A stretch of DNA of 64,000 nucleotides from Brachycybe producta (Eukaryota; Arthropoda; Diplopoda; Playtdesmida; Andrognathidae), in contig JAUPFP010000008.1 of the NCBI GenBank assembly GCA_036925085.1, forward strand, positions 1,957,957 to 2,021,956, written 5' to 3'. The translations under genes were made by a program, and so were the position numbers. Of the stretch, positions 1-64,000 are shown piece by piece. Every line of letters begins with the position of its first letter. Position 1 is the stretch's first letter. The notes beneath the pieces were generated by a model that searched no databases, was not told the origin of the DNA, and saw nothing but the letters and a program-made list of their open reading frames with translations.

Positions 1-1
1 T

Positions 2-1733
<1,732 letters not shown>

Positions 1734-2279
1734 AATTCCATATTTGTCATCAATTCTTAGCTAAATATATTGCAAACAAATGTTAGGATTATCTTCCTTT
1801 TTTTGAATATTTCTATGTTGTGTTATCATTTAGTTTTTCTCTTGTATATTCTCTTTTATTGCCATAATGTATTTGTGCCGTGTGTGTGTGATCATATTAT
1901 GTCGGTATCAAATATTGTAGAGAATATGGCACAAATACAAGACAAAACAATAAAGTCAATAGAAATTTGAAGTTTTTGAAATGACACAAATAACATCAAT
2001 ATAATTTAGACAGGAAACGAATTATTTTCAAAGGTTTTTTTTTAGTAATTTTGAGGATTTAGTTGAATTGCTTTTTTTTTAAAGTATTTCGTTGCTTTAA
2101 TAAGCAGGATGTGAATATTCGTGACTTGCTTTTGTGTTTGTGAGCTATTCAATCATTTCCACGTTGAAATTTGCGTTTATTAATGTACAGGTTGCTTATA
2201 AATTGATAAGTGTTTCTCTTTTGACACACAAACTGATTTTAATATTCGATCCAAGAGAAAGAAACAAGTATTTAGCATT
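1734..2279. other. HSPA9 3' UTR and spacer
   Basis: AT-rich sequence with AATAAA at 1949-1954, probably the HSPA9 cleavage signal. The last ~100 bases before 2280 probably contain the promoter and leader of the next small gene. No other gene is seen. Confidence 0.6.
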
Positions 2280-2624
2280 ATGAAACGTTATGTGTTATTT
2301 GTGGCTTGTTTTGCCATATACTGCATTCTTTTGATTCGTTCTGAGAATGCTACGACTTGTTCGGAGACTGGCAACCGCGTTGGTCATGATGTTCAGTTGG
2401 ATTTACCCGTGGAGGAGAAGGATGAAGAAATGGGATTAGTACGAGTTCGAAGGTTTGTGGAAAAAGATGAGGGAACGACGGTGCCGACGTCCAGAGGCAG
2501 TACTAAAAAGGACGATGTTATATTTTTTAGTAGCGGTTTTTCGTATTTTTCTGGAAATAGTTGGATTGTGTGGATTAATGCTCTGGTCTGGTCAGCTGTG
2601 ACTTGTATGACACTTTTCCTATAA
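2280..2624 (+). CDS. Small secreted or GPI-anchored orphan protein, single exon
   Basis: Uninterrupted 114-codon reading frame starting at the first ATG. I do not recognise the family. Seen: an N-terminal hydrophobic segment (residues ~4-20, MKRYVLFVACFAIYCILL) typical of a signal peptide, an acidic middle with a run of E/D/K and a basic RVRRF site resembling a proprotein-convertase site, a Ser/Lys/Asp patch, and a hydrophobic C-terminal stretch (SWIVWINALVW to LFL) with no charged tail, as in GPI-anchor signals. It has only two cysteines in the ectodomain region and one near the end. AATAAA at 2786-2791 supports a transcription unit. Its function is unknown. It could also be a chance open frame, but signal peptide, hydrophobic tail and poly(A) signal occurring together argue for a real gene. 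Confidence 0.5.
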   Translation: MKRYVLFVACFAIYCILLIRSENATTCSETGNRVGHDVQLDLPVEEKDEEMGLVRVRRFVEKDEGTTVPTSRGSTKKDDVIFFSSGFSYFSGNSWIVWINALVWSAVTCMTLFL

Positions 2625-2867
2625 AAACAAACAAAAATGGTTGATTTATTTTATGTCATTTAACAATTATTCTCTTGGCTTTCTTTATTGAGAAAGACTG
2701 TTTTTATATATCGAGGATTAGCATTTATTTAAATGTTAGAATTCGTTTTGCGATAAAAAAAATTACCTTGCAGAAGTTGTATTCTAATAAATCAATCTAA
2801 AAAAAAAGTAGTAGAGAATTATAAGTTTACTATAGGGATTTATATATTTGTTCATCTGGTAACACAT

Positions 2868-3112
2868 ACGTTTTGACTAGCGTTTGCCCATTAGAATTAG
2901 TAGAGCGCATGCGCATTACCATCTTATCGTTTTATATACGCATTAGCAGTGCCATCTATTGATCATCAATGGAAACTGCCGATGAGACGTTCTTATGTTC
3001 AGTCGTTCACTATAGGTTTGGTTAGGTTAGGTTAGTTTTCCTATATAAAACGAGAAGATGGTAATGCGCATGCGCTCTGCTAATTCTAATGGGCAAACGC
3101 TAGTACGTTTTG
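2868..3112. mobile_element. 229-bp MITE with ~63-bp TIRs and 8-bp target-site duplication
   Basis: The element spans 2876-3104. Its first ~63 bases (ACTAGCGTTTGCCCATTAGA onward) recur as the reverse complement at its end with only about two mismatches. It is flanked by the perfect 8-bp direct repeat ACGTTTTG (2868-2875 and 3105-3112). The duplication length fits hAT- or P-like transposases. The centre carries a short GGTTAGGTTAGGTTAG block. No coding capacity. It ends ~210 bp before the RAB28 start codon. Confidence 0.92.
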
Positions 3113-3313
3113 GAGATTTTTCTTGACTAGTTGGGGAATAATAGTGTCGAGTTGTCTGGTAGTCTTTTTTATTGGAATGTTGCGTGACGATTTTTGCCGC
3201 GAAGAAAAACCTGCAACAGAACTCTATTTCTGGTGAGATTTTTACGGTTTTGTGGACATTTTAATGTCGAATTATTAATATGACTGAAATGAAACTCGTA
3301 TAATTAAACGAGT

Positions 3314-4778
3314 ATGTCTGATGCGGAAGGAGAATTCGCTGGAAAACCGTTAAAATTGGTTCTTATAGGTGATGGAGCTGGTGGAAAGGTGAGTTATTTT
3401 TAATAAATTTCATCGATCGATTAAGGTTTCTTGCGTCGCTTTCAAATGTTTGCGTTTGCGGACATTACGGCATTCGTTAACAGTCTTAGTGACGGTCAGT
3501 ATAAAACCGTATTCTTCTACGGATACCGCAAACGCACCGTTAATCAATGCAGTTTTCTCGTTTCTTTATTCATTTGGGATTTATTGACGGCGGCCCCGAG
3601 TTTTTTTTTTCTTTTCTTTTCAATTGAAATGAATGCGTTTTGTTTTCGCGGATCTGAATTTTTCAATGACAAACACCGAATGTAAATATTTTATTTCACT
3701 TTTCATCGCGTTTTTCAGACGTCAATTGTTAATCATTTCGTTCATGGAAAGAGTGGTAAAGAATATAATCAAACACTGGGTGTTGAATTTTATATAAGAT
3801 CTGTTCATTTGCCAGGTATTTGTTTTTGTATTGATGCTGAATTAATAATTTACTGAGTAATTAATTAGTTAAACTTTAATTTTTTTTATAAAAAAACAGG
3901 TCATAGTTTCAATGTTCAATTGTGGGACATTGGAGGACAAACGTTAGGTGGAAAAATGCTCGATAAGTATTTATATGCATCTGATGTAAGTTATGAGAGT
4001 TTTTTTTTTGTTTGTTCAACAGATAAATCAACATATTGAAAGATTGAACTTTACAGGGTGTCCTTTTAGTGTACGATATTACGAACGAGAACAGTTTTGA
4101 TGATTTGGAAGATTGGTTGTCAGTCGTTCGATCTTTGGTCATCGGAGCTAAGTGTTCAGGACCCACAGCTATGCTTCCGTACATGGCCTTGGTTGCAAAT
4201 AAATGTAAATGACGGATAAAGAATATTGGTGGGGGAGGGAGAGGGAGGTGTTGGCAATTATAATTGTTGGGACCGTAAGCAACGATTTTTTTTTTTTTAA
4301 ATTTGGAAATAACTTTAGGTGATTTGGAGCATCTTCGATTGGTGAAACGAGAAAAACATGATCGATTTGCTCAGGTCAATGGTTTGGCGTCTTACACGCT
4401 GTCAGCACGGACGGGTGAAGGGGTCAGTTTATTAATAACCAATTTAGAAATTTGATTTTGAAACTCAAGTTAGTAAGTTTAAATGTATTTTTGTTCGTTT
4501 CGTTATTTTGTTTGTGTTAATATGTCAATCTATAGGTGAACGCCTGTTTTCAAAAGATAGTTGCGGACATTGTGGGTTTGTTGGTTGGAGAGGGTGAATT
4601 CGGACGAGGGGTTGGTGGTGGGGCCGATGCATTCGAACAGCCTTATAACGTGGATCTTGATCATAAGCCGGTTCTAGTGGCTGAAATAGTCAAGGAACCG
4701 GACGTTGTTCCTCTCATGAGGCCAATTCCAGCACTTGTCACTTCTTCATCTCATTCTGCAATCTGTCACATCCAATAG
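3314..4778 (+). CDS. RAB28: Rab-like small GTPase RAB28
   Basis: Divergent Rab-family GTPase linked in animals to ciliary trafficking and endosomal (retromer) transport. Six exons: 3314-3388, 3719-3815, 3900-3985, 4057-4204, 4319-4422, 4536-4778; 250 codons, all junctions in phase. Seen: P-loop GDGAGGKTS (residues ~19-27), the diagnostic G3 variant WDIGGQ instead of the usual WDTAGQE, G4 NKCDLEH, and G5 SARTGEG. The protein ends CHIQ, a CaaX box with final Gln suited to farnesylation, as in vertebrate RAB28 (CAVQ) and unlike the double-Cys geranylgeranylated Rabs. The C-terminal region contains a Gly-rich insert (GRGVGGGAD) and is about 30 residues longer than in human. A MITE lies just upstream. 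Confidence 0.95.
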
Positions 4779-4924
4779 TCATTAACTTTGATTACACATC
4801 TATTTATAGTAGTAATAGCTTTGATTATGTCTATGTATGTTACAGTATTGCAAACGTTACAGAATATTAGTGTTGTTGTTGTTGTTTTGGTAGATAATTA
4901 GAAAGGCTATTCGGAAGAACTGTA

Positions 4925-5240
4925 GAATGCAGTTAGGGCCGACAAGAGGGTGAAGAAGTCAGAACAAATTCCCGGGCTCGTGCAGCCTGCAGGGCCCGAG
5001 TCTGGATTTTTTTTTTTTTTTTTTTACAAATCACTATCAGATTTTTATTAATTGTGATTTTGTTGCATAATTTTTTTATTTAAATCTTTGTCGCGAATCA
5101 TAATACATAGGTAATACTACTAATAATAATGTTTATAAGTCCGGGCCCCAAACCCGATTTGACTGCACACTGAAGATCACATTTCTGTCATCGGGCGCGG
5201 GTCCTCGTTGCCCGGGCCCGCTCTCGGTGGCCCTGCATTC
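4925..5240. repeat. MITE-like element, short GC-rich inverted ends
   Basis: It starts GAATGCAG then GGGCC and ends with the reverse complement (GGCCCTGCATTC). The subterminal sequences are rich in CCGGGC words on both sides, in contrast to the AT-rich flanks. Similar CGGGCCC-rich patches occur near 7256-7420, 14515-14660 and 63770-63830. No target-site duplication could be fixed. Confidence 0.5.
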
Positions 5241-5526
5241 AGTGAGCTATAAAATACATAGACATAACCAGAACATTTACTTATATACACACTTTGAGCT
5301 TCCTTTTTTTTGTGTACATTTTGAGCACAGAACACAATATTATAACAAATGATAATGTTGGTTAGTAAATGATACCAAAGATTTTGTTGCAATTCAAGTT
5401 TTCAGATTTTATGCTTTTTATAAACCGTTATTGATGTCATAGAAAGTGGCACATATTTTTATTTATATCTAAACAGATAATTTAAATCAAAATATGCCTC
5501 ATATGCGTTGTTTTTTTTTTAAATAT

Positions 5527-5622
5527 AATTAAACTAATACGTTCGCCAATAAAACTATTTAAATATAAATACATTATAAATAAGATTTTAATATTTTAAT
5601 GGCGGAACGTATTAGTTTAATT
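5527..5622. repeat. ~96-bp hairpin MITE
   Basis: Terminal inverted repeats of ~22 bp (AATTAAACTAATACGTTC at the left, its complement at 5600-5622, one gap) surround an AT-rich core. It contains no coding sequence. Confidence 0.6.
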
Positions 5623-6403
5623 AGTAAGTTGTGCAATTTTACTATGTTTCTTATTGATATTAGTATTTGAGAATAAAATTTGAAATAAATCTATTGTAAA
5701 ATTATAAGTTTTTACAAGTTAAAATTGTATTTTTCAATTTTTTGATGATATTTAATTTATACTTTGCTGCTTTTTAAAAATATAATTAAAATAATAAGTT
5801 CTCTAATAAAACTATCGAAATATAAAAAAAAAACTTAAATTAATGTTTGTGATTTTTTATAATTATTTGAAAATATGATTTTAAATAAATCTATTGTGAA
5901 ATATTAAGTTGAAAACTATATTTTTCAATTTTTTAATATTATAAAACTTGACAAATTCAAGGCCCTAGTTTTTATTATCTTAGATTAGATATCTTTGTTT
6001 CATTTGAATATTTGTGCCATTATAAAAAGTTTTAGTTAACAATAGTTTTTTTTTTTGAGTATTAAAAGTTTAAATTACAAAAAAAAAAATGTGCACCCAT
6101 TTCACCACCATCCATTTTTCTGCTGCTTTTTGAGGTTCATTCAAAAGTATATAGTAAAGAGCCTAAACTCCCTAAAGCTAATATGGGGTTGGTTCCTCAC
6201 GCCTTTTCCAGTAAACCTATCCGGCTGAAGAGGGCCTCGGGCACCAACCAATCACCCATTCACCCATACAAACTACTGATCAAAAAAGAAGAGAGTTACT
6301 TATTCAAACGTTGAATCTATATACACAATCACATATATTTTTATTTGTAGTCTTAAAAAAACGTTCCCTTCGGAGCTAGTTTATAATTATATGAAATTTG
6401 AAA

Positions 6404-9389
6404 ATGCAGCGTCCTGCACCATTGTTTCACCAAATGTGCAGTAATAATAATAATAATGATGATGATGATGATACAGGAACCTCTAAGGAGACCCTGTTCC
6501 GTCCTTGGGCATCGTCCCATCGTGAAATTAGACAAGGTTCGGAATTACGTCACAATGAACATGTACATAAATTTGAGGATCACAAGAACAATCAGTCGTC
6601 ATCATCTTCTTCAGTTCAACCTTCCATTGTTAATAGAGATTCTTCTCGTTTGGCACACTCGATAACTGGTACTGTTTTAGTTCCTTTTGGTGACATCCCA
6701 TCTTCGAGTCATCTAGTCTTACACGAATGTCCTCCTCCTAATTCTCTTCCTCCTGCGAGTTATCATCAGCATCATCATTCATTATTTGCAACCACAAACA
6801 ATAGCAGCAGCAAAAGTAAATTAGACATTGGAATGATGATGATGATGAATGATGGACATCGTCACAATTACTACTCCTCCTCCTCCTCCTCTCATCATCG
6901 GCACCTTTCGTCGTCATCGTCATCTTCTTCGGTTTCTATTGTTTCTCCAGCAGGTAGACTAACAACAACGCTCGATGGTCATCATCCTCATCATCATCAT
7001 CATCATCATCTTATTCTGCGAGACACAACTTGCATCAAATCAAAGAAACAAAGACCAAAACGATTCCGTTGTCCACACTGTCATGTGGCCTTCAGCAATA
7101 ATGGGCAACTTAAGGGACATGTTCGGATCCATACAGGTAATTATGTAACCGAGGCACTTAACATTTGCTGGTGAAAGTATATGTTGGAAACTGGAATAAA
7201 TAAATAAGCGAAAGGTGCTGTTAATGTAGAGGCCTACATTTTTTTAAAATGTTGCCCACAGAGCCCACAAAACCTTGTAGTTAGTTCAGCCCACCGGATG
7301 TATGAAACCCACAAGGTCCATGAAGGCATCTCAGTCCATGAGGCCCAATAAGTTACATAAAGCCCAAGGACTTTTTTCATAAAAATTCTAGCTCAGGCCC
7401 AACCCAGCCCTTTGGGGTTCATCTATATATTTTGAAGATGTCAATTTGAAATTATATTTATCAACTGCTAATAGATATTTATTATTTGACAATATTTTGT
7501 TAAATTATCCGTCATTTTTATCCATTTACGTTTATAGTTTTTTTTAAAAAAAAAACATGCTTTGAATTTTTTTTTCTCACAAATTTGCTTTTAAAATACA
7601 AAATAATAGATCACAATTTATTCTGAAGTATTTTCTTTATGTTTGCATCACTTAATACATTAATTTTTTTAACATTCAATTCCAATACGGTATATTGACT
7701 ATAATAGACTATGTACACATATTTTCATGTTTGCAATTCTTAAAAATACCATTAAAAATGATAAGAAGTTCTGTTTTTTAGATAATCTAAAAATATTAAT
7801 TCTATCATTTTTGAATTTGTTATTTTAGGCTTTACTCGAGAGGTTTATCTATTTTAATGAATTTGATGTATTAGAAGTAGATTTCGACAATCAATTTTGA
7901 CAAATCAGAACTTTGACATTTGTGTTTATTTTGAGTCTATGATCTCCCTATAAGAATGACATATCCATTTCAAACATTGTGATACGGACATTCATGAGTG
8001 ATTTTTACCTTTAGTTATAAACGGATTTTTGGAAAGGATTTGAAGTAGGTGTTGGATTTGGATGGAAAGGTGGGGTCAAGTATAGTGTTTCCATATTTAC
8101 AAGTACTTTGCACTAAGGCATACGAGTTTTATTGTTCGATCACACATGTATCATTTAAAAAGATCGACTCAGTTTTCAAGTGAGCCACTGAGTGGATGGA
8201 GTCCTTTGTATGATGTTTCAACAATGGATTAGGCACTTGAGAAGCTGCTCTCTATCCAATACAAGGTTTATAGGGAATAATAGGGCCCCTCTTTTTTTTT
8301 TTTTCTTCTTACTCTCTCTCTATGGTCCTAAAAACATTCTATGTGCATGGTCATGCTCTTCTTCTGTATGAACCTCTCGAGAGGTGCAACACATAAATGG
8401 AATGAATGTATATCTCACTCTCTGCAGGGGTTTCTTTTTTTTTTTTTTTGGTTAAATATACTGAAGGCTCTCTCTCTCTGTATGTATGTCTCTCATAAAT
8501 TGTCACTCTGAACTTGCATTGCCTTTTTAACACCTTTTTCAAAAGGTACCTTTTGTGAATTTTGCCAGACACTTCTGAGGAGTGATACTTTTTTTTTGTC
8601 ACTCGTTCAACTCAAATACCTTTTTTTTTAGTTCGTGTATAGGCTTACATAGTATAGTAGTTTTAGCATAGCACACATATACACACATACACACACCACC
8701 ACCACCACCTCAGATCAGGCCTTTGGAAGCCCCCTTTTTTGCGGTTAGCCCATTCTCATAATGAGTTTGGAGGACCGATTGTGTGTCGAGCCTTAAATTT
8801 CTCTCTTTCTCTTTTATCTGAAAAAGGGGATATAATTTTAATGTGTATATGTATGGTGTCCATTCATGCGTGACTATGATGAATTGCATCCATTTATATA
8901 TGATATACATAAAAGTCACTTTCCAACTTCTGATTTTGTATCCTGAAAAAACAAAAATAACTTGCTTACTTTTTACTTTTATTTTGAGATATTATTTTTT
9001 AATTAATGTGTATATTTTTTAAAGGCGAAAGACCATTCAAGTGTGATCATGAGGATTGTGGTAAGACGTTTACGAGAAACGAAGAACTGACACGTCACAA
9101 GAGAATCCACAGTGGACTCAGACCTTTCTCTTGTCATTTGTGTTCCAAGAAGTTTGGACGTAAGGATCATTTGAAAAAACATGTAAAGACCCATCAGAAA
9201 ATAAGTCAACATCATCATCATCATCATCATCATCCACTGATGCATTCTCATCATCTTCCATCTACTTCACTCGTATCATTGCAGCCTTATGTTACACCAT
9301 CATCAGCAGCATACTTGTTGCATGCTATTGGTAGTAGTACTACATCAGTAGCAGCAGCAGCAGGAGCACCCTTTCTTTGTTATAGCTAA
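6404..9389 (+). CDS. C2H2 zinc-finger transcription factor, three fingers (EGR/KLF-like)
   Basis: Two coding exons, 6404-7136 and 9025-9389 (365 aa), joined within the TGERP linker between fingers 1 and 2. The start is the first ATG after an in-frame stop at 6392. The N-terminal ~220 residues are low-complexity (Asn, Asp, Ser, Met and His runs, with seven consecutive His before the fingers). Fingers: F1 [21 protein letters not shown], where the cysteines are two residues apart; F2 CX4C with helix RNEELTRH; F3 CX2C with helix RKDHLKKH. F2 and F3 resemble the EGR/KLF recognition helices RSDELTR and RSDHLxx, so by the usual code a GC-rich NGG-GCG core would be bound (inference). The tail has a run of seven His and an Ala-rich end. 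Probably a nuclear DNA-binding regulator; no specific orthologue is claimed. Confidence 0.88.
7137..9024 (+). other. Large intron of the zinc-finger gene
   Basis: 1.9-kb intron, GT at 7137 and AG at 9023-9024. It contains a CCCACA/GGCCCA-rich patch (7256-7420), T-rich runs, pyrimidine microsatellites near 8310-8330 and 8460-8490, and a short CA/CCA repeat at 8675-8710. No gene seen within it. Confidence 0.75.
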
Positions 9390-11100
9390 TATGTATTCAA
9401 CATCAGTGCCGATTGATATTCTTAACTGAAACATCGATTTTATTTTTGCTAATAATCTTGTAAATATGTTTGCATGAAGTCCACATCTAATCGCTCTTGA
9501 AAATTGAAATCCTATATAGCAATAAAAATCCTATTGAAAAAGTTGAGAAAAGTTGTCGAAAGCTGAATTCTAAACAAACTTTTTTCTCATCTAGGGCCAT
9601 ACTGTTATATTTCGAACGAACAAGCACACAAAAAAAAAAGTTTCCTCTCTACTCGTTCCAGGTAGTTGGACTTTTTGAACAGAAGCTGGGATCAGTTTCG
9701 TGGTCGAATAGGATTCTTGCTGTGCTTTTGTTCCGTAATGGACGACTTTAGTTGAAAGGAAAAACAGTGGGAGGTTAAAGGGAGTTCTACTTTTTTTTTA
9801 TTTTCATCTGCTATATATACTGTATGGTAATAATTTATCAGTTATACTCGCCTCTTTGCAGCCCTTAAAGTACATCATACATATTTTAAATGAAAAGAAA
9901 AAAAAAATATTTGGTTGCTGTTTGTTATATTGGGACGTTTTTGAAACAACATTTCAAGAGTTCTGTATAGTTCAAAAATCTCAGATTTTGATTCCAAAAT
10001 GGAATTTCAGTTGGACACTTTGTAGACTTTGTTGTAATTAGGGCACTAAATGTAAATTCCATATTCATCTTGGATTTGCAATTTTAATGTTAGAGAAAAC
10101 TTGGAACGTGTAGATTATTGTCAATTGTATTTTTATGTTTGTAAACTCAAAACAGAATATTGTTAACTTTCTATTGCAAGTTTACAATATCCATTTAAGT
10201 TTACCAAATACGTTTTATTAGTTTCATAAGAAGAAGAAAAAAAAAACATATCTATTTTCGAATCAAGTTTCAAAGTTTGGAAATGATTTTTCACGCCCAT
10301 TTCACATGAATAAAATGTGAACCAAGTGAAGAGGGGTGGTTAAAAGTTAAGGTGAGATTGAGAATGTTTGATAGGTGATGTTTTTTTTTTGTTGTTGGTT
10401 CTTTTCTGAACTGGAAGGAACCGGGGTGGGCGGTACTGATAGAGGCCAGGTGTGTCCAATGCTTTCGCTTCGCTTACTCCTTGCAAGTCAGTTAAGCGTA
10501 AGGGCACAATGACATTCTGGTGGCGGTAAATGTAGTTTGAATGGAGAGCGGCTTCTTCGTCATCCACGGTAACCTGAGAGCCACAAATGAAGGCAAATTG
10601 CCGATTAAACTTTTCCCGCCCTCTCACACATTTGTCTTGTCAACGCCATCATTTCAAGCGGAAGAAGTCAGAAGAAAATCTTCTTAAAACCACCTTCGAA
10701 TTTCTTGTAACGTCTCTATAGCAGGTTACATTTGTTTGACACGCACCCTTCCTTACCCGGGGATCTGGTACCCTTAACCAACTTGCTCCAACTCCCCCTT
10801 CTGCATCCTTATAACTTAGTTTAACAACTTATCTTGATATTACTAAAACCAAAATCAAACATTCAGATGTCGGGCATGGTTAGAAACAAGGGAGGTTTTG
10901 TTCTCCAATTTGTTTGTAATGTAATTACTGAAGCTATGCAGGAAAATAAAACACTGTTTCTAAGGGGGAACTTTTGTTTTTCAATTGAATAAGCTTATTA
11001 TTAAATTGAAAAAACAAAACGTTTGACTTATAATTTTTTAAAAAACAGAGGTTTTAATTTTTTTGTGTAACTTAATCAATAATATGCACATTAGATATTT

Positions 11101-11430
11101 GATAAACAGCTGATTTTCGAACTGTTGATTATTCTGCATTTCAGAAACAACACTAACGAGAAATTGAAAGTGTACTTAGAAACTTGGACGGTAGCTAAAT
11201 CATTTTATAGTATTTTCATATTGATATCTTTTAAAATAAACCTTTTATGGAAGCAAATTTTAAAAAAATTATCACCTGCTTAAAGTAGGATTTATTTCAA
11301 ACTCGCATAAAAAGCTTATTTTAAAAGATATCAACATGAAATTCCTTTTAAATGATTGAGCTACCTTTCTAGTTTCTAAAACACTTTCTAGTTTTTCTTC
11401 GTTTTTGAACCTGAAAGACATAATAAAGTT
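11101..11430. mobile_element. Inverted-repeat element, family with GAAACTAGAA ends (copy A)
   Basis: The left part (GATAAACAGCTGATTTTC, later TTAGAAACTTGG and TTGATATCTTTTAAAATA) reappears reverse-complemented on the right (AGATATCAACATGAAATT, CTTTCTAGTTTCTAAAAC). Arms are ~90-100 bp or longer and imperfect. The same sequence family recurs at 26535-26845, 31190-31480, 36495-36610 and 63500-63560. It contains no coding sequence. Confidence 0.75.
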
Positions 11431-13087
11431 TTTCTTAATTTTGTTAGGACTAAAGGCTAAAAGACAGAATGACCAGAGTTAGATGGGTGTTTACGCCTTA
11501 AAACAACCTTAAATGCGATTTAAAGAGGTAGATGTGCAATTTTTGATACATTTTATCTAACATTTAATTTTTGTGTTATATTGAAAAACATTTTTAAATG
11601 GATAAAATTATCTTTCTGTGTGCAAACCTATTAAATATCAGCGATTTTTAACTATTTGGAGTTCATGTACATTGTGGCAGACTGTACAATGTGAAAGGTT
11701 TAACCCATCTTGTATATATGGATGTTGTCCGGAAACTTACTAACCGTAACTACCGGAGCCTATATTAGAATCGAAATCTGTAGTTGAAGTAAATTTGAAT
11801 TTATTTTGCAAGTGGTGAACACAAAACAGTTTTGTTTTGTCTTTTGACTATAGCGGCGAATAGGGTAGGAGAATGAGATAAAAATTCATTCATGTGCGAC
11901 GTCCACCATGTGGAACAATACATGGGCGGTTCAGGAGGGGTTTTTTGCGGCGTTTGCGGTGACAGTTTGGTCATTACATCGATGCTAATCGGATGGAAGT
12001 GACAAGAGTCATGCATGCAAAAACACATACATATACACACCTATAGGATTTATTTTGTATAAAACCTTTAGGTTTTGATTTTTTTTTTTTTTTTGGCTTT
12101 ACATGGTTGGTTGCATCTCTTAATATTGGAAGTTATTTTGGAACAGTTTGTAAAATTGCATCCATGAGATGAAAGCGAAAAAAAAAAGTGGCCATATTTT
12201 AATATTTAGTTTTAATTAATAAAATTGTTTTTAATGTTGCAGGAAGGTTATAGATGTGTAACCCAGAGATCATGGTGCAAACTGTGGAGTCAATGTTTTG
12301 ATAGAGATGGAATATTGCAACGATTCGTCACATCTAATGGGAGAAACGCCTCCGAATGAATGGTGGCGGGAGGTTTGCTTTGAATTATTCATGAGTTTGA
12401 AATGAAAAAAAAAAAGGCATCGCGGATTCATAACCACAAAAGCTTTATTTCAGACACTTCAAATCCCCCCCTCCTTTCTCCTTCTTTTGACAAATGATGG
12501 AAAATGTTCCATGGATCACAAATGGCCAAACACTGTCCCCCCCACTCCTCACCACATCTCTATGTCAAGATCCAATGAAATTGCAAGACCCTTATCTACA
12601 TACATCTGCCATGACCAAGGGATGACCCATGTATATTAAACAGGACCATTAATACAGGCCCTTTCTCACATATTTAGTGTCTTTTAGGTCTATAGGTTCT
12701 TGTCTGTTATACATTTTAAATGGAATTGCCTATAGGTCCCAAGCATTTACATTTGCCCATGAATGAAGCCATGTCTAATGTTGAGCATATTGAAATGACT
12801 ATGCATGGATGAGTCTTTTTTTATTAGAATTTAATGGCCCATTTCTAGAGACCATGTTTTCGCTGCTTTTTTCATGCTTAAAAAAAGATTTTCGTTTTTA
12901 TGTTATGTTAAGAAAGATATCTTTTAAGAATTCTTTCTGTTGTAAATTTCGGTCAAAGATTTATTTAATTTCAAGTTTTATGTAACCAAGATTTCGTTAC
13001 GCGTTAGTCTGGGGCTTATTTATTATTTTTCAAGATCTGTATGTGTTTGTAGGTTTTATCATATTGTACAAACCTTAAAAGGTGGGG

Positions 13088-13089
<2 letters not shown>

Positions 13090-13160
<71 letters not shown>

Positions 13161-13168
13161 CTCTCTCT
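13090..13168. repeat. TC microsatellite
   Basis: About 35 CT dinucleotides with one interruption near 13141. Confidence 0.97.
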
Positions 13169-13865
13169 TCGTCCTTGTTACATATTTTAATTTACTCATG
13201 CATGTATACAGTTTAACAAAACTTGGATTTTAAAATAGGATCCACTTTCTGTATATACGAATAACAATCTTAAGAAAAATTCGATATGGCCCATCTGGCC
13301 CCATCATGCGTTTTAAATGTCTTAAAAATATGAGACTTAATTGCATTTATTTTGTTAGTTTGGCAAGTTTTGCATGCTTTATATCCTTAAGAATTATAAC
13401 AATACTTCATAGAAATAGTAGCCCTATTGACCATACTACCGATATAAGCTTATTTCAAAAGTGTTTTAGGAATGAAAAAGCTTTAAAATGTATAAATTCT
13501 TAAAAATTAAAATATAATGATAATTAATTGACCTTTATTGATATAATAACATAAAATGAGAAATAAAATAATACAATCAGAAATAATACATACAGTAGCA
13601 TCGTCTATTTGCATAGATTTATAACACAATTAATTTAATACAACAGATAAAAAATATGACTTTGTCACAATTCGTCTTGACTGATCGGTAAGGGAAGCCC
13701 CAAATCCTAGGCACTCTTACAGTTGTAGAACTCTGATTTAATTTTGTAGTGCGTTTTGTCGCAATCAAACATTAGACCATGCCTGAAAGTAACACGAATT
13801 ACAAAATATTTACTAATTTGGTTACAGGCCTGTCCCAATACTAAAAGCCAACCAAGTCAACGTAT

Positions 13866-14108
13866 AGGGAGATATTTTTGCTATAGGACAGATTCATATT
13901 ATTGGTCTTTTTTTTTTCAATGGAACTCTCTTCCTGAGGAAGATGTGGTGAATAGGGATAATTTTGTTTTGTGCGATTGACAATTGTATATTCATTTTGT
14001 TTTTCTATATGTGCTTGACAATACTTAATGCTGCATGAGGACTTTTATGTCCCTCTGCCATAGGCCTATTTGGCTGCTAGCAGAGTACTGATTGTAATTG
14101 TAATTGTA
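13866..14108 (+). mobile_element. 3' end of a non-LTR retrotransposon (LINE), copy 1
   Basis: Truncated 3' fragment. Translation contains TDSYYWSFFF, QWNSLPEE and DNFVLCD, matching the conserved C-terminus of LINE reverse-transcriptase proteins (F-F-P-R-x-I-R-x-W-N-S-L-P). An untranslated tail follows (TGCTGCATGAGGACTTTTAT, then GGCTGCTAGCAGAGT), ending in TTGTAATTGTAATTG repeats. A second copy lies at 36765-37013. The tail style suggests a CR1/L2/Jockey-type LINE; the clade is not certain. The copy is 5' truncated and dead. Confidence 0.85.
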
Positions 14109-14394
14109 GATGCATTTAATCGAGCATCGTATCCCCCTTTGATATCAAAACATATAAACTTTAAAAAAGGTTTTGTTGTATTGCCTCTATGCTATTATTA
14201 ATATTTTATATCCACTATTTAAAAATAATGCTAAAACCATACACAAAGCAATGCCTTATATAGATCTATGTAAGGAAAAGTCTTAAGTTTAACCTCTTTT
14301 GTTGTCTTGTCTAAAATGACAAGAAAGACGAAGGTTTTCGCATTTATAGAAAAATCTTTTAATTGTTCTGAATAATGATAGGTAAGTTTAGTTT

Positions 14395-14470
14395 AGGGTT
14401 GTATTATTAACGATTGCAAAGTCAAAGCTAGGGCTAAACTCATCAACTCCTTACATTAAACTTCCTATAC
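14395..14470. repeat. Fragment of the ATTCTTAA repeat family
   Basis: The sequence around TTAACGATTGCAAAGTCAAAG resembles elements at 59095-59214 and 59251-59360. Here only one arm is recognisable. Confidence 0.4.
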
Positions 14471-14843
14471 AAAATTCCATGGGTTTACCACTATTTTTGA
14501 CCTAAGCGCAGGGCCGGACTGGCTAATGGTTGGCCCCACCGGTTATGAAATTGTGTTGGCCCCAGCCCCAAAATAACCAATGATTTGCCCCTTATAAACT
14601 TTCAGCATTTGGCCCCCAGTTGACCGGCGATTGCCGGTAAGCCGGCCGGGCCTGCCTAAGCATCATATATACTGTACAGATGAGGATTACCAAAAAAAAT
14701 TACATGAGTTTTTTTTTCTTTTTTCGGAATAATAACTGAGTTTTAGAAGAATATTGAGACGTTTGGGCCCGCCGCTTATTTTCGCTCTTTAGCGTTTTCG
14801 TTTTTTTGGGTTTAACGCCACCCTGTACTTTATTTAGCTTCTG

Positions 14844-15109
14844 GGCCACTCGGTACTTTTGGTACCAAGTGACCCAGATATCATATGTGATGAGATAACA
14901 ATCTGACCTTTTCGTTCCCCCCTCATTTTATTCGTTTTGAGTTTGATTTTGTTTTCGTTTCTCCTGTTGTCACCTATGTGTGATAACAGGGGATGAATCA
15001 TGGTTTTGGACAAATGGATCAATCTTTTGATTGGTCCATTTGGTCCAAAATATTGTTTTAACCAATTGTCAAGTATGGCCCTGAGAATCCGACTTTGGGA
15101 TTCTCAGGG
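14844..15109. repeat. Three successive hairpins
   Basis: 14844-14876: GGGCCACTCGGTAC facing GGTACCAAGTGACCC. 15004-15055: TTTTGGACAAATGGATCAAT facing a near-complement. 15079-15109: a perfect 12-bp stem (CCCTGAGAATCC / GGATTCTCAGGG) with the loop GACTTTG. The function is unknown; they may be parts of a degraded foldback element. Confidence 0.7.
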
Positions 15110-16292
15110 TATATAAAGAGTCATTTTTATGTACTAAAAAAAGCTTCTTTTCATATACCGAACCTATGCCCGATTTTGGCTAGGTTCTCTTCTTTTCTTT
15201 TATTTTCTAAAAGTTATATTTTTATGTGTGTGCAAAACCAGTTCGCCAACTTTATGTTTATCTACGAAATAAACAGATCTTACTATTTTACTAAACCAGT
15301 GGTGTTAATTATTCGAAACTTAAATTCTGTAAGTGTGAATTCATCATTTGCAGGTCTTTCCCTATTTGGATACATCAAAAAGGTCCCAACAGGTGCAAAC
15401 CTGCAACGTACAAGTGAGTATATTTTTACACGATTCTTAGGGCAGATTTACGGACGAAAGTCCGAGAGATACAGAGATTAAAGATCCTCAAGACTGTGAA
15501 GTCTTTTGCCAGAGACTAGTGAGGACACAAAATAGACGTTATATTGGTCTAGTCCTCCCGGGCCAGTAGAATTAGTGACCTAGCCACTCACTATCAATAC
15601 GAGTGAAAACTCGCTCGTATTAACCTAAAAGAGCAGATTCTACTAGTGGAAAAAGGTCCGTCACAATATACTTTCAGATTCACTTCAAAATTATGGCAGC
15701 AATTTCATAGACTAACAAGAAATTGTTTTTTTTTTCTCATAAAATAATAAAATAATTTTAGAATAAAAGTGAATAATGGAAGAGAGGTTAATCAAGGATG
15801 CAAAGATGTTTCTCTGACAGGCTCCAGGACATGATTTTTACCAACGATGAATGCGATTCAGTGTATCATGCAGGTAGGAGAAAGCTGTAGAAATAGATTT
15901 AAATCAAGACCTGAAGCCGACTGGCCTATCATTAGTAGCTATCAGGCATTTTCCTGATGGGCCGATTTTTCTATTAGAAGACCGAATTTGGGATGAAACT
16001 CGATTTATCGAGTTTCATTAAAACATCGCAAAGAAAAAGATTAAGTAATAGAAAATCTAAAAACAAAAGTAAAATGGCACATTTTGGAGAAATTTTTAAA
16101 AAAATATTGCTTGCCGTTTCTGCAAAATAACAAAAGAAATTGCCTTTTTTTAGACCAAAATAAGAATAATGAAAAAAAAAACGCTCATATTTTAAATGGG
16201 GTGGTGTTCAAGACTTGTTAGGAGTTTCTTACTCTTTACGGCTGGGCCATTTTTTTTTCTCCCAGCCTGCCCTTGATCAAGACTATGTAGAA

Positions 16293-16676
16293 CAGTGGTT
16301 CGCAAACTAAGGACCACTGGGCTTAGTACATCTTTGGGCTCAGTGGACCACTGGGCTTAGTGCACCTTTGGGCTCATTAGACCACTGCTCTTAGTGCATG
16401 TTTTGGCTATGTGGGCCACTGCTCTTAGTGCACCTTTGGGCTCATTGGACCACTGCTCTTAGTACACCTTTGGGCTCATTGGACCACTGCTCTTAGTGCA
16501 CCTTTGGGCTCAGTGGACAACTGCTCTTAGTGCGTGTTTTGGCTAAGTGGGCCACTGTGTTTAGCTCATCTTTGGGCGTATTGACCACTGCTCTTAATAC
16601 ACCTTTGGACTCATGGGACCACTGCTCTTAGTGCACTTTGGGCTCAGTAGACCACTGGCTTTATATGTTATGGGCC
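16293..16676. repeat. 34-bp minisatellite, ~11 units, next to a hAT-like end
   Basis: Units of the form GGACCACTGCTCTTAGTGCA followed by CCTTTGGGCTCATT repeat head to tail from 16311 to ~16676. The third and seventh units share the variant TGTTTTGGCTAWGT, implying a four-unit higher-order repeat. The array is immediately preceded by CAGTGGTTCGCAAACT (from 16294), which looks like a hAT transposon terminus. Confidence 0.9.
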
Positions 16677-17214
16677 GCAGATGTCAGAGCCAAAAATACA
16701 TCTTCTAGAATTCAAAACAAATTAAATACGCGATCTCTGTGAATTTTACGGGTTTTCATCTAATAAATGTTTTCGAAACAAAAAAGCCTTAAAGGTTCAA
16801 ACTTCCCGCCAGTATCGTATTTACGTCATAAGGAGGAAAAGATGGGGGGGGGGGAGGTACAAAGGTCGATAGGTGGCGCCAAATACCTGTCTCTTTGAGG
16901 TTTTACCGGAAATTACCTTAAAAACGTAATTTCCGGTATGTGAGTTCTTCTCCGAAGTTGGTTCTACCACATGTCGTGTGTTCCGTGATATTGGAGCTCA
17001 CCGATTGATTCTTCTTGTTGCCTCATCCACGTATTTAGTTCTTTTCATTGGATTTTGTTGGCTGACGTCGTCGTACGTTTCGTAATCAAACGCAATCTAA
17101 AGAAGGCGAACGTCGTTCGAAGTGGGTTTCGGTGGTTTTCTGTTTTCATTCCGTTCATTCTTAGACCAAAATTAATGGTCTAAGGTTCAATGTTTCATAG
17201 TTGTGTTACATATC

Positions 17215-18917
17215 ATGGACTTTGATGAATATGAAACATTGCCAACGAATACGACTCTCGTGAACCATATGATGGCCGGTGCTTTGGCCGGAATCATGGA
17301 GCATTGCATTATGTATCCAGTCGATTCAGTCAAGGTGCGTATTCCAAGAAAAAACACATAATTATCAGAACTCTCTCTTCTATATAATTAAAGAAAATAA
17401 ATTAATAAGTTGCCACGTTGTTAGTCTTTGAAACATGTGTTTGTGTGTAATATATAATTCTCATTTATTCTCGTTGACAACATCTATAGACTCGAATGCA
17501 AAGCCTAACGCCAAATCCTAGAGCCACTTATCGAAGTATTCCCGAGGCCCTTTATAAGATGGTTCGTTACGAAGGTGCTTTACGTCCAGTACGAGGAATG
17601 GTAGCTGTCGTCAGTGGTGCTGGACCAGCTCACGCTCTTTACTTTTCGTGTTATGAACACATGAAACGAACGCTGAGTAGTACGAGGACGGGACATCATC
17701 ATTTAGCTCACGGTATAAATCCTGATAAATCCTTTTTCGTTGAAAAACGGTCTAAATTTAGATTGTAAATGAAAAAAAATAGAAGCAATTTAGGAAATAA
17801 TTTCAAAAATACAGTGAGAACCGTTTAACACGAAATGGATGAGACCCGAATACTTTTTTTTTGTGTTAAAAGAATTGTTTTATTACTTTAAAGAGGCCGA
17901 ACCGAAAATATTTTTTGGGTTATCTGATTTTTTCGTTTTAATCGTTTTTTTAAACATAACATTCATACAAATCTTTAAAATCCAGTTTCACCAGTTGATT
18001 GAAAAGAGTGTTTTACTAGATTTTTTTTTTCCTACTCTACAATTCAATTTTTTGTCCATTTTTTGTAGGAGTTTCTGGTTGTCTAGCAACATTGCTTCAC
18101 GATGCCATAATGGGTCCAGCTGATGGTATTCCAAATCGTCACGATATCTGAATCGTTCATAAAAATGCGTTATATGAACTTTTTTTAAAAATTGCAGTTA
18201 TCAAACAGCGTATGCAGATGTACGGAAGCCCTTACAGTAATTGTAAAGATTGTATCAGGACTATCTACAGGACGGAGGGTCCTAGAGCTTTCTATCGTAG
18301 CTACACGACTCAAATGATGATGAACGTGCCCTTTCAGAGCATCCATTTCATGATGTATGAGTTTATGCAGGACTTGGTGAATGCCGAACGAGCTTATCAT
18401 CCATTGGCTCATGTCTTTTCTGGAGCTGTGGCCGGAGCTTTCGCTGCAGCCGTCACGACTCCTTTAGACGTTTGTAAAACTCTTCTGAACACTCAGGAGA
18501 TCAGATTGACGTCTCGTAACAAGCAGGATGCTCAACCTATCAACGGTCTTCTTAGTGCTTTACAGTGTGTTTACAGGTGCCGTGGTCTACGAGGTTACTT
18601 CCAAGGAATTCAGGCGAGAATTCTCTATCAGATGCCATCAACGGCCATTGCGTGGTCTGTTTACGAATTCTTTAAGTATTTCCTATCGCAACATCAACAG
18701 GCGCATGTTGAGGCCACGATGGACGGCGTAACTTCACCATCTCAAAGGTTCTCTTTTTGCTTCTTACCAATTGACATAAATAGAAGCAAATTTAAGTCGT
18801 GAAGCGCTGAAGTTAAGGATGTGTAAAATTCAGGTTTATGATGCAGAAGATCAATGGGAACAGTTTTTTGAGGAATTTATTAAAAAATTTCAAACTTTAT
18901 TGAAACTAGAAGAGTAA
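17215..18917 (+). CDS. SLC25A37/SLC25A28: Mitoferrin, mitochondrial iron carrier (SLC25 family)
   Basis: Inner-membrane iron importer that supplies iron for heme and Fe-S synthesis. Exons: 17215-17334, 17490-17712, 18069-18125, 18198-18727, 18834-18917. All three SLC25 repeats carry the signature P-x-D/E-x-x-K: YPVDSVKTRMQ, GPADVIKQRMQ and [13 protein letters not shown]. The mitoferrin-type wording [20 protein letters not shown] and [16 protein letters not shown] confirms the subfamily. The last exon is inferred: a donor at 18728 joins in phase to an acidic amphipathic tail ([15 protein letters not shown]...), ending at 18917 directly on an AATAAA (18917-18922). If that intron is retained, the frame instead stops at 18802 with a different tail. 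Start: the first ATG of an open exon. Confidence 0.93.
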
Positions 18918-19230
18918 ATAAAGTGCATTTTTTTATTTTTAAGATGAATGTTTGTTTAATAATAAACTTCTATTAGTTTACGAAGGACAAAAGGGGTGAA
19001 AATGTAGTTTAAAATTGTGATAAAAACTTTTATTTCTAAGGATACATCATTATAAACAATATTTATTTACCTTTCTAGTTTGAATTTTTGAAATCTTTTC
19101 AAAAGTTGCACGAAAAGTGTTTTCGGTGATTTTCTGTACTACATAAAAAATGAAACGTTTTACTAACATGTTGTAGTTAATTTCATTAAAATGTCGCCAA
19201 GAGAGGCGTTCACAGGTAAACGATTTTAAT

Positions 19231-19543
19231 TAGGCTTCCGCTTCACATAGAACATTTTGTGTCGCCAAAAAAAGTGTTCTTTTTTAGCAGCTCATTGATT
19301 GTTAGGGGGGGTCAAGCCGAGACATTGCCACCCCCCCTTTTTTTTTTGCTCTACAGTGTGGATTGGTGTTCAGCCACAACCGTCGAACAACCCTGTCAAT
19401 TCTGATCAAGGTCATTACAGTCGAATGCAATGACAGCATTCTATTGTTTTCAACGCTGGTCCATCTGAAACAAGCCGCGTCTACCACTGTGTGGTGACAC
19501 AAAGTGGCGACACAGGGTGTCTCTCATGTGAAACGCCCCTTTG
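19231..19543. mobile_element. MITE with TTCACAT-type terminal repeats
   Basis: The left end CGCTTCACATAGAACA then TTTTGTGTCGCCA mirrors the right end (complement CGTTTCACATGAGAGA then CCTGTGTCGCCA). Ends are diverged, and the exact boundaries and target duplication are uncertain. The interior is GTGG/CCAC-rich, like the element at 41292-41498. Confidence 0.55.
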
Positions 19544-20414
19544 TGATCGAGATGAACTGCAAAAAGGAGTCAGCTTGTGGGCTAACCCGACCACTCAACT
19601 CAACTGGCAACAGTTGGAAATTGGTCCTAGTATAATTTAATGAACTACAAAAAGTGGTCATGTAAAGTCTACTCAAGTGGTCGGTTTCCGCCACCCGCTG
19701 ACCACGTTTTGCAGTCCATCTCGACCGCTGAAGTCGCTCGTCTGTGAACAAAGTCGAGAAGTGAAAAGCTTCTTCTATATTTTTTTCTTGAAAAAGAGAG
19801 AAGCTTCTTGGTGCCATATTCCGTACTTACTAGTCTAATGAAATCAACAATGTGTACTCATTGACTAACTTTGTGTCGTCAAGTCATTTTTCCGTTATTT
19901 TTTTATGCAGGCATTGGTGAATCGAACGAAAGAGAGGCTTGTTTAAGTCTTTGTTTTCATCTGTTGAGGGCTCGTCCTTTTCGTCGCGGAGAGACCGCAC
20001 AAGAAGGCGATCGACGAGGACTCGAGTGTCATGTGGTCAGATGGGCTTGAAAGACAAGACGGTGATTATATGACGCTTACAAGAAGAAAAAAACATCATG
20101 TTATGAATTGAAATGATTTTAAACAATTGTTAATTCAGAGTTCAATACTTTGATTCACTTCGATTGTGACGTATAACCCCCCCCCCCCCTCTTTTAAATC
20201 GTTTTGACCCAACGTTGGGATTAAAATCGCCTCAAAGGTTTTATGTGAATGGGACCAAAAAGAAAGGTATTTACTTTTTCAGTTGGTTTTTGCATTCACT
20301 TTTTGTTGTAACATAAAAGTTTAAACAAAGGTATATATATTGTTCAGTAAACTATTAGAGGGTCACTAATCAGTTTCTACTTATTGACTAGGTTAAATTC
20401 AAATGTTTATTTAA

Positions 20415-20768
20415 AGGTGCATCCACACTTATGCCGATCGGCTTAAGTCGGCATTGCCGCTCGCAAATATCTCGACGTCCACACTACTGGTTTAGCAGCG
20501 AGTGGTTAAAGTGAGAGTAAGTTAAACTCACAACTTCGAAATGTGTTCACTCCATGAGTAATTCAAAATTAAATTCAGCACGACAACCAACTTGAAACTA
20601 CATCCACCAATGACTAAACTCAGAGCAGGGGTGCTCTTGGCAACCTTTCATCGAGACCGACATCGGTCGGTTTCAATTCGGCATTGCCGACTGACGTGTC
20701 CCCACCATTTCCACAATGCCGAGCAGCAAGACCGATTTAAAGCTGATCGGCATAGTGTTGACGGACCT
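20415..20768. mobile_element. ~354-bp MITE
   Basis: TIRs of ~35 bp: AGGTGCATCCACACTTATGC then CGATCGGCTT at the left, and the complement of AGGTCCGTCAACACTATGCC then GATCAGCTT at the right. The interior repeats the CGGCATTGCCG palindrome several times. Confidence 0.75.
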
Positions 20769-21029
20769 AAAAAAATCCACTTTCATGTGTTGAATTTATA
20801 ACCTCAAATATATTAAGAGTTAACTGTGACAAAGCTAATCAAGAAACAAATCTCCAATTGATTAATAAATTAAAAGATTAATTAACAGTTAGTTAAATGT
20901 TGGTGAATAACATGATTTATTGTCAAGTAAAAGGTATTTACAAAGTGAAGTCAATAAATTTAACTTCAGATTCAAAAAGATATAAAGAAAAACAAATTAA
21001 AGTTTTTCCGTTCCACTTTGCACTAATTG

Positions 21030-22172
21030 TCACGAATTATCAGTATCCAAGGATCGTTTCAGAGGTCCTCTATCTTTTGAATAACCTTCACGAGTCAAAA
21101 GTTCCTGTGTCCAACGTACTTCGGTGATGTGTGTAGGAATGTCTTCAAGGTTCATCGGCGGTAAGATATTAGGAATATACGTCGCAAACACTTTAGGAGC
21201 CAATTTTGCATATTCTAAAAGTTTGTATGAAGCATGTGAGAATGTTTTCCGATTCATTTAGAAACTTTTCTAAAGATTCCCTTGCCTGGGTTCCAAGAAT
21301 AGAGATCGGTGACTACACTTGCCATAACTGCAGGAGGTACCGTGAACGGATTTGAATGTGCAACCATCAGTGTATCTTTAAGGTGAAAAGAAGTATAAAC
21401 CTAAACATTGGCTTTTGACTTGTGTGTAAAAAGGCAAACGATAGAGGACCAACGAGCCTGGTGATGCAAACATTGACCACATTTCTAGTGAATGCGTTCG
21501 TTAAAACCTTCTGTAACGTCGTGTGAAGCTTTGGCTCAATGTAAAATCGGTTCTAAGAACAAAAAATAAAAAGTATCACACAGGTTCAAGTCGTGTTTAC
21601 TTTACATTAGATATGTTTCATTACCAAGTAGGTAAAGACTAAAGTTATCTGCTGAGAAGCATGCCGATATGTCCTTGAAAGTTCGTCAAACTTAACAACA
21701 AAATCAGCTTCTGTTTGTCCCTAAAATTATAAAAAGAACGAGATTTTACTCATAGACGTGACTATTATTTGCTTTAATTTATTTGTGCCTGCAATTCAAA
21801 GACTCTTTGAGCAAGATGTTCTTCGATGAACGTTTTCAAGTCACAATAAAGTCGATCAGACAGATGATTACAAACGCATTTGTAGACGCAACTGAGAAAA
21901 AAAAGAGATAAAATAAAAATAAAACGACAAGTCTATTGGAGAAGTTTATTTCACCTGTAGATCTGTTCAAATGAGACAGAACATTGTCCAGGTTGAAAAG
22001 TGAGCATCTGTTGGAGCGTATTTTCGAGTTGTGGCCAGAATCCAGATCTGTAAGCTTCCGATAAAGTTATGGACACCGGTGTCATATCTGTTAACAACGA
22101 GATTGTCTCACTGATCATTAGAACTTTTTCATTCGCAACTTTACCTTGATATTCTTTAGATTTTTCTTCCAT
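21030..22172 (-). CDS. CACUL1: CDK2-associated cullin-domain protein 1
   Basis: Cullin-N-domain protein that in mammals binds CDK2 and promotes G1/S progression. Six exons on the minus strand: 22172-21955, 21891-21789, 21720-21625, 21552-21450, 21375-21286, 21214-21030; 264 aa with consistent phases. Family-diagnostic stretches are FWPQLENTLQQMLT, SFEQIYSCVYKCVCNHLS, TYLNRFYIEPKL, HSNPFTVPPAVMASVV and NPEYAKLAPKVFATYIPNIL, colinear with the vertebrate protein. The disordered N-terminal extension of the mammalian protein is absent, so it is ~100 residues shorter. Two introns (after exon 2 and exon 5) require a GC donor (GCACAA and GCAAGG); using them restores exact colinearity. It is divergent from CIAO1, with a 531-bp shared upstream region. 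Confidence 0.93.
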
Positions 22173-22703
22173 CGTTTCAGATACAATTCAACAAACAAAA
22201 CAACATCAAAATGAAATTGAATACTTTCTCTTTCAAGATGTATTTATCTTGATTTATTGGAAACTGTGAGCGTCATCTATTGGCAATTGTTCAAAGCTCT
22301 TATTTTCAAAAGTTAAAGCTGCCGATTTTTATTACATCATATTATGGAAGACAGTTATAGAGGACAAAGGTTGTACTAATATGGCGAAATTCCTATTTTA
22401 TTTATAACTTACACGTCATGTTCGTTTACCCATTGTCAATTATTTTACATGTTGCACATTCTCGCATTCATCGCTTTATTCAGCAGTGTGACGTCACACA
22501 CATAGAAATATATGGACATGATAGCACATCGCTCAATAAATCGATGAATAAGGTTTTGTAAGTTATATATTTTAGTGCTTCAGAACTGTAATACACGTTT
22601 GTCGTCTCATATTCATAAGGCTATATTAGAATTTTCTTGCCGCGGACCATGTGTTTTTCACTCTCATGTGCGTGTAATTCATTACTTTTTTAATTGTTTT
22701 GCG
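22173..22703. promoter_or_regulatory. Shared upstream region of CACUL1 and CIAO1
   Basis: 531 bp between two divergent start codons, probably a bidirectional promoter (inference from layout). It includes the short word CGTCATCTATTGGCAATTG, of a type recurring elsewhere in the window (CATCTATTGATCA), and TGACGTCACA at ~22490, a CRE-like palindrome. An open frame runs from 22575 into the CIAO1 exon, so an upstream start is formally possible. Confidence 0.5.
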
Positions 22704-24412
22704 ATGTATAGTTGTAATTTAAAGTTAATTACGACTTTAAGTGGTCATCATGATCGTGTTTGGAATGTGGCTTGGAGTCCTGATGGTTCTTTATTAGCAT
22801 CTTGTGGCGCGGACAAGACGATAAGGCTTTGGTCTTTAGAGGGAGGTAATCACATATGTGTGTGTAGATTGGTCAGAGAGATTGACCGACGTTTACTTCA
22901 CTGTTTTGTTTAGTTTTGAAGTTCGTATTGTCACTGTAATTGTTTTAATCCAATTAGAAGAGTGGGTTTGCAAGGCGATCTTGACCGATGGCCATCAGCG
23001 TACTGTCCGTTCCTTGGCATGGGCTCCGAATGGTCAGTTGTTGTCATCCACAAGTTTCGATGCTACCACTTGTATTTGGGATCGTCGCAGTGGTCAGTTT
23101 GAGTGTATAGCCACTCTCGAAGGACATGAGAACGAGGTCAAGTGTGCCGCTTGGGCACCTTCCGGAAACTTGTTGGCTACTTGTAGTAGAGACAAATCCG
23201 TATGGATTTGGGAAGGTTTGATTCAAAGTCGATTGAGCGACTCACGAAGATCTATTTATAGCAAAACGCAATAATTTCTCGTTTCAGTTGACGATGACTT
23301 CGAATTCGAATGTGCGAGTGTACTAAACAGCCATTCCCAAGACGTAAAGAAAGTTGTTTGGCATCCAACTAAAGAAGTATTAATATGACAATGTTTTTTT
23401 TTAGTTAAACTTAACTTCATTTGTTTGTTTGTTTTGGATAAGATATTAGCTTCTGCAAGTTACGACAACACGATTAAACTTTACCGTGAAGAAGCTGACG
23501 ATTGGAGTTGTTTTGCGACTCTCAAGTCACACGAATCGACCGTTTGGAGCCTCGCTTTTGATCACAATGGAACACGATTGGCGTCGTGCGGAGATGATTG
23601 TACACTCAAGATATGGAAGGAAGAAAATCCATCTGAAGGTTTTTTTTTTAAAACAATTTTCTTTAACATCTCTTTTACGGTTTTTTCAAGTAATTTATTA
23701 TTAAATTTATGATAAAGGAATTCAATATAACGCTTTTGAAATTTTTTTTTTAATTTGAAATTAATTTAAATAATGAAATGTACCAAGAAGAGAAAAGTAA
23801 GGTTCAGTGATAATTTTTGTTATGATATCCTTAAAAGTATTTTTTATGGCAGTATGAAATAGACGAACTTTTTGTTTTTTTTTTACCAATGGGTGAAAAT
23901 GGTGAAAAACGGTTTCCGACTGCAATACAAAGTTTATTTTGAAATGTGTTATTGTGAAATTCGAAATTATATAAAATAGAACAGTGTTGAAAAAAGATAA
24001 AAATATATCGCTTATTGTCTCAAATTACAGATGCATTGAGCAAATCGACGTGGAAATGTGTATGCACGCTTTCAGGATATCACAATAGGACAATATACGA
24101 CGTCAGCTGGTACAACAGACTTCGCTTTATAGCTTATTATGCGACGTTTCAGTTTTTATCATTAACTCTAAAAGGTGTCAACATACTGGAGTAATTGCGA
24201 CTGCTTGTGGAGATGATACCATTCGTGTATTCAAAGAATCAACTTCGGAAAGTGATCTCGACGCTGTCTCGTTCGATCTTGTTACTTCCGTACCCAAAGG
24301 ACACACTCAGGATGTGAACTGTGTTGCCTGGAATCCAGTTCGTCCTGGAATCTTGGCATCTTGTAGCGATGATGAAACAATCAAGTTGTGGCAGTACAAC
24401 GAGGAAATGTAA
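22704..24412 (+). CDS. CIAO1: Cytosolic iron-sulfur assembly component CIAO1 (WD40)
   Basis: Seven-bladed WD40 scaffold of the CIA targeting complex, which delivers Fe-S clusters to cytosolic and nuclear apoproteins. Exons: 22704-22845, 22958-23215, 23288-23376, 23443-23638, 24031-24109, 24175-24412; 333 aa versus ~339 in human. Successive blades are visible: [98 protein letters not shown] and [17 protein letters not shown]. The hallmark [13 protein letters not shown] is present. The start ATG at 22704 gives [16 protein letters not shown], equivalent to the family N-terminus. An upstream in-frame extension to 22575 looks like leader. The stop lies 80 bp from the convergent SLC49A3 stop. Confidence 0.96.
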
Positions 24413-24492
24413 CTAATCGAGGTCATTTTAAATTGATTATACCGTTCATTATTGAGAACATTCGTACATTTATGAATGGTATTCGGTCGTGG

Positions 24493-27053
24493 TTATTTTC
24501 CGTCTATTTCTCTTGGCAATTGTTGCGTACTGTTGTTCTTCATCTTTTCAACTTCGGCGCGATTATATTTTGCACGAAATATCATCAAAAATAACGCTGT
24601 CCATATTGCTCCAACACCAGCCAGAAATAGTCCAGAATCTTTTTATTATAAATTAAATAGAATACAGTTAACATAGAAACGAATGTCTCACATTTTGAGT
24701 AAATCGCTAATCACATGTCATGTCGAGTGCTTCGGTGGCACCTTCAACTTCGCACTTCTGAATCAATGCTGCTTTTCCACTGACTGGTTGTGCGAGAATG
24801 GACATCAATGGTACAAGTATTGCTCCTTGTATTTGTCTGTGTAACGTAGAAATATACAATTTAATTTAATTTTGGGTCATTATCATTGAAAATGTGATGT
24901 TTTTGCGAATGGATAGATTGCTCTTTTACCCATTGACAACGATGATTCCTGTGCTGATGGCTTCATCTATCGGATAAGTAGTTTCAACACCCAGCTCGAG
25001 GCAAATAGGGTAGATTCCAATGGCTGTAAAGCCGAGTAGAGTACTGAGTATTGCAATCAAATATGCAACGTTTTGCATACGGAAAACCTAAAAATATATT
25101 TCGTAATGTTAAAATTTAGTGCATCAGTTTATGACTGATCGTCTTACCAAATACAATATTATAGTGATAATAATTGAGATGCTGTATCCTATTTTTGAGA
25201 TCTCTTCTAACGACTTAAGTTTGGTGGCAACAATACTAAATATGGCGGCTCCACTAAGGCCTCCGGCCACCATCAACGCTCCACAAATACCGGCAAAGTT
25301 CTGTCATTAATATTAATTTTAACAGACTTAATTAATGTCTGTACAAAATCATTTGTGGATTTGAAACTAACACTTGTATATCCCCACGAACACAGTGACT
25401 GTCCAAGCATTGTCTGTAGAGCACTGACAAGTCCAATTCCACCTCCAACTGCCAGTTGTAACACAATAAAGTGTTTGTTCATAATAAGCTGTGAATGTTA
25501 ATTATTCCATGGATGACTTATGAGTGAATTTTGAGTGTTTTTTTTTTGCAAAAGTTATTACCTTTTTCAAATTTGACAAGTATGATTTCAAGCTTACGAC
25601 GTTCGGTTCTTTGTTCGCAGAGATACTTGGTGGTAGCTGCGGCTTATCACTCCACACAAATATACCCAAAGTCCCTACCACGATACCAAAGCCACAAAAG
25701 ATACTATTCTGTTTGTTTATTAGTTGAGAGATTTTATATTTAGTTATTTAAATAGTTTCTTTTATAGAAGGCGTTTACCATCTTTGGGATGTCTTGTGGT
25801 ACATTTACAAGAATTGGAGACAAAAGACTTCCCAACATGAAACCGAGGGGGTTCCCTGGTGAAAATATTTTTTAAGATTGAAAGATATTGTTTATATCTT
25901 TAAAGTGTTTCAACAGTAATACTGTGTACCCATTGCACACATCGAGGTGGAGATTGTACGTTGTTCTTCTGGGAACCAAAGTTCTGATACTTTTGTGGGT
26001 AATGCCATCGCAAATGGTTGAGCAAAGGATGTCAAGCATTGTCCACCTAATGTTACAATAAACCTATAATGTGCAGGTATGAAGTTTTGTGTTCCGACAA
26101 GACGAACAATGCTACCCAACATGTTAAAGGCACATCCAGTTTGCACCTGATTTGTAAAACAACATACCGATAATTAATTATTCTTAATTTTATTTTACTT
26201 GAAAATGCTTCTTACGCCAACTTTGAATCCATATTTATCTATGATGAAGAGTGCGACTAACATAGTTATTATAGTAGTCACAAAGAACACAATGGAAAAC
26301 CAGTCGATTGAGTTGTTACTGACTTTAAAGTAACTAGCTGACAGATTGGTTATTGGAGCGAAGTTGATCCACAGCTGATCAATTAGAAAGAATCAATTAA
26401 TAAGATAACCAAGTTCAAATTTGATATGATATTTTAAACTAAAATGATTTTCAAATTAATGTAAAAAGTTCATTTTTGTCTTAAAAGTTAAAAATGATTT
26501 TAAATTATAAACGCTCTTCAAACTAAGATTATTCCGTCTTTTAGAAGTAAAATTAAGAGAAATTGGAAAATATTTTAGAAACTAGAAAGGTAGCCATATC
26601 AAGCGAGAATTTCATGTTGATATCTTTTAAAATGAGCTTTTTATGAGCTTAAAAATAACACGACGCTTAAAAAACGATATTTTTTTTTTTATAATTATTT
26701 TCTATACAGAGTTTATTTTGAAATATATAAAAGTATTAAGTGATTCAACTATCGTTCTAGTTTCTACCACACGTTCAGTCTCTTCTTAATGTTTGTTCTG
26801 AACGCAGAATAAGCCGAATTTTGAAAATCAGCTGTTTATCAAAACCATTTTCTAAATTTCTGTCTGAACTGATAAGAAGCCACAGAAATTATTAAGAACA
26901 AAAGCAAATTGAGTGAAAAGATGTAGAAAACCTATAATTAATTGTACGCACAGCACCGTTGGAAGTGTTGAGAATGGCCACGATGAAGAGAATCAACCAA
27001 CGGCGTTTATATACAGCAGTCTGTTGTACGTGTGTCTCTGATATGTCGTCCAT
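24493..27053 (-). CDS. SLC49A3: Major-facilitator transporter of the SLC49 (FLVCR-related) family
   Basis: Twelve-helix MFS membrane protein. Ten minus-strand exons: 27053-26952, 26374-26216, 26146-25930, 25855-25779, 25708-25562, 25488-25372, 25300-25148, 25087-24930, 24836-24715, 24638-24493; 465 aa with every junction in phase. Landmarks shared with SLC49A3 (MFSD7): LNTSNGALWINFAP, the loop GGQCLTSFAQPF, ELWFPEEQRT before NPLGFMLG, HFIVLQLAVGGGIGL, the NFAGICGALMVAGGL helix, and the final helix LDMTYSGLFLAGVG followed by KYNR. The SLC49A4 paralogue remains possible; substrates are poorly known (heme and related cargoes are proposed for relatives). Intron 1 (26375-26951) holds a foldback element. 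Convergent with CIAO1. Confidence 0.92.
26535..26845. mobile_element. Inverted-repeat element, GAAACTAGAA family (copy B)
   Basis: Lies in SLC49A3 intron 1. The left part contains TTTTAGAAACTAGAAAGGTA and TTCATGTTGATATCTTTTAA; the right end carries GAAAATCAGCTGTTTATCAA, the complement of the left end of the 11.1-kb copy. Comparison of the two suggests TIRs of ~150 bp. Confidence 0.75.
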
Positions 27054-27263
27054 GATAGAATGATGTGAATTCTAAAATACCTGAAAGAGAAATAAATTGA
27101 TAACATTCTCATTTGTTATCAATTGCTGCGAAAAGACAATTACAAGGAAGTTCAAAGTCACAAAAGAGAAATAGGTGATTTCCCTTCAAATGTAAATGAA
27201 TAAATGAAATAACAATCAATATCTTGTATTTAATATAATTTATTGAGCCAACACTTTTTATTT

Positions 27264-29046
27264 TTAACAATCTTTGCGCGATTCATTTTCATTTCCGCGA
27301 AATTTTTTCTTAAGTAGTTTTATATAATTTACTTCATCTTCAGAACGAAGATAATCATCCATTTGGTCATCGGGAATGTCTTTTTCCGTCAATTCTTCGG
27401 AATCTAAATCGTGTGTGATGACCGGATTCGATTCAACCGATGCGTTTGGATCAAGTTGCGATGATTTCCGTTTTACCCTCATGTTTTGAACGACATCAAA
27501 GACGGAAGGATCATCTACTTGTTTCTTTCTGTCGGCAATCAGCGCATTTGGATATTTCAAAATAGTGTCCAAATGATGAAAAACGTTCTTCTTGTTCACC
27601 ATTCCTTCCTTGTAAAAAGGTATTCCCTTTGAAATTTCGATCAACACTGTAACAATCTCGTTAAACCTTCGCATCGTAGATTCGTAAACCACTTCACATC
27701 GTCTACAGAAAGCTTTTAACGAAACGTTTCGAATCGGAGACGTATCGACTGTCCAAGCGACATAGATGGCGGCCGCAAAGAATGGCTTCGGATTAACGCC
27801 GGTCGAAACCGAAATCTTCTCGCAGACGTCGATTAATTTGAGTGCGGTCTCGGTCATTTTTTTACTTTCTTCCAATTTGAAGTCCTTTATGTAGCCGTTA
27901 AGTAAAGTTTTGTTTTCAACATCAATTCCTGATGATTCAAGCTCAAAAAGTTTCAATCGTTGAAGTTCTTTGTAAACTAAGAAAACTTCATTGCGCGGAA
28001 CTTGGATCAAGTTTGAAACAGTTTCTAAAGAAACGAATCTAGGTGATTTCGACCAACGACGAGCAGCGATAAAAGTGCAACATGCAGCCAAACAATATTT
28101 ATGTTTTGTTTTATAAAACTTAAAAGGTTCGATTTCATATGCAGATTTGAACATGTCTTTCGCTTGAGCTTTGGAACACGAATCGAAATTTAAAGCGGAC
28201 GCGAGGTGATCTATCTTCGAAAGAGACATTTGGGCCGTCACTGTTTGGCGCTTGTTTATTGAACTACCACCAGTTAAGTACCATGGAAGGCGAGATTTAT
28301 TAACTGATATTGCTGAAGAAGTGACAGATTGTTCTGCGCTGTAGTCGAAGGTTTGTTCGTTTGAAACCACGAGTCCGCATTGTTCGCAAACCACCTTTCA
28401 ATTGATAGAGAAAAAAAAAACACATCTTCCATCAAACTCTCAATAGAGAGACCAAGTTATATAAAAAAAATCCCTAAAACATAGGAGAATATGCAGAAAA
28501 TTGCAGAAATCTACTAAATCCTGCAAGTAAAATTATTACAGAATTCTGAAATTTTCTGCAGTTTCTCGTATCTCCATTATTTGTTTCTGAATTTACTCGA
28601 GGAGACCACATTGCATTTATATGAATTGGGCATTTCATGATCACGTCCACTCTGATTTATCTGTATTCAATTGTAAACAGATCAGTGGGTCGTCATCGCC
28701 AGAATACAGACTATAAATACGACAGCTGCAGCACTACTCTATACCCTGTTCCACACGATGCTTGCAGTTGTCACATATTTCATCCTGAAACCTTTGCAAA
28801 AAATTTCAACATATAGAAAAATATCATTTAAGATTCAAAAGTACTCCTTTAATAAATAGAAATTTTGTATGTTCAAGCCTTGTGCAAAATTTTGAAGGTG
28901 GCATACATCATGTGGAACTGGCTTTTGTTTACACCTGGACTTAGCCGGGTGCAGAATAGGCCTTTTTTAATAATAATTATTACCTCGGAATTGAAATCTT
29001 CGCAGAACTCTTTGCCCCCACAAGATCGGCACACTTTCGTTGACAT
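27264..29046 (-). CDS. BRF2: TFIIIB subunit BRF2 (TFIIB-related factor)
   Basis: RNA polymerase III initiation factor for type 3 promoters (U6, 7SK class). Two exons, 29046-28984 and 28394-27264; 397 aa. Exon 1 supplies the first half of the zinc ribbon (MSTKVCRSCGGKEF) and exon 2 the second (VVCEQCGLVVSNE), completing C-x2-C...C-x2-C. Two cyclin-like repeats follow (KYCLAACCTFIAARR and KPFFAAAIYVAWTV), then an acidic tail whose IPDDQMDDYLRSEDEV resembles the BRF2 C-terminus SDSEIEQYLRTPQEV. It is shorter than BRF1 and lacks its long C-terminal homology region, which favours BRF2. The 589-bp intron encodes nothing. Divergent from AUP1. Confidence 0.93.
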
Positions 29047-29784
29047 TTTCAGAAGTGATCCCCCTTTTTCTATATATTATGCCAAACAGGCTAACACACA
29101 CATCGTTAGCACACTTCCGTTTTTTTTAATGAATTGCGACAAGTGTCCTCTTCTTGTGATGAAGCCATGATGACGTATTTCCGTTTATTACGTCATTCAA
29201 GTGACTTAACAAAAGCCATTGCTGCTCCGGCTAACTATACAGTTGAATACATTGAAAAAAAGAATGACACGATTTGAGTGAGTGCATTGTTGTGATACAC
29301 AATGAGAAGGCCATTTAAAATTTATTCACATAATATGATCATCTAATTCTGACGCCACTAACAATCGGTGTACCGTGTAGCCGAGAGTCGCGTATACTTT
29401 ACCAGAGATGAACATCATTTTTATGACGTCATTCGTTAGCAATGTTGAGCGACGCCTGGTGGAGATGTTTGTTGTTTTGTATCTTTTTTTGTGGAAAACT
29501 TTTGAGTTGGCGATGTTTAGGGAAATAATCGTAGTTTCTTTTAGATAAAATTTAATAAATCACTTGTTTTATGGTTTTTGTAGAACGTAGAATAAATTTG
29601 CGGTATACTGTACAGAGTAAGTAGCGTAACAAGAAGTAAAAACGAAATAAACGCTTGAGTTTGAGCGGAAATATCGAACGTATTCAACGTGGAAAGTGAA
29701 TTGTAATGAGTTGAAAACAAGAGAAATTTTTGGTTCAAAAAGGAGACTTTGAGGTTCTGTAGATCTACAGAATCATTCTTAAAT
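29047..29784. promoter_or_regulatory. Shared upstream region of BRF2 and AUP1
   Basis: 738 bp between divergent start codons. Several TGACGTCA/TTACGTCA-like words occur (around 29171, 29189, 29424), CRE-like by sequence only. No gene seen. Confidence 0.45.
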
Positions 29785-32427
29785 ATGTCAACAGTGAACA
29801 TTGAGGACTTATTCGACAAAGACAGGTCTGTAACAGAAGGACAAAAGTGAAAAAAGCAGCTATATTTACCATGAATGGCCTCTGTTGATGATGTTCTTTA
29901 AGAGACCAGCGATGTCGTCATCAAATCATTACGTAATTTATCTCGTTTCCACATTCGTAGATTTCCTGCTGGTTGGCTTTCTTTGCCGATATTTTTTTAC
30001 TTTCCTTTCGGCCTTGTTTTGGCGCTTGTAAGATGCTTCATTGGACTTCATACGTTTCTTGTGGCTTGTCTCTTGCCGAAAACAATCGCAATGCGAAGGT
30101 AAACGAACTTTAACACCAAAATGAAGTTAAATGGTCGAATAATTATTGAAGTACCATAGCAGATAAAAAGTGGCTGATCCAAATACACTTTTTCATCTTT
30201 CAGTTTCATATTGCGGACGATGTGTTATGTGTTGGGTATAGTCGTACACGAAGGAGACACTAAACACAAGAACACGGCTGCAAAGGTACTTGTGATGAAC
30301 CATGTTACAGTTCTCGATCATCTGGCAGTCGATCTCGTCCTTCCATGCACTGTGGTAACACATTATTGTCATTGTTTTACATGTTTATGTGTGTATAAAC
30401 ATATAAATTAACTGTTTGTTATTTTTTGTGGTGCAGCCAAGTGTTTGGGATCTTCCTAAAGTGTTGTCTTGGTGTTTGGGGTACAAAGATCTTGGTGTAA
30501 AACAGGGAAGAGATGTTTTGATTGAAAACGTTAGGAAGCATTGTGCTGGTTAGTATTTTTTTTTTGCTTTTTTATAGATTCGCTTTTTTTAACCTTCATG
30601 TTTTTTTAAAACTTGTTTTAGAATCCGATTTGAAAATTCTCGTTCATCCCGAAGGAGCAACGACGAATGGTAGGGTGGGACTTCTTAAATTCGGTACTTG
30701 GCCCTTTTGCGTTGGAGAAAACGTGTTGCCGGTTTGTCATTTTTTTTAAAAACTAGGATTGTTCAACACTTGTTTCTGAAATTCATTGTAGTGTGGTCAT
30801 CGAAAATGTTTTTGCTAAAGTTAGCAAATATTTTTTTTTTTCGGAAAAGCCTTATCTAACATGTTTTGTTGTGTTAGCTGTAATGGGATTATTAAGAACT
30901 CGAATCTTTACAACTCTTTCAGGTTCTTCTTGACGTTAGACGTTTTCGTTTGCTCAACATAGCTCCGGTAAGAAATAGAAAGTACAGTGGTCATCATATA
31001 AGAAAGCTTTAAACAGATGTTCATTATAAACATGCTTTTCAGTCTGTTGTCGGTAGTCGCTGGTGGTCAGATCTGTTTTGGTTCCTCTTTAGTCCGTGCA
31101 CAATCTTCACAATCAGGTTTGCAAGTGCTTATTACCATAGTTCTGAGAGAAGTACTTACAAGACTTATCAAACATATCTTAGCGGAAAGGAATTAAGTGT
31201 TAATTGGAAGCTTGCATGCAGTTTGATGAAAATGAATGAATTCATTTTTCATTTTAATATCTTTCAAAATAGAAGTTTAATAGCCGTTTCAAAATTACCT
31301 GTTTATTTTTTTTGACGTTTTAAGTGTTAGGTTTATGATTTCAGGAAAAAAACATTAGAGAAAAAGTTCAAATTGTTTTATAAACTAGAATAGTTGGTGA
31401 TAATGCCAAGTTTTTTTTTTATGATGATATCTTTCAAAATATACTTTTTATGACAGCCTAAAACAGATCATTTCAAACTACTATAAAATGTTTATTATTA
31501 AAAAAAAATTGTTTGAAAAACTGTTTGAATTTTTGCGTAAACATATTACAACTCTCGAGTTTAGTTAAATCGAAGAAAAAAGGTTTTGTTCGAAACAATT
31601 ATTTTTTTGTTCCTATTTGGTAGATACTTGCCACCGATGCAACGAAGCGACGGTGCTTCCGATGAAGAGTTTTCTGCTCAAGTGAGTCAAACAATGGCAA
31701 AGTCTCTAAACGTGGATGCTACAAACTTCACATGTGCAGATAAAGTCGAGTTTGTTAAACGAATTCTGTTTCAACGACAACAACAACAACAGCAGCATCA
31801 TGCGACTACACGTCGTAAATATTTTTTTAAATATAAAAAAAATATTATGAAATGTTGTTTAAAAGTTTTGTTTCATTTAAGATACGACAGGCTCAAATGG
31901 TAGCTCACTACATGCAATTATGGCGCATCAAGTGAAGGAAGTGCTTCCGTATGTCCCATTGGACGTCATTAAAAGAGATCTCTGTTAGAGGCTATTTTTT
32001 TTTTAATTTTGTGAAACTACAAGAAGGAGTCTTCTGGTCTTAACGGTTTAAATTCTTTTATTACAGTATCTACAAATAGTGTTAGTTTAACCATTAGCAA
32101 TATCTTAGAGGGAGCAATTCATTACATGCCGGAAGCCGACGTTGTAGATTCAGCTCCCGCTACGTGTAGTTCGCCAGCTTCCTTCTCGGTTGAGAGCAAA
32201 ATTGAAGAACCACTAACAGACGATCAGGTTGATTCGAAAAGGCTGTCTTTCGATTCACTTGTTAATCAAGTTTTTTTTGTTTATTTTAGTACTACACGGC
32301 TTTGAACACGGCCGCTTCCTCTTTTGGAAAGACGGCCGAAGAACGCACGATGTCTTACCAAGAACGCAAGCGGCGTTTGATCGAGATGTCTCGGCGGAGG
32401 TACATGCAAAAGCATGCACTCTCATAA
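29785..32427 (+). CDS. AUP1: Ancient ubiquitous protein 1 (lipid droplet/ERAD factor)
   Basis: Hairpin-anchored ER and lipid-droplet protein recruiting the E2 enzyme UBE2G2 for ER-associated degradation. Eleven exons: 29785-29825, 29961-30098, 30204-30354, 30437-30548, 30622-30731, 30923-30967, 31043-31116, 31624-31814, 31882-31983, 32067-32227, 32290-32427; 420 aa versus ~410 in human. Seen in order: a long hydrophobic hairpin (LPIFFYFPFGLVLALV), an acyltransferase-like domain with NHVTVLDH (HX4D spacing kept) and HPEGATTNGR, a Gln run (QQQQQQHH), a CUE domain (HQVKEVLPYVPLDVIKRDLL to LEGAIHYMPE), and a basic C-terminal helix (ERKRRLIEMSRRRYMQKHAL) corresponding to the G2-binding region. Intron 7 (31117-31623) carries foldback-family sequence. 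The protein looks complete. Confidence 0.95.
31190..31480. repeat. GAAACTAGAA-family fragments in AUP1 intron 7 (copy C)
   Basis: The paired words TTTTAATATCTTTCAAAATA (31250s) and TTTATAAACTAGAATAGTTG (31377 on) followed by GATGATATCTTTCAAAATAT match arms of the elements at 11.1 and 26.5 kb, but the arrangement is rearranged and incomplete. Confidence 0.55.
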
Positions 32428-33456
32428 CAAGATTTGTATCATATATAAAAACTTTAAATTCGATTGGTTAAGTCTCATTTTCTATTCTGGACCTTGTTGG
32501 AAAAATTACTATCGACAGTACTCATTCATTTTTGTTGAAACTATTTATTCATTGAAAAAATGGGGAGGAAGAAATCAGGCCATTAATGGATACGTAAAAG
32601 TTTACAAGATCCATATAAAATCAATCGGCCGTTTTTTATTTTGCTGATTTCGGTGGCGTAGCTAGGCTTGGTTGCCTCCCCTCCCCCCGCCGCGTAAAAC
32701 ACTTTGCGTCCCCCCCCCCTCTTGGGGCTGCTTAAAGCTTTGCGTTCCCTTTACCTCCTCCTCCACTTAGCCCTCATACTGGAGGGTGGGGTGCTCTTTT
32801 GATGAACGGAGGAACAGTCGGAAGGTTAGGTTTAGTAAAATGAAGTTTGTTGCAGGGGGTAGGGAGCGCAGCCCGCCATTTTTTCGAGTTATTAAATCAG
32901 ATTTGTCCATTTTTTACCGTTCTTCCTATTGAACAAATTAGGGAACAGTCGGAACAATGAACTAATTTGATTTAATAATTCTTAAAAAAAAAATCTGGGT
33001 CTGCGCCCCCAGACTCCTGCAACAACTTAATTTTACTAAACCAAACCTTCGGACTGTTAATACTATTTTTCCGACTGTTCGTACAGTAGTTCGGACCGTT
33101 CCTCCGTTTAACAAAATATAGCAACCCTCTAAAAAAATTTCTATGCACAACAAACGAAATGAAAGTCAATTTATTTTCGAAAATAACTGAATAAATTAAG
33201 CGACTGATTCGGAATCACTTGCATAATTCATTCAATTATTTTTGAAAATAAATACATCTACTTTCATTTCGTTTTTTGCGCCACCCCCCCCCCCCCCCCC
33301 CCGCAATTGCGGGTCTTGCGGTTCCCTAGCTACGCCCCCAGCTGATTTGTTTTGTTTTACAAAAATTAAGGATTTTTGTTAACTATTTTGGGAAACTTCA
33401 CTTGGGAATAAATTGTTTCTATTTTAAACAAGTCTCAGAATAACACACGCACAAAT
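32428..33456. other. AUP1/F-box gene convergent spacer
   Basis: Between the two stop codons. Two thirds of it is the hAT-like element at 32651-33340. The rest is probably 3' UTR of both genes. Confidence 0.7.
32643..33348. mobile_element. hAT-like non-autonomous element, 690 bp, with 8-bp TSD
   Basis: Element 32651-33340 flanked by the perfect direct repeat GCTGATTT (32643-32650, 33341-33348). Ends are CGGTGGCGTAGCTAGG and the complement of TGGGGGCGTAGCTAGG, close to the CAGNGG start of hAT elements. Internally a second large inverted repeat (GGAGGAACAGTCGGAAGG and TTAGTAAAATGAAGTTTGTT against 33005-33110) makes most of it foldable. Contains C-runs of 10 and ~20. No transposase frame. Confidence 0.88.
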
Positions 33457-35906
33457 TCAATTGAAAAGTAAGTCTTTATAAAATGTTAAAAGGTACCAGA
33501 GAGTGACACGGCAATTGGTTGTAGTTCGAACGACCGTCATTCGATCTGCACGTTCAAAATTAGCCTTGACCATCTCAAAATATTTGCCGTCACTGTTAAT
33601 GAACGGAAAAAGGAAATTAGTTAAGTAAGTAGAGATTACTGAGTTTACTTTTAGTTAAACCTCAAAACGAGACACTTGAGTTTGAGACATCGGACACGTA
33701 GCGCATCCACTGCCTTTTGGCTTTTATCACTGAACCGAAGCGTTTCCGGATCCCAACGCATCTCGAGTCGTTCCAACTGAGGGCAATTGTCGGCTATACA
33801 GTCCACAAGTCCATCGGCATGAATTTTTGACTGTACTTTTGGACAACATCCTTCGGGCATTCCCATCACTAGAATCCTTTTTATTTTGTTTCATATTTAT
33901 TACATGTATTTTGACTTCGTTTTTCATTTATGAAACTTACTTAACTTGCTTCAGTCTGGGCAAAACTGATGACCAGAACTGTTCGGTCAAGTGAGGAATT
34001 CCAGACAAACTGAGACCGTGTAGGTGAGTTCCATACACTTTAACAAACTTTAGGAGAATTTCTTCGTTTAGATTGCTGCATCCATCCAAGTCGAGAGCAA
34101 TCAGATTCTTTGGATTTCCCTGTTCCATGTAGCTCTTGAGAACCTGACGAGAAAACGCAAGACTTAGAAGATAACGACATCAGTAGCATATAGATGTGCA
34201 TACAATGTCCGTGAAACCATCTTGATGACCAGCACTGAGATAACGAAGTCCTGGAATTCGAGTAAGCAAATCCACAAGACATTGAGTAGAAATGTCAGTT
34301 CCTGTAATGTCCAGTTCCTGAATACATGTCTTGTCCCATTCGACTGCCATAACGTGCTCACTATTGAGTGCTGAAAGTTATAATTATTCTTACTTAAACT
34401 GCTTTCTTTTAATTTATATGACTGCTTATACGTACATGCTTGTTGCATCAGTAAACACTTGAGCTTTCGACATCTACCCAGGAGTACTTTAAGAGAGGAA
34501 CCAGTTACTTTAGCGCAGAAGTTGATGGCCAAACATTCCAACTGAATGCAGTTGCTGAGTATAATTATATAATACAAGCGTACAGTCATCGAAAAGTTTG
34601 CACGAAACGCATGATGGCGGTTGAAACCCTCTTTTTTGGTACATTATGATATACCACGGGAGTGCCATATGTGCAATAATAATTATTTTAATCCAAAATA
34701 AAATTCATAAAACGCGCAAATTGGAAATTTGCATAATTTCTCTCATTTCTTTAAAAAAAAAAAGCTTTTCCGTCAGAAAAAAATTTTACGAAGGGTTTCT
34801 TAAAGGAATCATTTTGATTTTGCATTTTCTGGTTTAATTTTGTATTTGCATAAAATACATAATTTCTAAAAAACAGTTTGCACATTTTAGTATTTTTATT
34901 TGGATAGCAGTTTTGGGACTAGTTATTATGAACGTAATCTGTTCAAACCTGGAAAACGCTTCGACGTGGCTGTCGTCAACAAAGTTGATTCCATACAGAT
35001 TCACAACTCGCAAGTTGGGTGTAGCGCTCTTCAGCTTATGTATGTTTATTACTTCATATATTTCTTCCTCCTCCTCTTCAACCTTTTCGTAGGTGCCTTC
35101 GATTACAGTAAAAAAAATAACAATAGCTAGTAAAAACACTGATAAAAATATGTATTTCTCAATCACATCTTGTTATGAATACCAATGAGGTGTAGTACTT
35201 CTAGACCGTTGATAAAATTGTAAGTTTTACGCATGAAACCTTCCATGAAGATGACTTCGGACAAGCATATATAAAGGTTGCGCAGCTTTGTTGGAAACGC
35301 CTGAAGTTCATTAAAATCGTGCAATTGCATCGCAGTCGAGAAATCCAGTAACATGTGAGTTAGGTTTGGACATTTTCCCGCAAGTTCATGGAGAACGGTG
35401 TGAGTGATGAGCTCAATGGGTAATTCTATGTAGCGTAGGGATGGGCCAAAGCGAATGCTAAACGTGTCCGTTGTAAAGGATACACGTAAGAATTAATAAA
35501 GCTCGGAATGTATGTACATTAAAAGATGTTACCTGATGAGAGCCAAAAGAGATTCGAGGCTTGGAACGTGTAGTCCCGAGTACTCTGGACGTAGAGATAC
35601 TACCTGCCAGAGCCTCGTGTCGTATGCCACCATCCTCCATTTTTTGCATACTCTCGCCAAACGGCAAACCTCTCGATGTTGTAGGTAGGAGAAAATGCTC
35701 AGGAGAACCTTGTCCGGTAATTTGTCAATCGTCTGAAATTTGAACATTGTAACTATTAGATGGGGTGACCATTTCAGGCTTTTCAGATGAAATGTATATA
35801 TTATAAAAACCGTTCTGGGAATGTGGCTATTCTTGTCTGCAGAATCATATCCGCCAAACATCTGAACGTCTTGGGTCAGTGCCCACATGGACAATTTGCG
35901 GTCCAT
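33457..35906 (-). CDS. F-box/leucine-rich-repeat protein (FBXL type)
   Basis: Probable substrate receptor of an SCF (Skp1-Cul1-F-box) ubiquitin ligase. Eight minus-strand exons: 35906-35533, 35457-35183, 35096-34949, 34554-34436, 34370-34204, 34143-33941, 33876-33661, 33592-33457; 545 aa, all in phase. The F-box (IDKLPDKVLLSIFSYLQHRE...RLARVCKKWR) lies at ~residues 55-95. It is followed by LRR units such as LRVVNLYGINFVDDSHVEAF, LECLAINFCAKVTGSSL, ALDLDGCSNLNEEILLKFV and LSLSGIPHLTEQFWSSVLP. There is an acidic EEEEEE patch in exon 3. The C-terminus NCRVTLWYLLTFYKDLLFN looks conserved, as in related animal proteins I recall. I cannot assign a specific FBXL number. The start may be 35906, or an internal ATG at 35747; an optional intron 35808-35737 would also keep the frame. 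Confidence 0.87.
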
Positions 35907-36320
35907 AATGTTTCGATAAATAGTTTTACAAACAAGTCGAAATCAGCTTTTTTTTTAAAAAAAATTTCGTTCCTTCCTTTTGTCTGTTCTTTGCTGTTAG
36001 TGTTTAATCTTTGCATTTGCTTGGATTGGGAGAACATGTTTAACGTTTATTTTTGGCAAGAAGGTTCTTGTGATTATTTTTAGAAACAAGAAGAATTTTT
36101 CAGCAGTATAGCTAACTGTATCTGTTTATACTAAATTGCAGACAGTGCAGTGAAAATATAAATAAATATCACTTGAGACTATAGTTTTTTTTTTTATAAA
36201 TATGAAAAAATAACTGATTGGGATTCTTTAAAAAGTTTTAATTCAGTTTTATTATTTTTAAACTGAAAAAAATCTGTTCTAAATTTCTCAACTATTGTTT
36301 TTTTAGAAATGTTTTATTAT

Positions 36321-36391
36321 ATCTCATTAATTTTGTCCCAACAAGTTATACATGGCCCATGTATAACTTGTTGGGACAAAATTAATGAGAT
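36321..36391. repeat. Perfect 71-nt palindrome
   Basis: 35-bp arms with a single-base spacer (C at 36356). The left arm reads ATCTCATTAATTTTGTCCCA then ACAAGTTATACATGG; the right arm is its exact reverse complement. Confidence 0.97.
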
Positions 36392-36494
36392 TTTCTCAAT
36401 TGCAATGAAGCATGAAATATTAAATGTTGTATTTTATGCAGCCCACTAACTCATCGTTTATCAATATTAGAAAATATATCAATAATCTACGTGT

Positions 36495-36610
36495 AACTTT
36501 AAGAGAAAAAAATTCAAAGTTTGTTAGAAACTAGAATAGTCGAATGTTATCTTAAAAGTATTTTCATGACGATATGTTTAAAGATAAACTTCAAAATTAT
36601 AACAGTTTGA
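36495..36610. repeat. GAAACTAGAA-family fragment (copy D)
   Basis: TTGTTAGAAACTAGAATAGT followed by TTTTCATGACGATATGTTTA matches one arm of the family at 11.1 and 26.5 kb. Single arm only. Confidence 0.55.
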
Positions 36611-36764
36611 AAATGAACAATTGTATGCTACAATGGCATAGTTTGGCCCTAAGTAGGGCTGAGTTAAGTTTGAAATTGTTTGGGAAAATTACACGTGGTG
36701 ATTGTCCTAAACCGAAGTCCATGGGCCGCATACATGATCAGGGCTGACCACTCTTAAGAAAATT

Positions 36765-37013
36765 AGGGAGATTTTTGCTAGGACAGATTCATATTATTGG
36801 TCTTTTTTTTTGCCTAGAGTTATAAGACAATGGAACTCTCTTCCTGAGGCAGTGGTGACTGGGGATAATTTTGTTTTGTGGGATTGACATTTGTATATTA
36901 ATTTTGTTTTTATATATGTACTTGACAATGCTTAATGCTGCATGTGGACTTTAATGTCCCTCTGCCATAAGCCTATTTGGCTGCTAGCAGAGTGCTAATT
37001 GTAATTGTAATAG
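36765..37013 (+). mobile_element. 3' end of a LINE, copy 2
   Basis: Same family as 13866-14108. One frame gives PRVIRQWNSLPEAVVTGDNF then VLWD and stop, the clear LINE reverse-transcriptase C-terminal signature; the upstream TDSYYWSFFF lies in another frame across the T-run. Tail TGCTGCATGTGGACTTTAAT, then ATTGTAATTGTAATAG. 5' truncated and dead. Confidence 0.88.
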
Positions 37014-37865
37014 TCGAGAATAGGTTGAAGAATAAATTTTAAACTATAATATTATAAAGGTTATTTTTATAGTCATCATGGATTGATTCACTTTAAAAAT
37101 ACCCACTTTCTAAATATTTATGTCTGAACTATGTTAGCAAATTTCGACTAAATTGTGAACAATTATAATTCGTTTTCATACAAAAAAAAAGTTTTTTTTT
37201 TTATTAATTTTCTAAAATAAAAAAAAACACTATAAATAATTTATTATATAAATTTTAGTATTATCAACTATTTTGCTTCTTTCAATGACTTTATGCTCCA
37301 CACATAATAAATTTATGAAGCTTTTTTGCATTAATGTACTCTTCTTAGTATTACTGAGTTTTATATAGATTTTAAATAATTTGCATGTGAATTTTTGATT
37401 CTGGATAGTGGCTCCTTCTTTAGTCTACTATTCTTTTTCTAATTCCATTTTCGTCATCCTTGTTATTTACAATTTAGTACGCTGTTATTTTTTTTTTTTT
37501 TTTTTCTTTCTTCCTACTCCTTCTCTAGAAACATCGAAGCAAAATGTTGAAGATGTGAAATTGTTGCTATTGGTGATTTTTGGTCGTGTTGGTTGCATGT
37601 GTGGCATTGAAGGCGTTGAATGACAACAATAACAACTTCAACGAGCACTGAAGTGTTGAGTGACATTACAATATTAACTTTAAAAAACCAACTGGCAAAC
37701 ACACATTTGTGTATTTGTCTCTCTTTTTATTTTACAAAAAAAAAAAGCTTTTAATAAGAAAACACTTGTTTTTATTTTTGTCTATATACAGAAACAATTT
37801 TAATATTAATAATTCGAGATGACATTTTGTGTTATATTACAATAATTCTAATAAAATCAACACAT

Positions 37866-40800
37866 ATGGATCTTCGAAAAGGAGGAAGAAGACTCGTCAA
37901 TTCCAAGGGTGTGTTGAAGGCCACAACCACCACTTCTATCTCAATGGTCTTCCTTATATTATTTCTTCTGTTTCAACTGTGTTTCGGTGAAATCCACCGT
38001 GCTACTAAGTCGCGGCCACCGATCCAGGCGGCCTCCTCCTCCTCAGCCACTAATAACGATCATCATCAGTTTGATTTTTCTCAAAGGTATCATCCTTGGG
38101 CCTGTTCCATCGTTGCCTCTTTACTTATTGGCTTCAGTGGTGTACTGCCTTTGTTCCTTATTCCTGCAGGAAGGATAGAAAACGTTAGGCGGACCTCAGA
38201 CCCTAGTACAGGTGAATAATATTATTCTAAATTAATTATAATTAAATAAAATTTCACACCTGAATTCGTGTAGAACATAGAAATTATTTTATTATATGTG
38301 AGGAATGAGGGTTTTTTCTTTCATTTTATAAAATATGTGCAATTTTACACGTAAAATATAATAAGAGAAGGAAAAAAAAAAACGAAAAGGAAGAGCTACT
38401 CAGCTGGAAGGGAAAAAGTGGTCAAGCAACTTTACTAGAACGGTCAGTAAAATTGGGTCACTATGTTACAATCTACAGAGTGGAACACAATAGTAGAATG
38501 AAAAAAAAATATATATATTTGAGGACGTTGAGCAATTCGCGAAATCTATACGAATAAATCAATAAACATTGAATAAAATCAAAAACTATAATAAGCCGAT
38601 TTTCAATTGGATCATGAAAATTAAAAAAAATTCGTTAATTGATTTATTTTGCTTGGCACAAGTGGGGCCAAATTGGGCCAATGCTAAAAAGATTTTTAAG
38701 TAAATATATTTTTTTTAAACATTGGTCATTTTTGTATCGAATATTTTAAAACACTCTGTATCCATATTACAGTTTTATCTTTCCTATTTTCTCTTCCCCC
38801 CATTTATGATAAGCTAACTCATACTATTATTATGCAAATAAGTTCAGTGATCTATATGAAATTTCATTTTTTTTTTTTTTTTGGAACTTTTATCCTATGT
38901 TAGGCAGTTTTACATCGGTATTTTATATTGTTTTTTTGTTGTTGTTGTGGAATTTTATATAAAAATTTGTCTTCTAAAATAATTACTATTAATTATATAC
39001 AAATTTAAGATAATTTTCGACCAAATGAGGGATTATTTGTTTGCACGCGATTTGGTTCCCCGATGGGCAGTTTATTTTGACTGCTGACATTTTTCATTAT
39101 ATGGTTAGTTTTCATAATGAAATACGATAAAAAAAAATTAAAAATCGTGCGAGAAAACGAATTTATATAAAAATATATATATAAAAAAAGTAAAATGACA
39201 TTTTTTTTTCGCATAAAAGAAAAAAAAAACTAGGAAAACATTTGAGAAAAAAATGAAATTTACTATTTTGTAGAACTTTTATGCAAATTAGTATTAACGG
39301 AAGTTACATAATTATGTGATCTAAAAGGGTTGTTATTTTTGACGGAACTACGCTCGTTACAAATCGCTGAAAATAATAATGCAAAATAGCATAATTAAAG
39401 TAAGAAAATTGACACTATTGCGAGCGAAATTAGCAATAATAGAACCAAGTGAAATTCTAAAAAAAATATAAGCTCGCTCCGCTTGCATTAAAAAAAGTGG
39501 TGATTTTGTCTCTGGACAGTAATTTGTTCGTCAGTCCGATCCCTAATTGCTTGCTCTCAATTGTTTTATTTGATTGATGAGTTTCCGTTGTTGTTGTTAA
39601 AATATTTGTCAAAGGGCAAGTCTTAATTGACCAAATGATCTTTTATGTGTATCTTGTGAGAAGATCTCTTTTTTTTGTAAAGTATGTGTCAAATTATTAT
39701 GAATTGATGAAGTTTTCAAGTGTTTCATGTTTGAAATGTTTGATGAATTTGAGTGGCATTGAGATTGTTTTTTTTATCTTTCACGATGTTATTTCGATTT
39801 ACTAATTTTAAAATGACTCCCACAAACTTAAACGTTTCTTTTTTTAATTTGTCTTGACCTACCAGTCCCACATATACACAATAAACTATTAAATTTTACA
39901 TTCCCTCATTTTTTTATTGTTTTTTGCCTGTTATAAATTTTTACAAAAAAAGGGGGCGACTGAATAAGCGCCAAATTGAACAAACGCCAAACTGAATAAG
40001 CGCCAATCTGAACTAACGCCAAACTGAATAACCGCCAAATTTTTTATCATTTATTCAGTTTGGCGTTTGTTCCAATTGGCGCTTATTCAGTTTGGCGTTT
40101 GTTCCATTTGGCGCTTATTCAGTTTGGCGTTTGTTCCATTTGGCGTTTATTCAGGTTTTTTGTAAATTCTGATGGTCCAAATATTGTGAGCTTTTATAGA
40201 CGTCAGACTGTGCAGATTTACAAACAGAACATGCTAACCTAACCTAACCAAACCGAACCGAACCGAACCTAACCTAACCTAACAATGTGTTTATCACATT
40301 TGGGCGGTTATTCAGTTTGGCGCTTGTTCAGTTTGGCGTTTGTTCCATTTGGCGCTTATTCAGTTTGGCGTTTGTTCCATTTGGCTTTTATTCAGTTTGG
40401 CGTTTGTTCCATTTGGCGTTTATTCAGTTTGGCGTTAGTTCAGATTGGCGTTTGTTCAATTTGGCGGTTGTTCAATTTGGCGCTTGATCAGCGCCACCAT
40501 TTGTAGGTCTGAAGAGGGTGTTTGAAGGAGTTTTATGTTATAACTTATAACAATGGAAAGTTATCTAAAAGAAATTTTTCTTTGTAATAAAGATACAAGT
40601 TTTGCAGCTTGGCACGAAAGTTTTTTTTTTTTTATTTGCTTCCCGTGTTTGATTTTTAGGTTCTCTACCCTCTCATAATCACATGTGTGTGTGTGTAATT
40701 TGTGTTGTTCGCACCTGAATCACAGAATGCATATATTGGTTGATATTCTTATGAAGGGGTCATTGACTCCCCCTCTTAATGTTCACTTGAGGACAAGAAA

Positions 40801-43598
40801 GAACAATGATTCTTTATTCTTCTTCTTCTTCTTACGTGTAATTCACCCTAAATAAGAGAAAATTGTAGATAGAAATTTAATTTCATGATGAAATTCAAAA
40901 TGAAATAAAAAAAATCGTGATATAAGTAAATAATAATGTATATATGGCACATAAATATATAATTTTTTTACAAATTGTAATATTAATAACTATACATTGA
41001 TTTCTCTTAAACTGTAAATCTAAGCATATATAACGATCCATTATTGGGAATTTTGTTTTCTCTCAGTAAATTGATAGTGTTTTGTCACATTAATTGTACC
41101 GAGACGTAATGGCACATTATTTATTAATGACATATGGACATTGATTACCACATATTCTATGCATATATTCATAACTAAATTAATTTAAGTGGTTGGACAC
41201 AAATGTCAATATAAACATAATGTAGGAGCCTACATGTTGTAAGTCTATAATAACAATAACAGTATTGCTCTTTGCACATTCTTATAAGTTAGGCCTGCTT
41301 CACACGAACTATATTGTCGCGCCACATAAAGTGGTTTTTAGCATACCATTGATTACATAAGTGGTGTTGATACGAGCCACCGCCACCGTTGCACCACAGT
41401 GGCTATGAGTGGGTGACTCTTACCACAAGTGGCGACCACCGACTGTTTGTCAGAGATGATCATGACATAATTCAATGGTAGTCCGTGTGAAGTCGGTCTT
41501 AATAACTTCATTTTGCTCACGTTAAATTAGTAGCGCCGTTTATGCATAGACTTACAATAAAAAGTATTTTTAAGAAGGAATTTCTGAAGATTTTACTTCT
41601 GTATAATAATAATAAAATTAGTGGAATAACCGAGAATTTTACAATGACATTTTTTCTATTTTTTTTATGAGAGGTTTTAAAATGACAATTAAAAAATTGT
41701 AAAATTTTGATACTTTCATAAGAAGTTAATTTTGGCAGTTGTTAACATGAAAATACATTCATTCAATTTCCACATTTTTATAGGCTATATACCAAATAAA
41801 CTAAAATTTCCTTTAAAAAAGTTGCTTCATAAAACAATGAATAACAAGATTTCCAAACTATTGTTTACGAATTTAAACCACTTTAGCACTTTTTCATGAA
41901 AGTATAAATGCAACTTCGTTGAATGTCACCGGATAAACTTCCTTTTTTTTCAATGTAGTTTTTGACATAATTAATTATATTGTTATCAAGTCATGTGTTC
42001 ATAGTTCAAGTGTCTACATCCTCACAACCTCCCCTCTCTCCTTCTTTCAAACTCATATTTATTTATATACAATATTATGCTCTTTGTTCTCTCTTTCTCT
42101 TGAGAGAGTTCATCTGAGGTTAATCAATTAGCAAAAGATTATAACTGGGCTCACACAGTTGCTAATGACTAATGAGCCTCTTTTATGACTTCCAAACCAA
42201 AACTCGACACATTTAATTTAAAGGCTACAAAAAAACTATTGCAAATTTTGGTAATTTTTATGCAAATATTTGGTTTTATGACTTTTTTTAAATTTGTGTT
42301 GTTATAGTTGATCCAAAGACTTTGAGGTTACTTTTGAGTTTTGCAGTTGGTGGACTTCTTGGAGATGTTTTTCTACATTTGTTGCCAGAGGCATGGCACC
42401 ATATGTCTTTCAAAGGTATTTTCATTTTTAATAGTACAATTGGCAGAAAGGAAGACCAAATTAATTAATTTAAGACACTCATTGTTTTTTGTTTTGTAAG
42501 GTCGTGGTGAGTCGACATCTTATATTACTATTGGACTGTGGGTCTTGGCAGGTATCTTTACATTCATCGTCATCGAAATGATGTTTGAGAAACACGACGA
42601 ATCTCATCTAGATGTGGACGACCACCACCACGGATCCTCGAAGAAAGATTCGAAGACTGCAAACGGTATAAAGAAGATTTCTTTAACAAATGGCTGCAAT
42701 GGTATAGTCTCAAAAAATGGTCACCATCAAAGGAATGGACATGCTCAAAAAAATGGCCAAATTCAAAAGAATGGTCACACTCATAAGAGTGTCCTCGAAC
42801 AAAATGGAATCCAGAAAGTAGAGAAGTTGATTCGATCAGAACATCGAAATGTTAGTTTTATTGATTTTGATATCTAAAAACGTTACATAAAAATATATTT
42901 ATTTAATAGGTGGCTGGTTATTTGAACTTGTTGGCCAACAGTATCGACAATTTTACTCATGGTTTGGCTGTTGCAGGAAGTTTCTTAGTCAGTTTTAAAG
43001 TGGGTGAATATAATGAACATGTACAAATAAAATGATTTCATTCATTCGAGTTATTAATTTAATTTTTTTTTCTATCGAAGGTTGGTCTTTTAACGACGTT
43101 TGCAATTTTGATTCACGAAGTACCACACGAAATTGGTGACTTTGCCATTCTACTTAAATCCGGTTTTAACAGACTCGAAGCAGCGAGAGCTCAGGTTTAA
43201 ATTGAGTTAACAATGTTTATGAAGATTGGGTTTGTGAATTGGCAAAACAAGAAGAATAAATGTGTTTCAATGTTCTACATGCAGATGGCCACAGCCGTTG
43301 TGGGTATTGCAGGAGCCGTTGCAGCTCTTTCGGCCGAATCGGCACAGACTTTAGGTGAAAGGACTGCATGGATCTTGCCTTTCACTGCCGGTGGATTTCT
43401 AAATATTGCTTTAGTAAATGTGCTTCCAGATATCCTACAAGAGAAAGACCCTAAGTGAGTAGTAATTCGATTTGTACTCCATTTCTGCAACGAGTGTCAT
43501 TAATTTAATTTAATTTACACAGGGAATCTATCAAACAAGTTGGTTGTCTTTTTGCAGGAGTTGGTGTTATGGCTCTGGTCACAATATTCTGCAATTGA
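37866..43598 (+). CDS. SLC39A13: ZIP-family zinc transporter ZIP13
   Basis: Zinc exporter from Golgi/vesicular stores to cytosol in its vertebrate orthologue. Exons: 37866-38211, 42308-42415, 42501-42850, 42910-42999, 43081-43194, 43285-43454, 43523-43598; 417 aa. Exon 1 gives an N-terminal hydrophobic signal segment ([16 protein letters not shown]) and a first helix ([20 protein letters not shown]). Then [20 protein letters not shown], a variable cytosolic loop with DDHHHGSS and eight or so degenerate NGH/KNG repeats, and the catalytic core [16 protein letters not shown] (TM4) and [13 protein letters not shown] (TM5, the HEXPHEXGD signature). The end is [20 protein letters not shown] and [18 protein letters not shown]13 is favoured over ZIP7 by [13 protein letters not shown] and the short His loop. 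Intron 1 (38212-42307) is 4.1 kb and repeat-filled. Confidence 0.94.
39953..40498. mobile_element. Transposon built from 16-bp inverted tandem repeats, copy 1
   Basis: Starts GGGGCGACTGAATAAGCGCC and ends with the complement of GGTGGCGCTGATCAAGCGCC, the same two ends as the element at 60840-61063 but in reverse order, so the two copies lie in opposite orientation. The body is arrays of the 16-bp unit TGAATAAGCGCCAAAT / TGAACAAACGCCAAAC: about five units leftward, a short hinge at ~40038-40055, about six and a half units inverted, a ~150-bp unique insert holding CCTAA/CCGAA repeats (about 40234-40283), then about twelve more units. Apparent open frames through it are translations of the repeat. 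No clear intact TSD here. Confidence 0.9.
40234..40283. repeat. Telomere-like CCTAA / CCGAA repeat
   Basis: CTAACCTAACCTAACCAAAC, then CCGAAC repeats, then CCTAACCTAACCTAAC: ten degenerate pentamer units of the arthropod-type telomere word, interstitial and inside the 16-bp-repeat element. Confidence 0.85.
41292..41498. mobile_element. PIF/Harbinger-like MITE with TTA target duplication
   Basis: 207 bp. TIR GGCCTGCTTCACACGAACTA against the complement GACCGACTTCACACGGACTA, flanked by TTA on both sides (41289-41291 and 41499-41501), the 3-bp duplication typical of PIF/Harbinger. The interior is rich in GTGG/CCAC inverted words. No transposase. Confidence 0.8.
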
Positions 43599-43981
43599 AT
43601 TTGCTCTTGTAGTCACTTAATTATAGAAGATAAATTACTTTTTTTGTTCATTTTATTTTATCATAATTATTAAGAAGCTCATTCAAATGACATACAATTT
43701 ATATATAATCAAATGAACAAATTTTTATATTTTATTGATTTCTGTACTGTGTACATAATTCTATATAATTGAATTGTTAATTTTAGTCAATTTTATATAA
43801 TTGATAAAAATTAATTTGCCAGAGAATGTTGAATAAATTGTTTGTATGATTTCGTTATTTTATTTATCTGTATTTATTGTCTTATATTTTGATTTATAAT
43901 TTTGTTTTATTTTTTGGACCTTTGTTGCTCTGCAAAGCAGAGCACAAAGGGACTAAAGGATTGTGCAAAAAGGCTTTTTGT

Positions 43982-44010
<29 letters not shown>

Positions 44011-44012
<2 letters not shown>

Positions 44013-44968
44013 CTTCTGGGCGTTATTTCTCCAGAACGGATAGAGATATTTTAATGCGGTTTTTTGCATTATGTACGTTGGTATGCGCCGATGAACATAC
44101 TACAAAAACAAATCAATTCATACAATAGTTTATTAATTATGATTAATTTTCGACGAAACGTTCTGGGCGATATAACTCGGGAATGGGGCCACCTAGAATA
44201 ATCAACTAACTTCTAAATGAATCTACACTCTGCAAGGATGCTATCTATTTATTTTCATAATTTTAAGCTAACTGGAACTATTTTTAATCGTTTAATATAA
44301 ATAATAAACAAAGCTGAATAGTCTCTGCTGACAAAAAACCTCCACCCACTCACCCACTCGCTGATACATAGGAGGGAGGAGTGGGAGGTTTTTAGTCATT
44401 GACCATATAAACATATTAAGAGGATGTGACTTACGAAGCTGTTAATGTATTTATTTTAACTTTGCTAATTCAATTGCTATGAACGTTATGAACTTATGAA
44501 CAACACACATTCATTTATATTTGTATTTTACGGGCCTATATATAAAATAGCAGAATATATAAAATTACTGTAAAATGACTAAAAAATTAATGTACACAAT
44601 GTCACAAACGCTTACATGTTTTGTTATTTTATTTTAAAATTTAAAAGTATTATGAATTATGGAACCTGTAATTTTGTGTGTCTGCTTCTGGGCGTTATTT
44701 CTCCAGAACGGACAGAGATATTTTAATGCGGTTTTTTGCATTATGTACGTTGGTATGCGCCGATGAACATACTACAAAATCAAATCAATTCATACAGTAG
44801 TTTATTAATTATGATTAATTTTTGACAAAACGTTCTGGGCGATATAACTCGGGAACGGGGCCACCTAGAATAATCAACTAACTTCTAAATGAATCTACAC
44901 TCTGCAAGGATGCTATCTATTTATTTTCATAATTTTAAGCTAACTGGAACTATTTTTAATCGTTTAAA
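44011..44968. repeat. Direct repeat pair, ~285 bp each, ~670 bp apart
   Basis: 44011-44294 and 44682-44968 share near-identical sequence (TGCTTCTGGGCGTTATTTCT through TAACTGGAACTATTTTTAAT) with only a handful of differences. Both follow a TG-rich start. The 387-bp spacer is AT-rich and non-coding. There are no TG...CA ends and no coding interior, so I call a segmental or tandem duplication rather than paired LTRs. Confidence 0.85.
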
Positions 44969-45354
44969 TAATCGTTGGCACATCAGATATTTACTTAACA
45001 CATTATTGTCATAGTCTAACCCTCAATCTAAAACAAAAAGACCCCCTTTGCCCTCTCTTCCAGTACAATACACGTCATGTGTTATGATTCTCATAGCTTA
45101 ACATTGTACCATTACAGTTAAAAATATAAATTAAATATATTAAATAAAACTTAGAACAGTTATCTTAATTAATTAAAAACTAGAATAACAAATTGAATTA
45201 AATAAAAAGTAAAAGAGATCGTAAATCAGCTATCATATTTTGAACCTGGGCCCCCCCCCCTAATACGATGCAACAAAGGTCTATAGGGTTTCTTTTTTAT
45301 TCATGTAATTTTTATATAAATAGGTTTATGTTAATTTAAAATACAGACGTTTGC

Positions 45355-45440
45355 ATTGAAAAAGGCGGGTCAGTGTGACATCAGACAAAATAACAAACCA
45401 ATTAGAAGTCGCCGTTCCTCATAAAAGGGCGGAACAAACT
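45355..45440. repeat. Diverged relative of the 57.2-kb MITE
   Basis: ACCAATTAGAAGTCGCCGTT then CTCATAAAAGGGCGGA matches the right arm of the element at 57176-57389; the rest is lost. Confidence 0.55.
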
Positions 45441-45454
45441 CACTCTTAACATAG

Positions 45455-45700
45455 AGTTGGGCACCCTCTATCTTTTGGATCGAAATTTATTTTCGCCCCC
45501 CTTTTTTTTACTCTTACAAAGTACAGTCCACTTTGTAAAACAGAGTTGAATTTCAGAAAAAAAAACTTCGTTAATCGATTGGGCAAAATAAAATTTTTGA
45601 AAAAAAAAGGGGGGCGAAAATAAATTTTGATCGAGGTCAATTTTTTTTAACCTCGATCAAAATTTATTTTTGCCCCCCCCCCCTTTTTTGACTCTTACCA
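45455..45700. repeat. Inverted and direct copies of a C-run-containing block
   Basis: The block GATCGAAATTTATTTTCGCC plus a C-run and CTTTTTTTTACTCTTAC occurs at 45479, inverted at 45607, and direct again at 45652, forming a foldback array with C/G homopolymers. Confidence 0.7.
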
Positions 45701-45949
45701 AGGTCAATTACATACACTCAAATTTTAACGATTTTTCACATTGTTCCTTATTAATAATACAACAGACAATTACCTGCATATACATTCAAACGAACGTCCG
45801 CCAGGAGCACTCCAAAGTACTTTCAACGGCCGTTCAAGCTCGCAGACTAATTGTGGTACCATTATATACTCATACAAAAACCATAATTAGTAAGGAGCTT
45901 TTCGGAACTGTTGACTCAAGAAACCAAATGTAGTTGTGCCAGGCAATGG

Positions 45950-46390
45950 TGAGCCATGTACTCACCATGGAACCTTGTGCACCCACAGAATTCGTTTACT
46001 ATGCAACACCACGGTTGTGGGTCGCCGTGACCCTATACCGTCTTGTCGACGTACTTGAGACCAAATTATAGGTTTCTTTCCCGACTGTCCATTTCTATGC
46101 ACAATTAAAGTTGCGGTGCATTCATGTGGAGTGTTGCTAGGGTGGAGACAGGTTATTTTCTTGTAGGCTCACTCTGCTTGTATGCACGTGGTGAGCCATC
46201 GAGATATACCATGGAACCATGAACCCACCTGAATTCGTTTACTATGCAACACCACGGTTGTGGGTCGCCATGACCCTATACCGTCTCGTCAACGTACTCG
46301 AGACCAAATTATAGGTTTCTTTCCAGACTGTCCATTTCTGTGCACAATTAAAGTTGCGGTGCATTCATGTGGAGTGTTGCAAGTGCGGAG
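45950..46390. repeat. Two-copy tandem repeat, ~245-bp unit
   Basis: GTGAGCCAT ... GAATTCGTTTACTATGCAAC ... GGTTGTGGGTCGCC ... TGCATTCATGTGGAGTGTTG occurs twice, offset ~245 bp, with scattered substitutions. Origin unknown. Confidence 0.85.
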
Positions 46391-46749
46391 GCACGACATT
46401 GCATAACTCGTAAACTCTCTCGAATGCACTCAACAGTTCTTTGGCTCGCAATCATCAATTACACTTTCGTACGCCGTCATGTAAGGGACGACTCATGGCT
46501 GCAAATGTGGCCAAACTGAATTTCAAGTTAAATTCAAGCTATAATTCATAACGAGCTTTCGGAACCGTTGGTGATTTCTAGGGAAAGTTAACCATCTTGG
46601 CCTCACGAGTAGACAGCACGAAGGGAGCCTAAACGCAATCATTGTTGGCTACAACCATTTGAACTCCTGTGAATGAAAATTGGAATAAGTTAAATAAGAG
46701 CACTTCATAAAATAAACGCCCAGAACAACGTGAAAATCGTTATTATGCA

Positions 46750-46822
46750 TATATACGGTTTTCCATAGCCTTCAGTATATATCCTTGATTTATGTAATGG
46801 AAGGCTATGTATAACCGTATAG
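46750..46822. repeat. Hairpin
   Basis: Arms ATACGGTTTTCCATAGCCTT and the complement of AAGGCTATGTATAACCGTAT, ~21 bp with about three mismatches, around a ~30-base loop. Confidence 0.75.
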
Positions 46823-47652
46823 TTCAATCCCATTCGCCGAAGATAGTTGGAGTCTGTGACCAGGTTTTGGATGTCCCAATGACCGTTTGGGTTCAGCCCT
46901 ACCGTCCCCCCCCATTAATTGTAAAACCCCTCATTTTCATTAGATACAGTAAGACACTGACGGCAAATTATAACCGCCAGTCGTTTTACTCATGCTGCAA
47001 CCGATGCCACGCGTGCGCCATGGAGCGCAATCACCGCATACAACATTGGGTGTTGGAGTACGGGAAAATTGTTTCCTGCCGCTGGAATAGCAGACGCTCT
47101 GGGCATGACATTTTTTTCAATGCGTGTTATCCAAAATCAGCTGAAATACGTCAAATTTTTTCGTTTCATTTATTTATTATGTTAATTTACTCTTCTAGTC
47201 TCTAATAAACTTAGATTTTGTTTCTTTAATGCAACTTTTATTGTTCTTTTTGAGACGACGAAAACAGCAACATTTTCATCGATTGAACTACTTTTTAGCC
47301 AACAATTACGGCCAATTACAAAAGGAATAAAAAGTCCTAGAATGTGCTTAATCAATTGAAGCTAAAATATCCGTACAGGGACCATTAAAGGTTAAAAAAA
47401 AGTGAGCAAAGGGCCTTTTTAGTACTTTTTCAGGACGATAAACTAGTGGAAACGACTCCTGATAACGCCTTATTTATTACAAGAAGACGGCGATATCAGT
47501 AGATCGTAAACAGCAGAAGAAATCGTCGGTGATTTCAAAGCTACGCTACGGTATTTTTGGAGAACTAAAGAAAACATACGGTAAGTGAGTAAAACAGGCT
47601 TTTTAAGAGTTTAAATGACCGCAATTTTAATTTTTAAGTGTTCCCGGTGATT

Positions 47653-47677
47653 GGGGGAGGGGAGGTGGGGGTGGGGA
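47653..47677 (+). promoter_or_regulatory. Potential G-quadruplex
   Basis: Four closely spaced G4-5 tracts (GGGGG, GGGG, GGGGG, GGGG) about 300 bp upstream of the TTF2 start codon on the coding strand. Function not shown. Confidence 0.5.
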
Positions 47678-47976
47678 GTTAAATGTATTAAAAATGTTTT
47701 ATAATATTGGAGCGCTCGGAGTAATCCATGTTTAATATTGTAGCATAGCATACTATAGATACATCATACAGGCCTGTCAGCTATGGGAGGCTATGGTTTT
47801 ATAATTTCGTTATTAAAGTCGGTTTATCTGACGTCACGTCCGGTAACGTCATTAGTTTTGCTGTTTTGGGCAATTTTTTTTTAAGTTTTGTAACCGCCTT
47901 TTTTTAAAAGGAAATCCTAATTTTCTGCACATATTTGTTCGTTTCGCGTTGATTTTCGCGAGCTAACTTGCTTAAA

Positions 47977-50900
47977 ATGAGTACTGATGAACCTCCACCC
48001 ATTGTGAAGTGCTTTAAACACGGTAATATAATAAATTTTAAATTGAAAATTTTATGAAAACGGTTACAACCTTCGCCCGTTTTTCGTTTTGACCCCAATT
48101 ATGATTCGTTTCGTGCCCATTTTTTAGGTCGTTCCTGTTGCATTAAGACGGGAACAAATCCAAATTCGGTGGATACCTACAAGAAGAGCTTTTATGTTTG
48201 TGCGGAAAAGCCACAATGCGACTTCAATCGGCTAGAAAAGGGGTAAAAATCTACTGAAGTTTTGTTAGTTTCGTCTTAGACCACAACACAAGGTGTGGGC
48301 TAAGGTTTCGTATTCTAGACAACTCTTTGACCGTCTTTCAGTCTAAAGGCGTTGAATTGCAGTAAACATCCGAATGAAATCGTTTCGAAACAAGTCTTCA
48401 TCCGTGTTTCATCAAACAAAATACGGTCCTTATTATCACTTGATCGATTCAAATAATCCATTTTTCGGTCGATCCGGGTACTGACATTGTTTTTTTTTCT
48501 ACAGCCACTACTACTGCTGCAACGTTGGATATAAAGAAACAGGCAAATTTTGTGGAAACAACATAATTTTAGAACAGGTAAATGGTTTTATTATTCTAGC
48601 AAAGCTAAGTATTGATGACTTCTGTATGGTTATTTTGTTTATTATAAAGATTTCAACTCATTTGGAAGATGAAGGATCGAAAGAGAAGACAAAGGGTTCT
48701 GTTGAACACAATCATAAAGCAACAGTTGAATCTCATACAATTGAAAAACCGCCCAAAAGTTTTGATTTTTCTTCACTTTCATTGGAGATGAGACATTTGG
48801 AAGAAGAGTTGTTAAAGAAAAAAGTATGGCAAAGAGGTTTCTTTTTAGGGCTGTTGAAACTTTTTTTTCTCTCTGTGTCATCAACTGTAGAAAGTGGTAG
48901 CTGTTTCAAACTTATCTGTATTGCCAGATGGAGGAGCTAAGATCAAAGAACAAATTGTTCAGTTGGAATCAGCTATTACAAAGCTTTCCAATGGACTAGT
49001 GAAGCCTCAATCCAATCCAGCAGTTCATAAAAGTGTTCGACCGACGATAATTCATCCTCCGAATTTGATACCTACCTTTGGTTATTTTGAAGTTTTTTTG
49101 GTGTCTTTTTAACTCTTAATTTTTATTTCATTTTTGTTTGTTTTTCAGAGGTCCCTAGTAAAATGGCCAATATAAGAAATGAAAGAGCAATTCTCGAGGA
49201 AGCAATTAGTGGTTTTCAAGAGTTAGTAATAGTTGAACTGAAGTTTGACGACTTGTGTTGTGTTAACAAATTTCATTTTGCTTATAGTTCATTGAAGTCA
49301 AAACCGAAGGATGACGAGGAAGAGAACGATCCAATCGATCTCGTTATTTCTTTAGTTCAGCATCAACGTAGAGCACTTTCGTGGCTACTTTGGCGTGAAA
49401 AGCAACACCCTTCTGGAGGAATATTAGGTTTTTTTTTGTTTTTTTTTAGTAATTTTACGTTTATTTTAACTTTAGTTTCGTTTGACACAGCCGATGATAT
49501 GGGTTTAGGGAAGACCCTCACGATGATTGCTTTAATTTTGAAAACACTTCCTGACAAAAACAAAAAAGAAGGAGTAGAATGGCTTTCGAAAGAAAGCAGC
49601 AGTGGCGAAACAAAGAAGCTGGTTAAGTCATCGGCTACACTTGTTATCTGCCCCGCATCTCTTCTTTATCATTGGGATGCTGAGGTTAAACTTCGATGTC
49701 GATCAAAGGCTGTTAAGGTTCATGTCTATTTTGGACTGAGATCAAAACGTAACAACATATCTACAGAAAAGTCAGTATCTAACGAAATGTAAATTTCGAT
49801 TTCTGTTGCTGTTTCTTCATAGTTTGTTCTGTTTTTTATTGTTCAGATTGGCATCTTATGATATGATTGTGACTACGTACGACACCGTTCGCAGCGAGAT
49901 CACAACCACTGCTTCCGTATGGTTTTGTTTCATTCCGTGTTAGTAGAGCAAATTTAAATCAGAAGTTGTTAAAAAAAATTATTACTTTAGAGTAACTCTC
50001 TTCTGGAACAAATTGAATTTCGCCGCATAATATTGGACGAAGGACATACAATCAAGAACCCAAAATCACAGATAAGTATGGCAGTCTGTAATTTAAATGC
50101 AAAGTCTCGTTGGGTTGTGTCCGGAACTCCAATTCACAACAACCTAACTGATATTTATTCGTTACTAAGGTACAGTCATTCGATTTATTAATGCTCTCTT
50201 TTCTAATGAAATAATCGCCATATCTTATGTATGTTTACGATATAGATTTCTTCGTTGTACGCCATTCGACGATTTTGTTATGTGGAAGCGTTATGTGGAC
50301 ACTAAATCTCGTTAGTTTGTTACTTACTATGATTATTGAGAATCAATTGATCGATTTCTGTTTTAAACAGCACTTGGTAAGCGATGGCTGGGTACGATCG
50401 TTTCTTGTATGCTTCTTAGACGTACTAAGACTGAAACTGATTCGGAAGGGAAGCTTCTGGTAGTTCAAGTTTAAAAACGAAATTACTAATTTTTTTTTTA
50501 TAAATTTCTAATGATTCTTTGTGTTATAGGTTTGTTTGCCTCCGAAAACCATTCACCAAGTTGAGCTGCTGTTCACCAAAGAGGAAAGTGATATCTACCG
50601 CATTCTTTTCAACCAATCAAAGTATTTTGTATTCCAATTAAGGGATTAATTTTGATCACTTCAAATTCTTAAATTAACAGTATGTTTTAATGTCAATTTT
50701 AAGAGAAATGATGAGAAGGTATTTAGAAGATCGAGGAGAAATTTCGGGAATTAAAAAACATGCATCTCCTACCGCACCTAATAATTCAGGTTGTGTTATT
50801 AAGCCAAAAATGTTTAAAAATGTTTTACAACATGCACAGTCGAAATTTAAAGTTTTCCTTATACTGATTTAGGCCTATCACTGAAGGAAAAACACAATAA

Positions 50901-51937
50901 AGGCAGTACATTGTTGCATATTCTCGTCACGCTGTTACGTCTTAGACAATGTTGTTGCCACCCAAGTCTCCTTTGCGAGATTTTTGATGTCAAACAGGCA
51001 AAGAATGCTCAGTCCGGTGATGATCTACTCGATGGTCTTGTATCTCAGATGGAAGACCTCCATTTGACCAATCCAGTTTCTGTGGTCAACGATCTTGTCG
51101 GTGGGGATGGCAAATTGGGTCCGACTTTTGATATGAATTATCACAGCACAAAGGTATGCTAATCGAATATTGTCTTTTAAAAAAATATTTTATTGCCGTT
51201 TTATTTCTATATATGTAGATAAAAGCATTATTGTCTCGACTGGATCATAAGGGCAAAGATTCGCCACCGAAAAGGTGCGTGTAAAGTTTATAATTATTTG
51301 CCTTTGTCAGAAACATTTCATTGAATTTTTTTTTTGCTTTTGTTTTCTAGTGTTGTTGTGTCTCAATGGACTTCTATGCTGAATATAGTTGCGTTTCATT
51401 TAAAACAAATTGGAATGCCTTTCTGTCAAATAAGTGGTGACGTTGCTGTGAAAGATCGCATGCATACCGTGGAAAGTTTTAATGGGTCGCATAAAGGTGG
51501 GCCACAGGTAAGGCCCTTTTTTTTATAAGGACTAAGGAATTGAATAATAAAAAGTCTGTTGATTTCCTTATTTGTAGGTGATGCTTTTATCGCTTAAAGC
51601 TGGTGGAGTGGGTTTGAATCTAGTCGGTGGAAGTAATCTCTTCATAATGGATCTTCATTGGTAATTTATTTATGATTTTATAAGTGTTAAGCATCGAAAC
51701 TACTGTTGTTTGTTATTTTATAGGAACCCTGCTTTGGAATGTCAAGCGATTGATCGTGTCTATAGAATGGGTCAGACGAGAGACGTGCACGTGTACAGAT
51801 TTATCTGCAAAGATACGATCGAAGTGAAGATTGCTTCTCTACAAGACAAAAAGCTATCACTTGCAAAGAGTGTGGTTGAAGGCGGGAAAGGTGGCTCGAA
51901 TACCGTAGAACAGCTCAGAGCTTTGTTCGGATTTTGA
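47977..51937 (+). CDS. TTF2: Transcription termination factor 2 (SNF2 ATPase, lodestar)
   Basis: dsDNA-dependent ATPase that releases RNA polymerase II, notably at mitosis. 19 exons, all in phase, 820 aa: 47977-48022, 48128-48242, 48505-48577, 48650-48823, 48891-49080, 49149-49221, 49288-49427, 49491-49770, 49847-49916, 49991-50169, 50246-50310, 50371-50459, 50530-50621, 50704-50789, 50873-51153, 51219-51274, 51351-51507, 51578-51660, 51724-51937. N-terminus: GRF-type zinc fingers ([13 protein letters not shown]...[12 protein letters not shown], then [16 protein letters not shown]). Helicase motifs: [17 protein letters not shown] (Walker A), [17 protein letters not shown] (motif II, DEAH in human), [50 protein letters not shown]. 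The ~400-residue linker of human TTF2 is much shortened. Exon 14's acceptor (50703) was chosen because it alone keeps frame and alignment. Confidence 0.95.
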
Positions 51938-53479
<1,542 letters not shown>

Positions 53480-53639
53480 AAACTTTTTCTTGTATTGTGG
53501 GTATAAGAAGTAATAAAATAACGCTTTTGAAGTCTCTTTATTATGAATTTTTTTCTTTTATTTCATATATATCATTTTGAATTAGTATAATTTCACATAT
53601 GACACGATAAATGTTTTATATCGGTTTCTTAAGGAAGGT

Positions 53640-54520
53640 TTAAGGTTTTTTATCCTGCAGTTCCAAGTCAAATAGGTACTGAGCAAGATCGGCGTTGCCG
53701 ACGGTGGACATCTTTGTAAGACGGGCGATCTTTCCCTTGAGAACTCTCATCGATTCCACTTGTTCTCGAAGCATGTCTGATTCGAGCATGTCGACCAACT
53801 GTTAAGAAAGTATAATATAGTATATAGACGTTTTGAGAAATATAAAAATGTTATATTGTTACGTGAACATCCTTGTACAAGTCGCTGGATGCTTTTTCGT
53901 GAATTCTCATTAGATGCTTCGTTACGTTTTCCTCAAGGGCGAGAGCGTCCTTCAGCGCCTGAAGGCCACTACTGCCTTTGTATGTTACCGGCTTAAAAAT
54001 AGGTTGACATTATAGATTTTGACGCTATTTTAGATTGTTCAAAACCTTAATCTTACATTGATTTTGAGTTCACCCAGTTTTCCGTTTCTTTCATTGAGGT
54101 AGTTAACTAGTTTATTGGCGTGTTCTTTTTCTTCGTCCGAGTTCTCCATGAAAAATTTCTTGAAACCAGCCAATGACACGTCATCTTGGCCAAAATATGA
54201 TGCCTAAATATATAAAGTGTGTCTTGAATACAATTTCTATACACATTAGTTTTTTTGTGTGCTTACTATTGCAAGGTACTGGATGCTAGCATGGAGTTCT
54301 CGGCCCACTTGATTAGTTAGTTCTTGTTGAATGGAATCGTGAACCTCGTAAAGTTTTGGCGAGCCGATTTTGTTTACTGTTTTAGTTGTGAATACAAAAA
54401 CGCATAATGGTTAATTTTCAAATTATGTAAAATAATTACAGAAATACCTTCATCGTTTTGTGCATAAATGAAGCCCAACAGAAAAACTGCAATACATAAA
54501 CTCTTGTGAATGGAAGCCAT
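53640..54520 (-). CDS. Secreted/lumenal heavy-chain-type ferritin
   Basis: Iron-storage ferritin subunit with ferroxidase site. Five minus-strand exons: 54520-54448, 54376-54267, 54203-54057, 53991-53863, 53798-53640; 205 aa. The N-terminus MASIHKSLCIAVFLLGFIYA is a signal peptide, so the protein enters the secretory pathway, as in many arthropod and mollusc ferritins. Ferroxidase ligands of human H-ferritin have equivalents: Glu in GRELHAS, Tyr in IQYLAI, the Glu pair and His in DEEKEHA, Glu in LEENVTKH, and Gln in LREQVES. Expression is probably iron-controlled, since the 5' UTR contains an iron-responsive element (separate entry). Poly(A) signals (minus) at 53562-53557 and 53542-53537. It could be one of several ferritin subunits; no symbol is assigned. 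Confidence 0.96.
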
Positions 54521-55807
54521 TCTCTTTCCTTGAATGTTAGAATTAAAGTGACTTTCTGCAACGTTTTCTCAAGTTGACTATCACTGGTAAGGTGCTTGAA
54601 AGTTGACAGTTTGCTTGGCCTTTGTACTCACTGGCACAGAAGACGTAGTATCGAACTGTCCGGTTATTGTCACTCACCACAGAAACAGCTTATTTTTTGT
54701 ATAAAGGTCACTTTTCTTACCACCCTCTTCAACAGTTTACTGTCCTGACCCCCCTCTAATAATATACTATTTATAATGTAGATTTAATCATGTGATGTGT
54801 TTATGTTAAATGAAGTTTTTAAAGCGAGAACAAAAAAAGGAAGTGTACAGTAATGATGTGGGGTGGCAGGAAGGAAAAATTTAAGGGATGTAAAGCTTAC
54901 AGAAGTCTCTCTTCAACTTCCCTCCATCCCAATTCCAATTTTAAACAGCTGCTGTTTATGCAATTGCTTGATAACATGTATCTTGGAAAATGATTAATGT
55001 TTCTGATTATTATTTTGCTGGTAGTGCGAAGTTCTTAAGTATGAGTTCAGGGACATAGTTAGGGAGGAGGATGGGGGCGATCAGGTTAAAGCTAGGGCCC
55101 CTCATTACTGGGGCCAAACTTAATGTTGCTATGGCCCATTATGTATCTTCAGACCTATATACAGTACACTGTATATGTACAACAACTATCAATGCCTAAA
55201 ATAATTATTAAAAAAAAATTAACTGATTAATATTCTTTTATTTCAGAAATTAATATCACGACTCAATTTTTGAAAATTAGCAATTAAAAAAATGTTTTTC
55301 TCTGGTCCGGGTTTGAACCTTTGACATACAACGAAAATGACGTCATTTCTTATCGACTTTAAATCGATGTCAACTTTTAGATTATTTTAGCCAATAAATC
55401 TATATCGATTTACAATCGATGTTATGCATGTACTGCTCCTAGCGGCAAGTTAGTTAACTATTTATTATTGTAATTAATACGTTTGGCACAGCAGCAACCA
55501 CTAGGAGCAGTACAATCGTTTTTTTTTTTTTTCCTACTTTGTAACGATTTCAGATACAATGTGTGTACGTCATTGCTGGAAAATGATGCTAAGAAGTGGC
55601 TTCTTTAAGTTCTTTTTACTATTTTTGGTTGCTGTGTACGTTGTAATAAGGAGATAGGAGCGACACTGGGTGTGAGACTGACGTATGAAACGTTTTGTTG
55701 TGATTCCCGTTAATGGCCGCGGATGTTGGCAACATTCGTAGCTTTAAAAAATTCTAGTTATAGTGAAATTAGTTTAGTTTTTTTAATGTTTTAGACGTAT
55801 TGAGAAG
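54521..55807. other. Divergent spacer ferritin / LST2
   Basis: Contains the ferritin leader with IRE, then AT-rich sequence with GGGCCC-like words near 55095, a short inverted repeat GTACTGCTCCTAG at 55431 and 55502 (arms of a ~85-bp hairpin), and the LST2 leader. A B-box-like GGTTCAAACCC on the minus strand near 55310 is not part of a foldable tRNA. Confidence 0.6.
54620..54642 (-). promoter_or_regulatory. Iron-responsive element (IRE) in ferritin 5' UTR
   Basis: Minus-strand RNA reads CUU-C-UGUGC-CAGUGA-GUACA-AAG: the canonical CAGUGN loop, a five-pair upper stem (one G-U), an unpaired C bulge, and a lower stem CUU/AAG. It lies ~100 nt 5' of the ferritin ATG, where IRP1 is known to bind and block translation when iron is low. 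A second CAGUGA at ~54582-54588 lacks a proper stem. Confidence 0.9.
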
Positions 55808-58800
55808 ATGTATTCTATACGAAAGTGGTTCTATAAACCTAAAGTAAGTTCGAAATTATATTATTATTTGATTTTTAAGCTTGGTTGTGGTTTACTTAAA
55901 AAGTGAGGTGAAAAAATCCGGGGTGAAAAAAAAAGGGAGAGAGAAATAACATCGCTCACTCGTTCGCTCCCCTTGGAGAGAAACACAAAAAAAAAAATGC
56001 TGTCAAGGTCTCTCTCTCTCTTTCTGTATATGTCTTTTTTTTCCCCCTCGATTGTTTATTCGTTTTTCAAGTATGTTTCATGAAAAACAGCAGCAGCAAT
56101 AATATAGCACAAAACATACTGTGAATCTGTCTATATAATGTTTAATGACGTAAAAAGTATTAAAACAAATAAAGAGGGTGGAGAAAACCCCTCTCTTCGC
56201 TTCTTATTAAATATAAAATATATATTCAAAAGTTCGAAGAATTTTACTTCCCTTATTATTTATTATTTTCTTATATCAATCTCTCTCCAAAATTATTTTT
56301 TTATAAGTTTCTCTTAATTCTCGAAAGAATGAATTGATATTTATGTGAGGGTGAAATAGGGGGGTGGTGTTTTTTTTTTTTAGAAAGAGTGATGTTTAAG
56401 CTTTATAGAAAAAAGTGTGCCATTGTTTTCTTTTGTTGGCAAAACAGCTGTTTAAAAATGATAAAAAAAAAGAGAAGGAAACCAAGAAAAAGCAAATAAA
56501 CAGGGGGGAAAAAAGGGACTATTTATTAATATTTTAAGGTAAGATTAGGTTGGACCTCCTCCACCTCCTCCTTCTCCTCTCAGTCTATTTTGTATTGTGT
56601 CTAGGCAAACTTTGTTATAATAATTTGTATGTCACATTGAAAATAACCTCCTCCTCCTCTTCTTCATTGATAAACGTCCCTTGTTCTAATCATTCTCCTC
56701 TTTTGACGAGAAAAAAGAGAGGAAAAACCCACTGAAATTCCAATTTTTTTTTTTGTGTTTTTACAAAAAATAAAATAAAATTTTGGAAATTCTTTCTATT
56801 AAAAACCATTTAGCCCTCCTTCTACAAGGTTGTGGTAGCTCTTTCGTCTTTTTTTTTCGCGCCTTTGACGCGTCATTAGCCTGTAAACGTAAGGTTACGA
56901 TGTTGATATATAAGGTATATATCATCATAGTAACCTTAGTTTGGAGGCTAAGAAGGCCTTGTTTCCACTGAGGCGAAAATTTGAACTTTTTGAAAATTGA
57001 ACAAACGTGACCTTTGCCTGTGATAGTGAATGGGCGGAGGAGCCACTTTTGTTCTACTTTTTCACCAGTTGAAATTTTCAAAAAAAAAGTTCAAATGTTC
57101 ACTCCAATGGAAACAAGGCACAATAACGGCTTCTTTACTTTAAAAGAATATTTAAAATTAGGGGTTCAATTAGCTACAGGCAGTTAGAAATCGGAGAGAA
57201 CTTCAGTTGGCTCCGCCCTTTTTATGACGACCGACAACTTCTAATTGGTTTGTTGTATGGTTCGACGTTGAAAAGGGCGGAGAGCATGTGACGTCAGACT
57301 ACATATAACCAACCAATTAGAAGTTGCCGGTCGTCATAAAAAGGGCGGAGGGAGCCAACTGAAGTTCTCTCCGATTTTTAACTGCCTGTCAATTAGCTTC
57401 TCTTTTTGTTAGGTTTTTTTTTTGACCGGTCCGGAGGTCCTTACGATTAAAAATCTATTTCTAGTGGACAACACGCGTAATTAGTAATTTTTTTAAATTT
57501 CTCTTTTGTGTGAAGGTTAGGTTGATTTTAAAAAAAAAATAGGTTTTGAGGAGATGATGGACGGATGACGTCATCATTTTAATACTAAAATTCACTTGTT
57601 TTTAGCTGAAACACGAACAGGATATTTTTTTTTTAAGTAGAAGAAGAAGATTAATGATTCATTTTATTTAGGAATTTATATTTAAGTGTTGAGTTTTGCA
57701 GATTCACCAACAGGTTGGTTGTTTTGTAGATTTTCTTAGGCACTCTGTAGATTGACTGATTCCGCAGACTGAAAGTAACATTAAATACGATAAGCCTTTC
57801 TTTGAACCTTGAAGGGCATTTCAGAAGAAACAATAAAAATATGACAAACATATTATATATCTCATGGATGTGTCACTACTTATTAGGTTTTAATTTTATT
57901 ATTTTATGACGTGTTATAGGTATGCTTGTATGACCAGTCAATGACAGTCATAAAGAAAGAAAAAACACATATGGACAGTATTTGTCATAAATTTTGCATT
58001 TTTTTGTGACTTTTACAAAGTTGTGAGCTACATATGATGATAGTATTGTTATATGACTGTCTTATTACCTTTCCTTAATGAGTAATGACAGTCATAAAGA
58101 AAAACAAAACACATATGGACAGTATTTGTCGTAAATTTTGCATTTTTTTGTGACTTTTACAAAGTTGTGAGCTATATATGATGATAGTATTGTTATATGA
58201 CTGTCTTATTACCTTTCCTTAATGAGTAATGCCAGTCATAAAAAAAACACATATGGACAGTATTTGTCGTAAATTTTGCATTTTTTTGTGACTTTTACAA
58301 AGTTGTGAGCTACATATGATGTTAGTATTGTTATATGACTGTCTTATTACCTTTCCTTAATGAGTAATGAGTCTAATGACCAATTAAAACAACAAATAAA
58401 TGAGTCATAGCACATGATATTAGTGGTAATCTTTGAGGATTATGATTTATAATGGAACTTACAGGTGTGTTGGTACCTTAGACCAATGTATTGGGTGGGT
58501 AGGGTGGTCTAAGGTTCGTGCCTTATTATAGGAATTAAGGCAATTTTGAAACGCTTGAGTCCAATAAGCGCACAAGGCTTTTCTGAGGTAGAAATCTGAG
58601 AAGGCATTCATTACAGAAAGGCAAATAAAACAGTCATATATTGATAGTAAATCGTCACATCTAGCTTATAACCTTGTAACAGTAAAAAAAAAGAAGTAAT
58701 GACAAATATCTGTCATATGTGTATCATATCTTTAAGAATGCTATTTAAAGAGGTTTATGTTTAGTGTCAGCTGTTAGGTTATTTTTTTTGGGGGGGGGGG

Positions 58801-61291
58801 GGGGGTGGGTCTTGAATTTGGGCCAAACTGCGGTTCGTTTTAGTGGTCGAATTCGACTGCAAAGTGTAGTCGGCGGGTCGCTTGTGTGTGTGTATGTGTG
58901 CTAAGTGGAAGTGTCCGACATCGTTTTCCATAACAATATATTGCAATCACAGGCCAACCAACCACCTTCGACAACATTTTTCAGTCGAACCCGAGCGTAG
59001 TTAAGTCAAAGCTAATGCTAAACTCATCTTTTTTAATGAAACTTTCTATTAAACATATTTAGATTTAGCAACAACCTTTGACATAAATCATTATGGGTGA
59101 CATTCTTAATGACTACTTTGCAAAAGTTAAAGCAAAACTCATGAACTTCATGTAAAAAAAAGTTGATGAGGTTAGCTTTAACTTTTGCTAAGCAGTCATT
59201 AAGAATACCCACCCTCTTTTTAAGGCGCTTAGTTAGCTTACTGAGCTTTGGGTCGTATTCTTAACGATTGCTTAGCAGCCAAAGTTAGAGCTAATCTCAT
59301 GATCTTTAGATAGGAAGTTTTGTGTATAAAAGTTGACTAGTTTAGCATCTTTGACTTTTAGCAATTATTATCATTATTAGAGGTGTTGGACGAATTCTAA
59401 ATCTTCTCGAATCCGAATCCTAAAACGTTCTCGAATACCTCGAATCCTTCGTATAAGAATCCTATATTATTCATTAAGAAGATACAAATAAATGAAATAA
59501 TATACAATATTAAATTAATAATAAAAAACAAGTGTGGCTTCACTCAGGGTCGCCACAAGGTCATATTGGCGATCCGGTTACCACCGAAATTGCAGGTCAT
59601 ATTGGCGATCCGGTTACCACCGAAATTGCAACAATCGCCGGTTTTTTTGGTTAGTGAACGCTTGTATTGGACGTGTCAATGCAGTTAAAACTAATTTTAC
59701 CAAACTTTTTAGCAGGTTTCTTTAGGAATAACCTAAAGAAACCGCTTTTTTTTCGTTTTTCGAATCTTTCGAATAATAAATTCGAAAGATTCGAAAGACG
59801 AAAAAAGCGGCAAAAGATTCGAGTTTTCGAATCTCGAATATTTTTCAAGATTCGAGGATTCGAATGACCCATCCCTAATTATTAGGGCTCGGATTTTGAT
59901 GCAATATATCAACCGGAATGTTTCTCAATATGTGGCCATGCAAGTGCCAATTGTGAAGTGACAATCTCGTTTAGATAATAAATAAAAAAAAACAATTATT
60001 CTTTCTAATTAAAAATAATGGTTAGAGGCTAGAACTCTAGTTGACAACTGATAGTTTACCAGACATCTAGCCTCTCTACCCAGCTTTTTCTGATTAGAAA
60101 AAAACATAATTGCAGTTGCTCTAATGATTATTACTTCACAATTGGCTCTTGGGCCACAAATTGAGAAACATTCCGGTTGATATTGCATCAAAATCCGAGC
60201 CCTACTAATTATTATTAAGAAATACTACGGGGGACCCCCTTTAAATGCTTATATGGTTGTAGGAAAGAGGGGGAGGAATGGATTTCGTGATAGATTGTGC
60301 AAAATAATTTGGTTTAGATCACGTTCCGTTTCCATTCTCTCGGGCCACCACCGCCACCGCCACTCTTAAATAGACCGAGACTCATCATAATAATAATGAA
60401 TTTGAGGGGGGGGGATAGATAGATAGATCATAAGAACAATAGTGATCTGTATTTTGTTGTTATTATTATTGTTTGTGATTTGTAAAGAGCAAACAATAGA
60501 AGAGAGAAGGAGGAGGAGGGAGTTAAACGACCGGAAATAACATGAACGTATTTTTTTTCTTCTTCAGAACATATATTACAGTCTTATTATATTATACACA
60601 TGTTACTGATCTTTGTCGTTTACTTTGTGACATATTATCTATTGTCTTTTCATTTTCTTTTCTTGTTATAAACTGTTATAAACCTGTTTAAAAGTTTTTA
60701 TTTCAATTGAATAATACGTCACACACATAGAGAAACAACAGCAAACGAAACTGGAGATTTTTTTTTTATAAAATACACGCAAAAAAAATACATAATACTA
60801 AAACACGAAATGAAAAAAAGGTTACACACACACCATAAAGGTGGCGCTGATCAAGCGCCAAATTGAACAAACGCCAATCTGAACAAACGCCAAATTGAAC
60901 AAACGCCAATCTGAACAAACGTCAAACTGAATAAAAGCCAAATGGAACAAACGCCAATCTGAATAAAAGCCAAAAATTTGGCGGTTATTCAGTTTGGCGT
61001 TTGTTCCATTTGGCGCTTATTCAGTTTGGCGTTTGTTCCATTTGGCGCTTATTCAGTCGCCCCACCATAAATGGATTTTCTTTTTTATTTGAAATTCATT
61101 CATTCATTCTTTCGTTTTATGTGTAATTTTTGAAAGAAAATATATTTCTACTCAATTTGAAAAATGTGCCCCGCTTTTTTTTCTGTGGGGTTGGAAGAAA
61201 AAAAATAAGGATTTATTGTGTGCATCAATCTGTGATGCAAAACGGTGTGAGTTAAAAGTTCTTCAAATTTTGCTTTTTTTTATTTTTGCTC

Positions 61292-61335
<44 letters not shown>

Positions 61336-62093
61336 TAATAATAAAAGTAGGTCAGAGTTGTTTCACAAATTCGGAGCAATATCACATTTGTGTTGTGGCC
61401 CTTAGTCTAAATTTCATTTCTCTGGAACAAACAAACTACAAAAAAAAAGTACTAAAGCTGGGTTTACACGAGCAGAAGTCGAGTGAGTTGATCAAATCAA
61501 TCGACTGCTGCTCGTGTAAACCCACCTAGTGTGATATCCAATAATTTGTAGTATTTTTGACATGAACGGGCTCCATAAATTCAAGTGAATTGGTCAACTC
61601 TAGAACTTTAGATATTTTGGAAAAATCGAACAAATAAAAAAAATCGAAAAACCGAAAAAAATTGAAATACTGAGAAGAAAAATCGAAAAAAAATTGAAAT
61701 ACCGAGAGAAAAAATAGAAAAAAAAAATAGAAAAGAATGGAAATAACGAGAGAAAAAATCGAAATACCGAAAAAAAAATTGAAAAAAATGGAAATACCGA
61801 AAAAAAATCGAAATACCGAAAAAAATCGAAAAACCGAAAAAAATCGAAAAAAATGGAAATACCGAGAGAAAAAAATCGAAAAAAAAATGGAAATACCGAG
61901 AGAAAAAATCGAAAAAAAAAAATGAAAATACCGAGAGAAAAAATTGAAATACCGAAAAAAAAAAAAATGAAAATACCGAGAGAAAAAAATTGAAATACCG
62001 AAAAAAATGGAAATACCAAAAAAAAAATGGAAAAAAATGGAAATACCGAGAGAAAAAAATCGAAAAAAAAAAATGGAAATACCGAGAGAGAGA

Positions 62094-62148
<55 letters not shown>

Positions 62149-63394
62149 AGTATTAGTGATGAATGATCATTGTAAACCTACTCAAGTATATTTCGATACT
62201 TTTCGATTTTTGTTTATTTTTTTTTTCGATTTTTGTTGATTTTTTTCGATTATTCGATATATCGAGTACGATATTATCGAAAATTTTGCCAGCCCTAATC
62301 AGCTCACTTGGCTCGTGTAAACCCAGCTTAATTCTATATATTTTTGTAAACTTTTGTTTGTTCTGATGATGATGATGATAATGCTATCATTTTGTACCAC
62401 TGCCACCAATAAAATATATATTTTTGTTGTTTTTTTCTAACCTCGTCTCTTATCTCTTCTGTATATCAAGACACAAGAGAGAGAGAATTCTTCTTTTAAG
62501 GTTTATTTGAAAAGTAGTTCAATCTTTTATTTGTTATTATCTATGTGTCACATCGATGATCCAATATAGAACTTTCATTTTTGTCTTATCTTTTTTTTAT
62601 GATAAAAAATAGAAGGACGATTCTTCTGTCCTGGCCCAGTTCTTTTACGCTGATGAGGAACTGAATTTGGTTGCAGCCGAATTGGACAGTTTCGATGGTC
62701 GAAAAGATCCTGAACGTTGTACGGTTCTTGTTAACCAGTTGCGACAGTGTCAAGACAAAGTAATATTTTTTGACAATAAAAAAATGAAGCATTAATTATT
62801 ATTCAAAAAAATCGACATCTTCAATTTTTTAATATTTTTTTTTTAAAAAAAGGTCCTGAACATTTGCAATCAGATTATGGAAGAAGTGATTCCAGGTCAA
62901 AGAGCAGTTAGAGATTTTCGTGTTAAATTTCCGGACGATGTCTTGCAAGAGAATTTGGCTGGTCAACTCTGGTTTGGTGCTGAGGTCCATAAAATAAATT
63001 TCAATTCTTCGTTATTTATTTTGAATTTTAAAAGCTTGGAGTTTCGTTTTAAATTTCTTGTTTTTTTCTGCTTATTTTGGGGGTGTTATTTTTCAGTGTC
63101 TCGCCGCTGGTTCTAGTATTTTAAATCGAGAGGTAGAGAGTTCCAGTATGAGACCTCTTGCAAAACGTCTCACCAAAATGTTGGATAATGTACGATCTCA
63201 GCTTAGAGAACAGAGTCTGCGTAATCCTCATTGTTATTCGGACAAGGTCGAGATTTCTTTTATATAAGTCTCATTAATATTATTTTTAATCGAAATCACT
63301 TTATGACTAATATTTTTTTTTTTGCGTGTTTTTGTTTGCAGATTAGAGATTCGCTCATAGATTTTGATTCACTGTTTGCCGAGTTCGAATTATG
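55808..63394 (+). CDS. ZFYVE28: Lateral signaling target protein 2 (ZFYVE28), N-terminal exons
   Basis: Endosomal FYVE protein that negatively regulates EGFR signalling in animals. Only the N-terminal part lies in the window: 55808-55843, 62613-62759, 62853-62984, 63097-63246, 63342-63394, and continuing past the end (phase 2). Exon 1 encodes just 12 residues, [12 protein letters not shown], matching the family start MNRFRKWLYKPK. Then [72 protein letters not shown] and [11 protein letters not shown] follow in family order. Intron 1 is 6.77 kb and filled with repeats, while the others are ~95-115 bp. The FYVE domain lies beyond the window. The donor after exon 3 (GTCCAT) is weak. Confidence 0.93.
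56878..56949. repeat. Hairpin element
   Basis: AGCCTGTAAACGTAAGGTTA facing the complement AGCCTCCAAACTAAGGTTAC; ~34-bp imperfect arms with an AT core. Confidence 0.7.
56955..57119. mobile_element. ~165-bp MITE, GGCCTTGTTTCC ends
   Basis: The left end GGCCTTGTTTCCACTG then AATTTGAACTTTTTGAAAA mirrors the right end (complement GCCTTGTTTCCATTGG, then ATTTGAACTTTTTTTTTG). TSD not clear. Confidence 0.75.
57167..57398. mobile_element. 214-bp MITE with ~88-bp TIRs and 9-bp TSD (MULE-like)
   Basis: Element 57176-57389. Ends ACAGGCAGTTAGAAATCGGA and the complement ACAGGCAGTTAAAAATCGGA; arms of ~88 bp are nearly identical. The flanking direct repeat CAATTAGCT (57167-57175, 57390-57398) is perfect; a 9-bp duplication is typical of Mutator-like elements. 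A diverged fragment lies at 45355-45440. Confidence 0.92.
57940..58370. repeat. 144-bp tandem repeat, three units
   Basis: Unit starts AATGACAGTCATAAAGAAA and includes CACATATGGACAGTATTTGT, TGACTTTTACAAAGTTGTGA and ATGACTGTCTTATTACCTTT. Starts at 57940, 58084 and 58228 (exact 144-bp period); the copies are ~95% alike. ATGACAGTCAT within the unit is palindromic. Confidence 0.95.
59095..59214. mobile_element. 120-bp foldback MITE (ATTCTTAATGACT family)
   Basis: Left arm GGGTGACATTCTTAATGACT ... GCAAAAGTTAAAGC; the right arm is its complement, GGGTATTCTTAATGACTGCT ... GCAAAAGTTAAAGC. ~55-bp arms. Related sequence lies at 59251-59360 and 14395-14470. Confidence 0.8.
59251..59360. repeat. Relative of the ATTCTTAATGACT foldback family
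   Basis: GTATTCTTAACGATTGCTTA then AGTTAGAGCTAATCTCATGA, with TTTGACTTTTAGCAATTATT as the opposing arm, more degenerate than the neighbour at 59095. Confidence 0.55.
59378..59877. mobile_element. ~500-bp hAT-like element
   Basis: Left end TAGAGGTGTTGGACGAATTC; the right end is the complement of TAGGGATGGGTCATTCGAAT. Both subterminal regions are full of TTCGAA/CGAAT words. The left flank ATCATTAT corresponds to ATTATTAT on the right once the element at 59883-60204 is removed (7 of 8), fitting a hAT-type duplication. Inside, a ~39-bp block (GGTCATATTGGCGATCCGGT...) is tandemly duplicated at 59558-59630. Confidence 0.72.
59875..60212. mobile_element. 322-bp hAT-like MITE with perfect 8-bp TSD
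   Basis: Element 59883-60204, TIR TAGGGCTCGGATTTTGATGC (about 60-75 bp, few mismatches) and the 8-bp direct repeat CTAATTAT at 59875-59882 and 60205-60212. It sits in the right flank of the element at 59378-59877, so it inserted later. No coding capacity. Confidence 0.93.
60832..61071. mobile_element. Transposon built from 16-bp inverted tandem repeats, copy 2, with 8-bp TSD
   Basis: Element 60840-61063 flanked by ACCATAAA (60832-60839 and 61064-61071). Starts GGTGGCGCTGATCAAGCGCC and ends with the complement of GGGGCGACTGAATAAGCGCC, the reverse orientation of 39953-40498. About eight 16-bp units in one direction meet about five in the other at ~60975, so nearly the whole element is one long imperfect hairpin. 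Confidence 0.92.
61610..62088. repeat. A-rich minisatellite (GAAATACCGA / GAAAAA)
   Basis: Dozens of irregular units of the type GAAATACCGAGAGAAAAAA and TCGAAAAAAATG. The long open frame on the minus strand (61600-62019, Phe/Ile-rich) is a translation of this repeat and not a gene. Confidence 0.92.
62085..62145. repeat. GA microsatellite
   Basis: About 28 GA dinucleotides adjoining the minisatellite; it probably grew from its GAGAGA units. Confidence 0.95.
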
Positions 63395-63614
63395 GTTAGT
63401 TTTGGTATTATTTTCAACTGAAGATGAAAATTTTGTTTTATGATGCGTCGAGGCAAACGTTTTTCAGGAACCAATATTAAATAATATGATAATATTGAAA
63501 TAGTTTATGAAACTAGAATTAATCTGCAATAATCTTAAAAAAAATTAACCTTTTATGGTCCTGCCACACATGACTGGGCCAGAATGATGGCCCGAGTGGA
63601 TGTTATCATGTTCT

Positions 63615-63657
<43 letters not shown>

Positions 63658-64000
63658 CACAGTCCGCTCTCGAATCGCAGAATAGAGAAAGGGTACGAGT
63701 TTCATTAATTATTAACAGATGGAGCCCTCTTAATTAGGTATGACTGGATCATGCGTGTCCTAGACAGCTAAGCCAGGGCCGGAGCCCGGCCATCTTTTCG
63801 GCCTGGTTATGTGTGCCCGGACCATTATAGTAGTTCGAAAATGATCCTTTTTAACTTGAATTTTTTTGCATGATCTTCGTCTTATTAAAAGTGTCATAAA
63901 AAGTTGTATTTTGAAAAATAGTGTCACGAAAAAACTTTTTAGCAATATCACTAACTAATATTTCTTCATATTGTGTCTTCTTAAAAACGTTTGCGACAAA
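63395..64000 (+). other. LST2 intron 4 (start), with C40 tract
   Basis: Intron sequence following the donor at 63395. Contains a fragment of the GAAACTAGAA family (63500-63560), an uninterrupted C run of 40 (63616-63655), and GGGCCGGAGCCCGGCC-like palindromic sequence near 63775. The next LST2 exon is not in the window. Confidence 0.7.
63616..63655. repeat. Poly-C tract, 40 bases
   Basis: Uninterrupted cytosine run, the longest of several C/G runs in the window. Confidence 0.95.

What the first reader, a model, noticed from the sequence alone, without database searches (positions are those of the whole stretch)
39953..40498. A transposon whose body is almost entirely inverted tandem arrays of a 16-bp unit (copy 1)
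Two loci 20 kb apart share the same two distinct ends, in opposite orientation, with interiors made of alternating 16-bp units (a 32-bp higher-order pair). Length and unit number differ between copies, so the arrays evolve as a satellite while the ends move as a transposon. Copy 1 also captured a ~150-bp unique insert with telomere-like CCTAA/CCGAA repeats. I do not know a named family with this architecture; it could explain how a satellite spreads through a genome.
Basis: partly seen in the sequence, partly recalled or inferred. Interest (0 to 1): 0.72.

Follow-up and report, generated by a model that had tools for sequence, protein, structure and literature searches.

The report
Foldback transposon carrying telomere-like repeats
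The feature is one of several hundred copies of a small, non-coding jumping DNA element built almost wholly from short repeats, usually with a block that looks like the host's chromosome-end repeat; the general design is known, but no match to this particular family was seen in the papers searched.

Summary
Copy 1 (39953-40498) and copy 2 (60840-61063) belong to one high-copy family: end A has 901 matches and end B 840 at up to 2 mismatches in the 295-Mb genome, against 0 for reversed controls. Of 54 elements examined, 31 have exact 8-bp target duplications, 9 have 7 of 8, 4 are exact after a shift, 10 have none. Swapped flanks match 0 of 2862 times. Paralogous empty sites carry the 8-mer once. 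Its CCTAA block matches the repeat near one contig end, probably the host telomere, and varies in 5-bp steps. No transposase carrying these ends was found; hAT, P, MULE and Merlin were checked in part. Architecturally it is a non-autonomous foldback element, like Drosophila Tetris and Galileo: a new variant of a known kind. The satellite claim is weak: no long free-standing arrays were seen.

The parts
39953..40498 (-). Copy 1, whole element (546 bp; A-to-B direction runs on the - strand); no target duplication
39953..39972 (+). End B, exact
39954..40033 (+). Short inverted 16-bp array next to end B (about 5 units, the partial unit of end B included)
   Evidence: coordinates converted by hand from the row of L001
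40034..40048 (.). Junction where the two array directions meet (15 bp here; GCCAAAAATTTGGC is the commonest form in the sample)
40049..40152 (-). 16-bp array between core and junction
40153..40298 (-). Family core: unique stretch with a TATAAAAG motif plus a telomere-type block (boundaries approximate)
40234..40283 (-). (TTAGG)n block with TTCGG/TTTGG variants (reads CCTAA on +)
40299..40481 (-). Long 16-bp array next to end A (about 11 units)
40479..40498 (-). End A, exact
60832..60839 (+). Left 8-bp target duplication of copy 2 (ACCATAAA)
60840..61063 (+). Copy 2, core-less element of 224 bp (14 x 16)
60840..60859 (+). End A of copy 2, exact
60857..60968 (+). Forward 16-bp array of copy 2 (7 units, counted from the sequence)
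60969..60982 (.). Palindromic junction GCCAAAAATTTGGC of copy 2
60983..61062 (-). Inverted 16-bp array of copy 2 (partial unit of end B included)
61044..61063 (-). End B of copy 2, exact
61064..61071 (+). Right 8-bp target duplication of copy 2 (ACCATAAA)

Best explanation
It is a non-autonomous, cut-and-paste type DNA transposon with foldback architecture, mobilised in trans by a host transposase that was not identified. SHOWN: fixed ends A and B (a G/C-rich cap of about 7 bases plus a partial 16-bp unit), 8-bp target duplications of varied sequence, paralogous empty sites, one A plus one B per element, low divergence of the core, and arrays that differ between copies in steps of 16 bp (minisatellite) and 5 bp (TTAGG block). 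INFERRED: the 16-bp units are repeated transposase-binding sites, as some repeats in Galileo's inverted ends are; arrays grow and shrink by slippage, unequal exchange or gap repair; the two array directions let a single strand fold back; the core came from a host telomere-type repeat before the main amplification and moved with the element.
For: Ends in 901 and 840 places, reversed controls 0. Target duplications in 54 elements: 31 exact, 9 at 7/8, 4 exact after a one-base shift or poly-C expansion, 10 none; the 31 are 31 distinct 8-mers. Swapped-flank control 0 of 2862 exact, 4 of 2862 at up to 1 mismatch. Empty sites with the 8-mer once: L047 vs L066 (exact), L047 vs L042 and L021 vs L020 (one base changed). 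64 A+B, 1 B+B, 0 A+A of 65 pairs, one of which is really several elements. Core: 36 copies within 12 ungapped mismatches over 73 bp differ by 2.9% on average, 10 identical to the reference. Those 10 all differ in length; from the lengths, the 3' part is 7 mod 16 in 9 of 10, the 5' part 5 mod 16 in 8 of 9, TTAGG plus linker 4 mod 5 in 9 of 9. Core-less lengths are multiples of 16 in 14 of 16. No ORF of 110 aa or more overlaps either copy.
Against: No element with these ends and a transposase was seen. Copy 1 itself has no target duplication. Of the 7 empty-site alignments shown, three lie in a local CTCGAATC tandem motif (L025 vs L015, L053, L077) and are weak, and one (L030 vs L048) aligns poorly at the site. 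Binding of the units by a transposase, and present activity, are untested. The element sample is not random: best matches to copy 1, the first-listed exact ends, four fetched stretches and the window. Unit counts come from a simple matching script that also picks up a few stray 16-mers in the core.
Confidence: 0.9

Rival explanations
1. Ordinary satellite or minisatellite DNA that happens to be dispersed, without transposition.
For: Most of the body is tandem repeat and unit numbers vary. Eleven of 100 listed exact 32-mers have no exact end within 2.5 kb.
Against: Fixed ends, 8-bp duplications and empty sites; 89 of 100 listed exact 32-mers lie near exact ends.
Confidence: 0.03
2. Helitron/Helentron-type element with internal tandem repeats (rolling circle).
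For: Expansion of short internal arrays is described for Helitron/Helentron elements (review passages PMC12628747).
Against: 8-bp target duplications in 44 of 54 elements counting 7/8 and shifted cases, and related inverted ends at both termini.
Confidence: 0.02
3. Within the main reading: mobilised by a hAT or P superfamily transposase (8-bp target duplication, non-interchangeable ends).
For: 8-bp duplications; both superfamilies are present (149 and 89 matches). Host P copy L079 shows an 8-bp duplication, read by eye; host hAT copies L085 and L086 each show one, and their end holds GTGGCGC, also found in end A.
Against: One of 49 P hits came within 12 kb of a typed subset of 61 of the 200 listed ends. 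The P and hAT loci read (L079-L081, L085-L088) carry no convincing end A/B and no 16-bp unit at the thresholds used.
Confidence: 0.5
4. Within the main reading: mobilised by a MULE, as suggested for many foldback elements.
For: 21 MULE matches. A MULE in two near-identical copies (L082/L083) has the same kind of body: subterminal 21-bp minisatellite with TTAGG/TTTGG islands.
Against: That MULE has unrelated ends (ACTAGCGTCTGG) and a 9-bp duplication (L083, AAAGAAGAT, read by eye); ends A/B and 16-bp units are absent from L082-L084 at the thresholds used. Those three stretches hold 4 of the 21 matches; the other 17 were not read.
Confidence: 0.2
5. Within the main reading: mobilised by a Merlin transposase (ends begin GG, 8-9 bp duplications, internal tandem repeats reported).
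For: Both ends begin GG and the duplication is 8 bp with no clear consensus; these are Merlin traits in PMC8101967 (passages).
Against: PF12762 gives 0 matches and 0 first-look candidates in this genome.
Confidence: 0.08

Closest known systems
Tetris / DAIBAM, Drosophila virilis group (PMC4079207; abstract and two sections read)
   Same: Non-autonomous foldback element, inverted ends with internal tandem repeats of variable number, 8-10 bp target duplications, no transposase found, shorter deletion relative, linked to satellite DNA.
   Different: About 220-bp repeats rather than 16-bp, three structurally complete copies versus hundreds of copies here, kb-size arrays; no telomere-type core mentioned in the sections read.
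Galileo, P superfamily (PMC3573991 and PMC3688188; passages read)
   Same: Foldback-like ends with internal tandem repeats of variable number in some subfamilies; some repeats contain transposase (THAP) binding sites.
   Different: About 210-bp repeats, 7-bp flanking duplications, transposase known.
FB of D. melanogaster and TU of sea urchin (recalled; the Tetris paper mentions foldbacks in both organisms)
   Same: From memory: inverted ends made of short tandem units; TU with units of about 15 bp and an 8-bp duplication.
   Different: No sequence compared; FB has 9-bp duplications (recalled).
Xenopus MITEs with satellite, Xstir and miDNA4 (review passages, PMC12628747)
   Same: Small non-autonomous elements associated with an internal satellite of variable copy number.
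   Different: miDNA4 is Tc1/mariner; inverted 16-bp arrays are not mentioned in the passages.
MULE L082/L083 in the same genome (found here)
   Same: Subterminal minisatellite interrupted by TTAGG/TTTGG islands.
   Different: 4.2 kb with a 784-aa ORF, different ends, 21-bp unit, 9-bp duplication.

Membership tests
Foldback elements (architectural group) | Inverted terminal regions made of short tandem repeats | tested here: met
Foldback elements (architectural group) | Single strand folds on itself | tested here: met
   In silico only, two copies: z -13.6 and -11.3, no shuffle as good
MITE / non-autonomous TIR transposon | Short, non-coding, high copy, inverted ends and target duplication | tested here: met
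   (ORFs checked for the two window copies only); some copies exceed 1 kb
Mutator (MULE) | Target duplication of about 9 bp (8-11 allowed by some, recalled) | tested here: not met
   8 bp here; the host MULE L083 has 9 bp
Mutator (MULE) | MULE transposase between the same ends | tested here: inconclusive
   21 matches in genome, 3 loci read, no A/B ends
P superfamily | P transposase between the same ends | tested here: inconclusive
   89 matches; 3 loci read without convincing A/B ends; proximity check used 49 hits and 61 of 200 listed ends
P superfamily | 7-8 bp target duplication | tested here: met
   8 bp
hAT | 8-bp target duplication | tested here: met
hAT | Duplication pattern nTnnnnAn (recalled) | tested here: inconclusive
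   position 2 T 12 of 31, position 7 A 14 of 31
hAT | hAT transposase between the same ends | tested here: inconclusive
   149 matches; 66 on C1-C5 compared with listed exact ends, none between a pair; 4 loci read
Merlin | Ends begin GG; 8-9 bp duplication | tested here: met
   definition from PMC8101967
Merlin | DDE_Tnp_IS1595 transposase in the genome | tested here: not met
   0 matches with PF12762
Satellite DNA | Long arrays independent of element ends | tested here: not met
   89 of 100 listed 32-mers near exact ends, 11 not followed; longest unbroken array about 33 units in the sample
Helitron | No target duplication (recalled) | tested here: not met
   8-bp duplications

The most novel reading that the evidence does not exclude
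A DNA transposon family has taken up the host's own telomere repeat and carries it as a second, independently evolving array, sowing up to about 470 interstitial telomere-type islands (469 core places). In the DNA held here, 328 TTAGGTTAGG sites lie in the 54 elements, against 11 in 126 kb kept at least 1.6 kb from any end, 10 of those in one unrelated MULE of like design. The bold reading is that the islands have a use, such as binding telomere proteins to aid end pairing, targeting or evasion of silencing, and that unrelated transposons here converged on it.
Probability: 0.12. Interest if true: 0.75.

Novelty: new variant of a known kind. Interest (0 to 1): 0.45.

Why it matters
It shows one clear route by which short satellite units and telomere-type repeats are scattered through chromosomes: inside a mobile element whose ends stay fixed while two arrays change length in whole units. 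With several hundred copies, many of them young, it allows array turnover to be measured, and it offers a test of whether repeated subterminal units raise transposition (more units, more copies). Interstitial telomere repeats are usually attributed to break repair or chromosome fusion (recalled); here many are delivered by a transposon.

Tried and rejected
Capture of the insert by copy 1: rejected, it is the shared core. Longer relatives by end distance: 65 pairs, 128-2229 bp. The 2229-bp pair is three separate elements (L069) and the 1542-bp pair appears to hold another inserted element (L070). Ends without a partner in L014, L017, L027, L034, L046, L051, L054 and L071 belong to array-bearing copies; no partner end lies in the stretch held, and L017 runs on in a long TTAGG-rich stretch, so its far end may simply be beyond the locus. 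End A without array: 6 places. L074 and L078 share a stretch of about 315 bp that proved to be another dispersed repeat (40 scored of 2661 candidates). ORFs of 100 aa or more: none in L074 and L075, two low-complexity ones in L073 that were not scanned; L076-L078 were not listed. L014 has an 8-bp repeat (AATTCTAC) exactly where its array stops without end B: a single case, perhaps a cryptic end in a unit, not pursued. Viral contigs: 0 matches to an end-A 20-mer and to the 32-mer. Paper searches on telomere repeats with transposons showed no such family in the listings; only listings were read, so this is weak evidence of novelty. A paper search for E2F sites spread by elements and one for 8-bp MITEs with internal repeats added nothing used.

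Full report
WHAT IS THERE. The stretch 39953-40498 is a complete element bounded by two exact 20-base ends, B on the left and A on the right. A second copy at 60840-61063 runs the other way, A to B, and is flanked by the 8-bp repeat ACCATAAA. Both are built from a 16-bp unit, and neighbouring units alternate between two types, giving a 32-bp period. Copy 1 has no target duplication (3 of 8 bases agree).

GENOME-WIDE FAMILY. A first DNA search with copy 1 gave 1535 candidates, of which only 40 were scored. End A has 901 places and end B 840 at up to two mismatches; the same patterns read backwards have none. Pairing the 100 exact A and 100 exact B places that were listed gave 65 facing pairs: 64 of one A with one B, one B+B and no A+A, with 70 listed ends unpaired. 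One of the 65, the 2229-bp pair, is really three neighbouring elements. The two ends therefore seem not to be interchangeable. Exact 32-mers of the unit occur 1043 times; of the 100 listed, 89 lie within 2.5 kb of an exact end, and the other 11 were not followed.

PROOF OF MOVEMENT. In 54 distinct elements (not a random sample: best matches to copy 1, the first-listed exact ends, four fetched stretches and the window), 31 have exact 8-bp target duplications, 9 have 7 of 8, and 4 more are exact after a one-base shift (L029, L060, L067) or a poly-C expansion (L003). Ten have none, among them copy 1 and one internal pairing within the compound element L022. The 31 duplications are 31 different sequences. 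Flanks swapped between elements match exactly 0 of 2862 times and within one mismatch 4 of 2862 times. Where an element sits in another repeat, related copies without the insertion carry the 8-mer once: L047 against L066 (exact), and L047 against L042 and L021 against L020 (one base changed). The other four alignments shown are weaker: L025 against L015, L053 and L077 falls in a local CTCGAATC tandem motif, and L030 against L048 aligns poorly at the site.

ANATOMY. Read from A to B: end A; a forward array; usually a core; a second forward array; a palindromic junction (GCCAAAAATTTGGC is the commonest form, 36 elements); an inverted array of about 2-9 units; end B. Forward units per element range from 4 to 41 in the 54 (60 if the whole compound copy L022 is counted), with at most about 33 unbroken; the counts come from a simple script and include a few stray matches. 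Core-less elements have lengths that are multiples of 16 in 14 of 16 cases. The core is present in 38 of 54 elements and in 469 places genome-wide at up to 3 mismatches. So copy 1 did not capture it; whether copy 2 lost it or descends from core-less elements is open. The core holds a TATAAAAG motif and a (TTAGG)n block with TTTGG, TTCGG and GATTGG variants.

AGE AND ARRAY TURNOVER. Over 73 bp of core, 36 copies (those within 12 ungapped mismatches) differ from the reference by 2.9% on average and 10 are identical to it. These 10 all have different total lengths. Their parts, by the lengths printed, differ in whole units: the 3' part is 7 mod 16 in 9 of 10, the 5' part 5 mod 16 in 8 of 9 (one copy lacked the marker), and the TTAGG part 4 mod 5 in 9 of 9. 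Array length thus changes faster than point sequence, and nearly always by whole units.

TELOMERE LINK. TTAGG x 4 occurs 761 times forward and 7581 times reverse, against 6 and 1 for the reversed control. The 100 listed places form one continuous array near the left end of contig C1, starting at base 5001. This fits TTAGG as the host telomere repeat, although only one contig end was visible. In the DNA held here, TTAGGTTAGG has 328 hits inside the 54 elements (11.5 per kb) and 11 in 126 kb kept at least 1.6 kb from any end: 10 in a MULE held twice and 1 at window 3022.

SEARCH FOR THE TRANSPOSASE. hAT domains give 149 matches, P-type 89, MULE 21, Merlin 0. None of 66 hAT hits on C1-C5 typed in lies between paired exact ends; three lie within 8 kb of an end but outside the pair. 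Loci read for P (L079, L080, L081), MULE (L082, L083, L084) and hAT (L085-L088) carry no 16-bp unit at the thresholds used. The only end-like matches are isolated ones with 6 of 20 mismatches, or 12-base matches of the end A tip, in L079-L081. Read by eye, P copy L079 has an 8-bp and MULE L083 a 9-bp duplication, and hAT copies L085 and L086 have 8-bp ones. So the superfamily is open; by duplication length hAT or P is favoured over MULE.

MECHANISM. Shown: fixed ends, 8-bp duplication, one A plus one B, unit-wise array change. Inferred: a transposase in trans recognises the ends, with the 16-bp units as repeated binding sites. The precedent is Galileo, whose inverted ends contain extra THAP-domain sites in tandem repeats (PMC3688188, passages including the abstract). 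The inverted arrays fold strongly in silico (z -13.6 and -11.3); no biological role for this was tested.

COMPARISON. Foldback elements are a known architectural group thought to have arisen in more than one superfamily (PMC4079207, two sections). Tetris is the nearest described case that I read: non-autonomous, variable arrays in the inverted ends, 8-10 bp duplications, transposase unknown, and a source of satellite DNA. The present family differs in its 16-bp unit, strict two-end polarity, hundreds of copies with many young ones, and telomere-type core. I therefore call it a new variant of a known kind. Claims of novelty rest on the listings and are limited to that library.

Noticed in passing
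L082:1514-5686 and L083:287-4480: MULE of 4.2 kb, two copies 99.5% identical, 784-aa ORF, 21-bp subterminal minisatellite interrupted by TTAGG/TTTGG islands, 9-bp target duplication in L083.
   Followed up: partly
L084 (C5:5399500-5409300): Locus with two MULE-domain hits that is a near-perfect 4.7-kb palindrome (99.3%) with an outer minisatellite of about 30 bp.
   Followed up: no
L085:980-4150 and L086: hAT-domain element in two copies 99.97% identical with 8-bp duplications and one end beginning CAGTGGCG; perhaps recently active.
   Followed up: partly
L074:1150-1480: Dispersed repeat of about 315 bp found in two decayed relatives; 40 copies scored out of 2661 first-look candidates.
   Followed up: partly
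L022:1367-2965: Compound element with three end-A sequences in one 1599-bp copy that has an exact 8-bp duplication; looks like an internal tandem duplication of the A end.
   Followed up: no
L014:1501-1928: Copy without end B whose array stops exactly at an 8-bp repeat of its left flank (AATTCTAC); a possible cryptic end in a unit.
   Followed up: no
window 39953-40498 and 60840-61063: The unit contains TTTGGCGC, an E2F-type site (recalled); 8 of 12 such 8-mers in the window lie in the two copies.
   Followed up: no
window 59360-59576: Dispersed repeat with relatives in L005, L015, L020, L053 and L077; elements L021 and L025 sit in copies of it.
   Followed up: no
window 61647-62089: A-rich AAAAATCGAAA-type tandem array beside copy 2.
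   Followed up: no
L027, L034, L074, L077: A further small inverted-repeat element (GAAGTTGGCTCCGCCC...) or close variants of it lies in or near several copies, seen by eye.
   Followed up: no
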